This document shows positions 1 to 64,000 of a DNA stretch of 64,000 nucleotides, piece after piece. Below the pieces are notes generated by a model that did no database searches, was not told where the DNA came from, and saw only the letters and a list, made by a program, of their open reading frames with translations. Numbering within the stretch: position 1 is the stretch's first letter; every line of letters starts with the position of its first letter. This DNA is from Kiloniella sp. EL199. Its GTDB lineage: Bacteria > Pseudomonadota > Alphaproteobacteria > Kiloniellales > Kiloniellaceae. A program made the position numbers and the translations under genes. The stretch covers positions 124,001 through 188,000 of the forward strand of contig NZ_OMPU01000010.1 in NCBI RefSeq assembly GCF_900313065.1, in the 5' to 3' direction.

Positions 1-687
1 TTTGATATTTTCCAGCCTTGCGCCTTGTTTTCCGATCCCTGGGGCCAGGAAGTAAGCGTTGGGTAGCTGTTCAAGGGCATACTTTAAATCGGCAGGGACT
101 GTTGCCCCGACGACTGCACCAATGGTTTTGTTACCGCGGTTTGCCTCCCAAGTGCCGATGTCATCTAAAATTGTTTGCCAGAGTTTAGGGTTCCCGTGTT
201 CCTGCAAGGTCGTCCCTTCCGGGTTTGATGAGCGGGCGACAACAAAGACATAAGCACCGGTATCATAAGCTCTATCAAGCAGGGGCGTTAAAGAACCAAA
301 CCCAAGGTATGGCGTAACGGTAATAGCATCTACCTGCATCGGGGCCTTGTCGCCAAGCCAAGCTTGGGAATAGGCATCGATAGTGGAGCCAATATCGCCT
401 CTTTTTACATCTGCCAGGACAAGGAGACCCATGTCCTTTGCTTCCTTGATAATATCAGTTAGTACACTATAGCCTTCGACCCCAAATCTTTCAAAATAGG
501 CAATCTGAGGTTTTACGATAGGGGCATTATTGTGAGCTGCTTCTAGCATAGTCAGTGCAAAGGCTCGAGCACCAGCAGCGGTGTCATCTAACCCCCAGGC
601 TGATAACGTATCTTGAGTAGGATCAATCCCGACACACTTTGTTAGAGCATCACATGGAGCTTCTGATAAGGTTTCGAAAAATGTCAT
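1..687 (-). CDS. pyrF: Orotidine 5'-phosphate decarboxylase, C-terminus cut by window edge
   Basis: It decarboxylates OMP to UMP, the last step of de novo pyrimidine synthesis, in the cytoplasm. The minus-strand frame is open from an ATG at 687 to the window start (229 codons). It shows the family active-site segment ADVKRGDIGST with the catalytic Asp/Lys pair, and a GAVVGAT segment further on. The length and sequence style fit the longer (about 270 aa) group of the family, so roughly 40 residues are missing. An AGAGGAG Shine-Dalgarno lies 7-8 nt upstream of the ATG, which fixes the start. The histidine phosphatase gene upstream ends 50 nt away. Pyrimidine synthesis also links it to carA/carB in this window. 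Confidence 0.93.
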   Translation of the reverse strand, partial: MTFFETLSEAPCDALTKCVGIDPTQDTLSAWGLDDTAAGARAFALTMLEAAHNNAPIVKPQIAYFERFGVEGYSVLTDIIKEAKDMGLLVLADVKRGDIGSTIDAYSQAWLGDKAPMQVDAITVTPYLGFGSLTPLLDRAYDTGAYVFVVARSSNPEGTTLQEHGNPKLWQTILDDIGTWEANRGNKTIGAVVGATVPADLKYALEQLPNAYFLAPGIGKQGARLENIK

Positions 688-737
688 GATTGATGCTCCT
701 CTTTATATATATTGTCGCCGATTTGATTGTGATGTTG

Positions 738-1304
738 TTAGTTTCTTTTTCTTACAAAACGCCGTTGCCAAACAGGGCTATTCACATTTGGTGGTGTGTG
801 GTGACAAAGGGCGCAGTTGGGGAGTGGTTGGTAATCCGGCAAATCGAAATGATGCTTGATGGCCCCATAGAGGCCACCGTGGGCGGCGATTAAAACTGGA
901 CCCGGGCGATTAATCGCCTCGTTGACGGCATTTGTGGCGCGTTGGATGAATTTTTGCCTTGTTTCTGCACCTTCAGGGGTAAACACACCATCTTTCCAGT
1001 CTTCAAACCATCCGTTGTCAACAAGCCCTTCTTGACTTCCAAAGCCCGCTTCTTTCAGATCATCAATAATGACAATTTCGCAATTAAGAACCTTATTCAG
1101 TATTTGTGCTGTTTCCAGAGCTCGTTCCAGTGGGCTGGCACAGATGGTTTGAATTTTAACCTGCTTGATGGCTTCTGCTGCTTCGTAAGCCTGCTTGCGC
1201 CCAGTTTCGTTGAGGGGGATATCGGTAAAACCCTGCATCAAACCCTTGGCGTTCCAGTCAGTTTGTCCATGGCGAATGTAGTAGAATTCTTTGTGAAGGA
1301 GCAT
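738..1304 (-). CDS. Histidine phosphatase superfamily protein (phosphoglycerate mutase-like)
   Basis: A 188-residue branch-1 histidine phosphatase. The catalytic motif RHGQT is at residues 11-15 (His12 is the phospho-acceptor), SPLERALETA supplies the second Arg (about residue 61), Glu85 is a likely acid, and AAHGG carries the second His (142). These residues define the family, but the substrate cannot be read from the sequence. It could be a broad phosphomonoesterase or an alpha-ribazole-phosphatase-like enzyme; no cobalamin genes are nearby to favour the latter. It sits between greA and pyrF on the same strand. A greA terminator upstream suggests it has its own promoter in the 1305-1423 gap. 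Confidence 0.85.
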   Translation of the reverse strand: MLLHKEFYYIRHGQTDWNAKGLMQGFTDIPLNETGRKQAYEAAEAIKQVKIQTICASPLERALETAQILNKVLNCEIVIIDDLKEAGFGSQEGLVDNGWFEDWKDGVFTPEGAETRQKFIQRATNAVNEAINRPGPVLIAAHGGLYGAIKHHFDLPDYQPLPNCALCHHTPPNVNSPVWQRRFVRKRN

Positions 1305-1423
1305 AAGAGAATGGACCTGTTTTATAATTGCTTTGTTTAACTCTTGCCTGCCGTTTTTTCATTGTTGGTTTAGGACTTCTCTCTTCACGCCTAACGCAAA
1401 AATACAACAAACCGGCGATATAA

Positions 1424-1456
1424 AAAAATACCCGGTATCTCAAAGGAGATACCGGG
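1424..1456 (-). terminator. Intrinsic terminator of greA
   Basis: A perfect 11-bp stem (CCCGGTATCTC and its complement) with a 4-nt loop lies at 1431-1456. On the minus strand it is followed by TATTTTTTTATA. It begins 25 nt after the greA stop codon and has no T-run on the plus strand. Confidence 0.9.
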
Positions 1457-1481
1457 TAGCATATAGCCAAAGAATTGTGGC

Positions 1482-1958
1482 TTAAATATATTCAATCTTG
1501 ACGATTTCGTAGCCTTTTTCACCGGCTGGTGTTCTGACTTCAACAGAATCGCCTTCTTCTTTTCCGATCATTGCGCGTGCCATTGGCGAGGTAATTGCAA
1601 TTCGGCCAGCTTTGACATCTGCTTCCAGATCACCAACCAGTTGGTAAGTGGATTCTTCGTCGGTATCTTCGTCGGCAATGGTGATAGTTGCACCGAATTT
1701 CACGGTTGAACCGCTCATTGCAGCAACATCGATAACCTCTGCACGAGATATTCGTGCCTCAAGTTCAAGAACGCGGCCCTCAATAAAGCTCTGCTTTTCG
1801 CGGGCGGCGTGGTACTCGGCGTTCTCTGACAGATCACCGTGCTCACGTGCTTCGGCAATCGCGCGAATCACTGCCGGACGTTCGACAACTTTCAGGTTAC
1901 GGAGCTCTTCTTCAAGGCGGGCAAGGCCCTCCTTGGTCATTGGGAACTTTTCACTCAT
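1482..1958 (-). CDS. greA: Transcription elongation factor GreA
   Basis: A 158-residue GreA, the usual length for the family. It stimulates transcript cleavage by backtracked RNA polymerase through the secondary channel. The N-terminal coiled coil (about residues 1-75) contains the acidic tip region with [11 protein letters not shown], holding the conserved Asp/Glu that position Mg2+. The C-terminal FKBP-like domain contains the characteristic [10 protein letters not shown] segment. It lies downstream of carA-carB on the same strand, an arrangement common in alphaproteobacteria. A hairpin separates it from carB, and a clear terminator follows. Confidence 0.97.
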
Positions 1959-1989
1959 TCGCTTTTCCAGGCGTATTTACAAACAGTTA

Positions 1990-2027
1990 CTCCCGATTCC
2001 ACCACCGTTTTAGGGCAGAATCGGGAG
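1990..2027 (-). other. Hairpin between carB and greA
   Basis: The 10-bp arms CTCCCGATTC and GAATCGGGAG are separated by an 18-nt loop, lying 9-47 nt after the carB stop. No T-run follows on the minus strand. It could act as a partial terminator or a 3'-end stabiliser between carB and greA. The function is inferred. Confidence 0.5.
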
Positions 2028-2036
2028 CCACTTAAA

Positions 2037-5297
<3,261 letters not shown>

Positions 5298-5412
5298 GGT
5301 CTGCTTTACTCATCTTTGTGTCTGTTTGCTCTTGCCATACGCTGGACAGTGAGCTGTTCAGCTGTCTCGTTAAAACAATGGCGGCTGCTGTTGAAAGCGC
5401 CGCCATTGCAAC

Positions 5413-6627
5413 TTATTTTCGGCGGTCTGCTATAAGATCGCGGAACCGCTTGAACAGGTATTGGCTGTCTTGTGGTCCGGGCGAAGCCTCTGGGTGATAT
5501 TGAACAGAGAACACCGGGCGATCTTTCAGACGGATACCCTGATTGGTATTGTCGAAAAGCGAAATGTGAGTCTCTTCAACATTTTCAGGCAGGCTGTCTT
5601 TGTCCACCATAAAACCATGATTTTGACTGGTGATCTCAACTTTGTTCGTGGTGAAATCTTTGACCGGGTGGTTTGCGCCACGGTGACCAAGGTGCATTTT
5701 TTTCGTGTCAGCGCCAAGTGCGAGGGCAAGGATCTGATGACCAAGGCAGATGCCAAAGATTGGCAGATCTTTTTCGTTCAGGAGTGCCTGTACCATAGGA
5801 ATGGCGTACTCACCCGTTGCTGCCGGATCTCCCGGACCGTTGGATAAGAAGACGCCATCGGGGTTGTAAGCAAGAATTTCATCAGCAGTTGCATTTGCAG
5901 GAACAACTGTTACGCGGCACCCTTGGGAACTGAGAGAGCGCAGGATATTGCGTTTGGCTCCAAAATCTACAGCAACAACATGAAACTCAGGATTTTCTTC
6001 GGCTTGATACCCTTCTTCAAGGGTCCAGCGTTTCTCGTTCCAGTTTGATGTCTGGGCACAGGTAACCTCTTTGGCGAGGTCCATACCGTTCAGACCGGGA
6101 AAGTCTGCTGCTTTTTTCCTAAGCGCTTCAAGGTCAAATTTGCCGTCAGCGTGATAGGCGATACAGCCGTTAGGTGCGCCATTGTCACGGATGAGGCGGG
6201 TAAGAACGCGGGTGTCCACACCTGTGATCGCACTGAGATTATGGGATTTTAGCCAAGCATCAAGATCGCGGGTTGCGCGCCAGTTAGAAGGCTGCGTGAT
6301 ATCCATTCGGAGAATAGCGCCGCGTGAGGACGGCGTGACCGTTTCGATATCTTCATCATTGGCCCCGACATTCCCGATGTGAGGGAAGGTAAAGGTGATG
6401 ATTTGTCCGGCATAGGAAGGGTCTGTCAGAATTTCCTGATATCCTGTCATCGAGGTATTGAAGCAAACTTCTGCAACGGCTTCACCTTCTGCGCCCAAAC
6501 CTCTTCCCCAAAATACTTGCCCGTTGGCAAGAACGAGGACCGCGGTTGCTCCCGCAGGTTGTTTGCAGGCAGAATCAATAGCCCCTGTCTGGGAGACGGA
6601 GGTTTCTTTTGATGTCATAATACTCAT
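5413..6627 (-). CDS. carA: Carbamoyl-phosphate synthase small (glutaminase) subunit
   Basis: A 404-residue class I glutamine amidotransferase subunit that supplies ammonia to CarB. The N-terminal small-subunit domain contains TSMTGYQEILTDPSY. The C-terminal triad glutaminase has the nucleophile in FGICLGHQILALALG, and His/Glu in QYHPEASPGP near the end. ATG codons exist at 6627 and 6618; an AGGA lies about 10 nt before the first, so I keep 6627. A promoter-like sequence precedes the gene on the minus strand. The gap to carB is 115 nt, enough for regulation, but no obvious terminator is present. Confidence 0.97.
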   Translation of the reverse strand: MSIMTSKETSVSQTGAIDSACKQPAGATAVLVLANGQVFWGRGLGAEGEAVAEVCFNTSMTGYQEILTDPSYAGQIITFTFPHIGNVGANDEDIETVTPSSRGAILRMDITQPSNWRATRDLDAWLKSHNLSAITGVDTRVLTRLIRDNGAPNGCIAYHADGKFDLEALRKKAADFPGLNGMDLAKEVTCAQTSNWNEKRWTLEEGYQAEENPEFHVVAVDFGAKRNILRSLSSQGCRVTVVPANATADEILAYNPDGVFLSNGPGDPAATGEYAIPMVQALLNEKDLPIFGICLGHQILALALGADTKKMHLGHRGANHPVKDFTTNKVEITSQNHGFMVDKDSLPENVEETHISLFDNTNQGIRLKDRPVFSVQYHPEASPGPQDSQYLFKRFRDLIADRRK

Positions 6628-6683
6628 GGATGGGGCGTCCTTTAGGCAGACGTAATCGTCAGCGATTTAATAGCTGAGGCCTT

Positions 6684-6712
6684 TGTATAAGCATAAGTGG
6701 CTTTTAGGTCAA
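6684..6712 (-). promoter_or_regulatory. Predicted sigma70 promoter of carA
   Basis: On the minus strand, TTGACC (complement of 6707-6712) and TATACA (6684-6689) are separated by exactly 17 nt. Predicted transcription starts near 6677, about 50 nt before the carA ATG. Confidence 0.55.
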
Positions 6713-6754
6713 GAAAAACACGAAAGAAAATATCTTTTAATAACAGTAGCTTAT

Positions 6755-6771
6755 AAAGTTTTTAAAACTTT
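6755..6771. promoter_or_regulatory. 17-bp perfect palindrome in the carA/yqeY divergent region
   Basis: AAAGTTTT-T-AAAACTTT is symmetric about 6763. It lies 57 nt upstream of the yqeY start and about 45 bp upstream of the predicted carA -35. It may be an operator; AT-rich palindromes also arise by chance, so confidence is limited. Confidence 0.3.
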
Positions 6772-6827
6772 GCCATTTCCTGTTTTTTAGAGTAGGTTCT
6801 GGTCCTTTCTAAACTTGTTCGGGGCAA

Positions 6828-7283
6828 ATGATGCTACGCAACAGCTTGAACGATGCTCTCAAAGAGGCTATGCGCAACAAAGATAAACAAGCGATATCAA
6901 CGCTTAGGCTTATTTTGGCTGCTTTAAAAGACCGCGATATTGCGGCGCGTGGCGAGGGGAGTGATCCTATTGGCGAGGAAGCGGTTCTGGAAATGCTCCA
7001 GAAAATGATTCGCCAAAGAAGAGATTCGATTGAAATGTACGAGAAGGCTGGTCGCACAGAACTTGCAGAACGCGAGCAGAGTGAAATTTCGGTCATCGAA
7101 AAGTTTCTTCCGAAGCAGATGTCTTCTGAAGAAATTGAGAAGATTGTCGAAGAGCTTATTGCCGAACTCGGGGTGGATTCCATTAAAGACATGGGAAAAA
7201 TCATGGGTGCGCTCAAAGCCAAGTACGCCGGTACAATGGACTTTGGCAAAGCCAGTGGTGTTGTAAAAGCCAAACTGGTTTAA
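6828..7283 (+). CDS. GatB/YqeY domain-containing protein
   Basis: A 151-residue all-helical YqeY-family protein, related to the tail domain of the GatB subunit of Asp/Glu-tRNA amidotransferase. The family signature is present: an N-terminal LNDALKEAMRNKDK, then the TLRLILAALKDRDI helix, EREQSEISVIEKFLPKQM in the middle, and IKDMGKIMGALKAKYAG toward the end. The function of free-standing YqeY proteins is not well established; a tRNA-related role is usually inferred. It precedes dnaG and rpoD, a conserved neighbourhood, but a good terminator lies between it and dnaG. A second in-frame ATG at 6831 is an equally possible start. Confidence 0.92.
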   Translation: MMLRNSLNDALKEAMRNKDKQAISTLRLILAALKDRDIAARGEGSDPIGEEAVLEMLQKMIRQRRDSIEMYEKAGRTELAEREQSEISVIEKFLPKQMSSEEIEKIVEELIAELGVDSIKDMGKIMGALKAKYAGTMDFGKASGVVKAKLV

Positions 7284-7310
7284 ATCTGCCAAAAGCTGAT
7301 TATATGTAAA

Positions 7311-7348
7311 CAGAACTCATGGGGTGCCTATGGGTTCTGTTTTCTTTT
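7311..7348 (+). terminator. Intrinsic terminator after yqeY
   Basis: CAGAACTCAT (7311-7320) pairs with ATGGGTTCTG (7330-7339) with one G-T pair and a 9-nt loop, followed by TTTTCTTTT on the plus strand. It separates yqeY from dnaG. Confidence 0.85.
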
Positions 7349-7411
7349 GCACTGCTGTGATAAGCTAACTTTCAGATCTAAGGTACTGTTGGTTTGGGAA
7401 CACGCCCTTCA

Positions 7412-9394
7412 ATGTCATTCACGCCTGAGTTTTTAGATGAACTGCGCGCACGTGTGCCGGTTTCCGGCGTGGTCGGGCGCAAGGTAAAGCTTACCAAACG
7501 CGGCCGGGAATTCAGTGGTCTTTGCCCTTTTCACAACGAAAAAACGCCTTCGTTTACCGTTAATGATGATAAAGGATTCTATCACTGTTTTGGCTGTGGT
7601 GCCCATGGGGATGTCATCACCTTTGTCACCGAGACAGAGGGACTTTCTTTTCCGGAGTCTGTAGAACGCCTGGCCGAACAGGCTGGCTTGCAGGTGCCCA
7701 AAGCCACCAGGGAAGAGGCTGAACGGTCGAAGAAACGCGCCAGTCTATATGATGTGATGGAAGAAATCGCCAAGTGGTTCGAAGAACAACTGGCGGGTGA
7801 CACAGGAAAAGAAGCGCGGAATTATGTGAATCGTCGCGGATTAAGACCGGAAACCGTTAGTCGTTTTCGTCTTGGCTATTCCCCCAATCAGCGTGGTTTG
7901 ATCCGCAAGGCTATGAACGCACGCGGTATCGACGACGAACAACTGGTTGATGTCGGGGTGATCAAACATAGTGATGAGGACCGTCGTAAAGATGGCCGTA
8001 AAGATGGCAGCGAATACTGGGATTACTTTATCCATCGGTTGATGTTCCCTATTACAGATCGCCGTGGCCGGATTATTGCCTTTGGGGGGCGTGCGCTTGG
8101 TGACAGTAAGGCGAAGTATCTGAATTCACCTGATACAATCCTCTTCCATAAAGGCAAGGTGCTTTACAATTTGGCGAGTGCGCGGCAGGCCGCCCATGAT
8201 TTGGGCGAGGTGGTTGTGACAGAGGGTTACATGGATGTTATTGCCCTTTCGCAGGCAGGTTTCCCATCGGCTGTTGCCCCCTTAGGAACGGCGGTAACGG
8301 AAGACCAGATACAGGAACTTTGGCGGATGGTGCCAGAGCCAGTGTTATGTCTTGATGGTGATACCGCAGGTATTCGCGCAGCGCATAGAGTAGTCGAGCG
8401 TGCTTTACCCATTATCCAGCCGGGGAAATCTCTACGCTTTGCAACTTTGCCCGAGGGAGAAGACCCGGACAGTCTTATACAAACGCAAGGTTCTGCTCAG
8501 ATGCGTGAGGTTCTGCGCACGGCAAAACCCCTGTCAGAAATGCTGTGGCGGAAAACCACCATGGGTGCGGACATCGAAACACCAGAACGTCGTGCTGCGC
8601 TAAAGGCCGAACTGCGTAGGCAATTCAGTGCTATCACGGATAAGGATTTGAGGTTTGAATACCAAAAGGAAATGTTCCGACGCTTTGATGAATTGACGGG
8701 TGTGACCATAAAAGGTGCCGCGCAATCTGCTGCGCAGGCCGGAAGGCAGGGATATGATTCACCGGGTTACAATCAGGGGTACAACAAACCGTTCAGGAAA
8801 CAGGCTGGTCGCAAGCAGAATCGCAACCGCCAATGGGGGAAGAAGGATTCGTTTGAACTGGACCCACGCATCCCCCGACCGAATTTACCCGCGAGAAAAT
8901 TAGCGCAGCGACAGGAACAGGTTTTGCTGGCGACGTTGATCAATCATCCCAATGTTTTGTCCAAACAGCTAGAGGATCTGGCGAGTTTGAGGCTTCCGAG
9001 TGAGGAATATAACAGGGTGTTACAAGATCTCGTGGATGTTATTGTTCGAGACCCGGATCTTGACAGAGAGGCACTTAAATGCCAACTCTGCGATAAGGGA
9101 TATTCTCGACTGATGGATGAACTCTTGAGTCCTGCTGTTATGGATCACGGAAAATTTGCGCGACCGGCAACGGACAGCTACGCAGCTGAGCACGGTGTGA
9201 CGCATATAGCGGCTATGTTCCGCGAGAAACAGGCAGAACAGGAAAAAGGTGTTCACAGTCGCGAATTTGCGGCGAATATGGACGAAACGGGATTGACTCA
9301 GCTAGAGGCGCACAAGCAACTCCGGCAAGAGACATCCGGTGTAGCTATTGATTTGGATAGTTATGACCCGGATGCCTATGAAGACAGTCACTAA
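7412..9394 (+). CDS. dnaG: DNA primase
   Basis: This primase synthesises RNA primers at the replication fork and associates with DnaB helicase. The N-terminal CHC2-type zinc domain is visible (CPFHNEKTPSF with Cys38/His41, then HCFGCG with Cys59/Cys62). The catalytic Toprim domain has the Glu in VVTEGYMDVIAL and the Asp pair in CLDGDTAG. A poorly conserved, Gln/Gly/Asn-rich linker (about residues 430-480) leads to the C-terminal helicase-binding region. I chose the ATG at 7412 because the protein then opens with SFTPEFLDELRARV, the usual start; an in-frame TTG at 7394 adds six residues. The macromolecular-synthesis arrangement dnaG-rpoD is retained, with rpoD 75 nt downstream. Confidence 0.97.
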   Translation: MSFTPEFLDELRARVPVSGVVGRKVKLTKRGREFSGLCPFHNEKTPSFTVNDDKGFYHCFGCGAHGDVITFVTETEGLSFPESVERLAEQAGLQVPKATREEAERSKKRASLYDVMEEIAKWFEEQLAGDTGKEARNYVNRRGLRPETVSRFRLGYSPNQRGLIRKAMNARGIDDEQLVDVGVIKHSDEDRRKDGRKDGSEYWDYFIHRLMFPITDRRGRIIAFGGRALGDSKAKYLNSPDTILFHKGKVLYNLASARQAAHDLGEVVVTEGYMDVIALSQAGFPSAVAPLGTAVTEDQIQELWRMVPEPVLCLDGDTAGIRAAHRVVERALPIIQPGKSLRFATLPEGEDPDSLIQTQGSAQMREVLRTAKPLSEMLWRKTTMGADIETPERRAALKAELRRQFSAITDKDLRFEYQKEMFRRFDELTGVTIKGAAQSAAQAGRQGYDSPGYNQGYNKPFRKQAGRKQNRNRQWGKKDSFELDPRIPRPNLPARKLAQRQEQVLLATLINHPNVLSKQLEDLASLRLPSEEYNRVLQDLVDVIVRDPDLDREALKCQLCDKGYSRLMDELLSPAVMDHGKFARPATDSYAAEHGVTHIAAMFREKQAEQEKGVHSREFAANMDETGLTQLEAHKQLRQETSGVAIDLDSYDPDAYEDSH

Positions 9395-9469
9395 GCGTTA
9401 CGAGAGAGCACGTTGGCTAATTATCGAATCGGCTAGCGTGCTAAATTGCTATTTGGGGTACAAGGTTAT

Positions 9470-11479
9470 ATGGCGACCAAGGCGACCGAAACCGCTGAAA
9501 AAAGCACGGAAAATCGGGAAGAAACTTCCGACGGACCTCTAATGGATATTACATCCGCGACCGTCAAAAAGATGATCGCGAAGGCAAAAGAAGTTGGCTA
9601 TGTCACTTATGACGAGCTCAACAAGGTTTTGCCATCTGATGAGATGTCATCCGAGCAGATCGAAGACATCATGGCCCTTCTTTCCGAGATGGGTATCAAT
9701 GTCGTCGAGAATGAAGAAACAGACGAAGCCGTTGACGAGGAAGCGAAACCCGACGAAGCCGTTGTCGGGAACGTAAAGGAAGAGGACGCCGGACGTACCG
9801 ATGATCCTGTCCGGATGTATCTTCGTGAAATGGGTACGGTTGAATTGCTCTCTCGCGAAGGTGAGATTGCGATTGCGAAGCGTATTGAAGCTGGTCGTGA
9901 CAAAATGATTGGTGGGATTTGCGAAAGTCCGTTGACCATTCGTTCATTGCTTCACTGGCGTGAAGGCCTGATTCAAGGGGATCTTCTGCTCAGAGATATT
10001 ATCGATCTGGATGCCACCTATGGCGGGGGACCAAACGACGATGATATCGCGTTTGAAGAATCCGGCGCTGGTGATAAAGCAGATGTCGAAGACGAATTGG
10101 TCAGTCAGCCTGGCGAAAAAGTCGATGATGATGACGACGACGACAAACCTGCACCTGCTGAAGGCGAAGAAGAATCTGGCGAGGGTGGCGAAGATGATGG
10201 CGAAGAGAACAACATGTCTCTTGCTGCCATGGAAGAAGCTTTGCTGCCGCAAGTTCTCGAGATGCTCGAAAACATTGCCGGTCATCAACAGAAGCTGAGT
10301 AAGGTTCAAGAAAAGCGCCTGACATCACTGCTTGCCGGTGACAAGGTACCGGACGCTGTAGAGAAAAAATACAGCAAGATGAAGCAGGAAATGATCGAGC
10401 TTATGGAAGGGGTTCACTTTAACTCCAACCGTCTTGAGCAGCTTATGGATCAGCTTTACGGCCTGAACAAAAACCTGATGTCTCAAGAAGGTAAACTTCT
10501 GCGTCTGGCTGAAAAGTCAGGTGTTGCGCGTCAGGAATTCCTTGATACCTATTTTGGTAGTGAGCTTCACCCGAATTGGCTTGAAGAAATTAAAACCTAC
10601 AAAGGCAAGGGCTGGGATAAGTTCGCAGAACGCTACGCGGACGATATTACCAAAATCCGCGGTAGTATTTCCAAGGTTGCCGATGATGTTGGTTTGCCAA
10701 TTCCTGAATTCCGTAAGACTGTTAAAGTCGTGCAGACCAGTGAAAAAGAAGCCAGCCGAGCCAAGACCGAAATGGTCGAAGCCAACCTGCGTCTTGTGAT
10801 TTCTATTGCCAAGAAGTACACGAACCGTGGCCTTCAGTTCCTGGATCTTATTCAGGAAGGTAATATTGGTCTGATGAAGGCGGTGGACAAGTTTGAATAC
10901 CGTCGTGGTTATAAGTTCTCGACCTATGCGACGTGGTGGATCCGTCAGGCGATTACGCGCTCTATTGCGGATCAGGCCCGGACAATCCGTATTCCGGTTC
11001 ATATGATTGAAACCATCAACAAGCTGGTTCGCACCAGCCGCCAGATGCTTCATGAAATTGGTCGCGAGCCACAGCCGGAAGAATTGGCCGAACGTCTGGG
11101 CATGCCACTTGAAAAAGTGCGCAAAGTCCTGAAGATTGCCAAGGAGCCGATATCGCTCGAAACCCCGATCGGGGACGAGGAAGACAGTCATCTCGGTGAT
11201 TTCATCGAAGATAAGAACGCTGTTATTCCGCTCGATTCTGCGATCCAGTCAAACTTGCGCGAAACTACGACCCGTGTTCTCGCCAGCTTGACCCCGCGTG
11301 AAGAGCGTGTGCTGCGCATGCGTTTTGGTATCGGTATGAACACCGACCACACTTTGGAAGAAGTTGGTCAGCAGTTCTCGGTCACACGTGAACGTATTCG
11401 TCAGATCGAAGCGAAAGCACTCCGCAAGCTCAAGCATCCAAGTCGTTCGCGCAAACTGCGCAGCTTCCTGGATACATAA
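9470..11479 (+). CDS. rpoD: RNA polymerase primary sigma factor (sigma70)
   Basis: The housekeeping sigma factor, about 669 residues. Region 1.1 is at roughly residues 25-80. Region 1.2 follows ([20 protein letters not shown]). A long non-conserved segment contains a very acidic stretch (seven consecutive Asp near 10128, then Glu/Gly-rich). Regions 2.1-2.4 include [18 protein letters not shown] and [15 protein letters not shown], region 3 follows, and region 4.2 carries the helix-turn-helix ([20 protein letters not shown]). The ATG at 9470 is preceded by AAGG; an in-frame TTG at 9446 is less likely. A strong terminator is found about 55 nt after the stop, inside the next gene. Confidence 0.98.
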
Positions 11480-11498
11480 TTGCTGGGACCTGAAGATA

Positions 11499-11981
11499 GT
11501 GGGAAATCCACTTCGGGAATCAGATGAAAAGCTAGAGGCGTTCTGGAAAATCTGTCGGGACTATATTCCGACAGAAGACCGGAACGCCTCTTTTTCGTCA
11601 TGGTTCTTTGGTGATAGTCCTGAAATGGCCGACGATCTTCTGGCTCTTGTTATGGAAGACAAGAAAACGGCAACCTGTGGTGCGTTGTTCGATTATGAGT
11701 ACGATGACGAAGATCTTCCCGAAGAGGGTAGTTATCATATCCTGACCGATTTTGCAGGAAAACCACGCTGTTTGATCCAAATGACGTTGGTATCACTCGC
11801 TGCTTACAGAGATGTTACAGAAGACTTTGCTCTGGCAGAGGGTGAGGGAACTTACGAAAAATGGCTACGAGATCATCAGGCATTTTTCACACGCCGTGCT
11901 GCGGTAACTGGAAACAACTTTACGCATGATACGCTGTTGGTGCTTGAGCGTTTCAAGTTGATCTATTCAATAAAACAATAA
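11499..11981 (+). CDS. ASCH domain-containing protein
   Basis: A 160-residue ASCH-domain protein of the stand-alone type. ASCH is a PUA-like beta-barrel thought to bind RNA or nucleotides; some members are amidohydrolases for modified cytidines. Visible family features are FGDSPEMADDLLALV, the GKKTAT-like KKTATCGALFDYE, CLIQMTLV, and LAEGEGTYEKWLRDH followed by HxxFF and LERFKLIY at the C-terminus. The start is the GTG at 11499, 19 nt after rpoD; family similarity (EAFWKIC) begins right after it, so a later ATG is unlikely. Notably the segment encoding about residues 12-33 also forms a strong intrinsic terminator. It is probably expressed by read-through from rpoD. Confidence 0.85.
   Translation: MGNPLRESDEKLEAFWKICRDYIPTEDRNASFSSWFFGDSPEMADDLLALVMEDKKTATCGALFDYEYDDEDLPEEGSYHILTDFAGKPRCLIQMTLVSLAAYRDVTEDFALAEGEGTYEKWLRDHQAFFTRRAAVTGNNFTHDTLLVLERFKLIYSIKQ
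11534..11595 (+). terminator. Strong intrinsic terminator embedded in the ASCH coding sequence
   Basis: The outer stem GAGGCGTTCTGG (11535-11546) pairs with CCGGAACGCCTC (11579-11590; one T-G pair). An inner stem CTGTCGG (11552-11558) pairs with CCGACAG (11568-11574), and TTTTT follows at 11591-11595. It lies about 55 nt past the rpoD stop and is entirely inside the next reading frame. Confidence 0.85.
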
Positions 11982-12099
11982 TAGTTTCATTTGATACTTT
12001 TCTGTGCAAAGTACAAAGCCGAGAAGTTAGTTATAAGAAAGCGTGCCATAACGTCCGCATCAAGACGGACAAGATGTGACGGATAATAGGGAGCTAAAG

Positions 12100-13008
12100 A
12101 TGGATATCACACTTTTGGGGACAGGCTGCCCGGCGGTCCACACAGAACGCTATGGAGCAGGGCAATTGATCCGCCATTCTGGTATTGATGGTGATACGGA
12201 AATCCTGATCGACTGCGGTTCCGGTGTGACGCAACGTCTTGTTGGTACGAGCTCATCCGGGGCCAAGCTGGATGCTATTCTGCTCACCCATCTGCATTCT
12301 GATCATGTGATTGATATCTATCAGGTTATTGTTTCTGCCTGGCATCAAGGCAGAACAACGCCGCAACGGATCTATGGCCCCACGGGAACGCGCAAGTTTG
12401 TTGAGGGGCTGATGGCAGTCTGGAAAGAAGAGCTGGACTTGCGTATCGCGCACGAAAAGCGTCCATCGACTGCGGCTCTGGAGTTGGATATTACCGAAAT
12501 CAAAGCCGGCGAGCGTCTCCAATTCGGGGAAGTCACCGTTGATGTTGTCGCTGTGGATCATCAACCTATTGATCCCGCTTTTGGCTTTGTCTTTGCTGCA
12601 CCCAAAGAAAGTGGAAAGGGTAAAGGAGCAACCAAGATTGCATTGTCTGGTGATACCACCTATTGCCCGGCCCTGATCAAGGCAGCCAAAGGTGTTGACC
12701 TCTTGGTGCACGAGGTTTTTGTCCACCGGGAAATGCACGTTGTTGAAGGCGTACGCTCTGCCGAGACCATCGCAGCTGTTGCGGGCTATCACACCTTATC
12801 AGACGAAGTGGGAAAGGTGGCAAGCGAAGCTGGTGTTGGATGTTTGCTCCTGACCCATATCGTTCCGCCAAACAGTAACCGCGATGACCTGCTTGCCGAA
12901 GTCCAGAAGTCATTCGACGGCCCCGTACTGGTCGGCGAAGACTTGATGCGTGTTGATCCTGTCAGTAAATCTGTTTCCTACGGTGCCGCACGCCTTTCCT
13001 ATGCTTGA
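12100..13008 (+). CDS. MBL-fold metallo-hydrolase (ribonuclease Z/AtsA-like)
   Basis: A metallo-beta-lactamase-fold hydrolase of 302 residues. The metal motif THLHSDH (HxHxDH) is near residue 67, an Asp-containing LSGDTTY follows, and LVHEVF and LLLTHIVPP carry later metal ligands. This pattern resembles the RNase Z/arylsulfatase-type branch, but the substrate is unknown. The ATG at 12100 has GGGAG about 7 nt upstream, a better start than the in-frame GTG at 12076. There is a 118-nt gap from the ASCH gene, and no partner gene indicates a pathway. Confidence 0.85.
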   Translation: MDITLLGTGCPAVHTERYGAGQLIRHSGIDGDTEILIDCGSGVTQRLVGTSSSGAKLDAILLTHLHSDHVIDIYQVIVSAWHQGRTTPQRIYGPTGTRKFVEGLMAVWKEELDLRIAHEKRPSTAALELDITEIKAGERLQFGEVTVDVVAVDHQPIDPAFGFVFAAPKESGKGKGATKIALSGDTTYCPALIKAAKGVDLLVHEVFVHREMHVVEGVRSAETIAAVAGYHTLSDEVGKVASEAGVGCLLLTHIVPPNSNRDDLLAEVQKSFDGPVLVGEDLMRVDPVSKSVSYGAARLSYA

Positions 13009-13193
13009 TGCACTTCGTGTACCATTTTGTTTATAGACGTGTATGATGCTAAGAGTGATATCTATCACCTGTCATTAGGCTCAATATTTGATGGGTAAAA
13101 TTATCAAGTCGAAAATTTTTATAATTCTGTTACAGAATCGAACATTTAACACTTGAAGATTCCGAGCGCCTGAGCAACATTAGGCGCTCAAGT
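13009..13193 (+). promoter_or_regulatory. tRNA upstream region with -10 element, short palindrome and hairpin
   Basis: TATAAT at 13120-13125 is a possible -10 of the tRNA promoter, although no good -35 is seen. It overlaps the palindrome ATTCTG-TTA-CAGAAT (13124-13138). A hairpin with arms GAGCGCCT and AGGCGCTC (13164-13189) ends 4 nt before the tRNA and has no T-run. It may mark the end of the upstream transcript or a processing structure. Confidence 0.4.
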
Positions 13194-13270
13194 GGGCCTG
13201 TAGTTCAGTTGGTTAGAACCCTCCGCTCATAACGGAGATGTCGCAGGTTCAAGTCCTGCCGGGCCCACCA
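13194..13270 (+). tRNA. tRNA with CAT anticodon (probably tRNA-Ile2, possibly elongator tRNA-Met), CCA encoded
   Basis: A full cloverleaf can be drawn. The acceptor GGGCCTG pairs with CGGGCCC (one T-G pair). The D arm is GTTC/GAAC with GG in the loop. The anticodon stem CTCCG/CGGAG encloses the loop CTCATAA (anticodon CAT), and the T arm is GCAGG-TTCAAGT-CCTGC. Discriminator A is followed by an encoded CCA (13268-13270). G1-C72 is paired, which argues against initiator tRNA. The overall form resembles alphaproteobacterial tRNA-Ile2, whose C34 is modified to lysidine. The T5orf172 gene begins 127 nt downstream. Confidence 0.9.
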
Positions 13271-13396
13271 TTTTGCATTCTTATGTTGAAGTTCCCGTTG
13301 TCTTAGACCTTGGAGGGAACACGCAGTAAGGCTAATCAGTATTCTCTAACCGAGAACTAGGATCAGTCACCGCCCTCGAGAAAATCTGATGCATCT

Positions 13397-15124
13397 ATGA
13401 ACAGTAGATTAAATCGCTTAAGTGAACTTAAGAAAATACCTAAAATTGCCCAACTGGATCATCGTCTCCTTTTAGATGGATCGGGTAAACCATTTTTTCT
13501 TAAGAATATGTCCAGAAAAGAGCGCCGTAAACTTAAGGCCGCTTCGAGAAAGATTGCAAGGCAGTATACTCTTGTTTTGCAATCTCTATATTCGTCTGGA
13601 GTTGGTTTTCCAGTCGATCAAACGATGCGACAGATGGCTGCTGAATATACCCACCGCTATGCGTCTTCGGGGACAGGAAATCAGCCTGTCAGTTTTAATT
13701 ACTTTGAACCATTTCTAAATTTGAAACTAATGAAGGGTTCGGTTGCTCCCTATACTGAACTCACTCCAGAGACAAATCACTTGTTCTATGCAACAGATTT
13801 TTTTGATTTTCTAACTTCGAATGACAGTGACGGCCTCGATGTTTCGGATTTACTTGATTTGCCAGAAGCAGAAACATTTCATTTTTCGAACAACGGGGTA
13901 GTTGAAGAGATTTCTTTCTTTGATGCAAAAGGACGAGAATATATTTTTTCTGGCTTCAGTATGGTGCGGAGGAATGATTCAATTCACTGGTTCCTCGTTG
14001 CTGGCGAAAAACTGACCGAAGAAGAGTGGAATCTCAGGAGTGATGAAGGTACGCAAAAGATAGATATTGAGAATATAGATCCTTGGAAACGTGCATTTTT
14101 GACGGAGAGTATTGAGAGCACTGGCTCATCTATGGGGGCTCCGCTGAAGCTTGAAGGTGCTGATTTTGCTGCACGTACACTTACGGCTGGTGAATTCGAT
14201 CTCAAAGCAAAGAAACATATTGAACGAAGCCTTTTTATCGAAACAGAGAATTCATACGCTGTGTTTTCTGACGACCCAGAAATCTTGCTGACTCTTACTC
14301 CTAAAAAGAAGGAGCAGATTATTGAGAAAGCTTTAGATCGTATAGCGCAGGCTGATATACTTTGGAACCTTGCTGAGGGTTTTCTTCAATTGCCGAGATA
14401 TTTTGAAACCCGTATCACTATTCCCAAGAGCTTAATAAAAGGTCAAGGTAAACAGCATGGTCTAAAAGGCAAAGGCGGTAAGGGGGTTTCAGCAGACTAC
14501 GTAGCAGTTGAAGCAGTTAGTATTGAGGATAATGAGGCTCCGTCAATAGTGCGCCGTGTTAGTATGCCAGTGTATTCCACTGAAACGGAAGGACATTGGA
14601 GGCGTCTCAAGTTAGGGCAGTCTGGTAAGGATCGTAATGGTTGCCCAATCTCAGGCAAGACATGGGTGAGCAAGTCTAATCCTTGGCGTAACGAACGTAA
14701 AAGAGACAGTACTATTTTCGTCAAAGACAGCCTTGCCGTTGCGAAAAGTCGAGTTGAAGAAATTTATGCAATTGCGGCAGCTGCAGCAAGCGACGAAGAA
14801 GCTGTGCGCACAGGAAACGGGGAACTATACGTTCTTCGATGTACGCTCATGGAAGAAGAAGTTTATAAGGTTGGTTGGACGTCTGCTACAGCGAAGGAGC
14901 GAGCTAAGCAGCTATCATCTGCGACAGGGGTACCCTTGTCTTATGTCGTGGTTGAGAGTTGGGAACACGATGATCCAGAGGCACTGGAGACTGAGGTGCA
15001 TGCGCAGTTATCTCCATATAGAATTAACAATCAGCGAGAGTTCTTCCGGCTAAGCTTTGCTTCCATTAGAAAAATAGTTATTACCACTATTATGCGTACC
15101 AATCTTAACGAAGATAAAAGTTAG
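13397..15124 (+). CDS. T5orf172 (GIY-YIG-like) domain protein with unrecognised N-terminal region
   Basis: A 575-residue protein. The last 100 residues match the T5orf172/MUG113 fold, a GIY-YIG-nuclease relative. The segment runs ELYVLRC, then VYKVGWTSATAKERAKQLSS, then a Glu-rich helix with ALETEVHAQL and EFFRL. Such domains occur in phage proteins, restriction-like systems and mobile elements. The first 470 residues show no motif I recognise. They are Lys/Glu/Phe-rich, with a basic N-terminus (KNMSRKERRKLKAASRK) and a Lys/Gly-rich stretch near residues 350-365. The gene is visibly more AT-rich than rpoD and sits directly downstream of a tRNA, both suggestive of acquired DNA. The start is uncertain because no clear Shine-Dalgarno is seen. 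Confidence 0.75.
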   Translation: MNSRLNRLSELKKIPKIAQLDHRLLLDGSGKPFFLKNMSRKERRKLKAASRKIARQYTLVLQSLYSSGVGFPVDQTMRQMAAEYTHRYASSGTGNQPVSFNYFEPFLNLKLMKGSVAPYTELTPETNHLFYATDFFDFLTSNDSDGLDVSDLLDLPEAETFHFSNNGVVEEISFFDAKGREYIFSGFSMVRRNDSIHWFLVAGEKLTEEEWNLRSDEGTQKIDIENIDPWKRAFLTESIESTGSSMGAPLKLEGADFAARTLTAGEFDLKAKKHIERSLFIETENSYAVFSDDPEILLTLTPKKKEQIIEKALDRIAQADILWNLAEGFLQLPRYFETRITIPKSLIKGQGKQHGLKGKGGKGVSADYVAVEAVSIEDNEAPSIVRRVSMPVYSTETEGHWRRLKLGQSGKDRNGCPISGKTWVSKSNPWRNERKRDSTIFVKDSLAVAKSRVEEIYAIAAAAASDEEAVRTGNGELYVLRCTLMEEEVYKVGWTSATAKERAKQLSSATGVPLSYVVVESWEHDDPEALETEVHAQLSPYRINNQREFFRLSFASIRKIVITTIMRTNLNEDKS

Positions 15125-15313
15125 CTTCTATTATTTATATTTGTATACTCTTGCTTAGCTAACAAGTTTGCTCGGGCATGCGGCTTGCTTCCTTCCTTTG
15201 CAGATCTCGTAAGTGATTGAGATTTCTCTTTCTTCTTTGGGCTCCTTATAGGGCCGTCCTTCGTCAATACCAGGTTATTTGTTATGGGGGAAAGGCATAG
15301 GTAGTGGGGCCAT

Positions 15314-15368
15314 GGCTGTGCTTTTGCTCACAGCCCTATAGATGGTCTTGCTCCATCTATAGTTATTT
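15314..15368 (+). terminator. Two tandem hairpins between convergent genes
   Basis: GGCTGTG/CACAGCC (15314-15335, 8-nt loop) is followed by CTATAGATGG/CCATCTATAG (15336-15362, 7-nt loop) and then TTATTTAT on the plus strand. They lie about 190 nt after the T5orf172 gene and just before the end of the convergent methyltransferase gene. The second is a plausible plus-strand terminator. Confidence 0.5.
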
Positions 15369-15374
15369 ATCTTA

Positions 15375-16022
15375 TCATTTCCGCGCCACAATAAATGTTG
15401 AATGGCTCTTTTTCGGTTCCCATGAAGTGATGATTTCAAAGTCTGCATTGGTGATGCTTTTTTCCAGATGTTCGGCGGAGAAGAATTTTACCAGTGGCAT
15501 AAAACCGAACAGTCTGCCGATGGGGACGATCAGTTGCAGGAACCTCATCATTCCGGTCAGGCAGACGGTGCTGCTGATGAAATAGCCGCCGGGTTTGAGC
15601 ATTTTATGGATGTTGGCGATGGTGGCTTCTTTGTCTTCGAGCAGGTGGAGCACGCTGTGGGTCATGATAATGTCATAGGATTGATCCGGGGCATTGAAAG
15701 TATCAATGGCGGCCTGATCAAAAGTGACGTTCGTGATGTTCTGTTGTTTTGCTTTGTCTCGTGCGATTTCCAGCATCTTTTCCGAGATATCAACGGCGCG
15801 GATATGTTTTACAAAGGGCGCGTGAATAAGGGCCGTTGTACCTGTACCGCAGCCAAGCTCCAGCACCTCTAGGTCTGGTGTGAGGTGGCTTTGCGTGATT
15901 TCTAGTTTCTTTTCATAGGCGACCTGATTGGATACGGGAGATTTTGAATAGCGATCTGCCATTTTGTTCCAAAATTTCGCGGAAGGAGCTTCTGGTAGTG
16001 ATGGTTCCTCTGATGTTGCCAT
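15375..16022 (-). CDS. Class I SAM-dependent methyltransferase
   Basis: A 215-residue methyltransferase of the UbiE/type-11 kind. Motif I is VLELGCGTGTTALI (about residues 55-68), the acidic residue ending strand 2 is in IRAVDISEKML, motif II is the YDIIMTHSVLHLL region, and the post-motif MLKPGGYFISSTV is typical. The substrate cannot be inferred. It may act on a small molecule, as the C-terminus is short. It is a single gene, divergent from the membrane protein/HTH pair across about 200 bp, and has two hairpins after its end on the opposite side. Confidence 0.85.
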   Translation of the reverse strand: MATSEEPSLPEAPSAKFWNKMADRYSKSPVSNQVAYEKKLEITQSHLTPDLEVLELGCGTGTTALIHAPFVKHIRAVDISEKMLEIARDKAKQQNITNVTFDQAAIDTFNAPDQSYDIIMTHSVLHLLEDKEATIANIHKMLKPGGYFISSTVCLTGMMRFLQLIVPIGRLFGFMPLVKFFSAEHLEKSITNADFEIITSWEPKKSHSTFIVARK

Positions 16023-16121
16023 GTTTATTTCTCTATTTGCTCGATTAATGATCTAGTTGGCTGCGGCACTTTAAAAAGGCCTTCAATGAAGATGCTCGTA
16101 CTGTGACTTCATTTTGAAATT

Positions 16122-16163
16122 GAGTCAAATATATTTGACTCTGAGTTCAATTTATTTGATAAT
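16122..16163 (+). promoter_or_regulatory. Sigma70 promoter overlapped by two TCAA-TTGA palindromes
   Basis: The -35 TTGACT (16135-16140) and -10 GATAAT (16158-16163) are separated by exactly 17 nt. A perfect 20-bp palindrome, GAGTCAAATATATTTGACTC, covers 16122-16141 and includes the -35. A related TCAA-TTTAT-TTGA (16147-16159) overlaps the -10. Their centres are about 21.5 bp (two helical turns) apart. This is a likely operator for the HTH protein encoded downstream; that assignment is inference. Confidence 0.7.
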
Positions 16164-16227
16164 GTGTCGTGAATATAAGACACATCATACGGTAATAATT
16201 AAGCGAGATGACAGAAAGATAACGGCG

Positions 16228-16677
16228 ATGTCTCAACAGGAAAGAAGAGTGGGTGTTTCCCTTATAACCACGTTGATTATGTTTGGGGTATTTGGCTTTT
16301 ATATGTTCGGCCTCTATCAGGACGGGGCGATGGACGGGCCGGATGGATATCGTTTGATCGGGAAGAGTTTCTTTGTTCTTGTGGGCGGTGGCATTGCGGT
16401 TAGCATTGTGGTGCATATCCTCTTTACCATTATCCATGCCATCGTGACCAAGGACTATGAACCCATGATGAATGACGAGCGGGACAAGTTGTTCGATCTT
16501 AAGTCCATGCAAATCATTTTGTTGGTTTTCAGCTTTGGTTTTATGGTGTCCATGGGGGTCTTGGCGCTGGATGTCCTTGCGCCTGCACTGGTTTTTCTGT
16601 TGATTATTTTTTTCATGTTTATCGCCAATGTTATCGGTGATCTCGTCAAGCTGTTCCTCTATCGCGGGGGGATTTAA
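16228..16677 (+). CDS. Four-helix integral membrane protein paired with an HTH regulator
   Basis: About 149 residues with four predicted membrane helices: [56 protein letters not shown] and [18 protein letters not shown] cytoplasmic loop carries [17 protein letters not shown]. The layout and the NDERD loop resemble the DUF2178-type membrane proteins often encoded beside a small YgzD/YozG-like HTH regulator; the exact family is not certain. The ATG at 16228 is chosen because it follows the predicted promoter by a normal leader and gives a sensible N-terminus. The stop codon is one nucleotide before the HTH gene's ATG, so the two are translationally linked. Confidence 0.75.
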
Positions 16678-16678
16678 A

Positions 16679-16912
16679 ATGGTCAAAAGAGGTATGGTAA
16701 AGGGTCAGATTACCAACAATATTCGTCGATTGCGGTTTGATCACGATGAGATGACGCAAAAGGAATTGGCGGAAAAAACGGGTGTTTCCCGACAGACGAT
16801 TGTGGCGATTGAAAAGGCGAAATACTCTCCGTCGCTAAAGCTGGCTTTTCAGATCGCCCATGTGTTTGGCTGTTCGCTGGGGGATGTTTTTTCTTATGAG
16901 ATTAGTGATTAA
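16679..16912 (+). CDS. Small XRE/Cro-type HTH transcriptional regulator
   Basis: A 77-residue single-domain regulator. The helix-turn-helix spans [20 protein letters not shown] followed by [16 protein letters not shown], the classic YgzD-like form (EKxKYxPSLxLA). It ends [20 protein letters not shown] lies 7 nt before the ATG at 16679. It is co-transcribed with the membrane protein and probably represses their shared promoter through the palindromes at 16122-16159. In such pairs the membrane partner is thought to modulate the regulator, though this is not proven here. Its end overlaps the convergent GNAT gene by 4 nt. Confidence 0.88.
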
Positions 16913-17361
16913 CTCAGATCAATAAACATTTTGGGGAGCATTTTGTTTTGTACTTCTGAGGGAACTTCCCCCACACGTTTGGCGCCCATGGCTTTGTAAA
17001 ACCCTTCGGCATAGATGTCAGCGATTGCCGTAAGGTTAGGCCAGTTAAGTTTTTTTGCTTCTTCAACGAGAAGGTCAAAGGCTTGTTTACCATAACCTTT
17101 GCCAATATTTTCTGGCAACAACCAGAAATTATCAATCATCGGTACTTCTTTCCATAGCAGGCTGCCCATACCAATAATTTCCTCATCTTGCTTGATGAGG
17201 AAAGTGTAGGATTCTTCTAAGTATTCTTCAGTGAATTCCTCTTCAAAGAAGATTTTACACTTGTCCAGAAAATCCTGGGGATAATCCCAATGACTTTTTG
17301 ATCTCAAGGCAATTGAGGGAAGAAGTGGTAGATCTTCGAGGCGAGCTGTTACGAGTTTCAT
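16909..17361 (-). CDS. GNAT family N-acetyltransferase
   Basis: A 150-residue GNAT acetyltransferase. The acetyl-CoA binding motif A is visible as [21 protein letters not shown] (the Q/RxxGxG/A region IGKGYG), preceded by the beta-strand [13 protein letters not shown] and followed by [16 protein letters not shown], the usual FYxxxGF element. The substrate is unknown. It is immediately downstream of the saccharopine-dehydrogenase-like gene (6 nt gap) on the same strand, so probably in that operon. Confidence 0.85.
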
Positions 17362-17367
17362 GATGGA

Positions 17368-18519
17368 TTAATCTTCATAGGTACGAATATGAAAGGGCGC
17401 GAGTTCTTGAAGGTAATCGTCTAGAGTAACGAGTCCTACACAGGGCATGGCACCGATTGGTATATCTTCGCCGAGGGTGTCTCTGCTGTGGATAATTTTC
17501 TTGGCAAGGATGATGGCCGGAATTGTCGGAATCTGTGGGCCGTCACCGTCCAACCCAATAATAAACCACTTTTTTGTTAACGGCTGATTATTGTGATCTT
17601 TCCCCTTGAGGATGACATGCATGCCGCCGTCACTGGTGCCAAAAATGTCGAACAAATTACTGAGTTTGAGCAAAGATACGGCGTAATTCTCCAGTTTTAA
17701 GGGGAAACCCCAGCGAATAAGCCATGAGAGACACCATAGACCGAGGTGAATCAGGCCAAGTTCCATCCCGGCTGAAAACTGCAGTGACTTAATGTTGTAG
17801 TGTGATGGCAAAAGATCTAGATCGGGAATGTCGCAATTGGCCATCCAGCGTTTTCCGAGTAAGGGAAATCCCTGACGATAAATATCCTGCCATCCATAAC
17901 GTGAGGCTGATGATCCCTGCACAGGAGAGAGTTTTTTGCCCAAGTAGCTCATAATGCCTTGTGTTGTGGCGAGACCGCGTTCGGCACCTTGTCCGGGGGA
18001 AATGCCATAGATCATTTGGTCAATCTCGGAAAAGAGACCGTTGTATTTATCCAATACTGCAGATGACAGTCCGGGGACTGTTGAGGCGCCAGAGATAACA
18101 GGAATGCCAGCTGATCTGGCTTTGTCATCCAAGGTTTTTATGCCGACAACAAAATTCCGACCATCGGCAAGATCAATATAGGGAATGGATGCCTTTATAC
18201 AGATTTCGGCAACATCGTAGTTACTGTTTTGAAAGGGGCCACAGGTATTGATAACAACGGTTGGCTCAAGACGCTTCAGTTCAGTGGCAAGATTTTTGTG
18301 CACATCGAAACAGGCTGTTTGTACCAGTTTCGTGGGGAGTTGCTTTGCAAAGCTATTGGCTTTTTCTACATTGCGGCCCGCGATGATAACCGAGGTATTG
18401 TCTCGGGTTAGGGCAGAGGCAATGCGTTTGCCAAAGTTACCATAGCCACCGAGGATAAGAACTGATCGCTGTATCTTTGAGGTCGTTTTAATTTCTGATG
18501 TTGTTTTTATTTGGGACAT
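17368..18519 (-). CDS. Saccharopine dehydrogenase-like NAD(P)-binding protein
   Basis: A 383-residue protein with an N-terminal Rossmann fold (VLILGGYGNFGKRIASAL near residues 20-37, then VIIAGRNVEKA). CGPFQNSNYDVAEICI and YIDLADGRNFV are typical of the saccharopine-dehydrogenase/trans-acting-enoyl-reductase group. The C-terminal half is not a lysine-pathway signature, so the true reaction is unknown. It overlaps the upstream DUF4166 gene by 13 nt. These two domains are often joined in one polypeptide in other bacteria, so they likely act together. The GNAT gene follows by 6 nt. Confidence 0.82.
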   Translation of the reverse strand: MSQIKTTSEIKTTSKIQRSVLILGGYGNFGKRIASALTRDNTSVIIAGRNVEKANSFAKQLPTKLVQTACFDVHKNLATELKRLEPTVVINTCGPFQNSNYDVAEICIKASIPYIDLADGRNFVVGIKTLDDKARSAGIPVISGASTVPGLSSAVLDKYNGLFSEIDQMIYGISPGQGAERGLATTQGIMSYLGKKLSPVQGSSASRYGWQDIYRQGFPLLGKRWMANCDIPDLDLLPSHYNIKSLQFSAGMELGLIHLGLWCLSWLIRWGFPLKLENYAVSLLKLSNLFDIFGTSDGGMHVILKGKDHNNQPLTKKWFIIGLDGDGPQIPTIPAIILAKKIIHSRDTLGEDIPIGAMPCVGLVTLDDYLQELAPFHIRTYED

Positions 18520-19133
18520 TTGACGTCCGTGACTTTAAAGGTACCTGCGTAACCAAAGGTTGGCCCAAAGAGGGAGTGTTTGGCGTGAGTCCACATGGAA
18601 AATTCATCATCGGAAAGTGGTGTTTCTTCTGCGTGACCTTTGCCCATCACAAAAGAGAGAGGCAGAGGTAATAATTTGCCAAACAGCCGCCAGACATATC
18701 CTTTGTGGTGCAGGATAACCTTTTCGCCATCCCATTCATAGGCAAGTTTCCAGCCAATACCAAACCGTATGAATTCAACCAGTATGTTGTCTTGAATCTG
18801 TTCCATACGAGAGCGAAAGATAATGTCGCCGTGGTCAGGAAAATGAAATGTACGGTCAAAATAAAAGGACGCATTGTGTCTGGAGGGACTGGCTTGTTCA
18901 TCACTTCTGAAGGCAACAGTCACGGGGATGTCTTTGCCTGAGTAAGCGAGAAGCATGCCACTAATTCGTGCCATCAAGCTGACCATTGGCGAGATTTTTA
19001 TATCCAGCTTTCCCTTTACTTCTACACGATCACTGCTATTGGAACGGACGGCGTAATGTTTTTTCATTACGGGGGGAAGCTTGTCCCAATCTTTTCCGAA
19101 GACAGATTTGAATATAGGGTCCCCTGCAGACAC
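18507..19133 (-). CDS. DUF4166 domain-containing protein
   Basis: A 208-residue DUF4166 protein. Family-like features are the N-terminal IFKSVFGKDWDKLPPVMKKHY, an internal WKLAYEWDGEKVILHHKGY, and the LPLPLSFVMGKGHAEETPLS segment near the C-terminus. No catalytic motif is known to me. The overlap with the saccharopine-dehydrogenase-like gene argues for coupled translation and a joint function, possibly in lipid or isoprenoid-type metabolism (inference from domain co-occurrence only). The divergent DUF2269 gene begins 157 bp away, so the intergenic stretch holds both promoters. Confidence 0.75.
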   Translation of the reverse strand: MSAGDPIFKSVFGKDWDKLPPVMKKHYAVRSNSSDRVEVKGKLDIKISPMVSLMARISGMLLAYSGKDIPVTVAFRSDEQASPSRHNASFYFDRTFHFPDHGDIIFRSRMEQIQDNILVEFIRFGIGWKLAYEWDGEKVILHHKGYVWRLFGKLLPLPLSFVMGKGHAEETPLSDDEFSMWTHAKHSLFGPTFGYAGTFKVTDVKCPK

Positions 19134-19289
19134 GTTTTGCTCCGAAAGATAGGGTTTATAACGAGACGTGGATATTAAATCAGTTTAGGCAGGATTTTAT
19201 TTGTGGAACAAGCCGAAAACAAACTAACCTTTCAAATGCTTAAGAATACTAACGTAGATTATTACGCATAGAGTAAGGCCAAATGAGCA

Positions 19290-19754
19290 ATGGATTATTA
19301 TCTTCTGAAATGGATACATATACTGAGCTCAACGATTCTGTTTGGTACAGGGGTTGGCAGTGCATTTTATATGTTTATGGCCAATCGCAGTCGAGATTTG
19401 CCGGCAATGTACTTCGCTGTACGCCATGTGGTTATTGCTGATTGGCTGTTTACAGCGCCTGCCGTGATCGTACAGTTCCTTTCAGGTATCGGATTACTTT
19501 ATACCACAGGCTATGGTCTGAGTAATATTTGGCTTGTGTGGGGTATTGTTCCTTATTTTTGTGCTGGTGCTTGCTGGCTCCCGGTTGTGTGGTTGCAAAT
19601 TCGAATGCGGGATTTGGTCAAGAGTGCTCTGGATAACAACACAGATGTGCCCTTAAGCTATTGGCTATTTGATCGTTGGTGGATTTTATTAGGATCTCTG
19701 GCCTTTCCCATGATTGTCGTCGTCTTCTATCTTATGGTCTTTAAGCCGGATTAA
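19290..19754 (+). CDS. DUF2269 family integral membrane protein
   Basis: A 154-residue protein with four membrane helices: an N-terminal helix around YLLKWIHILSSTILFGTGVG, a second around IADWLFTAPAVIVQFLSGIG, a third around WLVWGIVPYFCAGACWLPVV and a fourth near WILLGSLAFPMIVVVFYLMV. The conserved WxHI in helix 1 and the WLFTAP and Phe/Pro pattern match DUF2269. The biochemical function is unknown. Some related small membrane proteins are haem-linked, but I see no proof here beyond two His residues (His11, His46). It appears monocistronic; the PAS gene is 64 nt downstream. Confidence 0.8.
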   Translation: MDYYLLKWIHILSSTILFGTGVGSAFYMFMANRSRDLPAMYFAVRHVVIADWLFTAPAVIVQFLSGIGLLYTTGYGLSNIWLVWGIVPYFCAGACWLPVVWLQIRMRDLVKSALDNNTDVPLSYWLFDRWWILLGSLAFPMIVVVFYLMVFKPD

Positions 19755-19818
19755 GGAAACATGTGCTATACTGGTAGCATAGGGTGAAATCTCGCTGTCT
19801 TATGCGGAGAGAAAACAA

Positions 19819-20298
19819 GTGCAAGGTATGTCAGATAGACGTGAAGAGCTAAATATTGAAGCACCTCATCTCGTGGAATTACTAGAGTATTGGGAAGCTT
19901 TGCCGAGGGTGAAAGACCTGCCTTCTCGTGCTGATATTGATCCGCAGGCAATTCCTTCTTTGCTTCCCTATTGTGAACTTATCGATGTTCACCGAAATCC
20001 GCTTGATTTTGAATATCGACTTATTGGAACCCTGATTGATGAAATTGCGACACAGAGCTATACGGGTTTGAGGGTAAGCGAGATTCCAACGCAAAATCCG
20101 CCGAGCTTGCTGTTTGAGCTTTACGAACGTGTTACCCACGAGAAAAAACCTGTTCGAACTATTTTGCCCTATACTGGGGATCAATCGGGCATCAAAGATG
20201 TCGAAAGCCTTGTTCTCCCACTTTCTTGTCAGGGAGATAAGGTTGATATGCTGCTTGGTGGAATTGCCCTAAGAGAACCTGATGAAGATAGTTTTTGA
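19819..20298 (+). CDS. PAS_5 family protein (PAS-like sensor domain)
   Basis: A 159-residue single-domain PAS_5 protein, a family almost confined to alphaproteobacteria. Characteristic parts are LPSRADIDPQAIPSLLPYCE, followed by FEYRLIGTLIDEIATQSYTG and a C-terminal VLPLSCQGDKVDMLLGGI. It has no output domain, so it may sense a ligand and act through partners; the ligand is unknown. The start is probably the GTG at 19819, with GGAG nine nt upstream; an ATG at 19828 is possible. Confidence 0.82.
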   Translation: MQGMSDRREELNIEAPHLVELLEYWEALPRVKDLPSRADIDPQAIPSLLPYCELIDVHRNPLDFEYRLIGTLIDEIATQSYTGLRVSEIPTQNPPSLLFELYERVTHEKKPVRTILPYTGDQSGIKDVESLVLPLSCQGDKVDMLLGGIALREPDEDSF

Positions 20299-20322
20299 TT
20301 ACAATCTTCATTGATAATTTGA

Positions 20323-20395
20323 TTTACAAAATAGTTGTAAAACATACCCCCATTTGACCTACGTCAAAGTCAGGTCCGCGCACCACTTCTATTAT
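20323..20395 (+). promoter_or_regulatory. FNR/FixK-type box at -41.5 of a predicted promoter
   Basis: TTTGAC-CTAC-GTCAAA (20353-20368) matches the CRP/FNR-superfamily pattern TTGAC/T-N4-A/GTCAA. Its centre is 20360.5. A -10-like TATTAT is at 20390-20395, giving a start near 20402 and hence a box at -41.5, the class II activator position. A second inverted repeat, TTTACAA-AATAG-TTGTAAA, lies upstream at 20323-20341. Oxygen or redox control of the next gene is the natural inference. Confidence 0.6.
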
Positions 20396-20429
20396 CGTAA
20401 CTGTAGATGGCAGTAATAAGGGAGTGGGA

Positions 20430-20669
20430 ATGTCACAGCACACACCGCATGAACTCGTAGAGGAATTTCCTGAGTTTAAGGACCGCATTCACACCAAGAA
20501 GCAGTCTGATGCACACTTTGCAAAACTTGCCGAGGATTATCACCGAATTAACAGGATAGTTCATCGGCATGAAAGTGAGGTTGAGACGTTAAGTGATGAT
20601 CACATTCATGAGATCAAAAAGGAACGTTTGGCGCTTAAAGATACGATCTACTCGTTATTAGCTGTTTAA
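20430..20669 (+). CDS. YdcH family protein (DUF465)
   Basis: A 79-residue, highly charged helical protein of the YdcH/DUF465 family. It shows the family pattern of an N-terminal ELVEEFPEFKDRIHTKK, a central HFAKLAEDYHRINRIVHR and a C-terminal LKKERLALKD-like IKKERLALKDTIYSLL. The function is unknown; the charged coiled-coil form suggests protein or nucleic-acid binding. The ATG at 20430 follows AAGGGAG by 5 nt, so it is preferred over the GTG at 20424. An FNR/FixK-type promoter precedes it and a strong terminator follows, so it is a single-gene unit likely responsive to low oxygen. Confidence 0.88.
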   Translation: MSQHTPHELVEEFPEFKDRIHTKKQSDAHFAKLAEDYHRINRIVHRHESEVETLSDDHIHEIKKERLALKDTIYSLLAV

Positions 20670-20700
20670 TTTACTTGTTAAATTCCCCAAGACAAACTTT

Positions 20701-20728
20701 GGCTGCCTGTTATAGGCAGCCTTTTTTT
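20701..20728 (+). terminator. Intrinsic terminator after the YdcH-like gene
   Basis: GGCTGCC (20701-20707) pairs with GGCAGCC (20715-20721) around a 7-nt loop, followed by seven T. It begins 31 nt after the stop codon. Confidence 0.92.
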
Positions 20729-20750
20729 ATGTGTTGGGAAGCCAAATTGC

Positions 20751-21422
20751 TCAAGGTTCAGACCATAGTCGTAACAGGTTGGCGTGGGACTTGGTCAGGA
20801 GATCAAATTCCCTGTTTTTTCCATCGCGTTCAAAAAGAGCGCGACGTGTGTTATCTATGTCATAGATAATTTCGCGGTGTTCCGCAGATCTGACCAGACT
20901 CTGTATCCAGCTGACAGCGACTTGTCTGACGCCTTGGGTAACAGGGGCAACTCTGTGCAATGTGGTAGAAGGATAAACAACTGCTGAACCTGCGGGCAGT
21001 TTGAACTTTTGCTCACCAACAGAACTATCCATGACCAGCTCTCCGCCTTCGTAACTTTCCGGATCATTCAGGAATACTGTAAAAGATACATCAGTTCGAA
21101 AACCTCTGTCTGAACCCATGATCGCGTCATCGACATGATTGCCGTACTCCATGCCGGGCTGGTAGCGGCTGAAAAGAAGAGGGCGCATTCGCCGCAGCAG
21201 AGTGGCGCGCGCGAAAATGCTGTTTCGTTGCAGTGCGTTTGTTAAAAGAGCTGTTGCCTGTTTTGCCGCTTTATCTTTGCTGGAAAGCTGTGTGTTGTTT
21301 TTAACAAGCTTTGCATGCCATCCCGCGGTTAGTTTTCCATCCTTGAATTGCCCCTGTTCAAGAAGTTCATTGATTCTGGCGAGGTTCGTTTGATCTAAAA
21401 CATCTGGTAGGATTATTAACAT
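20751..21422 (-). CDS. Fe(II)/2-oxoglutarate-dependent PKHD-type hydroxylase (PiuC/YbiX-like)
   Basis: A 223-residue 2OG-Fe(II) oxygenase. The iron facial triad is visible: HVD (His96, Asp98) and His156 in TTLHRVAP, with Arg166 positioned to bind 2-oxoglutarate. The order GGELVMDSSVG, LPAGSAVVYPSTTLHRV and RQVAVSWIQSLVRS is typical of the PiuC/YbiX family. That family is usually encoded near TonB siderophore receptors and is iron-repressed. No receptor is adjacent here, but an iron operon lies directly upstream on the same strand (211 bp gap), which fits a role in iron acquisition. The substrate is unknown. Confidence 0.9.
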   Translation of the reverse strand: MLIILPDVLDQTNLARINELLEQGQFKDGKLTAGWHAKLVKNNTQLSSKDKAAKQATALLTNALQRNSIFARATLLRRMRPLLFSRYQPGMEYGNHVDDAIMGSDRGFRTDVSFTVFLNDPESYEGGELVMDSSVGEQKFKLPAGSAVVYPSTTLHRVAPVTQGVRQVAVSWIQSLVRSAEHREIIYDIDNTRRALFERDGKNREFDLLTKSHANLLRLWSEP

Positions 21423-21632
21423 CTCTATCGTTCTTGCTGGAGAGAAGAGCAGGATGAGATGAAGAATACCATTATGGATGTTAAGGAGCGATAAGAATTA
21501 CTTGTAGCCGTTTAACTCAACTCTTGTTTTTCTTTGTTTTATCATTCATGCAGAAAGTTTTATGTTTCTCTCCTTGCGCCTTGAGTGAGAATTAAATTCA
21601 CAGCAACAGGCCAGTATTATTATTCTGATGGA

Positions 21633-22742
21633 TCAACTAACAGCACTAAGGTGATTATCCCAGGCAATTTCCGGGTTATGATAGATAGCTTTGTTATTTT
21701 GCCATAAATTTCCCTGTCCATCGGATATGGTAAAGCCTTTGCCATTCGGGGCAACACCCCCTGCATCCTGATGCGTTATGATTTTTACAAGTTCACGAGT
21801 ATCACTATTCCATATGGCTATTTTGTTGCCTTTGGGGGCGCTGGTCGCAACCAGACTGCCGTTTGCATTGGTGCTGACAGATCCAATGTATTGTTTCATA
21901 CCGAGATAGGTTTGTCCTTTAGATACAGGTTTGATTTCTTCGCCAATGCGATGAGTGGCAACAAGACTGATACTGTTGCTTGGGCCACCTTCGTATTGAC
22001 CGCCAATCCATATGTGGTCTTTTGCTGCACTCATGTGGCGCAAGGAGAGTTGAGTGTATTCAGAAGGTAATTTGCTTTGCGCTATAAGCTTTCCATCGCG
22101 CCGATCTACGTAGCTTATCTGTGGCTCCATAGAGGCCAGGTTCAATTTCTGTCTGGGATAATCCGGATGGGTAATAATACCGCCATTCGAAATGGCAATG
22201 GTAATACCGTCAGAAAGCAGGATCGCTTCGTGCGGGCCTATGCCAAAACTGTTATGCTGTCCGATACGCGCAAAGTCATTTTCTGTATCATATATGCCGA
22301 TAATACCACGTTCGTTCTCATAATCATTTTCTGTTGCATAGAGAATCTTTCCGTCGGGAGAAAAAAATCCATGCCCATAGAAATGATGATTAGCCGGGGG
22401 AGCAAAAGCCAGATGACGTTGATTGTTTACGAGATTGAGCACCAAGGCAAAACGCCCCGGACGACGGGCAAAGATCACAGCGAATTTTTTGTCGGGAGAG
22501 ATCGCTGTCGCATGGCCCCGGTCATCCAGCTGTTCTTGAAAAATTAATTCCCCCGAATGGTCGATAACAGCGGCGGCATAGTGACCATCAGACTGTCTGA
22601 GAGTGGAAACGTAAGCCGCTTGGGAAGGGCTTGTTTTTACCTGAGAAAAAGCCGGAGCAAAAGAGGCCAGAGGTAGTTGCCCAGTTGCGAGAACGCCGCT
22701 GGCGGCGAGGCGGTTTAAGAACTCTCTTCGGGATAAAGGCAT
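21633..22742 (-). CDS. DUF1513 protein with Tat signal, last gene of the imelysin operon
   Basis: A 369-residue periplasmic protein. A twin-arginine signal (LSRREFLNRLAASG, then a hydrophobic run ending near AFS) starts the protein. The rest looks like a beta-propeller-type repeat protein (HHFYGHGFFSPDGKILYATEND, IGPHEAILLSDG), as in DUF1513. It follows the second imelysin gene by 3 nt, the standard order in iron-linked imelysin operons. Its exact role is unknown; it is presumed to act with the imelysins and the di-haem protein in periplasmic iron handling. Confidence 0.85.
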   Translation of the reverse strand: MPLSRREFLNRLAASGVLATGQLPLASFAPAFSQVKTSPSQAAYVSTLRQSDGHYAAAVIDHSGELIFQEQLDDRGHATAISPDKKFAVIFARRPGRFALVLNLVNNQRHLAFAPPANHHFYGHGFFSPDGKILYATENDYENERGIIGIYDTENDFARIGQHNSFGIGPHEAILLSDGITIAISNGGIITHPDYPRQKLNLASMEPQISYVDRRDGKLIAQSKLPSEYTQLSLRHMSAAKDHIWIGGQYEGGPSNSISLVATHRIGEEIKPVSKGQTYLGMKQYIGSVSTNANGSLVATSAPKGNKIAIWNSDTRELVKIITHQDAGGVAPNGKGFTISDGQGNLWQNNKAIYHNPEIAWDNHLSAVS

Positions 22743-22745
22743 CCG

Positions 22746-23894
22746 TTAATCGCCATCCAAGGAATTAAAGCCAAGGCTTAGGCCAAGTTCTTGAGGGATG
22801 AGTTCTCCAACGATGTATTGTGCACCTTGCAGAGGGATAAGTGTAAAGGTCAGGAGATCGTGGGCTTCTTTTTGTTTTACCTGTTTCTCCCAAGGTGTGT
22901 TTTCTTTTTCCAGTTTTGCCAAGAATTTACCCGTCTGTTTCAATTCGAAGGTAAGTGATTTTGTATAGCGAGGGGTAAGTTTACCAAGACCGCCAATGGT
23001 GAAGAGAGTCTCAACAGCTTTGAGGTTGTTTTGGTACGCATGGAGCGTCAAATTGGATCGCCAAAAGGGCGCGCGCTTTGGTTTTGACTTTTCCGGATTG
23101 TCTCTGATTGTATTTTGAATCTTGAGATCCCGCGTACTCTGTATCATTTCACTACTGATACGGAGCAAATCCTGCATGACTTCTGCATCGGATCGGTAAA
23201 TCGGGTTTGTCGTATTTGTATTGAGCATTAGCGTGGCGTAACCCGATGGTGATGTCCAGTCGTTTACAATTGTTTTTGCTGTTGCTCCGATTGCCTGGGC
23301 AACAGTCGCACCATACATGCACCGATAAGATTTGGAGTCAGAGGTTGAGAGTGCCTCTGAGTTTCTCCCAAAAAGAATATATTCAAGTGCCAAAAGCCCC
23401 TGAACCGCGACGCTTTTCTTTTGCAATGTTTTTATCGTGAGTGCGGTTTGTTCCTCGGTATCGATGAGCTTCCGGACCTGTCGCAAGCCAATTGATTTTC
23501 TATCCGGCCAAAAGAACAGCTTTTCTTGTCGATGATCTTTAATTGATGGACCAATACGGTACATCTCAACACGCGACCAGGCAGAAACAAGAGAGCGAAA
23601 CTCCTCTCGGGCGCGACTCAAATTGCTTTCGTTTGGTGATAAACATAGTTTCTCTATGTCGTTCCCTTGCTGAGCAGCAATCTCGGACAGATTCTCATAG
23701 CCGGGCAGGATGGTATTTTCTATAACCTGCTTGATAATTGGCTTATAAGACGTTTCTTTCGATTGCCCCCATGCGTTCGCTGAGATTCCTGTAATTGCGA
23801 TCCCGGTGATTATACCGCCGGTAAGCATGCCACAAATAGCATCTGCCAAACGACGCCCTAGCATTGCTGGGGATTTTTTGGGAGTGTCGATCAT
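22746..23894 (-). CDS. Imelysin family protein (second copy, motif-degenerate)
   Basis: About 382 residues. After an N-terminal cytoplasmic/hydrophobic segment (GRRLADAICGMLTGGIITG, likely a signal or anchor), it shows imelysin features: NTILPGYENL, then VSAWSRVEMYRIGP. The metal-site motif position reads GLLALE rather than GxHxxE, as in the second imelysin of such operons. I place the start at the ATG at 23894, two nt after the di-haem stop, because the longer open frame upstream lies entirely inside that gene. Imelysins are peptidase-fold relatives now linked to periplasmic iron uptake; no protease activity should be assumed. Confidence 0.85.
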   Translation of the reverse strand: MIDTPKKSPAMLGRRLADAICGMLTGGIITGIAITGISANAWGQSKETSYKPIIKQVIENTILPGYENLSEIAAQQGNDIEKLCLSPNESNLSRAREEFRSLVSAWSRVEMYRIGPSIKDHRQEKLFFWPDRKSIGLRQVRKLIDTEEQTALTIKTLQKKSVAVQGLLALEYILFGRNSEALSTSDSKSYRCMYGATVAQAIGATAKTIVNDWTSPSGYATLMLNTNTTNPIYRSDAEVMQDLLRISSEMIQSTRDLKIQNTIRDNPEKSKPKRAPFWRSNLTLHAYQNNLKAVETLFTIGGLGKLTPRYTKSLTFELKQTGKFLAKLEKENTPWEKQVKQKEAHDLLTFTLIPLQGAQYIVGELIPQELGLSLGFNSLDGD

Positions 23895-23896
23895 TA

Positions 23897-25426
23897 TTAA
23901 AGAGATTCCAGAAAGGTGATCAGGGATTTCCGTTCTTCGGGTGACATGATGACAACTTTGTTCCGTGCTGCTTGTGCTTCGCCGCCGTGCCAGATAATTG
24001 CTTCTAACAGATTTCGTGCCCGTCCATCGTGAAGAAAATAGGTGTGGCCGTTCACTTTTTCTGTTAGCCCGATCCCCCATAGAGGTGGCGTTCGCCATTC
24101 ATTTCCTGTGGCATTGCCAACTGGACGATTGTCGGACAAGCCTTCACCCATGTCATGGAGAAGAAGATCGCTGTATGGCCAGATAAGCTGGAAAGCCAGT
24201 TCTTTTTGATCGGCATCTCTGCGGGTGACAAATTTGGGTTGGTGACAGGATACACAGCCGCTTTTGTAAAAGAGTTCCTTGCCTTTTAGAACTTCCGGAT
24301 CACTGACATTGCGTCGTGCGGGTACTGCGAGATTTTTGGAATAAAAAACAACTAAATCCAGTACTTTTTGTGGTGCTTCGCCATTGCCAAGATTTTTCTG
24401 TGATCCATGAGGTTGGGAAAGACATTTGGGTTGGTTGGAAGTGCAGTCCCCCCAGTGTGCCGGGATGTCCGGGGTTGATAACCCTATGTCCCCTGCAAAG
24501 GCGTTTGCTGATTGTGTGTGGACAGTTCTATTGGAGGCTTTCCAGCCAAAACGACCTATTTCTTTTCGCCCTGTCTCTGGGTTTAAAATCAAGCTGGCCT
24601 TGCCAGAGATACCATTATTGTCCTTATCCTCTGGATCAACCAGAGCCAAAAGGTCCTGCTCATGAATTGCTTCCAAAAGACCCAAGCCGATCATTGGCGG
24701 TGCAACACGTGGCGAAAGCATGACATCGGGATCCATTTCGCCATAGGCAAGTTCGTCAACGCTATAGCTTGGTTTGCGTAAGGATACGCTTTCGCCGCCG
24801 TTTAAGAGTATAACTTCTTCTTCATAGGAAATTCGCATTTTCCCTTCGGCTGGCAGGCCTGTCACGGCTTGGTCTTGCAATTGACCACCATAGGTTGGCT
24901 CTACGATGCGAAGCTGTTCGCCACTGCGAAGGGCTTTCTTTTCTGCTTCGGTTCTTGCGGGAACCGACAGGCGCAAGAACATTGATGTAGCCAGATCATC
25001 ATTGCTTTCTGGTGGATGTCCACGACCATCCTGCAAATGACATCGTTGACAGGACCTGGCGTTGAAAAGAGGACCTAATCCATCTGATGCTTTGGTGGAT
25101 GAAGGTGAAGAAACCCAGATTTTTTTAAAGAGACTATTTCCAAGTTTGAAATCGCGCTCTCCCTCAAATGATAAATTGGCCGAGGAATGAGAGAAGGATT
25201 TTGACGATACTGTTTTTTTTGATGTCGGGGCCCCGGCAGATTTTTTTTCGTATGCTTCTGCTTTGGAAAAATCACTTGTGGGTTTTGTAATGGCTTGTAC
25301 TCGCTCCAGATCCTTTTGATTTAGATCGTCGCGTTGAAGAGAAGTGGCATTAACGTTTGAAACTAACCCTATTCCAATAAGCAAGGCGTAAAAGAAGGGC
25401 AGGTGTTTTCCTGATGACGTTGGCAT
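23897..25426 (-). CDS. Di-haem oxidoreductase family protein (DUF1111)
   Basis: A 509-residue periplasmic c-type cytochrome. A signal peptide (FFYALLIGIGLVSNVNA) is followed by two covalent haem sites, CQRCH (about residues 126-130) and CVSCH (about residue 390). The DUF1111 pattern includes EPTYGGQLQDQAVTG, RFGWKASNRTV and YFLHDGRARNLLEAI. In imelysin operons this protein is thought to handle electrons or ferrous/ferric conversion; that is family-level inference. The ATG at 25426 gives a normal signal peptide; the TTG at 25444 would add six residues. It lies between two imelysin genes, with a long palindrome upstream. Confidence 0.9.
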   Translation of the reverse strand: MPTSSGKHLPFFYALLIGIGLVSNVNATSLQRDDLNQKDLERVQAITKPTSDFSKAEAYEKKSAGAPTSKKTVSSKSFSHSSANLSFEGERDFKLGNSLFKKIWVSSPSSTKASDGLGPLFNARSCQRCHLQDGRGHPPESNDDLATSMFLRLSVPARTEAEKKALRSGEQLRIVEPTYGGQLQDQAVTGLPAEGKMRISYEEEVILLNGGESVSLRKPSYSVDELAYGEMDPDVMLSPRVAPPMIGLGLLEAIHEQDLLALVDPEDKDNNGISGKASLILNPETGRKEIGRFGWKASNRTVHTQSANAFAGDIGLSTPDIPAHWGDCTSNQPKCLSQPHGSQKNLGNGEAPQKVLDLVVFYSKNLAVPARRNVSDPEVLKGKELFYKSGCVSCHQPKFVTRRDADQKELAFQLIWPYSDLLLHDMGEGLSDNRPVGNATGNEWRTPPLWGIGLTEKVNGHTYFLHDGRARNLLEAIIWHGGEAQAARNKVVIMSPEERKSLITFLESL

Positions 25427-25462
25427 TTTATTATTATTTATCAAAATTCTGAGAATGTGAAA

Positions 25463-25490
25463 TGGGCAGCTCTGAATTCAGAGCTGCCCA
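25463..25490. other. 28-bp perfect palindrome inside the imelysin operon
   Basis: The arms TGGGCAGCTCTGAA and TTCAGAGCTGCCCA are perfectly complementary with no spacer. It lies 81 nt after the first imelysin stop and 37 nt before the di-haem ATG on the minus strand. No T-run follows, so a 3'-end stabiliser or partial terminator that favours the first gene is more likely than a full terminator. Confidence 0.6.
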
Positions 25491-25570
25491 CAAACTAACA
25501 TAACCGTAGATTCTGAATAGATAGACACGAAGTCGCAGTGCCTCTGTTGCCTATCATTCATACTCAGATC

Positions 25571-26863
25571 TTAGTTAAAAACCGCATCTGGATTATCCAG
25601 GCTATCAGAACCTTCAACTTCGATGGCTGAAAGACCAAGAGCAACAACAGCACGTTCGATTGAGCGAGTCTGGTTGATCAGACCGTCGATTGCTTTTTGA
25701 ACAACAGCATTGCCGACAACATTGCCTTCACCAATCATCTGGTCATAGGCTTCGATGCTTTCAGCACGTGCTTTCATCACAGCCATAGATGTTACAGTCG
25801 CATCCAGTTTTGCAGTCAATTCACTATCAACTGTTGCATCTTTTGCTTTGACAAGGTCAGAAATGGATGGGCCGCTCACAACAGAGCCGTCTAGACGACG
25901 GTAGTGGCCAGTGTACACATTGCGAATACCGATTTGGTCAAAGTAGTGAGAGTTATGTGTGTTGTCAGAGAAGCAGTCATGCTCTTCCTCTGGATCATTC
26001 AGCAAAAGACCCAGTTTCATACGCTCACCCGCAAGCTCGCCGTATGAAAGGGAGCCCATACCTGTCAGGATTGTTGTCAGGCCAGCAGAGGTATCTTGTA
26101 GAAGGTTGGCTCTTGCTTCACCTTTTTCACCCCAGTTTGCTTTCATTTCTTCCAGATCAGCAATCAGAAGTGTTGAAGCAGACTTTAGGTATTGGGCACG
26201 ACGATCACAGTTACCGCCTGTACAATTCTTAACGTCAAAGTCAGTGGCTGGACGATTGCCCGCACCTGCGCCATTGCCGTTCAGATCTTGTCCCCAAAGA
26301 AGGAATTCAATCGCGTGATAACCTGTTGCGACGTTTGATTCGACTTCTTCTGCTTCGTGCAGTGTTTCAGAAATCAGTGTTGGTGTAATTGTAGAGGCAT
26401 CAACACTTTTACCATTAACGGATAGTTTCGTGTTTGCTACCACGTTTACAGTGTAGAGTGCGTTTTCATCTGATTCATCGCCATAAGAAGTATCGACATA
26501 ATCGATGAGGCCTTCATCCAAAGGCCAGGCGTTAACACGGCCTTCCCAGTCATCAACGATGGCGTTACCAAAACGATAAACTTCAGTCTGTTGATAAGGA
26601 GCACGCGCGGAAACCCATGCCGCACGGGCAGCATTCAGTGATGCCGACGTTGGAGAGGCAATGAGCTTATCAATTGCACTGTCCAAGGCTTTTGCTGATG
26701 TCAGAGAATCTTCAAAGCCTGCATGGGCAATGTTTGCGTAGTTGTCCAAGACGCCTTTAGCGTCAACAGTGTCTGCGAATGCAGTACCTGCACCGAGAAC
26801 GGTAAGAACGGTGACAGCGCTTGCTACATGGGTAGCTTTTTTGAGAGCGTGACTCATTTTCAT
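25571..26863 (-). CDS. Imelysin family protein (IrpA-like, first copy)
   Basis: A 430-residue secreted imelysin. The signal peptide covers about residues 1-31 (ASAVTVLTVLGAGTAFA). The conserved metal-site motif GYHAIE (GxHxxE) is followed by FLLWGQD, and the family segments APYQQTEVYRFG, DCFSDNTHNSHYFD and GIRNVYTGHYRR are present, as in cyanobacterial IrpA. It is the first gene of an operon with a di-haem protein, a second imelysin and DUF1513. Fur-like sequences sit upstream. A likely role in periplasmic iron uptake is inferred from the family and operon. ATG codons at 26863 and 26857 are both possible; the second has better GGA spacing. Confidence 0.92.
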   Translation of the reverse strand: MKMSHALKKATHVASAVTVLTVLGAGTAFADTVDAKGVLDNYANIAHAGFEDSLTSAKALDSAIDKLIASPTSASLNAARAAWVSARAPYQQTEVYRFGNAIVDDWEGRVNAWPLDEGLIDYVDTSYGDESDENALYTVNVVANTKLSVNGKSVDASTITPTLISETLHEAEEVESNVATGYHAIEFLLWGQDLNGNGAGAGNRPATDFDVKNCTGGNCDRRAQYLKSASTLLIADLEEMKANWGEKGEARANLLQDTSAGLTTILTGMGSLSYGELAGERMKLGLLLNDPEEEHDCFSDNTHNSHYFDQIGIRNVYTGHYRRLDGSVVSGPSISDLVKAKDATVDSELTAKLDATVTSMAVMKARAESIEAYDQMIGEGNVVGNAVVQKAIDGLINQTRSIERAVVALGLSAIEVEGSDSLDNPDAVFN

Positions 26864-27130
26864 TCCAGTTTAACTTTGCCAATTTGTTTTGGCTATTTCG
26901 GTCTTTAATAGCCGGGCGATATAATCTGTTGCTTCTGAAGAAAACAAAAGCAGATGAGTATTATTCGCAACAATTAACACGTTTGAGAATGAGTTGCAAT
27001 TTCGTAATTATTATTTTTCGTAAAAAATACTGTACTGAAAAAGTCGGATTATTGAGGCAAATACTTGATGATTAAAGAGTTCTACTGAAAGAAGTTGTGA
27101 GAAATTTAATTAAACAATTTGATTTAGACA
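26864..27130 (-). promoter_or_regulatory. Imelysin promoter region with two Fur-like sequences
   Basis: In this AT-rich gap, TTGAGAATGAGTTGCAAT (26983-27000) and GATGAGTATTATTCGCAAC (26953-26971) resemble Fur boxes of the GAGAATNATTTGCA type. They lie about 90-140 bp upstream of the imelysin start. No clear -35/-10 pair was identified. Iron repression of the operon is inferred from these and from gene content. Confidence 0.45.
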
Positions 27131-27161
27131 CAAAAAAGCCAGCTGTATGAAACAGCTGGCT
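27131..27161 (-). terminator. Intrinsic terminator of bfr
   Basis: AGCCAGCTGT (27137-27146) pairs perfectly with ACAGCTGGCT (27152-27161). On the minus strand it is followed by TTTTTTG. It starts 66 nt after the bfr stop. Confidence 0.88.
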
Positions 27162-27227
27162 ATAATCAAAACTGATCAACCTGTTACAGGACAGGTTTGC
27201 TTGGTGAGTCTTGAGGCGTAAGGGGAT

Positions 27228-27707
27228 TTAGTCGCCTTCAACTTTGCTCTGAGATTGAATATAATTCTGGATACCAATACGTTTGATCAATTCAAACTGT
27301 GATTCCAGGTGGTCCACGTGCTCTTCTTCATCGACAAGAATTTCGCGAAGGAGTTCGCGGCTGCCGTAGTCTTGCACAGACTCACAATAGGCGATGCCTT
27401 CTTTGTAAACTTCAACAGCTTCAAGTTCCCCGGCGAGGTCGCATTTCAAAACTTCTTCAACATCTTCGCCGATTTTCAGCTTGTTAAGATTTTGAAGGTT
27501 CGGGAAGCCATCAAGAAGCAAAATGCGATCCATAAGCTTGTCAGCATGATGCATTTCTTCGATGGATTCTTTGTATTCGTGCTTGGCAAGACCCTCAACG
27601 CCCCAATCCTGAAGAAGCTTGTAATGCAAGTAATACTGGTTAATTGCGGTTAATTCATGTGTTAGAGCTGTGTTCAGGTGCTCAATAACTTTTTTGTCGC
27701 CTTTCAT
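27228..27707 (-). CDS. bfr: Bacterioferritin
   Basis: A 159-residue haem-containing ferritin, the normal length, which forms a 24-mer that oxidises and stores iron. All ferroxidase ligands are present at standard numbering: Glu18, Glu51, His54, Glu94, Glu127 and His130. The axial haem ligand Met52 is also present (IEEMHHADKL). GAGGA is 5 nt upstream of the ATG at 27707. It has its own terminator and lies upstream of the imelysin operon on the same strand, with Irr- and Fur-like sequences in its promoter region. It completes an iron uptake/storage neighbourhood. Confidence 0.97.
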   Translation of the reverse strand: MKGDKKVIEHLNTALTHELTAINQYYLHYKLLQDWGVEGLAKHEYKESIEEMHHADKLMDRILLLDGFPNLQNLNKLKIGEDVEEVLKCDLAGELEAVEVYKEGIAYCESVQDYGSRELLREILVDEEEHVDHLESQFELIKRIGIQNYIQSQSKVEGD

Positions 27708-28016
27708 AGTGTCCTCGCTTTGAATTTGTTCTTATCTAAAATTTATTATCTTACTACGGCTTGTGTACTAGTTTAGAATCTTTCCAATAATGTAAATTGT
27801 TTGGAGAAATTTTCAAGTATTTTATGAGAAAACATATTTGTTGATAATGATTATTAATAACTGTGTTTGTGGCTCTCGAAGAGACAAAGTATAAGTTTGA
27901 AGATTATTAGTAATTGTGAATATTTGGTAGTATTTTGACTGTTATTTTGAGTGATCAAATTTCTGTTATTTAGCGAAATGAATTACAGTCTAATTTTTTA
28001 TATTTTTGTTTTTGTT
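27708..28016 (-). promoter_or_regulatory. bfr upstream region with Irr-box-like and Fur-box-like sequences
   Basis: This AT-rich gap contains TTTAGAA-TCT-TTCCAAT (27772-27788). It matches the rhizobial Irr/ICE consensus TTTAGAA-N3-TTCTAAA at 12 of 14 arm positions. GATAATGATTATTAATAAC (27843-27861) matches the classical 19-bp Fur consensus at 15 positions by my count. Both lie upstream of bfr (65 and 136 bp from the ATG). Nothing else is seen in the stretch. Confidence 0.5.
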
Positions 28017-29441
28017 TTAAAAGAAATCGCACGAAATTTCATTTGAAGTTGAAAGAACTGTCTTTAGCTTTATTAAGCCTTGTTCCAGTTTTTGTATTGT
28101 TTCAGGAGCCATGATTGAGAGTCTGATGTTTTGTTCCCCTGCGGTTGTATTGTTGGCAAAACGGCTACCGCCCAGAATATGGACTCCGGCCTTGGACGCC
28201 TGGTGTACGAGTTGTGATATCGAGATTGTTTCCGGCAGTTGGACCCATGCGTGGGATTGGCATGAGTCGTAGTTGTTGATGTAAGGTGTTAATATGCGAC
28301 TTGTTAAATCATGGCGTTCTTTTGCTGCAGCGGTTATCTGGAGAGTCAAAGCGGCAAGGTCATCTGCGCGGCTGGAGATTTCTAACGCAGCGTTGATTAG
28401 TACGGGTGAAACCATCCATGTCTGGGCTGTGATACCCTGGGCCATGAGCATGGTGAGATGAGGCGATGCAACAGCAAAACCTATACGCAAGGAAGGGCTT
28501 ATTCGTTTGGCCAAGCCACTGAGATAGATTGCCTGTTCCGGGAAAAGCTTGGCGTAAGGAGGTGGGGCATCAGGATACAGGAAGCCATAGATGTCATCTT
28601 CCATAATAAGAACATCATACTTCTGGGCTATTCGTCCAATTTCGTTCCTGCGAGAGAGGGGCGTTGTGATGCAGGTGGGATTGTGACCTGTGGCTGTTGT
28701 AACCAGAATGCGAACACGGCCCTTTTTGCATTGCTGTTCAAAAGAAACAGGGCAAATTCCCTGATCATCAGTATCTACTGTTAAACTGGATAATCCCAGT
28801 TGTGATATTGCGGCAGAGACACCAGGGTAGCTGAGGGGTTCCTGACATACTGTATCGCCTGGTGAAGATAAACGCCCAAGGGCAGTATAAATCCCATTTT
28901 GGGCACCATGATTGATGAGTATTCTGTCTTCACCTATTCCACGTAATGGCTCTGGTAAAAAAGCTCGGAGGGCCAGCTTTTGTTGGGTATCACCGAAGCC
29001 ATCGCGATAGGTCATCAGGTTGAAACTTGACGCTTTGGTTGAGGTCCGCTGCAGTGCCCAGCGAATTATTTCTTCACCCCAATCGTTGGCAATAGCATTC
29101 ATTCCCAAATCTATTATGGAGTCTTTTGTAACGGAGTGTTTCTTCGGAGGTTGGTGAAGATTGGGTAGAATGACATCGGCGCCGATGTTTGCCGTTTCCT
29201 GAACGAATGTGCCCTGACCTACTCTGGCATTCACCAATCCTTTTCGCTCTAGAGAGCTGTATACCCGAGACATTGTACCAAGGCTGCATTTGGCTTCCCA
29301 GGCTGCTGTTCGTAAGGGTGGTAATTTTTCGCCCGGCCTTAAAACTCCGTCGCGAATGGCCGCTTTGAACAGCTGTTCAAGGTGCGCGTACTTTTGACCG
29401 TCGTCTGGCTGGTTTGCTGCAATGAGAGTTAAAATTGTCAT
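28017..29441 (-). CDS. MocR-type regulator: GntR HTH fused to aminotransferase-like domain
   Basis: About 474 residues. The N-terminal GntR winged helix (about residues 10-75: RPGEKLPPLRTAAWEAKCS, GLVNARVGQGTFVQE) precedes a fold-type I PLP domain with ILVTTATGHNPT, MEDDIYGFLYP and the Schiff-base lysine in YLSGLAKRISPSLRIG. MocR proteins sense PLP or amino-acid-like effectors. The ATG at 29441 is chosen because the domain begins right after it; the longer frame runs into the LysE gene region. The divergent LysE exporter is the likely target. The promoter-operator overlaps its start codon and suggests a leaderless mRNA. Confidence 0.9.
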   Translation of the reverse strand: MTILTLIAANQPDDGQKYAHLEQLFKAAIRDGVLRPGEKLPPLRTAAWEAKCSLGTMSRVYSSLERKGLVNARVGQGTFVQETANIGADVILPNLHQPPKKHSVTKDSIIDLGMNAIANDWGEEIIRWALQRTSTKASSFNLMTYRDGFGDTQQKLALRAFLPEPLRGIGEDRILINHGAQNGIYTALGRLSSPGDTVCQEPLSYPGVSAAISQLGLSSLTVDTDDQGICPVSFEQQCKKGRVRILVTTATGHNPTCITTPLSRRNEIGRIAQKYDVLIMEDDIYGFLYPDAPPPYAKLFPEQAIYLSGLAKRISPSLRIGFAVASPHLTMLMAQGITAQTWMVSPVLINAALEISSRADDLAALTLQITAAAKERHDLTSRILTPYINNYDSCQSHAWVQLPETISISQLVHQASKAGVHILGGSRFANNTTAGEQNIRLSIMAPETIQKLEQGLIKLKTVLSTSNEISCDFF

Positions 29442-29443
29442 AG

Positions 29444-29471
29444 GAACAATATAATAATTGTTCAATGAACA
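29444..29471. promoter_or_regulatory. MocR operator candidate with three GAACA half-sites
   Basis: GAACAAT-ATAATA-ATTGTTC (29444-29463) is a perfect 7-6-7 inverted repeat. It overlaps a second palindrome TGTTCA-A-TGAACA (29459-29471). On the minus strand, TTGAAA and TATATT (18-nt spacing) place the transcription start at or next to the mocR ATG at 29441. Confidence 0.6.
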
Positions 29472-29547
29472 TTTCAAGCCCAATTTAAACGCATGACAGG
29501 CGGTCAGATATTTTATCTGACTAGGTGAAGGAAAAGGGTGAAATGTC

Positions 29548-30162
29548 ATGCCAATAGAGAATGTTATTCCAGCGCTTATTTTTGCGGCGGTTATGTCTGG
29601 CACACCGGGGCCAGCAAATATGATTTTGATGGCAACAGGGGCCAAGTTGGGTTTCCGTGGTGCGTTGCCTTTTACCTTTGGTGTGCAAAGTGGTTTCTTT
29701 CTTGTCCTTGCTGTCGCCGCCTTTGGTATTACAAGCCTTCTAAAGGAAATGCCTATGTTAGGGCCTGTGATAACTGTGATTAGCAGCTGTTATTTGTTGT
29801 ATCTCGCATGGAAAATTGCCAGATCGGATCCAGGAACATTATCCAGCAATCAAAGTGCTGATACTGTGGGGTATTTGAACGGCTTGATTGTACATCCCAT
29901 GAACCCGAAAGCATGGTTGATGGCAACAACGGTATTTGCTCAATTCACCAATCAAACAAGCCCGGTACTAGAGCAGTGGGCTGTGATGTGTGTGGTTTTT
30001 ATTGTTGGTGGATTTCCAACAAACTGTATGTGGTCATGGGGTGGCGCCAGAATAATATCGGCAATCCAGAGTCCCAAAAAACGTCTGGTTGTCAATGGTG
30101 TCCTGGCTGTATTGACGGTTGCTATTGTGGCCTATATGGCTGTGGTGCAAATCTTGATTTGA
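29548..30162 (+). CDS. LysE family translocator (amino-acid exporter)
   Basis: A 204-residue inner-membrane LysE/RhtB-type exporter with about six hydrophobic helices. The family N-terminal pattern FAAVMSGTPGPANMILMATG and the following GFRGALPFTFGVQSGFFLVL are clear, and the motif GLIVHPMNPKAW (normally GxxxNxxNPKA) is near the middle. The exported compound is not determinable. It is divergent from the MocR regulator, which is therefore its probable controller; amino-acid exporters are common MocR or LysR targets. Confidence 0.9.
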   Translation: MPIENVIPALIFAAVMSGTPGPANMILMATGAKLGFRGALPFTFGVQSGFFLVLAVAAFGITSLLKEMPMLGPVITVISSCYLLYLAWKIARSDPGTLSSNQSADTVGYLNGLIVHPMNPKAWLMATTVFAQFTNQTSPVLEQWAVMCVVFIVGGFPTNCMWSWGGARIISAIQSPKKRLVVNGVLAVLTVAIVAYMAVVQILI

Positions 30163-30517
30163 TATATTGTCAATAAAATTGAAAAAAACGAGAGGGGCAT
30201 AGCCTCTCTCGCTCAGTAAGGTCGATAGAGCTTCGCTGATCACAAAGTTGGCGATAATCAGCTTGCCTATATCCCCAAAGCATCTTTTGTTCTGGCGAAA
30301 ACACAAAACACCTGAACCTGCTTCAGAGATCAATTTCCTGTCTTAATCTGAATGCTTTTCTTTTTCCGCTAGGAAGAGCTGCATCGCAGGACAGGGGTAT
30401 GATGACTCATGCACAAAAGCCATAACTAACATCATCAAGCACAGGGACTGACTTGTTCGTATGAAGTAAGCCTAGAATTCCGAGGCAGGGATGACAATAA
30501 AACGTTGAGTAGTTTTG
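30163..30517. other. Intergenic region with orphan minus-strand terminator; possible small RNA
   Basis: A hairpin CGAGAGG...CCTCTCTCG (about 30189-30211) is preceded on the plus strand by GAAAAAAA, so it acts as a terminator for minus-strand transcription (hairpin then TTTTTTTC). No minus-strand gene lies upstream within this gap. Either it also ends lysE mRNA inefficiently, or a minus-strand small RNA starts somewhere between 30215 and 30500. I see no convincing protein gene. Confidence 0.4.
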
Positions 30518-30563
30518 AAAATTTTGTAAAATTATTTAGGGTGATTTTCTAAATTTTGTGAAA
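30505..30563 (+). promoter_or_regulatory. Promoter and RamB-like direct repeats before the ScfR-type gene
   Basis: TTGAGT (30505-30510) and TAAAAT (30527-30532) form a weak promoter with 16-nt spacing. AAATTTTGTAAA (30519-30530) and AAATTTTGTGAAA (30551-30563) are direct repeats 32 bp apart. The first also forms the inverted repeat AATTTT-GT-AAAATT. They resemble the RamB motif ending TTTGCAAA and suggest autoregulation. Confidence 0.45.
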
Positions 30564-30575
30564 GCTGTAAATGTC

Positions 30576-32090
30576 ATGGCGCGACAAATATTTGCGGGGC
30601 GAAAAATTCGCCATTTAAGAAATCAGATCGGGCTTACTCAAATTGCCATGGCCAAGAAAATTGAGATTTCTGCAGCCTATCTGAATTTAGTTGAACATAA
30701 TCAGCGTCCCTTATCAAGGAAGCTGCAAAAGAAGCTGGAAGAAGCCTTTAATGTGAAAGAGGGCGAGCTTACTGGTGGAGAAGAAGCACGGCTTCTTTCT
30801 GCAATGAACGAGCTTTTTTCAGATTCTTTATTTGAAAGGTCAAGGCCCGATACCACGATACTTGGCGATTTTGTTGCCATGCATCCTGAAATCAGCCGTG
30901 CTTTGCTAAAGTTGTATCGTGCTTTTCGCAACGCGCGTGAAGATACACTTAAGGCACGGGAATCAATTTCTTCTGACCCCTATTTTACTGAAACCAGCCA
31001 TCAGCTTCTGACACAGTTAACATCGATCAGATCGTTTGCTGAAATTTTACAAGATAATGATGACCTTTCAGAACATCAGCGGGAAAGATTTACTAATGTC
31101 CTTGTTGATGAAAGCCAAAAATTGACCTCGATGGTTGGCGAGTTGTTTGATTTTATTAATGGGGAATCAAAACAGGCTGCTTTGCTGAGTGAAACGCCTA
31201 CAGATGAAGTGGTTGATATGCTATCCGCCAATGACCATTATTTCCCGGTTTTGGAACAGGCGGCCGAGGAGCTGAGAGATCGCTTGGGTGAACCAAAGCC
31301 ATACGGATTGTTCGATGCTCTGGCGAGTTATCTGGATCAGCAGTTAGGAATCGAGGTTGAGATTGTTCCTGTATCGTCGCAAGAAACGCTCTTGCGAGGA
31401 ATGTGGGAGTTGCAGGGAGAGGACGGTGGTACGCTGAGGTTGATGGAAACGTTGGCGATAAGTTCTTTGAACTTCAGAATGGCAAGAATCATCGCTGAAG
31501 TTGCCTATGCTGATGTGCTGGAAAAGGTTCTTGCCGATGTTCCTTTGAGTAGTAAAGAAGCTAAAAATTTGTGTTTGAAAGCTTTAGGAAGTTATTTTGC
31601 CGGGGCGGTAATGATGCCCTACAGTGTATTTCGAAGCGCTGCTTTTGAACTGCGGCATGATGTTGATTTGCTGCGTAGACGCTTTCGAGCAGGTTTCGAG
31701 CAGGTTTGTCATCGCTTGACTACGTTACAAAAGCCTGAAGAAGAAGGGGTGCCATTCCACTTTATCCGGGTTGATCTTGCCGGGCAGATATCAAAACGCT
31801 TCAGTGCATCCGGTTTGAGGATACCAAGATATGGTGTTCTTTCGCCCGACTGGGGCGTGCAGGACGCATTTTTAAAGCCGGGACGTGTTAATCTTCATTC
31901 TTTACGTGCAGAAGATCAGAGTGTTTATTTTTCAATATCAAAGACAGTTACCAAGCCTGGTGTGATGGTGGGGCAGGCGGGCAATACTTTTGCTGTGAGT
32001 TTAGGGTGTGAGGCCTCGTTTGCACGACATGTCGTTTATGCCGATGGCATCGATTTTGCCCACCCCGACAGCGTTTTAATTGGAAATTAA
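30576..32090 (+). CDS. ScfR/RamB-type XRE regulator with an inserted HisKA-like segment
   Basis: About 504 residues. An N-terminal XRE helix-turn-helix (residues 8-62: RNQIGLTQIAMAKKIEISAA) is followed by a long helix. Residues 133-197 resemble a histidine-kinase dimerisation/phosphoacceptor domain: SHQLLTQLTSIRSFAEIL with His142, then LVDESQKLTSMVGELFDF. No ATPase domain follows. The C-terminal part is the DUF2083 ligand/effector region of short-chain fatty acyl regulators (FRSAAFELRHDVDLLRRRF, FHFIRVDLAGQISKRFSASG, FAVSLGCEASFARHVVYADG). It stops at IGN, just before the Cys-rich tail usual in the family. The ATG at 30576 is preferred to the GTG at 30558. A response regulator gene follows 128 bp downstream. 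Confidence 0.82.
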   Translation: MARQIFAGRKIRHLRNQIGLTQIAMAKKIEISAAYLNLVEHNQRPLSRKLQKKLEEAFNVKEGELTGGEEARLLSAMNELFSDSLFERSRPDTTILGDFVAMHPEISRALLKLYRAFRNAREDTLKARESISSDPYFTETSHQLLTQLTSIRSFAEILQDNDDLSEHQRERFTNVLVDESQKLTSMVGELFDFINGESKQAALLSETPTDEVVDMLSANDHYFPVLEQAAEELRDRLGEPKPYGLFDALASYLDQQLGIEVEIVPVSSQETLLRGMWELQGEDGGTLRLMETLAISSLNFRMARIIAEVAYADVLEKVLADVPLSSKEAKNLCLKALGSYFAGAVMMPYSVFRSAAFELRHDVDLLRRRFRAGFEQVCHRLTTLQKPEEEGVPFHFIRVDLAGQISKRFSASGLRIPRYGVLSPDWGVQDAFLKPGRVNLHSLRAEDQSVYFSISKTVTKPGVMVGQAGNTFAVSLGCEASFARHVVYADGIDFAHPDSVLIGN

Positions 32091-32116
32091 TGCCCGGTAG
32101 TCTGGCCGACAAGGTG

Positions 32117-32136
32117 AAGGTGTGAAAACACACCTT
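32117..32136 (+). other. Hairpin after the ScfR-type gene
   Basis: AAGGTGTG-AAAA-CACACCTT forms a perfect 8-bp stem 26 nt after the stop codon, without a T-run. It may stabilise the 3' end or attenuate transcription into the response regulator gene. Confidence 0.5.
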
Positions 32137-32218
32137 GGCAAAACGTAGGCCTACACTGTAGTGTTAGGTCAACAGGGAATAAATAAAGAGATAACCGGAT
32201 AGCGGAGAAAGGCAGAAA

Positions 32219-32602
32219 ATGCCTCAGACGGTTCTCGTGGTCGAGGACGAGCCTCATATTGTCGACTCATTAAGCTTTCTGATGAAGAAAGCTGGCTTTG
32301 AAGTCTTTATTGCGCGTGATGGTGATGCAGCTTTGCGGATGGTCGAAAGCCGTCCGCCTGATCTGATATTGCTTGATATCATGTTGCCAAGAAGGGACGG
32401 TTTTGAAGTTTTGAAGTATCTACGTGCAAATGATACGTGGAAGGCTATGCGTGTTATTTTGTTGACGGCAAAAGGGCGTGACGTTGATCGATTGAAGGGG
32501 ATGGAACTCGGCGCCGATGATTTTGTGACGAAGCCTTTTTCAACAAAAGATGTGGTTAGATTGGTTAAACAGCATCTGGGCGTTGAAGAGAAGCTGGCCT
32601 AG
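32219..32602 (+). CDS. Single-domain response regulator (CheY-like REC only)
   Basis: A 127-residue receiver domain with no output module. Acidic pocket Asp10/Glu11 (VVEDEPH), phospho-acceptor Asp53 (LILLDIMLPRRDG), Thr83 (LLTAKG) and Lys105 (VTKPFS) are all intact, so it should be phosphorylatable. The ATG is preceded by GGAGAAAGGCAG. It lies between a regulator carrying a HisKA-like segment and a symporter-linked histidine kinase on the same strand. It is therefore the obvious receiver for that kinase, and it must act through a partner protein. Confidence 0.93.
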   Translation: MPQTVLVVEDEPHIVDSLSFLMKKAGFEVFIARDGDAALRMVESRPPDLILLDIMLPRRDGFEVLKYLRANDTWKAMRVILLTAKGRDVDRLKGMELGADDFVTKPFSTKDVVRLVKQHLGVEEKLA

Positions 32603-32662
32603 TTTCCCAAAATTAATGGCAATCAAGTATACGAGTTCGCTATTTCCCTGGGAGGAGCATGA

Positions 32663-33001
32663 GTGAGCCGACCCGGTGATAAAGGTGATCGCAGTATTGC
32701 ACTGTTCCTGTTGGCGCTACTGCTTTTCAGCCCTCTTTTCCTTTCTATCTTTAGTGATGAAAAGCTTCTGTGGGGGCTTCCGCCGCTATTTTTGTATCTT
32801 TTTGCTGCTTGGGGCGGGGTTATCGCTGCTGTAGCCTGGTCAGCTTCGAAAGATGCTAATGATGCAATAAATGCGCTTGATCCCAATGAGCCGACTGTGA
32901 TTGATGTTCTGATATCGGATGCGAGTGTTTCTTCGGATAAAAAAGGGTCAGCAGTAGAGAATACCAATCTTTCTTCAAAGGATGGTGATCATGCTGGTTG
33001 A
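32663..33001 (+). CDS. Small two-helix membrane protein before the symporter-kinase
   Basis: A 112-residue protein with two membrane helices (IALFLLALLLFSPLFLSIF and LWGLPPLFLYLFAAWGGVIA) and a hydrophilic acidic tail. The pattern of a short charged N-terminus, two helices and a linking DEKLLWGLPPL resembles the small subunits (DUF4212/DUF485-like) that accompany sodium/solute symporters. The start is the GTG at 32663, with GGGAGGAG about 5 nt upstream. An ATG four bases earlier is out of frame and stops at once. Its end overlaps the kinase gene by 11 nt, indicating translational coupling and probable complex formation with the symporter domain. Confidence 0.72.
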   Translation: MSRPGDKGDRSIALFLLALLLFSPLFLSIFSDEKLLWGLPPLFLYLFAAWGGVIAAVAWSASKDANDAINALDPNEPTVIDVLISDASVSSDKKGSAVENTNLSSKDGDHAG

Positions 33002-35747
33002 CTGGATCATCATACTTTCTTCTATCGGCTATCTTCTGGTGCTTTTTGCGATTGCTTACATTGCAGACAAGCGTGCGGAGCGTGGGGCGGGAATCACGTC
33101 ACACCCTTATATTTATGCCCTCTCATTGGGGGTGTATTGTACATCTTGGACATTCTATGGTTCAGTTGGACGTGCGGCGTCTAGTGGTTTGGATTTTCTG
33201 CCCATTTATTTGGGGCCTACTCTTGTTTTTGTTTTGTGGTGGCTGGTTGTCAAGAAAATCATCCGAATAACAAAAGCCCATCGTATAACATCAATTGCCG
33301 ATTTTATCTCTTCCCGTTACGGGAAAAGCACGCCTTTGAGTGCCTTGGTAACAGTAATCGCGGTTGTGGGAATTGTCCCCTATATATCCCTGCAGCTCAA
33401 AGCTGTTGCTACGAGTTTTAATGTTTTAAAGCAATATCCGGAAGTCATTGCTCCACTTAATTCTCCGCCAATTGCCACGGTTGCAGACACGGCTTTTTGG
33501 GTCGCTTTGGTTTTGGCTATTTTTGCGATCCTCTTTGGGACCAGACATATTGATAACAGTGAGCATCATGATGGTGTTGTGGTTGCCATTGCTTTTGAAT
33601 CCGTTGTGAAGCTTCTTGCTTTTTTGGCTGTCGGGATTTTTGTCACCTTCGGACTCTATGATGGTTTTGGTGATCTTTTTCAGCAGGCGTCACGAGTGCC
33701 GGAACTTGTCCAGTTGATGACTTTTGAGAAGGAAGGTGCTTACACAACGTGGGTGACTTTAACGACCTTGTCCATGGTTGCGGCAGTATGTTTGCCACGA
33801 CAGTTTCAGGTTATTGCCGTTGAGAACGTTAACGAACCCGAGTTACGAAAAGGTGTATGGTTTTTCCCGCTCTACCTGCTTGCCATCAATATCTTTGTTT
33901 TGCCCATTGCTTTGGGGGGAATGCTTCAGTTTCCACGCGGGGATGTAAATGCAGATACTTTTATCCTCACGCTCCCTATGGCGCACGAACAGGAAATGCT
34001 TGCTCTTCTTGTGTTTCTGGGTGGTCTTTCTGCTGCAACATCTATGGTTATTGTTGCTACGATCGCTTTGAGTACGATGGTTTGCAATGATCTGGTGATG
34101 CCTGTGCTTTTGAGGTGGAACTGGCTTGGCCTGAAGAAAAAAAGTGATTTTACAGGTGTTCTGCTTTTTGTGCGGCGCAGCAGTATTATCCTCATCCTTT
34201 TGTTTGGGTACGCCTATTTTCGTTTTTTGGGTGAGAGTGACGCACTTGTTACCATTGGTCTTATTTCTTTTGCGGCGGTTTTCCAGTTTGCACCTGCCAT
34301 GATCGGGGGGATGTTCTGGAAAGGGGGAAATCGCAAAGGGGCGTTGACTGGTCTTACTCTGGGTTTTGTTGTTTGGGCCTATACGCTTTTGTTACCGGCT
34401 TTTGCAAAGTCGGGTTTGTTACCGATTACTTTTATCCCGGCTGGCCCTATGGGGATTGAATTATTGAGACCCTATGAGTTGTTTGGCTTACAAGGGCTTG
34501 ACCATTTAACCCATGCTCTTTTCTGGACAACGGTGTTTAACGCTGGCGCTTATGTGTTTGTATCGCTCTATACCCGTCATTCCGCAATTGAACGTGTACA
34601 AGGAGCGTTATTTGTTGATGTCTATCGATATGCCGATCAGGGGCCGCGATCACAGCTATGGCAAGGCTCTGCTTCTGTGGAAGATTTGTTTAATCTCCTT
34701 GTTCGCTTTTTAGGGCGAGCGAGAGCGGACAGAGCTTTTAGTGGATACTTCAGAGATCGAGGTCTAGAGCGCAGACGGGTGATTACGGCTGATGCTGATC
34801 TGGTTCACGTAACCGAACGTCTTCTTTCCGGTGCTATTGGTGCAGCGTCCGCCCGTGTGATGATTTCTTCTGTTGTGAAGGGAGAAGTTGTCCGTCTTGA
34901 AGAGGTGATGACAATTCTGGATGAGACGTCGCAAGTTATCGAATATAGCCAAAATTTGGAACAAAAATCGAGAGAACTGGAAAGCACAACAGCGCAATTA
35001 CGGTCGGCGAATGAGCGCTTGCAAGAGCTGGATCGCTTGAAGGATGAATTTTTATCGACGGTCAGTCATGAACTCAGAACACCCTTAACGTCTATTCGAT
35101 CTTTCAGTGAAATTTTGAGCGATCACCCCGACTTGGAAGAAGAGGAAAAAAACAGATTTCTGGGTATCATTGTGAAAGAGAGTGTCCGCTTGACGCGGTT
35201 GATTAACCAGGTCCTTGATCTGGCAAAGATAGAAGCGGGACAAATGGAATGGATTCTTGAGGATCTGGATATCCCGCAAGTTGTCGAGAACTCAATGGAC
35301 ACAATGTCTGCAATTCTGAGTGAGAAAGAAATCACGCTTGATGTGGATTTTGCACCTGACCTCCCCATGATTAGGGGGGACAGGGACAGGCTTATGCAAG
35401 TGTTTGTTAATTTGTTGTCCAATGCGGTTAAATTCTGTGATGAAGATCGTGGATGGGTAAAGGTATCTGTTTTCAGGCAAGGTGAGGAAATTGTAATTAC
35501 TGTTGCAGATAACGGACGGGGAGTACCATGGCAAGCGCGTGAGCATATCTTTGAGAAATTCCACCAATCCCGCGAAGGCTTAGCAGATAAACCCCACGGA
35601 ACTGGTCTGGGTTTGAGCATTTCGCGCCAGATTGTTGAGTATTTTGGCGGCCGTCTAGAACTCGTCGAAACAGGTGGTAAGGGATCTGTTTTTGGTGCCT
35701 TTTTGCCTCTTCGAACTGAGCAGATAATCGCAAAAGCCGGGGAGTAA
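32991..35747 (+). CDS. Sodium/solute symporter-linked sensor histidine kinase (CrbS/CbrA-like)
   Basis: About 918 residues. The N-terminal half (about 1-530) is an SSS/SLC5-type transporter domain with about 13 membrane helices (LPIYLGPTLVFVLWWL, ITSIADFISSRYGKS, AAVFQFAPAMIGGMFW). A cytoplasmic linker and coiled coil lead to HisKA with phospho-acceptor His693 (STVSHELRTPLTSIRSFSEIL region). The ATPase domain has its N box (QVFVNLLSNAVKF), G1 (ADNGRGVPW) and G2 (GTGLGLSISRQ). This architecture occurs in CrbS and CbrA, which control acetate or amino-acid use. The ATG at 32991 is preferred (AAGGA 8 nt upstream) over the ATG at 32982. Confidence 0.92.
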   Translation: MLVDWIIILSSIGYLLVLFAIAYIADKRAERGAGITSHPYIYALSLGVYCTSWTFYGSVGRAASSGLDFLPIYLGPTLVFVLWWLVVKKIIRITKAHRITSIADFISSRYGKSTPLSALVTVIAVVGIVPYISLQLKAVATSFNVLKQYPEVIAPLNSPPIATVADTAFWVALVLAIFAILFGTRHIDNSEHHDGVVVAIAFESVVKLLAFLAVGIFVTFGLYDGFGDLFQQASRVPELVQLMTFEKEGAYTTWVTLTTLSMVAAVCLPRQFQVIAVENVNEPELRKGVWFFPLYLLAINIFVLPIALGGMLQFPRGDVNADTFILTLPMAHEQEMLALLVFLGGLSAATSMVIVATIALSTMVCNDLVMPVLLRWNWLGLKKKSDFTGVLLFVRRSSIILILLFGYAYFRFLGESDALVTIGLISFAAVFQFAPAMIGGMFWKGGNRKGALTGLTLGFVVWAYTLLLPAFAKSGLLPITFIPAGPMGIELLRPYELFGLQGLDHLTHALFWTTVFNAGAYVFVSLYTRHSAIERVQGALFVDVYRYADQGPRSQLWQGSASVEDLFNLLVRFLGRARADRAFSGYFRDRGLERRRVITADADLVHVTERLLSGAIGAASARVMISSVVKGEVVRLEEVMTILDETSQVIEYSQNLEQKSRELESTTAQLRSANERLQELDRLKDEFLSTVSHELRTPLTSIRSFSEILSDHPDLEEEEKNRFLGIIVKESVRLTRLINQVLDLAKIEAGQMEWILEDLDIPQVVENSMDTMSAILSEKEITLDVDFAPDLPMIRGDRDRLMQVFVNLLSNAVKFCDEDRGWVKVSVFRQGEEIVITVADNGRGVPWQAREHIFEKFHQSREGLADKPHGTGLGLSISRQIVEYFGGRLELVETGGKGSVFGAFLPLRTEQIIAKAGE

Positions 35748-35888
35748 GAGGGGGGGATTAAGGCCTGGATAATCTTGTCAGGTGGAGATTGCTTCTGGCT
35801 GTTCAATAGGGTAAAACCGCATCAACGCAGGGACATCTGCTTACAACAATTGACCTTTAATTGGATTGACCTTTAATTGGAGCGCCGA

Positions 35889-37565
35889 ATGGCATCATAT
35901 CAGTACATCTACCAAATGGATGGAGTTTCTAAAACTTTCCCCGGTGGAAAACAGGTTCTAAAAAACATTCATTTGAACTTTCTCCCCGGCGCCAAAATTG
36001 GTGTTCTGGGTTTGAACGGTTCAGGTAAATCTACCTTGATGAAAGTCATGGCTGGTCTTGATAATGAAATCAATGGCGAAGCTCGTGCTGCTGATGGTGT
36101 CAAGGTTGGGTACTTGCCTCAGGAACCTCAACTTAACCCTGATAAGGATGTTGCGGGGAATGTTTTTGAAGGGGTTGCCGAGACAAAAGCGCTGCTGGAA
36201 AATTTTGAAGCTTTGAGTGCCAAATTTGCAGAGGTTGATCCGGAGGAAATGGATGATCTGATTGCGCAGCAAGGCGAGCTTCAGGAAAAGATCGATGCGC
36301 TTGATGCCTGGGATCTGGATCGTCAGGTGGAAATTGCGATGGATGCATTGCGTTGCCCGCCGGGTGATGCTGATGTGACAAAGCTGTCTGGTGGTGAACG
36401 TCGTCGTGTTGCTCTTTGTCAATTGCTTTTATCCAGCCCGGATATGCTTCTTCTCGATGAGCCGACCAACCATCTGGATGCTGAATCAGTATCGTGGCTG
36501 GAACGCTTTTTGGAAGATTATAAAGGGACTGTTGTCTGCGTAACGCACGATAGATACTTCCTCGATAATGTTGCTGGTTGGATCCTTGAACTCGATCGCG
36601 GCGAGGGTATTCCTTATGAAGGAAATTATTCAAGCTGGTTGGAGCAGAAACAGAAACGTCTTGCTATTGAAGAGAAGCAAGAAAGCGCCAAGCAGAAGTT
36701 CCTGAAAGATGAATTGCAATGGGTACGTCAGGGTGCAAAAGCGCGCCAAACCAAATCCAAAGCTCGTTTGCAGGCTTATGAAACACTTGTACAGGAAGAA
36801 AGTTCTCGTGCTCCTGATCCGGGTCGTATTGTAATCCCGCCGGCACCTAGATTGGGTGATCTTGTTATTGAGGCGAATAATCTTTCAAAGGCTTTTGGTG
36901 ACAAGCTTCTTATTGAAGATCTGAATTTCAGGATTCCAAAAGGGGCAATCGTTGGTATTATCGGCCCCAATGGCGCAGGTAAAACAACCTTGTTCAGAAT
37001 GATCACCGGTCAAGAAAAGCCGAATGAAGGCTCGCTGAATGTCGGCGAGACTGTTGAAATCGGGTATGTTGATCAAAGTCGTGATGCACTTTCTGCCGAT
37101 AAGAATGTGTGGGAAGAGATCTCAGACGGTCTTGATGTGATTGAAATTGGCAAGCACACCTACCAATCCCGCTCTTATGTCGGAGCTTTTAACTTTAAGG
37201 GTGGCGATCAGCAGAAGAAGGTTGGCCAACTTTCTGGTGGTGAGCGAAATCGTGTGCATCTTGCAAAGATGCTGCGAAAAAGCGCGAACGTTATCCTTCT
37301 CGATGAGCCGACAAACGACCTGGATGTGGATACACTGCGCTCTTTGGAAGAATCGATTCTTGAATATAGTGGTTGTGTTCTGGTGACATCGCATGATCGT
37401 TGGTTCCTTGATCGTATTGCAACTCATATTCTTGCTTTTGAGGGGGATAGTCAGGTTGTTTGGTTCGAGGGGAATTACGAAGACTATGAAGCTGACCGTA
37501 AGCGTCGCCTGGGAGCGGAAGCTGATCAACCACACCGTATTAAGTACAAGCCACTTAAACGATAA
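35889..37565 (+). CDS. ettA: Energy-dependent translational throttle protein EttA (ABC-F)
   Basis: A 558-residue soluble ABC-F ATPase that binds the ribosomal E site and gates elongation according to ATP/ADP. Two ABC cassettes are complete. The first has Walker [10 protein letters not shown], signature [10 protein letters not shown] and Walker [12 protein letters not shown]. The second has [24 protein letters not shown] and [11 protein letters not shown]. The EttA arm lies in the first cassette and the basic P-site interaction linker ([10 protein letters not shown]... [14 protein letters not shown]) between them. The TTG at 35877 is in frame, but the ATG at 35889 gives the standard MASYQYIY start. 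A strong terminator follows. Confidence 0.96.
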
Positions 37566-37590
37566 AGTCTTGTGATTAAGTCTTAATTGG

Positions 37591-37627
37591 AAAGCGCTGA
37601 GTCATCGATTGTTTCAGCGCTTTTTGT
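37591..37627 (+). terminator. Intrinsic terminator of ettA
   Basis: AAAGCGCTGA (37591-37600) pairs with TTCAGCGCTTT (from 37612), followed by T-rich sequence on the plus strand (GCTTTTTGTTTG). Confidence 0.85.
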
Positions 37628-37690
37628 TTGATGCTGGATCTTCTTTTATTGAGTTTGTCATCCGATAGTCTGCAAGTATGGTTTTGCTCA

Positions 37691-37729
37691 CAAAAAAAAG
37701 CCTCGGTTTTAACATCCGAGGCTTTTTTA
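37691..37729. terminator. Bidirectional terminator between ettA and mlaC
   Basis: AAAAAAGCCTCGG and CCGAGGCTTTTTT flank a 9-nt loop, giving an A-tract on one side and a T-tract on the other, so it can stop transcription from both directions. It lies 37 nt after the mlaC stop on the minus strand. Confidence 0.92.
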
Positions 37730-37765
37730 TAAGTCGTCTAAGAGAATGTTTTGATCTCTACACTC

Positions 37766-38413
37766 TTAGCTGCTTTCTTTGGGGGCAAAGTCACCGGACT
37801 GTACTTTTTCGCGAAGCTTGCTGTTGAGCTCAGAGAGATTCCCTCCCAAGCTTTTAAGCGCTGATGTGTAGTCAGAGCGATAGGTAGAACGCAGGCTAAT
37901 GCCTTCAGCAGCTATGTCTGTGATGATATAGTCGGATGAATTATCTTTCTTTTCTATTCGCCATAAAACTTGTGAGGGTTCACCATTTTCAGTTTTAACT
38001 TTACTAAAAACAATAAAGAAAGATTTCTTCGGAACAACTTTTGTGACTTTGAATTCTGAATCAGCGTACTGAGAGAAAGTCGGGAGAAAGCGTTGAACCA
38101 TGACATCTTCAAAAATTGTCGTGAATTCCTTGCGGTGGCTGTCTTCTGCTTTTCGCCAGTATTTCCCAATTACAAAGCGCGCAATTCCGTCAATATCAAA
38201 GTTTTTATTAAGGAGTGCGCGGAATTGTTTTTCGCGCTCTTCTGTTGATATATCTTCGTTCGATAGTTGGCTGATTGCCTTTTTCTGCAGGGTTTTTAGA
38301 AAATGACCTGCAGCATCATCTGCGTTTGCTGCCCCATTAAAGACAGCTAAACAGAAAGCAGCCCCCGCAAGGAGGGCTGCGATATTTTTTATAAAGCCTG
38401 TAATCTGCTTCAT
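37766..38413 (-). CDS. mlaC: MlaC/Ttg2D family periplasmic phospholipid-binding protein
   Basis: A 215-residue secreted protein that shuttles phospholipid between the outer-membrane MlaA complex and the inner-membrane MlaFEDB transporter. The signal peptide is at residues 1-31 (IAALLAGAAFCLAVFNGAANA). The mature chain has the Tol-tolerance/MlaC pattern: REKQFRALLNKNFDIDGIARFVIGKYWRKA, then YIITDIAAEGISLRSTYRSDY. It starts 3 nt after the mlaA stop, so the two are an operon. mlaFED are not in the window. Confidence 0.92.
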   Translation of the reverse strand: MKQITGFIKNIAALLAGAAFCLAVFNGAANADDAAGHFLKTLQKKAISQLSNEDISTEEREKQFRALLNKNFDIDGIARFVIGKYWRKAEDSHRKEFTTIFEDVMVQRFLPTFSQYADSEFKVTKVVPKKSFFIVFSKVKTENGEPSQVLWRIEKKDNSSDYIITDIAAEGISLRSTYRSDYTSALKSLGGNLSELNSKLREKVQSGDFAPKESS

Positions 38414-38416
38414 GAC

Positions 38417-39310
38417 TTATTCCGCATAAGATACCTGATCATCATCTTCGGGGAAGATGTCAGTTAGTCCTGGCGCTAATGTTGGTTCAGTTGTCCCATC
38501 ATTGATTTCGTTTTCGCGTTTCTGATGATAAAGTGAACGAACACGAGCATAAAAATCGACAGAATCACGTTTTAGCTCATCAACCGTTTCGATGTTACGT
38601 GATCTTTTATCAATACCGTCGGTTACTTTGCGTCCAATCAGAACTTCTGTTTTGGCAACATAAGTCAGAGGATCAAGAAGAGCATCCCCAACCAGACCAA
38701 CACTGTCCCGAACGTTCGACGGCCCCAGGATTGGCAGAACAAGGTAAGGGCCTTCGGGTACACCCCATGTTCCCATCGTCTGACCAAAATCTTCTGAGTG
38801 ATATTCCAGACCTGTTTGGCTAGCAACATCAGCCAAGCCGCCAGCACCGGCAATTGTGTTTATCAGGAAACGGGCAAAAGTATTTTCCGCCTTCTCCAGA
38901 TCACCTTGCAGCAAGTCGTTGGCTAGAATGACAGGTGTGTATGTGTTTCTGAGGAAGTTGCGAACAGAATCACGAATAGGAGAAGGAACCAGGAAACGAT
39001 ACCCTTCTGCAACTGGTCGGAAAATGATCGTGTCTGCTGCATCGTTAAACGCAAAAATAAAGCGGTTAACGGTTTCAATCGGATCGTTGTCACCTTCGTC
39101 GACTGCGGTTGAGCCTTCGGTCTGCGCCCACTGATCATCAGTGCTTGCATTGGCTTCATCTTGCAGTGTTGAATTCGGCTTACTTGCACAGCCTGTCACA
39201 AAAATAGCAACAGCGGTAAAAGCTACCAAACGTTTAATCAGTCGAGAATTAATCTCGGACAAAATACCTAACCCCACGACATTTCGCCTATCATTTGTTT
39301 CTACAGTCAT
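38417..39310 (-). CDS. mlaA: MlaA/VacJ family outer-membrane lipoprotein
   Basis: A 297-residue VacJ/MlaA lipoprotein that removes mislocalised phospholipids from the outer leaflet. A lipobox (FVTGC, Cys about residue 41) follows an unusually long N-terminal extension. The family blocks are DPIETVNRFIFAFNDAADTI, PIRDSVRNFLRNTYTPVILAN, DFGQTMGTWGVPEGPYLVLP and GPSNVRDSVGLVGD. A C-terminal charged tail ends the protein. ATG codons further in (for example just before the hydrophobic core) are absent, so the 39310 start is kept. It is the first gene of the mlaA-mlaC pair. Confidence 0.93.
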   Translation of the reverse strand: MTVETNDRRNVVGLGILSEINSRLIKRLVAFTAVAIFVTGCASKPNSTLQDEANASTDDQWAQTEGSTAVDEGDNDPIETVNRFIFAFNDAADTIIFRPVAEGYRFLVPSPIRDSVRNFLRNTYTPVILANDLLQGDLEKAENTFARFLINTIAGAGGLADVASQTGLEYHSEDFGQTMGTWGVPEGPYLVLPILGPSNVRDSVGLVGDALLDPLTYVAKTEVLIGRKVTDGIDKRSRNIETVDELKRDSVDFYARVRSLYHQKRENEINDGTTEPTLAPGLTDIFPEDDDQVSYAE

Positions 39311-39690
39311 AACACTTGCTCACCAGAGACCCCCCTGACATTTGCTGCCAACATAATAATATCGCAACACAAACGAATGTGAGCAAAACAAAATACTTAA
39401 ATGTTCTCTAAGGCAAAAACAGTACATACCCTTAAAGACACTAAAACTTAGTATGGTTGATTATCACAGGCTTGATGGCAAAACCAGTCATAAGAGTCAT
39501 TAAATGTAGTTGAGGAAACATACTGTTGTATTTTTGCACCAGGCTCTCTTGATTTGTTTTAAATTTTAACGAATATGGTCTTGCGAATCTTCTCTAGCGT
39601 AATGTTATTTTAATCTTTTTTCTTTTGAGGCCTTTTGTTCGATTCGTGCTAACTGTGTTGTTTTACCGTTTTCGTTAAAGGAATTGTGCT
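39311..39690. other. Intergenic region, 380 bp, no gene seen
   Basis: An AT-rich divergent gap between mlaA (minus) and the thioesterase gene (plus). It must carry both promoters, but I could not point to a convincing -35/-10 pair or palindrome. No open frame of gene quality and no hairpin with a T-run is present. Confidence 0.5.
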
Positions 39691-40188
39691 GTGATTGACC
39701 CAAAAGAGGTAACGCCTTTAATTAGTTTTGAGGGAACTGTGCCGTCAGAATGGCTTGATTATAACGGGCATATGAATGTGGCCTATTACATGCACGTTTT
39801 TTGTGATGCGACAGATGCCTTTTTGGAGTTTTTTGGTGTTACAGAAGGTTATCGTCAGGAAATGAACTGTTCGACCTTTGTTGTCGAAAATCATGTGAAC
39901 TACATGAAAGAGCTTCACCTTGGGTCTAATATGCGGGTGGAGACCCGGTTACTTGGGTATGATGTTAAAAGGATGAGTTATCATCATTCTCTATATAATG
40001 TTGATAAAGGTTATTTAGCTGCAACATCCGAATGGATATCTCTTCATGTGGATTTGAAAAGGCGTAGCTCATGCGAGATGCCAAATATTTTGCTTGATAA
40101 TCTGAAAGATATATACGCAGCTCAAAAAGGCTTACCCTTGCCTGTTAACATCGGGCGTTCGATAATGTCCTGGAATACAACGCACTGA
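39691..40188 (+). CDS. Hotdog-fold thioesterase family protein
   Basis: A 165-residue single-hotdog acyl-CoA thioesterase-like protein. The family hallmark is SEWLDYNGHMNVAYYMHVF (the DxNGHMN motif with the catalytic Asp), followed by ENHVNYMKELHLGSNMRVETR and MSYHHSLYNVDKG. Related proteins hydrolyse 4-hydroxybenzoyl-CoA or betainyl/carnitine-CoA derivatives; the substrate here is unknown. The start is a GTG at 39691 with AAGGA 9 nt upstream. It is not evidently in an operon. A decamer repeat follows its stop. Confidence 0.87.
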   Translation: MIDPKEVTPLISFEGTVPSEWLDYNGHMNVAYYMHVFCDATDAFLEFFGVTEGYRQEMNCSTFVVENHVNYMKELHLGSNMRVETRLLGYDVKRMSYHHSLYNVDKGYLAATSEWISLHVDLKRRSSCEMPNILLDNLKDIYAAQKGLPLPVNIGRSIMSWNTTH

Positions 40189-40201
40189 TCTATTTATTTG
40201 C

Positions 40202-40241
40202 CCCATTTATTCCCATTTATTCCCATTTATTCCCATTTATT
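40202..40241 (+). repeat. Tandem repeat: four perfect copies of CCCATTTATT
   Basis: Four head-to-tail 10-bp units start 13 nt after the thioesterase stop and end 80 nt before the preferred start of the pentapeptide gene. Because 10 is not a multiple of three, copy-number change would alter any reading frame crossing it. Confidence 0.95.
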
Positions 40242-40320
40242 CAATGTGAAACTGTTAAAGGCAAAACGAGTGACCGTAAATTTACTTGAAGTTAAGAGTC
40301 TGGTTTCTAACATTAAGCTT

Positions 40321-40821
40321 ATGAATAAAAGCCTTTGTTTTGCGATTGTCACCTTTATCTATTTTCAGTTTTCCTCTGCTGTTATCGCGGCCTGTACAGA
40401 CCCGGCCGGGGCTGATGTGAACTGGCAGCGATGTAACATGGACGGCCTAAATCTGGATGATGTAAATCTTTCTGGCGCTCGATTGAGAGATACGAGTTTT
40501 TTACGCGGATCTCTCAACAGGGCAGATCTGAAAAATATTTCTGCCTTCAGGACCAAGTTTGTCAGCGCTTCATTAGTGGATGCCGATTTCACCAGAGCTT
40601 CTTTGCCAGAAGCTGATTTTACCAAGGCTGATTTGCAAGGTGCGGATTTTTCCAAAGCAAATTTAAAGCGTGCGCGCCTTTTCAAAACGATATTGCGCGG
40701 AGCCAATCTTTCGAAGGCAAAAATCGAAGGTGCGGATTTAACGAAAGCCGATTTGTCCGGAGCAACGTGGATTGACGGTAAAAGAATCTGTGCGGAAGGT
40801 TCGATTGGTCGCTGTAAGTGA
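40321..40821 (+). CDS. Secreted pentapeptide-repeat protein
   Basis: About 166 residues. An N-terminal signal peptide (SLCFAIVTFIYFQFSSAVIA, cleavage before ACTDP) is followed by one Cys-bounded segment (CTDPAGADVNWQRC) and about 18 pentapeptide units of the A(D/N)LxX form, such as ADFTKADLQGADFSKANLKR. These fold as a right-handed quadrilateral beta-helix. The C-terminus has another Cys pair (RICAEGSIGRC), plausible for disulphides in the periplasm. The ATG at 40321 is chosen because the signal peptide starts there; the open frame extends back through the decamer repeat to a TTG at 40198. The function is unknown. Confidence 0.78.
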   Translation: MNKSLCFAIVTFIYFQFSSAVIAACTDPAGADVNWQRCNMDGLNLDDVNLSGARLRDTSFLRGSLNRADLKNISAFRTKFVSASLVDADFTRASLPEADFTKADLQGADFSKANLKRARLFKTILRGANLSKAKIEGADLTKADLSGATWIDGKRICAEGSIGRCK

Positions 40822-41055
40822 TTTTAAACGATTGCTCTCGGTAATTTTACAGAAAAATATACTGTTCCAGTGGAACAATAATTTCCATAGCGTTATAACG
40901 GTTATTAGAACTATTAAATACTATAGCTATGGTGGCGGTCCTGGGTACTTTAACTTGCAATTCTGATTTGTCTTTAGGGAGGAATAGCGACGTATTCTGT
41001 AAAGGTAGTTCGTATTTTGGCTCTATCGTTGGCAATTTCCTGAACCGGGGGCGCC

Positions 41056-42834
41056 ATGTCTCAGAATAAGGGCACTCGGTTATCGCTACTACAACAGATC
41101 AGACAATTTATACAAAATGAGCAAGTCATCCTGTCATCTTTGGCAGTGATCATTGGTGTGGCTGCCGGACTTGCGGCTATGGCTTTCCGTCACTTTATTG
41201 ACCTTGTTCAGATGTTTTTTTACGGATTTCAAGGCGAAAAGGTATCTGCTGGTATCGCTGGATTACCTTGGTGGCAGATTGTGCTCGTTCCTGTTATTGG
41301 CGGTGGAATTGTCGGGCTGTTTATTCGGTATTTTTTACCGGATGGAAAGCCACAGGGTGTCCCGCACGTTATTGAAGCAACGGCTCTCAAGGGCGGACGT
41401 ATGTCTTTGAAGATTGGCGTCCGGGCTGCAATTGCATCAGCTTTTTCGATTGGCGTTGGGGCTTCGGTCGGACGTGAGGGCCCTGTCGTTCACCTTGGGG
41501 CATCAATTGGTGCCTGGCTTTCCAAGAGATTACATCTGGGTTATTCGCTCTTCCGTACACTGCTTGGATGTGGGGTTGCCGCGGCTATTGCGACATCTTT
41601 TAATGCACCGATTGCGGGTGTCTTTTTTGCACTGGAAGTTGTTGTTGGTCACTACGCGCTTTCAGCATTTGCGCCGATTGTTATTGCGTCAGTTGTCGGC
41701 ACAATCATCAGCCGTATTTACTATGGTGATTTTCCTGCCTTTATTCTACCTAAAGCAATGTCATTGTCATCATTCTGGGAGTTCCCGGCTTTTGCTATTC
41801 TGGGAATTATTTCAGCTTTGGCGGCAATTGCCTTTATGTGGTCCGTGATCTTTGCGGAAGACACCTTTAAGAAATTGAATGTTCCTTTCTGGGGAAAACC
41901 TATGATCGGGGGACTGGCCCTAGGTGTTATGGCCCTTGTTTTTCCTCAGGTTCTTGGTGTTGGCTATGAAGCCACCGATGCAGCCTTGTCTGAACTTTAT
42001 CCCTTGTGGCTGCTATTGGCTTTGATCGTGGTTAAGACGATTGCAACGGCCATTTCTCTTGGGTCGGGTTTTTCTGGCGGTGTGTTTTCACCCTCGATCT
42101 TTCTTGGGGCAATGGTTGGTGGAGCCTATGGAATTGTCGCGACCAGCATTTTTCCAGAACTTTCTTCCGGGACAGGGGCCTATACCGTCATTGGTATGGG
42201 GGCCGTTGCTGGGGCAGTTCTTGGGGCGCCAGTCTCAACCATCCTGATGATTTTTGAGCTAACAAACGACTATGCTCTAACCATTGCCGTTATGATTGCT
42301 ACTTCTCTTTCAAGCGTCATCACGCAACAGGTTCATGGACGCTCCTTTTTCATGTGGCAACTTGAAAGGCGCGGCGTTGAAATTCGCGGCGGACGCGAAG
42401 CCAGCCTGATGAGATCTATCACCATATCGCATATGGTGCATTGTGAAGTATCAACTGTTGATATCACCGCAAATTTAAATCACGTCAGGGAAGAGATTAG
42501 AAAAACACGACTGGGTCAGGTCTTTGTTATTGATGAAGGCGAACATTATAAAGGTTCTATTACCTTTATTGAGTTGGCTGACGGACTGGATTTGCAAGAA
42601 GAAAAAGGAGTTGCTCTCACCGCATTGGATATTGCGCGAACCAAGGCAGTTCAACTGGAAGAAGACTCTAATATTGAGCAAGCGCTTCAAGCGCATGGGG
42701 CGAGCGGGGAAGTTTATATCCCCGTGATTGATAAAGAAGGTATCCTTAAAGGTGTTTTACACGAGCACGATGTTGCGCTTGCCTATAAAAAAGCGATGGA
42801 GCAAGCCCGGGCTGAAGAGCGCGGTGATATGTAA
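41056..42834 (+). CDS. ClC-family chloride channel/antiporter with C-terminal CBS domains
   Basis: A 592-residue membrane protein. ClC signatures are present: QGVPHVIEA at the position of GSGIP (Gln replaces the usual Ser/His), GREGPVVHLGASIGAW with the gating Glu, and GGVFSPSIFLGAMVGG at the GxFxP site. The transmembrane portion ends near residue 430. It is followed by two CBS domains (about 460-580) containing LGQVFVIDEGEHYKGSITF and YIPVIDKEGILKGVLHEHDV, which usually bind adenine nucleotides. Channel versus H+/Cl- exchange cannot be decided. The ATG at 41056 follows a GGGGGC stretch. It is a single-gene unit with a weak terminator. Confidence 0.93.
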   Translation: MSQNKGTRLSLLQQIRQFIQNEQVILSSLAVIIGVAAGLAAMAFRHFIDLVQMFFYGFQGEKVSAGIAGLPWWQIVLVPVIGGGIVGLFIRYFLPDGKPQGVPHVIEATALKGGRMSLKIGVRAAIASAFSIGVGASVGREGPVVHLGASIGAWLSKRLHLGYSLFRTLLGCGVAAAIATSFNAPIAGVFFALEVVVGHYALSAFAPIVIASVVGTIISRIYYGDFPAFILPKAMSLSSFWEFPAFAILGIISALAAIAFMWSVIFAEDTFKKLNVPFWGKPMIGGLALGVMALVFPQVLGVGYEATDAALSELYPLWLLLALIVVKTIATAISLGSGFSGGVFSPSIFLGAMVGGAYGIVATSIFPELSSGTGAYTVIGMGAVAGAVLGAPVSTILMIFELTNDYALTIAVMIATSLSSVITQQVHGRSFFMWQLERRGVEIRGGREASLMRSITISHMVHCEVSTVDITANLNHVREEIRKTRLGQVFVIDEGEHYKGSITFIELADGLDLQEEKGVALTALDIARTKAVQLEEDSNIEQALQAHGASGEVYIPVIDKEGILKGVLHEHDVALAYKKAMEQARAEERGDM

Positions 42835-42884
42835 TCTCGTTCGCCAGTAAATATACAGTGCGGAAAGTATCTGTTGATATATAT

Positions 42885-42911
42885 AAAGGCTGAGAACTGC
42901 TCAGCTTTTAT
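42885..42911 (+). terminator. Probable terminator of the ClC gene
   Basis: GCTGAG (42889-42894) pairs with CTCAGC (42900-42905) around AACTG, followed by TTTTATT. The stem is short, so this is a moderate-strength call. Confidence 0.6.
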
Positions 42912-42942
42912 TACTTTAGAGATTCGAATTTACTGTAAAGAT

Positions 42943-44076
42943 TTAATCTTCCAAAAGGTATCCTGCTTTTAGTGGTTCGTTTCCTGCAACTTTCCCAACG
43001 ACAAGACCGGGTTTCACTGCTTTGTGTTGGCGGCGCGTAAAGAAGACGCCGTCTGTTCCCGCGTAGATCGGTGTGCGGGATTGGGTTGGGTTTTCTGCTG
43101 CAGGATCTATCAAAGTAGCGATCTGATCGCCTTTTTTTACGATTTCGCCCAATTCTTTACAATAGGTAACAAAACCTGCACCTGGTGAGGGGATAATCTC
43201 ACAAGCGTCTGTGCCTGTTGCATCACACAACGGGGCAGGTAAGGAGCCTGCATCGCCTTCGATCAGGCCTCGGCGGATAAAGAATTTATAGAGCGCATCA
43301 GCATCTTTTGCTCCGATCTGGTCTGATACATCCGGGCGACCGCGATGTTCAACAGTCATTGACATAGTTGCCTGCGGAATTGCGGCATCCGGGAAAAGGC
43401 GAGAGAGTTCAGCCCATGGGCGAGTATATACTTCGTCGAAGCTACCACCCCCGGAATTTTCAGCCATCATAACAGCAACGGCACCAAAGTCGGCGGCAAA
43501 ATCCTGGCAGTCGGGCCAGTTCAGATCAGAAATATAGAGATAGGGTAGAGATTCGTCATCGCAATGAAGATCAAAAACATAATCGGCGCGGGTGGCTTCT
43601 TTCGCTAATATTTTGCGAAGGCTAGCGAATTCGCTCGTCGGCGTAACTTCGTCCAGAACGTCCTGCATTGTCGCGCGAATAAGTTTTACATTATCGCTTT
43701 CATCATTGCCGAGTTTACCTGCAAGGCGATCTTTCATCATTGCTGTCAGGTCGTACCACCCCCGGTTAAAATTACCATCGCCGCCACGGTGAACACGACC
43801 AAGAAGAATATCGTCTTCAAATTGATCAAGTCCAATCGGGTTTGCAAAAGGTACAACGACGATCTCACCTTTCAATAATCCTTGTTGATCGGCTTCTTCC
43901 AAGCGTTGTAATAGATGGTGAGTACAGGCCATGGCCGGCGTTTCGTCGGCATGAAGACAGGCTTGAACATAGGCAACTTTACCATTTGTACCCGCGCCGT
44001 AACGATGCATTGTTACAACCCGTTGTGTGCTCGGTGTTTCAGGAAGTAGCGCGTGGCGTTCTGTAATACGGGTCAT
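42943..44076 (-). CDS. Succinylglutamate desuccinylase/aspartoacylase family protein
   Basis: About 377 residues of the M14-like zinc-dependent deacylase family. The metal ligands are suggested by ACLHADETPA (His and Glu) and FDLHCDDESLP (His), and VEHRGRPDVSD is near the expected active-site segment. A C-terminal barrel-like region (GFVTYCKELGEIVKKGDQI) resembles that of AstE-like and ectoine/N-acyl hydrolase proteins. The substrate is unknown. The ATG at 44076 has AGGAAAA upstream; the longer frame to 44115 is less likely. It is divergent from the helicase gene by 79 bp. Confidence 0.85.
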   Translation of the reverse strand: MTRITERHALLPETPSTQRVVTMHRYGAGTNGKVAYVQACLHADETPAMACTHHLLQRLEEADQQGLLKGEIVVVPFANPIGLDQFEDDILLGRVHRGGDGNFNRGWYDLTAMMKDRLAGKLGNDESDNVKLIRATMQDVLDEVTPTSEFASLRKILAKEATRADYVFDLHCDDESLPYLYISDLNWPDCQDFAADFGAVAVMMAENSGGGSFDEVYTRPWAELSRLFPDAAIPQATMSMTVEHRGRPDVSDQIGAKDADALYKFFIRRGLIEGDAGSLPAPLCDATGTDACEIIPSPGAGFVTYCKELGEIVKKGDQIATLIDPAAENPTQSRTPIYAGTDGVFFTRRQHKAVKPGLVVGKVAGNEPLKAGYLLED

Positions 44077-44155
44077 GTTTTTTCCTGTAAATTCTTGCGA
44101 TCTAGAGTTTGGCATAACATAAAGAATTGTTTGATCTTTAGGTCAAGAGGTAAAA

Positions 44156-46474
44156 GTGGATGAGCTTGGTGAGAAGCTGCGCTATAAACCAATTATGACA
44201 GACGAATCGCAAATGCAAAACGACGGGCTACCGCCTTATCTTACTGGTCTTAATGAATCGCAGATGGATGCCGTTCAGACCACGGATGGACCCGTTCTTG
44301 TCTTGGCTGGGGCCGGGACGGGGAAGACGCGAGTTTTGACAACACGCCTAGCCCATATTTTAGCGACAGGAAAAGCTTTCCCTGGTCAGGTCCTTGCTGT
44401 GACCTTTACCAATAAAGCGGCGCAGGAAATGAAAGAGCGTGTTGCTTCGATTCTGAATGAACCGACCGTCGAGCGCTGGTGGTTGGGTACTTTTCATGCC
44501 ATCGCGGTTCGTATGTTGCGGGCTCATGCAGAGAAGGTTGGCCTAGGAAGTGATTTTGCGATTATTGACACGGATGATCAGTTGCGGTTGGTGAAGCAAC
44601 TTCTGAAAGAAAATAATCTCGACGATAAAAAATGGCCACCGAAATCTGTTCTTGGTGTTATTCAGCGCTGGAAGGATCGGGGGCAAACACCTGATCATGT
44701 TTCCGCCAATGAAGCCAAAGAATTCGCAGGTGGGCGCATTCATAAAATTTACCAGAGCTATCAACAGCGTATGAAAGAACTTAACGCCTGTGATTTTGGC
44801 GATTTGCTCTTGCATACCTTGGTGATTTTCCAAACCTATCCGGATGTGTTGGCGGATTACCATCGGCGTTTTCATTATATTCTGGTTGATGAGTACCAGG
44901 ATACCAACGTGGCCCAGTATCTTTGGTTGCGTCTTTTAGCGCAGGGGCACCAAAATGTGTGCTGTGTCGGGGATGATGACCAATCCATCTATGGATGGCG
45001 TGGGGCAGAGGTTGGTAATATCCTTCGCTTTGAAAAAGATTTTCCCGGTGCAAAAGTTGTTCGTCTGGAGCGAAACTATCGTTCAACCGGGCGCATTCTT
45101 GCTGCAGCCTCTTCTGTCATCAGTCATAACGAAGGGCGACTAGGCAAGACGCTCTGGACCGACGATGATGAAGGGGAAATGCTTCGAGTGCGCGGACTAT
45201 GGGATGGCGAAGCCGAAGCTAGGTTTGTCGGCGAAGAGACGGAAAGCTTGCAACGTCAAGGGCAATCATTGGATCAGATTGCTGTTCTTGTTCGCACAGG
45301 GGCGATGACCCGTGAATTTGAAGAACGGTTTTTGACGCTGGGCATTCCCTATCGGGTGATCGGCGGTGCGCGTTTCTATGAACGTATGGAAATACGTGAT
45401 GCTCTGGCTTATTTGCGCCTTGTGAATTCAGCGGATGACAGTTTGGCTTTTGAACGTTGTATTGCTAAGCCCAAAAGAGGGTTGGGGCCTGCTGCGATGG
45501 CAGTGATCCACCAGCTAGCACGACAGAATGAAACATCTCTGTTTAAGGCGGCACAGGAAATTGTTGAAACGGATGAGTTGCGCCCTGCTGCACGTAAGTC
45601 CATGGCAAATTTTGTCGCACAAGTTGAAAGTTGGCAGAGTAAGAAGAATGAGCTGGAACATACCGAATTGGCTGGTCTTGTTTTGGAAGAAAGTGGTTAT
45701 TTGGAATTCTGGCGGAATGATAAATCCGTAGAGGCCAAAGGGCGTGTTGAAAACTTGGGTGAGTTGGTCAATGCCTTGGATGAATTTGAAAGCCTTTCTG
45801 ATTTTCTTGAACACGTGAGCCTTGTGATGGATACCAACAGCCAGCAGAATCAGGAAATGGTTTCTATCATGACGTTGCATGGAGCCAAGGGACTGGAGTT
45901 TGAAACTGTTTTCCTGCCGGGCTGGGAAGAGGGGTTGTTCCCGAACCAACGCGCAATGGACGAACAAGGACTTAAGGGCTTGGAAGAAGAACGTCGGTTG
46001 GCTTACGTGGGGCTTACTCGCGCCAGAGAGCGTGCGATTATTTCCTTTGCTGCGAATAGACGTATGCACGGATCTTGGGCCTCTGCAATTCCGTCACGGT
46101 TTGTAGATGAACTTCCTCATGAACATATTGAACGAGAAAGTGATCGCGGTATCTATTCGGCACCGTTAGAGCCGTCGTATGGCGGGTTTGGTTCTGGAAA
46201 TAGAGGGTGGCAGGATAATGATCGCACTAGTCCGGGCATGCAGCGCGCCAGAAGCTATTCAGGAGGTGAACCTCAGCTTGTACGGCAAGCCGCGCAAAAA
46301 GTTTCAGAAAGTAAAAGTGGTTTTGGGCGTGGAGAGCGAGTTTTTCACCAAAAATTCGGCTATGGGCTCGTCACTTCGGTAGAAGGCGAACGCCTGACAA
46401 TTTCCTTTGATAAGGCGGGAAGCAAAAAAGTTCTGAGTAACTTCGTGGTTCCCGCCGAACAGGCAGGTATGTAA
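44156..46474 (+). CDS. uvrD: UvrD/PcrA-type ATP-dependent DNA helicase
   Basis: A 772-residue superfamily 1A 3'-5' helicase acting in repair and replication. The motifs appear in order: Walker A GAGTGKTRVLTTR, Ia TFTNKAAQEMKERV, II VDEYQDTN, III GDDDQSIYGWRGA, IV (VVRLERNYRST), V (TLHGAKGLEFETVFLPGWEEG) and VI (EERRLAYVGLTRARER). The C-terminal tail has the PcrA/UvrD RNA-polymerase-binding tudor-like segment (GERVFHQKFGYGLVTSVEGE). The GTG at 44156 has AGAGG 5 nt upstream; an ATG at 44195 is an alternative. It overlaps prmA by one nucleotide (TAATG), so they are translationally coupled. Confidence 0.95.
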   Translation: MDELGEKLRYKPIMTDESQMQNDGLPPYLTGLNESQMDAVQTTDGPVLVLAGAGTGKTRVLTTRLAHILATGKAFPGQVLAVTFTNKAAQEMKERVASILNEPTVERWWLGTFHAIAVRMLRAHAEKVGLGSDFAIIDTDDQLRLVKQLLKENNLDDKKWPPKSVLGVIQRWKDRGQTPDHVSANEAKEFAGGRIHKIYQSYQQRMKELNACDFGDLLLHTLVIFQTYPDVLADYHRRFHYILVDEYQDTNVAQYLWLRLLAQGHQNVCCVGDDDQSIYGWRGAEVGNILRFEKDFPGAKVVRLERNYRSTGRILAAASSVISHNEGRLGKTLWTDDDEGEMLRVRGLWDGEAEARFVGEETESLQRQGQSLDQIAVLVRTGAMTREFEERFLTLGIPYRVIGGARFYERMEIRDALAYLRLVNSADDSLAFERCIAKPKRGLGPAAMAVIHQLARQNETSLFKAAQEIVETDELRPAARKSMANFVAQVESWQSKKNELEHTELAGLVLEESGYLEFWRNDKSVEAKGRVENLGELVNALDEFESLSDFLEHVSLVMDTNSQQNQEMVSIMTLHGAKGLEFETVFLPGWEEGLFPNQRAMDEQGLKGLEEERRLAYVGLTRARERAIISFAANRRMHGSWASAIPSRFVDELPHEHIERESDRGIYSAPLEPSYGGFGSGNRGWQDNDRTSPGMQRARSYSGGEPQLVRQAAQKVSESKSGFGRGERVFHQKFGYGLVTSVEGERLTISFDKAGSKKVLSNFVVPAEQAGM

Positions 46475-47352
46475 TGAGAGAAGATAATTCCGCAGTTTGG
46501 GTTGTTGCCCTGGATATAAAAGAGGTCAACTTGCCGATCTATGAGCTTGCTCTGGAACCGCTTGATGGCGCGATTGTCACAACAAACCCTGACGAGGCAG
46601 GTGTTGTTTCTGTTAAAGTATATGTCGATGGCAAGCCATCTGATGTGCAGGTCAACAACATCTTAGCCAGTACGGCGGAAATTATTGGTGGTGACGTGCC
46701 TGCGATAACGGTTGCACAGCTTCCGGATATTGACTGGGTTGCTGAAAGCCAAAAAGCTTTGCCGCCAATCGTGGCCGGGAAGTTCTTTGTGCATGGATCT
46801 CATGTAACAGAGCAGCCACCAAAAGATTCAGTTCCTCTTTTAATTGAAGCAAACGTAGCGTTTGGTACGGGGCAGCACGATACGACAAAGGGATGTTTGA
46901 TCGCACTCACGGATTTGGCCGGGGACAAAAAAATCGTTAATGCGTTGGATATGGGGTGCGGGTCCGGTATTCTCTCCATGGGAATCAAGATTCTATGGGA
47001 TTGCCCTGTTCTGGGCGTGGATATTGATGCTGATTCTGTACGTGTGGCGCTGGAAAATGCAGATCTGAATAACGTTTCAGATATTACCGGTGTTTGTGGT
47101 GACGGGTATAATGTACCTGAAGTTACTACACGTGGACCTTATGATCTGATCGCAGCAAACATTCTTGCTGAACCGCTTTGCCAAATGGCGCCTTTGTTGG
47201 AAAAGAACTTGGCCAAAGATGGTGTTGCTGTACTTTCTGGATTGCTTATTACCCAGCAGGATAAAGTGGTAAAAGCCCACGAATCCTTGGGGTTGAAAGT
47301 TATTCGTGAACTTCACTTGGGTGAATGGTCAACGCTGGTATTATCTAGATAA
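46474..47352 (+). CDS. prmA: Ribosomal protein L11 methyltransferase
   Basis: A 292-residue SAM-dependent enzyme that trimethylates L11. The N-terminal recognition domain (about 1-100) is followed by the conserved FGTGQHDTTKGCL, motif I ALDMGCGSGILSMG, VLGVDIDADSV, and the NILAEPLCQMAP (NxxP-like) catalytic segment. A C-terminal ELHLGEWSTLVL end is typical. It begins one nucleotide inside the helicase stop codon. Confidence 0.95.
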   Translation: MREDNSAVWVVALDIKEVNLPIYELALEPLDGAIVTTNPDEAGVVSVKVYVDGKPSDVQVNNILASTAEIIGGDVPAITVAQLPDIDWVAESQKALPPIVAGKFFVHGSHVTEQPPKDSVPLLIEANVAFGTGQHDTTKGCLIALTDLAGDKKIVNALDMGCGSGILSMGIKILWDCPVLGVDIDADSVRVALENADLNNVSDITGVCGDGYNVPEVTTRGPYDLIAANILAEPLCQMAPLLEKNLAKDGVAVLSGLLITQQDKVVKAHESLGLKVIRELHLGEWSTLVLSR

Positions 47353-47448
47353 ATCTTATTCAGTGTTATCTTGAAGAACTCATCATGTGATTACGTGCAT
47401 TTATAGGAAAAGCTTGAAAATAACATCTTTATTATAAATACTTTGCAG

Positions 47449-48240
47449 ATGATGAAAGCCTCTGAGAAACATTACGAATTGCTTGGCAAAATGAGTGTTG
47501 CCGATGATCTCGGAGTATATCAGGAGGCTTTGATCCATTTTGGCGGTTTGCTGTTTTCCCCCCAGAGTATATTGGTGATTTTGTTTCATAAACGAAAGCA
47601 GCCGCAAATTGTGTTTCGGTGGATTCCAGACCAAATCTTGCAAGAAACATTTGATAATATTTATCATCGTCTTGGATACATGTTAGATCCTTTTTATCAA
47701 CATGCATTTGACGAAAAGTTACAGCAGTGTGCGTATCATTTGAATGAGATTGCTCCAGATAGATTTGAACAAAGTGATTATTTTTCGACTTATTTTCGCG
47801 CAACTCGCATGGTTGATGAACTTGGTGCCCTTTTCCCGTTAGACGGGGATAGAACTGTTCACTTATCCATGGGGCGAAGTGCTGGTAATTCTCGGTATCG
47901 CGTTAGCGAAGTAAGAGCGTTCAAAGAAGTATCCCTTGCATTGATGCCTAAGTTGGTTCAGCTGATAGACAAGAATCAGACTAACTTTGAGGCTAAAGTT
48001 GATCACTCCGAACTTGTGGAACAATTTCTTTTTGTTTCTCAGGATAATGATACTAAATTGTCTGCGCGTGAAGCTCAGGTTGCTGCTCTCATCGTTCAAG
48101 GGCACTCTAGTCGTGCAATTGGGATGAAATTGGAAATATCAAGGCAAACTGTCAAGGTTCATCGGCGGAATTTGTATTCTAAGCTTGGTATTTCAGCTCA
48201 AAATGAACTTTTTGCCATTTTGATGAGACAGTTCCCCTGA
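47449..48240 (+). CDS. LuxR-family transcriptional regulator
   Basis: About 263 residues. The C-terminal 65 residues form a LuxR/GerE helix-turn-helix (LSAREAQVAALIVQGHSSRAIGMKLEISRQTVKVHRRNLYSKLGI). The upstream 195 residues do not show an obvious autoinducer-binding, REC or ATPase domain and are not recognised. ATG codons at 47449 and 47452 follow an in-frame TTG at 47443. It is convergent with the polyamine operon, whose last gene ends 12 nt away, so a direct link is possible but unproven. Confidence 0.85.
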   Translation: MMKASEKHYELLGKMSVADDLGVYQEALIHFGGLLFSPQSILVILFHKRKQPQIVFRWIPDQILQETFDNIYHRLGYMLDPFYQHAFDEKLQQCAYHLNEIAPDRFEQSDYFSTYFRATRMVDELGALFPLDGDRTVHLSMGRSAGNSRYRVSEVRAFKEVSLALMPKLVQLIDKNQTNFEAKVDHSELVEQFLFVSQDNDTKLSAREAQVAALIVQGHSSRAIGMKLEISRQTVKVHRRNLYSKLGISAQNELFAILMRQFP

Positions 48241-48252
48241 TATTTTTTTAGG

Positions 48253-49287
48253 TTAACATGCTTTTTCAAAACCATTTAGAACGTTAACTGTATTGATCCC
48301 AACTTTTTCGACAGCATAGCCACCTTCCATAATAAAAACGGTTGGTAGCTCTAAATCTGCGATTAATGCACCATAGTCTGTAAAATTATGGCTCTTTAGT
48401 TTGAAAAAACTGATCGGATCATCCTCAAATGTATCAACACCAAGTGATACCAGTAATAAATCAGGGCTGTAGGCTTTTATTTTGTCAAGCGCGTCAGTCA
48501 GAGATTGTTTCCAGATTTTGTAATCTGATTTAGGGGGCATTGGATAGTTTGCAGTATATCCAATACCAGCTTTGTCACCAGTTTCATCTGTATGCCCTAG
48601 AAAATAGGGGAAAGTATCCATTGGGTCCCCATGAAGGGATAGAAAAAAAACATCATCACGATCATAAAAGATGTGTTGTGTTCCGTTTCCATGGTGAAAA
48701 TCTACATCCAGAATCGCAACCTTTTTTGCTCCATTGTCACGCGCATACTGTGCTGCAATAGCGGCGTTATTCAGAAAGCAATATCCGCCAAACTGGTCAG
48801 CTGCAGCGTGGTGACCAGGTGGACGACATAAGGCAAAAACGGCGCGCTCACCTTGCATAACTTTATCCGTTGCGGTTAATGCGACGTTTTTACTTGCAAG
48901 CGCTGCTTCCCATGTACCTTTGGTAATAGTTGTTTCACTTGCCAATGCATAATACCCGATTTTGCCTTCTATATGACGGGGAATATGTGGGGCATTCATA
49001 GTTCGAGTTGGCCAACAGTTTGCGACAGCTTCACCATTAAAATCTTCTTTTTCCCATTCCGACCAGCAAGTTTCTAAAAATGTGAGGTAAGCTTTGTCGT
49101 GAATTTTTTCTACGGGCTCCATTCCGTATTCAATCGGCGGTTCAATTGGCCCCAATTCTACCGTCTTAATTCGATCAAGAATAATGTCCATTCGCTTTGG
49201 GCATTCAAAGGGAGGAACAATTTCGCCCCCGAAAATCTCCATCTTTGAATTCCGCAGAGCATGTTTTTTAGAATAAATAGTTATCAT
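48253..49287 (-). CDS. aphA: Acetylpolyamine amidohydrolase (histone deacetylase-like)
   Basis: A 344-residue zinc deacetylase of the class II HDAC fold, removing acetyl groups from polyamines. The active-site pieces are RPPGHHAA (charge-relay His pair), ILDVDFHHGNGTQ (zinc Asp and His) and SLHGDPMDTFPYFLGH; the last loop is a hallmark of acetylpolyamine amidohydrolases. It is the last gene of the pot operon, 82 nt after potD, so imported acetylated polyamines can be deacetylated in the cytoplasm. The zinc Asp in the C-terminal part lies in SLGVDTFEDDP. Confidence 0.92.
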   Translation of the reverse strand: MITIYSKKHALRNSKMEIFGGEIVPPFECPKRMDIILDRIKTVELGPIEPPIEYGMEPVEKIHDKAYLTFLETCWSEWEKEDFNGEAVANCWPTRTMNAPHIPRHIEGKIGYYALASETTITKGTWEAALASKNVALTATDKVMQGERAVFALCRPPGHHAAADQFGGYCFLNNAAIAAQYARDNGAKKVAILDVDFHHGNGTQHIFYDRDDVFFLSLHGDPMDTFPYFLGHTDETGDKAGIGYTANYPMPPKSDYKIWKQSLTDALDKIKAYSPDLLLVSLGVDTFEDDPISFFKLKSHNFTDYGALIADLELPTVFIMEGGYAVEKVGINTVNVLNGFEKAC

Positions 49288-49335
49288 AAAACTTTGTCCA
49301 GAACTTGAGGCTAAATCAGAATCAGGATTGTAGGT

Positions 49336-49357
49336 AGGCGGTGCTATTGCACCGCCT
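49336..49357. other. Hairpin between potD and aphA
   Basis: AGGCGGTG-CTATTG-CACCGCCT is a perfect 8-bp stem just after the potD stop on the minus strand. No T-run follows. Such hairpins commonly stabilise the mRNA of the abundant solute-binding protein. Confidence 0.6.
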
Positions 49358-49369
49358 GAAGTGGTGTCT

Positions 49370-50410
49370 TTATTGCAGCAAGGTTGTCCAAACTTTACTT
49401 TGCAATTTGATTGCTTTTTCAGAGCAGGTTTTGGTGAAAACCATTGGTGTCCCTTCGGGAGGGGATAATTCTTGAGCCGCCTTTAGTTTATCAGTAAAAA
49501 ATTCCTGACTGCCTGTGATTCCGTTTGAATACCCTGCGAAATTCGACTGAATGGCAATGTTTTCAGGTTGCATCATGAACTTGATAAACTTGAGTGCGTT
49601 ATCTAAGTTTTTTGCACCTTTTGGAATGGCCAGATTATCAGCCCAGGTAATTACGCCTTCTTTAGGAAAGGCATAACGCATACTGGCTTTAGCTTCGCGA
49701 GCGCGAATGGAATAACCATTCCAATTCTGGTGAATTGCTGTATCGCCAGAAGTCAGGCGTTCAAGAATACCATCAGAGTTATAAACTTTTACAAATGGCT
49801 TTTGAGTTTGAAGCAAATCTAATACTTGCCGCATTTCTTCTGGATTTTCATTACACAGAGATAAGCCCAGTGAAATCTGTGCCATAGAAATCACTTCATC
49901 TGCGGACTTAAACATTCCGATTTTACCTTGTAATTCTGATGGAGGCTGGAACAAGATCTCATACGTGTTGATGTCGCCATCGTATACTTCTGTATCAACA
50001 GTGAAGGATGTCGTTCCCCATTGCCAAGGTATTGTATATTGATTGTCTTTATCCCAAGGTGGGCTTTTGAAGTTAGCCGTCAGATTTTTATAGCTGGGCA
50101 TGTCTGCTGCATTGATCTTTTGTAGAAGACCTTCGGTTACAAAAATTTCTACAAAATTGTGGCTGGGAACAACAATATCATAGCCTTTTGCCCCGGATTT
50201 TAATTTTGCGAGAAGTGTTTCATTGGTATCGTATGTGTCCAATGTCACAGATATACCTGTTTCGGACTCAAATTTGGTGATCAGATCAGGGGCAGTGTAA
50301 TCTGTCCAATTATATATGAACAGATCTCCGTCTGCTGATGCAGGGGACGTACAGGCGATTATAGTCGCTGTTATTCCTGCTATGAGTGTGTTTCTTTTTT
50401 GTAAATCCAT
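49370..50410 (-). CDS. potD: Polyamine-type ABC transporter substrate-binding protein
   Basis: About 346 residues. The signal peptide (NTLIAGITATIIACTSPASA) precedes a mature protein opening with LFIYNWTDYTAPDLITKFES, the characteristic PotD/PotF start (YNWxxYxxPD). Further signatures are GYDIVVPSHNFV and IPWQWGTTSFTVDTEVY. The ATG at 50410 has GGGAAAGG upstream; the ATG at 50428 would add six residues. It lies between potC and aphA in the five-gene operon. Confidence 0.92.
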   Translation of the reverse strand: MDLQKRNTLIAGITATIIACTSPASADGDLFIYNWTDYTAPDLITKFESETGISVTLDTYDTNETLLAKLKSGAKGYDIVVPSHNFVEIFVTEGLLQKINAADMPSYKNLTANFKSPPWDKDNQYTIPWQWGTTSFTVDTEVYDGDINTYEILFQPPSELQGKIGMFKSADEVISMAQISLGLSLCNENPEEMRQVLDLLQTQKPFVKVYNSDGILERLTSGDTAIHQNWNGYSIRAREAKASMRYAFPKEGVITWADNLAIPKGAKNLDNALKFIKFMMQPENIAIQSNFAGYSNGITGSQEFFTDKLKAAQELSPPEGTPMVFTKTCSEKAIKLQSKVWTTLLQ

Positions 50411-50437
50411 TTTAGAAGCCTTTCCCATTGTTTTATC

Positions 50438-51226
50438 TCACCGTTTTTTTTCGACCAGGTATGAGATGGTTACAAAGATGATCGAAATGCATAATAGGAT
50501 TGTTGATACTGCGTTCACTTCCGGCGTAATACCAATGCGGACCAATGAATAGATATAGATTGGAAGAGTTGTTGATCCTGCTTCGGCGACCATGAGTGTG
50601 ATAATAAAATCATCAATAGATATGATAAATGCGAGCATTGCCCCTGAAATAATTCCAGGGGTGAGTAATGGCAATGTTACATAACGTAGGGTTGCCCATT
50701 TTGAGGCATATAAATCCTGTGCTGCAATTTCCATATTTTTATCCATGCCATGAAGCCGCGCACGAATAGGCAAATAGGCAAAAGGAATACAGAATACAGT
50801 ATGGGCGATAATAATATTTCCCAGCCCAAGAGATAAACCTATAACAGAAAAGAAAGTTAGTGTTGCAACTGCAGTGACGATTTCTGGAACCATAAGCGGC
50901 AGCATTAACACGCCATTAAAAACTGGTTTATGTTTTATTTGGTGATTCCGAGCAAGAGCCAAAGCGGCCATTGTTGCAAACGATGTGGCAAAAATAGTTG
51001 CAAATGTTGCGACAACAAGACTGTTCCAAGCTGCCCGACGAATGTCACTATTATCAAAGGCTTTGGCATACCAATTGAGACTGAACCCGTCCCAAACGGT
51101 GGCTGAATGCGTTGCGTTGAATGAAAAGACGACGAGTATTAGCAATGGAATGTACAAATATATAAAGAACCCAATGGTTGCTAGCCGAAACCCGGGTAAT
51201 GTGCGTATGTCTGTTTTCTGTGCCAT
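50438..51226 (-). CDS. potC: ABC transporter permease, PotC-like
   Basis: A 262-residue inner-membrane permease with six hydrophobic helices. The EAA loop (AAQDLYASKWATLRYVTLP) contacts the ATPase, followed by the LLTPGIISGAMLAFIISIDDF segment typical of PotC-type permeases. It shares its first base with the potB stop codon region. Confidence 0.93.
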   Translation of the reverse strand: MAQKTDIRTLPGFRLATIGFFIYLYIPLLILVVFSFNATHSATVWDGFSLNWYAKAFDNSDIRRAAWNSLVVATFATIFATSFATMAALALARNHQIKHKPVFNGVLMLPLMVPEIVTAVATLTFFSVIGLSLGLGNIIIAHTVFCIPFAYLPIRARLHGMDKNMEIAAQDLYASKWATLRYVTLPLLTPGIISGAMLAFIISIDDFIITLMVAEAGSTTLPIYIYSLVRIGITPEVNAVSTILLCISIIFVTISYLVEKKR

Positions 51227-52113
51227 CAGTGGATTGTACCTTCACTGTTGTTTTTATGTGCATTTCGTGCGTAGAGCATCAACGCAAGCATGACTACAAT
51301 TAGGATGATGACAGCTAAAGCTGATCCAAAAGGCCAGTTTCGAGCTGATGAAAATTGAAGCTGTACCAAGCTTCCCAACATCAGTTTTTGTCCGCCGCCC
51401 AGAAGTTCGGGTGCGATAAAAGCGCCTAAGGCAGGGATGAAAACCAGAATAGATCCGGCAACGATTCCGGGCATCGATAGTGGTAGAATAATTTTACGTA
51501 ATGTAATCCATCTCGTGGCGTATAGATCACGGGATGCTTCGATGAGCTTTACATCCAGTCGCTCTAGTGACGCGTAAATTGGTAAGATCATAAAAGGGAT
51601 ATATGTATATATCAGCCCCAGAGCGATTGCGCCTTCGGTATAGAGAAGTTTTACAGGCGTATCTGTAATACCAAACACTTGAAGGCTGTTATTGACTAAT
51701 CCAGTATCTCGTAAGACTAAAATCCAAGAATAGGTCCGGATCAAAAGATTTGTCCAAAAGGGAACGGTTATCAGTAGAATTAAAAAATTACGACGAGAGG
51801 GGGGCTGTATTGCGATGTAATAGGCGACGGGGAATCCTGCCACAAGGCATAGAATAACTGTGATTAGCGCAATCCAGATAGACCTGAAAATAATCACTAG
51901 ATATGCCGAATTAAATGATATCTCATCAAAAAGATCTCGTTCATACAGGATCTTTGTATAGGCCTCAGTTGTCAGATTCCAGTTCACTCCACCATAAGGG
52001 TTTGCTTCAAGAAGAGAGTAGGTAACGATAATAAGAATCGGTATGAACATGAAAAAACCGATCACAAATATTGCAGGCATTATTCCTACATATTGTTTGA
52101 TCTTATTTATCAT
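51226..52113 (-). CDS. potB: ABC transporter permease, PotB-like
   Basis: A 295-residue permease with about six helices. The EAA motif region EASRDLYATRWITLRKIILP and the following SMPGIVAGSILVFIPALGAF match PotB. The IRTYSWILVLRDTGLVN element is also typical. It overlaps potA by 4 nt upstream and potC by 1 nt downstream, showing tight translational coupling. Confidence 0.94.
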   Translation of the reverse strand: MINKIKQYVGIMPAIFVIGFFMFIPILIIVTYSLLEANPYGGVNWNLTTEAYTKILYERDLFDEISFNSAYLVIIFRSIWIALITVILCLVAGFPVAYYIAIQPPSRRNFLILLITVPFWTNLLIRTYSWILVLRDTGLVNNSLQVFGITDTPVKLLYTEGAIALGLIYTYIPFMILPIYASLERLDVKLIEASRDLYATRWITLRKIILPLSMPGIVAGSILVFIPALGAFIAPELLGGGQKLMLGSLVQLQFSSARNWPFGSALAVIILIVVMLALMLYARNAHKNNSEGTIH

Positions 52114-53204
52114 GAGTTTTCACTCTCTAATATGCGTATAGATGTGGGATCTATACGAAGCGAGACCTTGTCACCGGGCTTGGCAATAGCTAACCCGTTT
52201 TGTTGGTTTTCGTTGCGTACAACAATTGAAAGTGATGAATTTAACTCTATTTGATAATCTGTTGAGCTTCCCAGATAAACGATATCTTTTATTTCCCCGC
52301 TTACGAGTTCTAGAGTACTGAAATTAATAATGCTGATTTTCTCGGGACGGACAAAAAGTGTGACTTTAGCATTATCAGGCATGTTTGGGCGTAAGGGACC
52401 TTTCAGATGTACTCCGTTACCGATTTGATATGTTGTTACATCATTCTCTGATTTGACTATTGATGCGTCATAAAAGTTTGCATCGCCTATGAAATCTGCA
52501 ACAAACCTATTCGCAGGGGTTTCATAGATTTCATCTGGCTTTGCAATCTGTTGAACTTTACCTGCGGACATAACGGCAATACGGTCACTCATTGCGAGAG
52601 CTTCTTCTTGATCATGAGTGACAAAAACAAATGTTATGCCTGTTTCGCGCTGGAGGCGTTTAAGTTCTAAACGCATATTTTGCCGTAACTTTAGGTCTAA
52701 CGCAGATAGGGGCTCATCCAGTAGCAGGACTTTGGGCTGTGGTGCTAAAGCACGGGCTAATGCTACGCGTTGTTGTTGCCCACCAGACAGTTGTTTAGGC
52801 ATGCGCGTTGCAAAATCGTCTAGGTGCACAAGCTCAAGCATTTTTTCAGCAGCAGTATTGGCTTCATTCTCTGTTTTCCCCAAACGGCGCAGACCAAATG
52901 CGACATTTTCAATAATTGTCATATGTGGGAAGAGTGCATAGTGCTGAAAGACAGTGTTTACAGGTCGTTTTTCAGGAGGGAGATGAGATATATTTTGTTC
53001 AAACAGATGAAGTTTGCCAGCCGTTAAGTCTTCAAAGCCTGCAATTAATCTTAACAGAGTTGTTTTCCCGCATCCAGAAGGGCCAAGCAGGGTGAAGAAT
53101 TCATTATGGTGTATATCAAAAGAGATATTTTTAAGGGCATCAATAGATGGTGAGCCATGGTACGTTTTCTTGACATTTCGTACGGAAACTGCAACAGCCA
53201 TCAT
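52110..53204 (-). CDS. potA: Polyamine ABC transporter ATP-binding protein
   Basis: A 364-residue cytoplasmic ATPase. It contains Walker A GPSGCGKTT, the Q-loop (FQHYALFPHMTIIENV), signature LSGGQQQRVALARAL, Walker B VLLLDEPLSALD, and the switch His in VFVTHDQEEALAMSD. A C-terminal TOBE-like domain (about 270-360) is present. It is the first gene of the operon potA-potB-potC-potD-aphA. The upstream 250 bp contain its promoter, not pinpointed, and the DUF1127 terminator. Confidence 0.94.
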   Translation of the reverse strand: MMAVAVSVRNVKKTYHGSPSIDALKNISFDIHHNEFFTLLGPSGCGKTTLLRLIAGFEDLTAGKLHLFEQNISHLPPEKRPVNTVFQHYALFPHMTIIENVAFGLRRLGKTENEANTAAEKMLELVHLDDFATRMPKQLSGGQQQRVALARALAPQPKVLLLDEPLSALDLKLRQNMRLELKRLQRETGITFVFVTHDQEEALAMSDRIAVMSAGKVQQIAKPDEIYETPANRFVADFIGDANFYDASIVKSENDVTTYQIGNGVHLKGPLRPNMPDNAKVTLFVRPEKISIINFSTLELVSGEIKDIVYLGSSTDYQIELNSSLSIVVRNENQQNGLAIAKPGDKVSLRIDPTSIRILESENS

Positions 53205-53393
53205 TTTTCCTCATTTTGCAAATTGCCTTACCAATATTACTTGGAATGGCAAGAATTCAAAATCATGCTGGAATATAATGAACTTGGAAATACCACCAAA
53301 GGGGTAGTATTTTAGTTAAATATTTTGCTTTATTTAGATGTGTAGGAAAAGTTTACTGAGGAACTTTAGATAACTTAAATTGATGCTTTATAT

Positions 53394-53423
53394 AAAAAAC
53401 GCGCCGGAGTTTCCGGCGCGTTT
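53394..53423 (-). terminator. Intrinsic terminator of the DUF1127 gene
   Basis: AAACGCGCCGGA pairs with TCCGGCGCGTTT around a 3-nt loop, and on the minus strand is followed by TTTTTTATA. It begins 31 nt after the stop codon. Confidence 0.92.
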
Positions 53424-53453
53424 CAACAAGTAGTGCTGCAAGCAAAAGGGGGA

Positions 53454-53837
53454 TTATGCTGCGCGTACTGGCTTGCTGTTGTTTTCAGCTTTGTTTGTTT
53501 CTTGTGTAGAAACGAAGTCTGAAGAAGAAAGGAAAGAGAAACCTGGCTCAAAGGTTTTGGCTTCTTTTTCTTCTGCTTCAGCATAGAGGCTGTTTACAGT
53601 TGCTTCGATATTACCGCGACTTAGACCAATGTCGTTAAGTTCATGGTCGCTTAGGTTCCAAAGCTGATTTACAGTCGCACGGCGCTCCATGTAACTTTTG
53701 AAGCTCTGAACCATGCCGGAAATAGCAGCATAGATACGGTATGTTTTTGTGTAGCGGTGTGGTGCTACAGTAACGAATACAGGCTGGTTAGCGATTTCGT
53801 TGGCCGCGAATACGAATTTATCTTCTCTCATGATCAT
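53454..53837 (-). CDS. DUF1127 domain protein, long form
   Basis: A 127-residue protein. The DUF1127 core is central (ATVNQLWNLSDHELNDIGLS followed by RGNIE), which in other alphaproteobacteria is linked to RNA handling and phosphate/stress responses. It is longer than the usual 45-75 residues, with a roughly 50-residue N-terminal extension and a tail ending KPVRAA. ATG 53837 is preceded by AGGAGA about 5 nt away. It is a single gene with a strong terminator. Confidence 0.88.
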   Translation of the reverse strand: MIMREDKFVFAANEIANQPVFVTVAPHRYTKTYRIYAAISGMVQSFKSYMERRATVNQLWNLSDHELNDIGLSRGNIEATVNSLYAEAEEKEAKTFEPGFSFLSSSDFVSTQETNKAENNSKPVRAA

Positions 53838-54096
53838 TTCTCCTAGATCAGTTAATGCGGCCGACTATTGCTTTCTATTGCCGCTGTGCTGTTGCACTAT
53901 ATCTAGCGTATAAAAGTTTTTTCGGTAGCGGTGATTCTGCACCACAGCCATGCATTTTGGGCATGATTTGATTTTTATCTTGTTAAGTTGTTGAATATAA
54001 ATGTTTTAGTATTATGCAAAAGCAAGTATTGTTATGCGCGAGTGGCTCAGATAATCTGCTGAAAACTGGATTGTATATTGTATAGGGACTATAGAA

Positions 54097-55914
54097 ATGC
54101 CCGAAACGGCTACTCTTGATCACACTGCTCGCCTGAAAGCATTGCGCGACCAACTGGTATCAGAAGGTGTGGACGGCTTTATCGTGCCCAGAACTGATGA
54201 GCACCAAGGTGAATATGTTCCTCCACAAGCCCAGAGGCTGGCATGGTTGAGTGGCTTTACGGGGTCGGCCGGGCTTGCGACGGTCCTGATGGACCGCGCT
54301 GCAATCTTCGTGGATGGTCGCTATACAATTCAGGTCCGTCAAGAGGTGAGTGATCAGCTATTTGCCTATCAGCATCTGGTTGAAGAGCCTGCTCATCAAT
54401 GGTTGGCGGATCATGTTTCCGAAGGGATGCGTATTGCCTATGATCCTTGGTTACAGAGCGAAAATCAGATCAAAGCTTTGCGCAAAGGTGTTGAAAAAGC
54501 GGGTGGCGTTCTGGTTCCTCTTTCAGAGAATCCTCTTGATAAAGTTTGGCTGGATCAGCCTGCGCGCCCTTGCACTAAATCCATACCATATGATTTAAAA
54601 CATGCGGGGAAATCTTCGCGCGATAAACGGGACGAGATTGGTAAGCTGCTTGCAAACTCAGATGCAGACTGTGCTGTTTTGAGTTTACCAGACTCTGTTG
54701 CATGGCTTTTGAATGTGCGTGGTGAGGACGTGGCTCATACACCCTTGGTTCTTTCCTTTGCGATTGTCCATGCCGATGGAGCTGTACAGTGGTTTGTCGA
54801 TTCAGAAAAAGTGACAAGCGAAACGCTTTCGGCGCTAGATAATCAGGTTGAAGTGGCTGAGCCAGGCACATTGGAGGCTCGCCTTGAAGCTTTCGCACGC
54901 GAAGGTAAGAAGGTCTTGATTGATCCTGCAACCTGCCCAGAACGTATTACTGTCCTCTTGGAAGAAAGTGGCGCACAGCTTGTTCGGGATATGGATCCAG
55001 TTAGCCTGCCAAAGGCCAGAAAGAATACATCAGAACTGGATGGTATCCGTGCTGCACATATCCGTGATGGTGCTGCTATGGTTCGATTCCTCAAGTGGGT
55101 AACGGAAACCGCGACGGAACGAGCTGGTACAGAAAACCCTGTGACTGAAATGGAAGCGGCTGAAAAACTCAGAGTATTCAGGGAAGAGGTTCCTTTATAT
55201 AAAGATACCTCTTTTGATACCATTTCTGGCGCAGGACCGAATGGTGCGCTTTGCCATTATAAAGTAAGTGATGAGAGTTCTTTGCCGCTTAACAAGGATG
55301 AAATCTTTCTGATTGATTCCGGGGGGCAGTATCTGGATGGTACAACAGATATCACTCGCACTGTTATTATTGGGACAGCAAATGAAGAAATGAAAGATCG
55401 TTTCACCCGCGTATTGATGGGTCACATTTCTCTGTCCACGGCAAAATTCCCGAAAGGGACTAATGGTATTCAATTGGATAGCCTTGCCAGACGACCACTC
55501 TGGGACGCTGGTTTAGACTATGACCATGGAACAGGGCATGGTGTCGGGTGTTTCCTTGGTGTACATGAAGGCCCACAACGGATAGCAAAAACTTCATCGC
55601 CAGTGGCTTTGGAGCCTGGTATGTTTCTGTCAAATGAACCCGGTTATTACAAAGCCGGGGAATATGGTATCCGCATCGAAAATCTTATGATCGTACGTGA
55701 TGCGGGGCAGATGGTTGGATTGGATATACCGTTATATGACTTTGAAACAGTGACCTTGTGTCCGATTGATTTGCGTTTGATTGAACCATCTTTGATGAGT
55801 GCTGCAGAGATTAAATGGTTGAATGATTACCACGCCTGGGTTCGCAAAGAGTTGACACCCTTGCTTGATGAAGAGCATGCGGTATGGCTTGAAACTGCGA
55901 CGCAGGCAATTTGA
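54097..55914 (+). CDS. Xaa-Pro aminopeptidase (aminopeptidase P family, M24B)
   Basis: A 605-residue two-metal aminopeptidase cleaving X-Pro N-terminal bonds. The N-terminal creatinase-like domains (about 1-300) are followed by the pita-bread catalytic domain. There the metal ligands are visible: IDSGGQYLDGTTDITRT (two Asp), GTGHGVGCFLGVHE (His), FLSNEPGYY (Glu) and GIRIENLM (Glu). The eukaryote-like long form (about 600 aa) is common in alphaproteobacteria. The ATG at 54097 follows AGGGAC. It is convergent with the LysR gene across a perfect palindrome. Confidence 0.95.
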   Translation: MPETATLDHTARLKALRDQLVSEGVDGFIVPRTDEHQGEYVPPQAQRLAWLSGFTGSAGLATVLMDRAAIFVDGRYTIQVRQEVSDQLFAYQHLVEEPAHQWLADHVSEGMRIAYDPWLQSENQIKALRKGVEKAGGVLVPLSENPLDKVWLDQPARPCTKSIPYDLKHAGKSSRDKRDEIGKLLANSDADCAVLSLPDSVAWLLNVRGEDVAHTPLVLSFAIVHADGAVQWFVDSEKVTSETLSALDNQVEVAEPGTLEARLEAFAREGKKVLIDPATCPERITVLLEESGAQLVRDMDPVSLPKARKNTSELDGIRAAHIRDGAAMVRFLKWVTETATERAGTENPVTEMEAAEKLRVFREEVPLYKDTSFDTISGAGPNGALCHYKVSDESSLPLNKDEIFLIDSGGQYLDGTTDITRTVIIGTANEEMKDRFTRVLMGHISLSTAKFPKGTNGIQLDSLARRPLWDAGLDYDHGTGHGVGCFLGVHEGPQRIAKTSSPVALEPGMFLSNEPGYYKAGEYGIRIENLMIVRDAGQMVGLDIPLYDFETVTLCPIDLRLIEPSLMSAAEIKWLNDYHAWVRKELTPLLDEEHAVWLETATQAI

Positions 55915-55922
55915 TTGTACGC

Positions 55923-55954
55923 ACCCGCTCTCTGATTTTAATCAGAGAGCGGGT
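55923..55954. terminator. Perfect 32-nt hairpin between convergent genes
   Basis: Arms ACCCGCTCTCTGATT and AATCAGAGAGCGGGT flank a 2-nt spacer, lying between the aminopeptidase stop and the lysR stop. T-runs are absent on both sides, so it may stabilise both mRNAs or act with Rho rather than as a textbook terminator. Confidence 0.6.
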
Positions 55955-55956
55955 AG

Positions 55957-56844
55957 CTATATCGTACTCTCTTTATTCTGATTACGTATCCAGGTTAAGA
56001 ACTTCTTCAAATGTGACGGAATGATACCTTGTTTATAAACAAGGTGATATCCGGTAAGTTCGTGTCCTGAGAGAGAGAAAAGCTCTATCAGCTGACCGCT
56101 TTTAATGTCTTCCTGCACCCAGTTTGAAGGCAAGACACCGACACCTTGACCATCACGAATAGCATCCTTGGTTAAATAGCCTGATAGGTGAATTTTTGCA
56201 TAGTGTGCGTGAAAATCAATTTCATGATGTTTAAGCCAGAAGTGCCACTCTGAGTCGTTGTGATCAATATCGCATACCCAGGGTAACTTCATAAGGTCTT
56301 TCGGTTCTTTAATTTGCACATCTTTCAGAAGCTTGGGGGATACAACAATGCTGGTATAACTGGGCATGAGCTGTTCAACACTAAAGCCGGGCCAGTTTCC
56401 AGCACCATAGCGAATGGCAAGATCGTAATCATCCCTGCGGAGATCGACGACATCGCTGTTTGCATTCAAGAGAATTTCAACATCCGGGTGTTGTTTGCGA
56501 AAATCGCCCAATCGTGGCATGAGCCAGAAATTTACGAAGGTTGGCGTCATGGTAATGCGCAAGGGGCGATCTGTTGTGCTGTCTTTGAGATCCCTGACAG
56601 CATCATCAATGATGTCAAAGCTCTTTCCCAGTTCAGTACCGAGGCGAAAACCTGCCTCTGTAGGAACAACGCCCCGTCCTTCACGTTGAGTGAGTGTTGC
56701 GCCCAACCATTCTTCCAGACGTTTAATTTGTTGGGCAACAGCAGCGTGAGTCACATTTAGCTCTTTGGCTGCGTGACTTAGGTTGTGGTGCCGCACGACT
56801 GCTTCGAAGGCACGTAGGCTGGAAAGGGAAGGGAAATCACGCAT
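55957..56844 (-). CDS. LysR family transcriptional regulator (GcvA-like)
   Basis: A 295-residue LysR regulator. The N-terminal winged helix (FEAVVRHHNLSHAAKELNVTHAAVAQQIKRLE) and linker are followed by the periplasmic-binding-like effector domain (LRITMTPTFVNFWLMPRLGDF), whose wording is close to the GcvA/AmpR group. It is divergent from a small ORF at 56946, with palindromes between them. It probably represses its own gene and controls the divergent one. The effector is unknown. Confidence 0.92.
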   Translation of the reverse strand: MRDFPSLSSLRAFEAVVRHHNLSHAAKELNVTHAAVAQQIKRLEEWLGATLTQREGRGVVPTEAGFRLGTELGKSFDIIDDAVRDLKDSTTDRPLRITMTPTFVNFWLMPRLGDFRKQHPDVEILLNANSDVVDLRRDDYDLAIRYGAGNWPGFSVEQLMPSYTSIVVSPKLLKDVQIKEPKDLMKLPWVCDIDHNDSEWHFWLKHHEIDFHAHYAKIHLSGYLTKDAIRDGQGVGVLPSNWVQEDIKSGQLIELFSLSGHELTGYHLVYKQGIIPSHLKKFLTWIRNQNKESTI

Positions 56845-56847
56845 TAA

Positions 56848-56913
56848 ATGTAAGAAAATCTAACATTATAAGATTTTTCCTGATTTGAATTTAAATTCAT
56901 TCCGCCTGATATT
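56848..56913. promoter_or_regulatory. LysR-type palindromes in the divergent promoter region
   Basis: ATGTAAGA-AAA-TCTAACAT (56848-56866) is a near-perfect inverted repeat just upstream of the lysR ATG; TATAAT on the minus strand (56865-56870) touches it. TGAATTTAAATTCA (56886-56899) is a perfect T-N-A type palindrome overlapping the plus-strand -35 TTGAAT (56885-56890), with GATATT 17 nt on (56908-56913). Confidence 0.5.
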
Positions 56914-56945
56914 TATGAGAATAGTTATACAGAAGGAATGGATCA

Positions 56946-57149
56946 ATGATAAATGTTTTAGGGCAAACTTACATTTTAGCTACGAGATTAGAGAATCGTG
57001 ATGCGTTTACCGAGAACGGTAATTTTGAACAAAAAGATAATAATTTTAAGTCAGAGAGGCCGAGGAAGAGCGCAAAAATGAACTGGAAGTTCAAATCTGG
57101 CGGCCTTTTCAAGTTACTTGGTGCTTCGACTGAATGCTCTTGTCATTAA
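56946..57149 (+). CDS. Small hypothetical protein divergent from LysR, Cys-rich C-terminus
   Basis: A 67-residue ORF I do not recognise. It is Asn/Lys/Glu-rich in the middle (RLENRDAFTENGNFEQKDNN), has a basic stretch, and ends LLGASTECSCH with two Cys and a His. Support for being real: an AGAAGGA Shine-Dalgarno 9 nt upstream, a predicted promoter with a LysR-type palindrome, and divergence from the lysR gene. A short secreted or metal-binding peptide, or a precursor peptide, are all open possibilities. Confidence 0.45.
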   Translation: MINVLGQTYILATRLENRDAFTENGNFEQKDNNFKSERPRKSAKMNWKFKSGGLFKLLGASTECSCH

Positions 57150-57237
57150 GTCCCGTTATTAAGCCCTGGTATTCTTCTTGAGATCGGGGAGGCATTTTTT
57201 ATCAATAAAAGATATTTGCTATTTTTTGATCAGAAGT

Positions 57238-58158
57238 TCATTCGTTTATAAGGGTGTTGTTCTCCGGTGCAGTAGAGTTTGGCTTCAACATTTTTGCTGA
57301 TGCTAGAAAGGCACCACCAACAATGAGCAAGCAGGCGATGGCAATGCTCCAGCTTGCTTGCGCCAAACCCACGGCTACCAGTAATAAGGTGCTGAGAAGA
57401 GGAGCACCATAGGAGAGAGCGCCTAATACCTGAATATCTCCATGTTTGGTTCCGTAATCCCAAACAAAGAAGGCGAGGCCAACTGGGCCAAGCCCTAGGG
57501 CCAGAATAGCGAGTGACTGAATGCTTGTTGGTGTTATCCATGTTTCTGTGCCGAGGTGAAAAATCAACCCCAAAAAAGCAGTTACCCCACAAAAACCGGT
57601 CACAGCATCGGTTGGAACCTCTTTGAATTTTCTGTTCAGGACAGAATAGCCTGACCAGATGAGCGCGCAGATGATTGCAGCGAGGTACCCCATATAGTGT
57701 TCTGCATTCCAGGATAAACTTTGCCCTTTGGTGACGATCAGGACAGCGCCAGTCAGACCGATTAAAGTGCCAGCAATATGAAACCAGTAGAGACGTTCAC
57801 CCGATAGTAATGCAGAGAAGAATACAATCAGAAGGGGCCAGAGGTATGCAATCAGGCTTGCTTCTATGGCCGGGGCATTATGCAGGGCAATAAAATAGAA
57901 CAAATGATAACCAAAGAGACCGCCAACAGAGATAATCCAGACAATAGGTTTTTGTTTTAAGCTCTGAAAAGATTTTTTGCCTTTGGTGCTCAAAACGATA
58001 AGCCCGGAAACAAAGGCAATAAAAAATGTGAGAGCTAATAGCTGGAAGGGAGGGACACCTTTTGCCCAAGTTGTAAAAAGTGCCAAAAGTGCCCACAAAA
58101 GAATAGCAACGATCCCAATAAGAGTGGCACGGGTATTATGGCTTGGTGAGGATGTCAT
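57238..58158 (-). CDS. EamA family transporter (DMT superfamily)
   Basis: A 306-residue protein with ten hydrophobic helices in two EamA repeats (first about 15-140, second about 160-290). Conserved features include WALLALFTTWAKGVPPFQLL, IEASLIAYLWPLLIVFFSALLSGE in the first repeat, and AILALGLGPVGLAFFVWDYG in the second, resembling aromatic amino acid/YddG-like exporters. The substrate is unknown. The AraC regulator gene lies upstream on the same strand (121 nt gap) and may control it. Confidence 0.9.
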   Translation of the reverse strand: MTSSPSHNTRATLIGIVAILLWALLALFTTWAKGVPPFQLLALTFFIAFVSGLIVLSTKGKKSFQSLKQKPIVWIISVGGLFGYHLFYFIALHNAPAIEASLIAYLWPLLIVFFSALLSGERLYWFHIAGTLIGLTGAVLIVTKGQSLSWNAEHYMGYLAAIICALIWSGYSVLNRKFKEVPTDAVTGFCGVTAFLGLIFHLGTETWITPTSIQSLAILALGLGPVGLAFFVWDYGTKHGDIQVLGALSYGAPLLSTLLLVAVGLAQASWSIAIACLLIVGGAFLASAKMLKPNSTAPENNTLINE

Positions 58159-58279
58159 TCTTGTTTAATTCCAAAGTTGCGGACCAGATATAAGGTTTGG
58201 AATGTACAGATTTTAGAGCAGATGTCTTGTCTCTGGTTCTGTTTATTTTTACCAGGATTCTGCTTTTTGAGATTCTGTT

Positions 58280-59032
58280 TCAGACTTTATTGTGGAGTGT
58301 TCGGTCCGTGCCGGGTGTCGTGCCAAAGCTATTGCGATAGGCACGATTAAAGCTACTTTGATCTGAATACCCGATGTTATGCGCGATTTCTGTCAGGGAA
58401 AATTTTGTGTTTAAAACGAGTTGTCGGGCATGTTCTAACTTCAGATTAGTTTGAAATCTTTGCGGCGAATAGCCCAAATAGTTACTGAAGAGTGCATGTA
58501 GGTGGCTTATCGATAGGCAAGCTTGTTCAGCGATATCTTTAGACGATAGTTTTCTTGTGTGGTTTTGTTTGATAAATTTTAGGGCCTTTTGCAGCTTTTC
58601 TGGCAGCTTGTTGTCTTCAGAGTTGTTTCTATCGGCAAGGGCCAACAAGAAGAGCTTTATGCTTTGTTCCCCGATAGATGTTATGGACTGATCTTTTAAT
58701 TCCGAGGCCGTAAATTGACTGAGGTTTAAGAGGCCTTCATCAAGTGGAAAAAGAATCTGGTTGTGTGCGCTATCCCAAAGTGAATTGAGTTCAGGCATAT
58801 AGTTGGCGTCAGCAAAATCAAAATCGACAACAGTAAAGCTGTTGGGGTTAAGGCCTCTGAAAGCATGGGTGTCATTGGCGGTTATAATGGCAACCTGATC
58901 TATTCTGGCAATTCCTGACGATTGTTCAGCTTCAAGTTCCAATTCACCCTTGTGTGGAATAATAAGCTGGTGAAAAGTACTGTGGTTGTGACTTTTAAAA
59001 TCGCTTGTATAGCTACGGCAGTTTACTTTCAT
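58280..59032 (-). CDS. AraC family transcriptional regulator
   Basis: A 250-residue AraC-type activator. The N-terminal cupin-like region (about 1-140) senses an unknown effector. The C-terminal double helix-turn-helix is clear: LSSKDIAEQACLSISHLHAL and LKLEHARQLVLNTKFSLTEIAHNIGYSDQSSFNRAYR (split by the usual linker), ending FGTTPGTDR. It is the likely regulator of the EamA transporter gene that follows it. Confidence 0.92.
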   Translation of the reverse strand: MKVNCRSYTSDFKSHNHSTFHQLIIPHKGELELEAEQSSGIARIDQVAIITANDTHAFRGLNPNSFTVVDFDFADANYMPELNSLWDSAHNQILFPLDEGLLNLSQFTASELKDQSITSIGEQSIKLFLLALADRNNSEDNKLPEKLQKALKFIKQNHTRKLSSKDIAEQACLSISHLHALFSNYLGYSPQRFQTNLKLEHARQLVLNTKFSLTEIAHNIGYSDQSSFNRAYRNSFGTTPGTDRTLHNKV

Positions 59033-59295
59033 CCCTCCATTTTATCAGGCTTACTTTATAAGCCAAGCTATGTTGGTAAAAAGCAGGTCACACCTGATTT
59101 ACTGATTTAGTTCTAAAGGAGGGAGTACTGGTAGTGCTTCATAAAATAGATCGTTTTCTTAAGCACAAGTTAAAACAATTTTCCTATGATAGATGTTCTT
59201 TTGGTTAATCATTTTGCTGAAGGACAAAGGTCAGATCAGATTTTTTTGTGATTTATAGCCAAAGATTACGAGTACTGTGGGCTTGGTTGGTACCT

Positions 59296-60033
59296 ATGAA
59301 ATTATGCAGATATGGAGTTGTATTTTATTTGCTGTTGGGCGTGTTTTTTGGATCTGCGCATTCGCAAAATATATATACGGAGAACTTCCCACCCTATAAC
59401 TACCAGGTTGATGGTGAGTTATTGGGATTATCCAGTAAAGTTATTCAGGAAATGGCTCGTGAAATAGGTGTAGAACCTTCCATTACCTTTTTGCCTTGGG
59501 CAAGGGCCTATAGGTATGCAAAAGAGAAGGAGAATAGCGGAATTTTCTCTATTGTCCGTGTTCCCCCCAGAGAAGCTGACTTTCAATGGGTTGGCCCTAT
59601 CGAGAGTGTGAATTTGGGGATATACACATCTGAACTGAACAGTGTTGAATACTCTGGGGAAAATGAGAAAAGGCTCGAACAAGCCAGACAGGCTACTAGT
59701 GTCGGGGTACAGCGAGGTGGTGCTGCGGAGAAGATACTTACATCAATGGGGTTCAAGAATTTGTATCATTCCGCAACAACGCGCAAAGCTATTTTGAGGT
59801 TGGCCGACTATAGATACGAACTGTTGGCACTTGATGAAAATTATTTGCGGTTCATATTAGAAGCAGAAAATATTCCGCTATCACGTATCCGTCGAGTTGC
59901 TGATCTTGGTGAATTTGATCTCTACCTTGCTTTTTCAAACAGTACACCAATAGAAGTCGTTAAAAAATGGCGACATGCATTGGATATCATTAGAAGCCGT
60001 TCGCAGAGTGAGGATAAAGACCTAATGAATTAA
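59296..60033 (+). CDS. Periplasmic amino-acid-type substrate-binding protein (family 3), stand-alone
   Basis: About 245 residues. A signal peptide (GVVFYLLLGVFFGSAHS) precedes a bacterial extracellular solute-binding family 3 domain: IYTENFPPYNYQVDGELLGL at the start, ITFLPWARAYRYAKEKENSG, then VGVQRGGAAEKILTSMG. No permease or ATPase genes are nearby. Such orphans are common and may serve sensors rather than transport. The ATG at 59296 is chosen because the signal peptide begins there; a GTG at 59248 would add 16 residues. Confidence 0.85.
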   Translation: MKLCRYGVVFYLLLGVFFGSAHSQNIYTENFPPYNYQVDGELLGLSSKVIQEMAREIGVEPSITFLPWARAYRYAKEKENSGIFSIVRVPPREADFQWVGPIESVNLGIYTSELNSVEYSGENEKRLEQARQATSVGVQRGGAAEKILTSMGFKNLYHSATTRKAILRLADYRYELLALDENYLRFILEAENIPLSRIRRVADLGEFDLYLAFSNSTPIEVVKKWRHALDIIRSRSQSEDKDLMN

Positions 60034-60153
60034 TGATTTATCATTCTCAATAAGTCGAGTGTGGTAGTTGGAAATCACAATTTTAAACAAACAGCGTAGA
60101 GTTGTTTTACCCTGATTAACTGGGATGAGGGCGTCATAAACGCATAGAAACTT

Positions 60154-63938
<3,785 letters not shown>

Positions 63939-63951
63939 AGAACACCTATTA

Positions 63952-64000
63952 CTAGAGAATGGAATCCCAAACTTCAGAAATCCAGGAGCCGTCCTTTTCT
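63952..64000 (-). CDS. C-terminal end of a gene upstream of recN, probably bamD
   Basis: Only the last 15 codons and the TAG stop (63952-63954) are in the window; the end reads SWISEVWDSIL. bamD is the usual gene directly before recN in alphaproteobacteria, so the name is inferred from gene order, not from the residues. Confidence 0.5.
   Translation of the reverse strand, partial: EKDGSWISEVWDSIL

Follow-up and report, generated by a model that had tools for sequence, protein, structure and literature searches.

How a signal received at the membrane could reach DNA through a response regulator without an output domain is the question raised by a locus in a 64,000-nucleotide stretch of the genome of Kiloniella sp. 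EL199 (hereafter the window), in which four same-direction genes encode an XRE/ScfR transcription factor (the regulator), a bare receiver, a small membrane protein and an SLC5-type histidine kinase (Table 1). A preliminary description had proposed that the receiver relays the signal of the kinase to a HisKA-like piece of the regulator; the positions it gave for the open reading frames (ORFs) match the recomputed ones. The small membrane protein between receiver and kinase (32663-33001) was overlooked at that time. The gene after the kinase encodes an ABC protein that seems unrelated, and MlaC, MlaA and a 4HBT_2 thioesterase-like protein encoded 3' of it (37766-39310, 39691-40188; Pfam) are ordinary neighbours. 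The nearest named relative is K. laminariae, with a regulator identity of 80%.

Table 1. Features of the locus, numbered from the first nucleotide of the window.
Feature	Position	Strand	Basis or remark
Operator-like footprint, directly 5' of the regulator gene	30523..30575	+	Conserved in 9 Kiloniella sequences
XRE/ScfR-family transcription factor with inserted DHp (HisKA) domain, 504 aa	30576..32090	+	Pfam, AF2 model
Helix-turn-helix, residues 11-65	30606..30770	+	HTH_3, E 1.5e-7
DHp/HisKA domain, residues 134-206	30975..31193	+	PF00512, BLASTP to partner kinase, model helices
His142 codon of the regulator	30999-31001	+	
CoA-sensing half as in PrpR/RamB: M78/IrrE-like 255-382 and ScfRs 383-500	31338..32075	+	
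Stand-alone receiver, 127 aa, Asp53	32219..32602	+	PF00072, E 1.1e-29
Small membrane protein, two hydrophobic stretches, overlaps kinase start	32663..33001	+	Resembles CbrX in position and form
SLC5-type sensor histidine kinase, 921 aa	32982..35747	+	SLC5 part 10-475, HisKA 687-753 (His696), HATPase 799-911

The regulator contains a genuine HisKA (DHp) domain. Its residues 140-193 match the PF00512 profile with 31.8 bits (curated cut-off 26.9; E 1.5e-7), and in BLASTP its residues 134-206 align with the HisKA domain of the neighbouring kinase over 73 columns with 0 gaps (E 6.9e-15), in keeping with the gapless alignment previously noticed for residues 133-197. Around the two His residues this alignment holds 28 identities in 65 positions and has a BLOSUM62 score of 148; the highest score among 2000 shuffles was 39. 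The genome holds 54 HisKA matches, the regulator included, and the neighbour is the best kinase match of the regulator domain (E 7.2e-14 vs 2.4e-5 for the next), ahead by more than 8 orders of magnitude. A chance resemblance is excluded by the Pfam, genome-wide and pairwise BLASTP matches. Residue 142 of the regulator is, as had been proposed, the His at the acceptor position; its counterpart in the kinase, previously numbered His693, bears that number when counted from the ATG at 32991 and becomes 696 when the ATG at 32982 is taken as the start. Only 43 of 76 regulator domains reach E 0.01 with the Pfam HisKA model, and a profile built from the 76 rows retrieved from the PDB 12 matches, 11 of which are histidine kinases or the pseudokinase DivL, with HK853 first.

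Pfam gave no match to a HATPase/CA domain in the regulator, as had been stated before, and Gln occupies the position next to the acceptor (H+1); on these two grounds the protein is not a histidine kinase. In its AF2 model (pLDDT 84.5, pTM 0.69) a long lead-in helix (104-133) is followed by helices 135-160 and 166-204, a hairpin that sits between the DNA-binding domain and a C-terminal half matching Mycobacterium tuberculosis PrpR (6cyy, TM 0.82 by target length). With the whole model, Foldseek returned 10 matches with E<=0.001, all PrpR and IrrE/PprI and 0 kinases. The domain folded alone (pTM 0.57) is again a helical hairpin, for which ranks 1-28 are histidine kinases, HK853 being most alike, at a best E of only 0.009 and with 0 matches below E 0.001.

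The Pfam order of the regulator is HTH_3 (11-65), HisKA (140-193), Peptidase_M78/IrrE-like (255-382) and ScfRs (383-500), and its scores place it in the ScfR family (PF09856): 31.8 bits for HTH_3 (cut-off 23), 45.6 for M78 (22) and 117.6 for ScfRs (24). At 295.3 bits it lies below the cut-off of 700 for the RamB equivalog NF038139 (NCBIfam). With RamB of Corynebacterium and Paracoccus, PccR and PrpR it shares the XRE domain, an IrrE-like/GAF CoA-sensing half and the ScfRs C-terminus; it also matches the PrpR structure, and upstream of its gene lie paired boxes as at ScfR sites (PMC10370305). In contrast, the ordinary ScfR proteins (46 insert-free rows) have only a short linker where the regulator carries the DHp insert of about 70 residues, and the motif C-X2-C-X4-C, present in 46/46 of them, is missing from the window regulator. 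In PrpR this motif binds an iron-sulfur cluster critical for CoA binding (PMC6765138). It is missing in the window regulator and nine other Kiloniella rows (10 rows from 9 genomes: the window, L002-L009 and L032), which terminate ahead of it (the window regulator at 32090), and it is present in 53/65 insert-bearing rows, where the two misses outside Kiloniella (L027, L053) run off contigs. Among 49 further loci, it is missing in two, L167 (a short ORF) and L190 (another family).

The preliminary description of a bare receiver with an intact Asp53 was borne out, since the window protein has a single Pfam domain; in 87 aligned receivers, repeats not removed, Asp53 and Lys105 are always kept and at most 31 residues follow the receiver domain. 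For the kinase, Pfam gave no SSF (symporter) match at E<=1, but the SLC5-STAC part of Pseudomonas CbrA, whose structure is solved (PDB 10ED; PMC13022988), aligns with its residues 10-475 (E 8.6e-74), for which reason the earlier label of symporter-kinase holds. As in the SLC5/STAC kinases of the CbrA type, the SLC5 part is joined to HisKA-HATPase. Of 55 loci, 50 have a small ORF that contains a hydrophobic stretch and terminates at the kinase start; CbrX, described in the same article, is likewise a small two-helix protein encoded before its kinase.

Regarding the origin of the insert, a tree of the regulator flanks (81 rows) separates 44 insert-bearing from 37 insert-free proteins at one branch (SH-aLRT 99). 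In a tree of the HisKA domains, a short alignment (134 rows, 76 columns) in which 68 of 129 inner branches are open, a branch with SH-aLRT 99 leaves all 77 transcription factor domains on the same side; the branch uniting them with the SLC5-kinase domains, apart from other kinases, reaches only 77. All 77 score higher with an HMM of SLC5-kinase HisKA domains than with one of the other HisKA domains of the genome (medians of 40.2 and 10.7 bits). These trees fit a single old acquisition from the SLC5-kinase lineage, so the suggestion that the HisKA-like piece is a duplicate of the neighbouring kinase was dropped, a recent local duplication being excluded by the two branches with SH-aLRT 99. The simplest history is likely one old transfer of a DHp from the SLC5-kinase lineage into an ScfR gene, with the domain kept for long since.

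The gene set itself is conserved, as the survey of gene order proposed earlier has revealed. Among 80 named loci with 81 ScfR genes (35 with and 46 without the insert), a stand-alone receiver is encoded in the DNA examined in 31/35 insert-bearing vs 3/46 insert-free cases (Fisher 1e-14) and an SLC5 kinase in 27/35 vs 1/46 (2e-13), with rows treated as unrelated and kinship uncorrected. Several insert-bearing named loci that lack partners lie on short contigs. The sole insert-free ScfR with a kinase nearby is a second ScfR gene (L054:8114-9529) a few kb from an insert-bearing one. A class-wide draw of 387 genomes, at least 90% complete, gave 64 genomes with a match, sorted by hand; the HisKA-bearing regulator occurs in at least 53 of the 387, from at least 22 family codes, and the SLC5 kinase without such a regulator in at least 11, these counts being lower bounds since the best 8 candidates per genome at most were scored. 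Loci from 49 of the 53 regulator genomes and from all 11 kinase-only genomes were analysed, and receiver and kinase each occur in 44 of those 49; five stretches (L183, L184, L187, L199, L200) were extended so as to include kinases lying 8-11 kb away. Some loci depart from the pattern: in L035 and L048, where the regulator combines His142 with Val at H+10, both partners are absent from the DNA examined, the contigs ending 1.6 and 2.5 kb upstream; the regulator of L152 has His and Arg and yet no partner; and L201 has the kinase, while a receiver was looked for there without success.

In 9 of the 11 regulator-less loci (L172-L177, L179-L181), an ORF between receiver and kinase matches an HMM of a protein that combines a hydrophobic N-terminus, a PAS domain and an exonuclease domain of the DnaQ type with what looks by eye like a degenerate kinase core lacking the His. 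This exonuclease-type ORF is also present in 3 of the 49 regulator-bearing loci. Against Pfam HisKA it remains below the cut-off (E 5e-4 to 0.01 in three of four scanned, no match in the fourth), and the four aligned share (I/L)RAAAE(V/T)L. Possibly this protein is a further output of that receiver.

Conservation of His142 among orthologues, on which the preliminary description had staked its proposal, was assessed in 76 distinct regulators (84 named and class-survey rows minus those more than 97% identical). The rows of the first search for relatives (L002-L030) were left out of this count because of short flanks and several repeats of named loci, and a further alignment (A4), the basis of the PDB profile of 76 rows, comprises the window and 75 of the 76, L194 being left out. 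His142 is kept in 66/76, and the remaining ten have Phe (five), Tyr (three) or Gln (two). By locus, these are L183, L184, L187, L199 and L200 (Phe), L044, L046 and L192 (Tyr), and L193 and L198 (Gln). The catalytic acid of kinases at H+1 is Glu or Asp in only 11/76, and H+4 is Thr, Ser or Asn in 71/76, so that the domain has likely kept the acceptor chemistry and lost the kinase chemistry.

On the face on which a receiver docks, regulators and SLC5 kinases mostly have several letters in common: Thr at H+7 in 57/76 and 73/80, respectively, Arg at H+10 in 61/76 and 79/80, Ser at H+11 in 68/76 and 68/80, and Ile at H+15 in 76/76 and 73/80 (the H-box was found in 80 of 82 kinases, repeats not removed). 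The Thr, Arg and Ser occur in 0/29 of the other kinases examined, the highest-scoring HisKA proteins of the genome (the best 30 of its 54 matches, 29 besides the partner), in which H+7 is Asn or Ala, H+11 is Gly and Arg is never seen at H+10. In DivL the substitution T557N, at the H+7 position, disrupts binding of the receiver DivK (PMC4211667), and the title of PDB entry 4jau names H+8, H+11, H+15 and two later positions of HK853 among those changed for interface rewiring. Based on these letters and positions, it is likely that the same receiver recognises both the partner kinase and the DHp of the regulator. Two further positions are less well matched, Ser at H+8 (38/76 regulators vs 79/80 kinases) and Phe at H+12 (28/76 vs 79/80), and the common letters may therefore partly reflect inheritance; shared descent does account for part of the likeness.

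The domain, the gene set, the likely origin of the domain and the docking letters in common, all read from sequence, are best explained by a three-protein chain leading from the kinase through the stand-alone receiver to the DHp of the transcription factor, an explanation to which we give an even chance. In such a chain the SLC5-type kinase would sense a small substrate at the membrane and phosphorylate Asp53 of the receiver, which would bind the DHp inside the ScfR-type factor through the surface that it uses on the kinase; that the two proteins bind is quite probable. The receiver would then most likely hand its phosphate on to His142; Asp-to-His transfer onto a DHp has a precedent in Spo0F:Spo0B (PMC5231405), and the prospects for and against the step onto His142 seem evenly balanced. 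The DHp bundle, flanked by the DNA-binding domain on one side and the CoA-sensing half on the other, would be changed in turn, and DNA binding with it. Two signals would thereby meet in the regulator, one coming from outside by way of the kinase and the other, acyl-CoA, from inside, as in PrpR/RamB. The missing iron-sulfur motif of the Kiloniella proteins suggests that the second of these signals is weakened there. As possible targets we infer the regulator's own gene and a propionate/acetate--CoA ligase-like gene.

Seen in this light, the relay of the preliminary description remains the best-fitting route, on account of His142, the gene set and the docking letters. Evidence against an obligatory phosphotransfer comes from the 10/76 regulators that lack the His: transfer would not be needed everywhere. 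The missing His may also mean that docking suffices, and it is for these reasons that transfer is put no higher than even and docking alone is given a smaller share. The latter, an allosteric switch worked by docking of the phosphorylated receiver on the DHp in the manner of DivK~P on DivL, with His142 kept for packing or hydrogen bonding, is the main rival because of the Phe, Tyr or Gln found at the His position, Tyr being the residue of DivL; it is nevertheless rather unlikely. It agrees with the observation that the docking positions, above all H+15 and H+11, are among the best kept, that regulator-less loci encode the exonuclease protein with its degenerate core, and that DivL Y550H still binds DivK~P (PMC4211667). 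However, the retention of His and of the H+4 residue in so many regulators whose catalytic acid is free to vary is hard to explain without phosphate chemistry. Where the His is missing, the receiver gene is not adjacent either: a receiver lies directly behind the regulator in 56/65 loci with His142 and 0/10 without it, one further locus not being scored (naive Fisher 5e-8 on 75 rows, with L189, whose receiver ORF is over-extended, entered as adjacent by hand). When tested on the tree, the association between losing the His and losing the operon was not significant, as there are only 3 His changes and, on supported branches, 2 to 5 independent pairs. It looks as if the His was lost where the operon broke up, in about three events. 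Magnetovibrio and the f40 genus have receiver and kinase within about 10 kb, though their regulators have Tyr or Phe.

The remaining explanations assign the domain other tasks. In HisKA proteins the Thr, Ser or Asn at H+4 is the residue used for phosphatase activity, usually together with an acidic H+1, and the DHp could be a phosphatase or sink that drains the phosphorylated receiver under the control of acyl-CoA; H+4 is kept accordingly, but the acid is missing in 65/76 and the receiver has no output domain, so that its draining would leave the pathway without a known output, which makes this reading improbable. DHp domains dimerise, the insert occupies the site of the ordinary ScfR linker and the models give a helical hairpin, all of which would suit a mere dimerisation module borrowed from a kinase, the linkage then reflecting co-regulation of acetate/propionate genes. 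Such a module would, however, have no need to keep the acceptor His or part of the receiver-facing letters of the partner kinase, nor to be linked to receiver and kinase genes, and is very improbable. Lowest in probability we place a direct contact with the SLC5 kinase, by which the regulator DHp would form mixed dimers with it or be trans-phosphorylated by it, so that the regulator would be tethered to the membrane. Mixed dimers are possible between related DHp domains, and the regulator DHp looks descended from that of an SLC5 kinase; against it, Pelagibius (L052) and L062 have the receiver beside the regulator and no SLC5 kinase gene in the DNA examined, which points to the receiver as the closer partner.

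The three-protein chain can be set in a wider frame, a class of pathways ending in a phospho-histidine on a transcription factor. The DHp would have been taken once from the partner kinase, making the regulator a "second substrate" of that kinase's receiver, and the receiver would be a shared messenger wired to different DHp-bearing outputs, be it the transcription factor or a membrane exonuclease with a degenerate DHp; in some lineages the His disappeared later, and docking may there have taken the place of transfer. This frame is tentative, and we rate it somewhat short of even.

Its parts are of known kinds. Like the window kinase, the sensors of CbrXA-CbrB, CrbS-CrbR and RpuS-RpuR are SLC5 proteins fused to HisKA-HATPase. 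The response regulator CbrB itself activates transcription. The same is described for CrbR, and for RpuR (PMC9100948). In the window, by contrast, the receiver is bare, having one domain and, unlike CrbR, no DNA-binding domain of its own, and the DHp is on the DNA-binding protein. DivL of Caulobacter is a full pseudokinase with Tyr for His that acts on another kinase, whereas the window regulator has the His, which is replaced only in the ten relatives mentioned, no CA domain and a DNA-binding domain. Spo0B passes its phosphate on to a second receiver, Spo0A, whereas the window DHp belongs to a DNA-binding protein and the chain would end on His. The likeness lies in how the receivers are read: DivK is recognised by a HisKA-type domain without a role as kinase, in which H+7 is Thr as in the regulator (PMC4211667), and Spo0F is a stand-alone receiver giving phosphate to a DHp His (PMC5231405), the window encoding the corresponding parts, a bare receiver and a DHp with His. 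Pden_1785 of Paracoccus denitrificans, an ScfR homologue beside two-component genes in a paper on Paracoccus RamB, is perhaps the same arrangement; the available part of that paper describes it without HisKA or mechanism, and its authors moved to other genes (PMC10370305).

A literature search, with the original ScfR paper outside its scope, turned up no account of a transcription factor whose HisKA domain is read by a stand-alone receiver, in line with the earlier statement that no described system of such form was known to its author. It is the joining of the parts that is new, and the regulator suggests a previously undescribed route from sensor to DNA via a small messenger protein. Stand-alone receivers are common proteins for which an output is often not known; the case described here is widespread, and its output can be named, a transcription factor possibly reading the receiver with a kinase-derived domain. 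If this is true, two-component output is possible without a receiver on the DNA-binding protein, DHp proteins lacking an ATPase, such as the regulator and the exonuclease variant, can be searched for as hidden receiver targets, and membrane substrate sensing and internal acyl-CoA sensing would meet in one regulator of the use of short-chain fatty acids.

As to targets, ScfR proteins control acetate and propionate assimilation, and paired upstream boxes are described at their sites (PMC10370305). The footprint 5' of the regulator gene reads TTTGTAAA..TATTTA..TTTGTGAA..TGTAAA and is conserved in 9 Kiloniella sequences (the window and 8 others), most other upstream DNA being divergent; the pair TTTGTAAA-N16-32-TTTGTGAA occurs once in the genome. 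The acs gene was rejected as a target, as the 1.5 kb examined upstream of L204, the best match to an acetate--CoA ligase gene in the genome, contain no TTTG(T/C)(A/G)AA box. A second ligase gene (L205/L210), whose best NCBIfam match, below its cut-off, is propionate--CoA ligase, has such a box about 144 bases before the matched start. The 15-letter pattern TTTGTAAAAWNATTW has two occurrences in the genome, in the promoters of the regulator and of this second ligase; because the pattern was derived from both promoters and its reversed control also gave 2, the propionate/acetate--CoA ligase-like gene is a putative target by way of suggestion only. The exact 8-mer of the ligase box is found in 7/8 Kiloniella orthologues, and L215 has CTTGTAAA. 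Across these orthologues (L210-L217), a conserved box of the TTTGTAAAA type, like that of the regulator gene, precedes the ligase-like gene.
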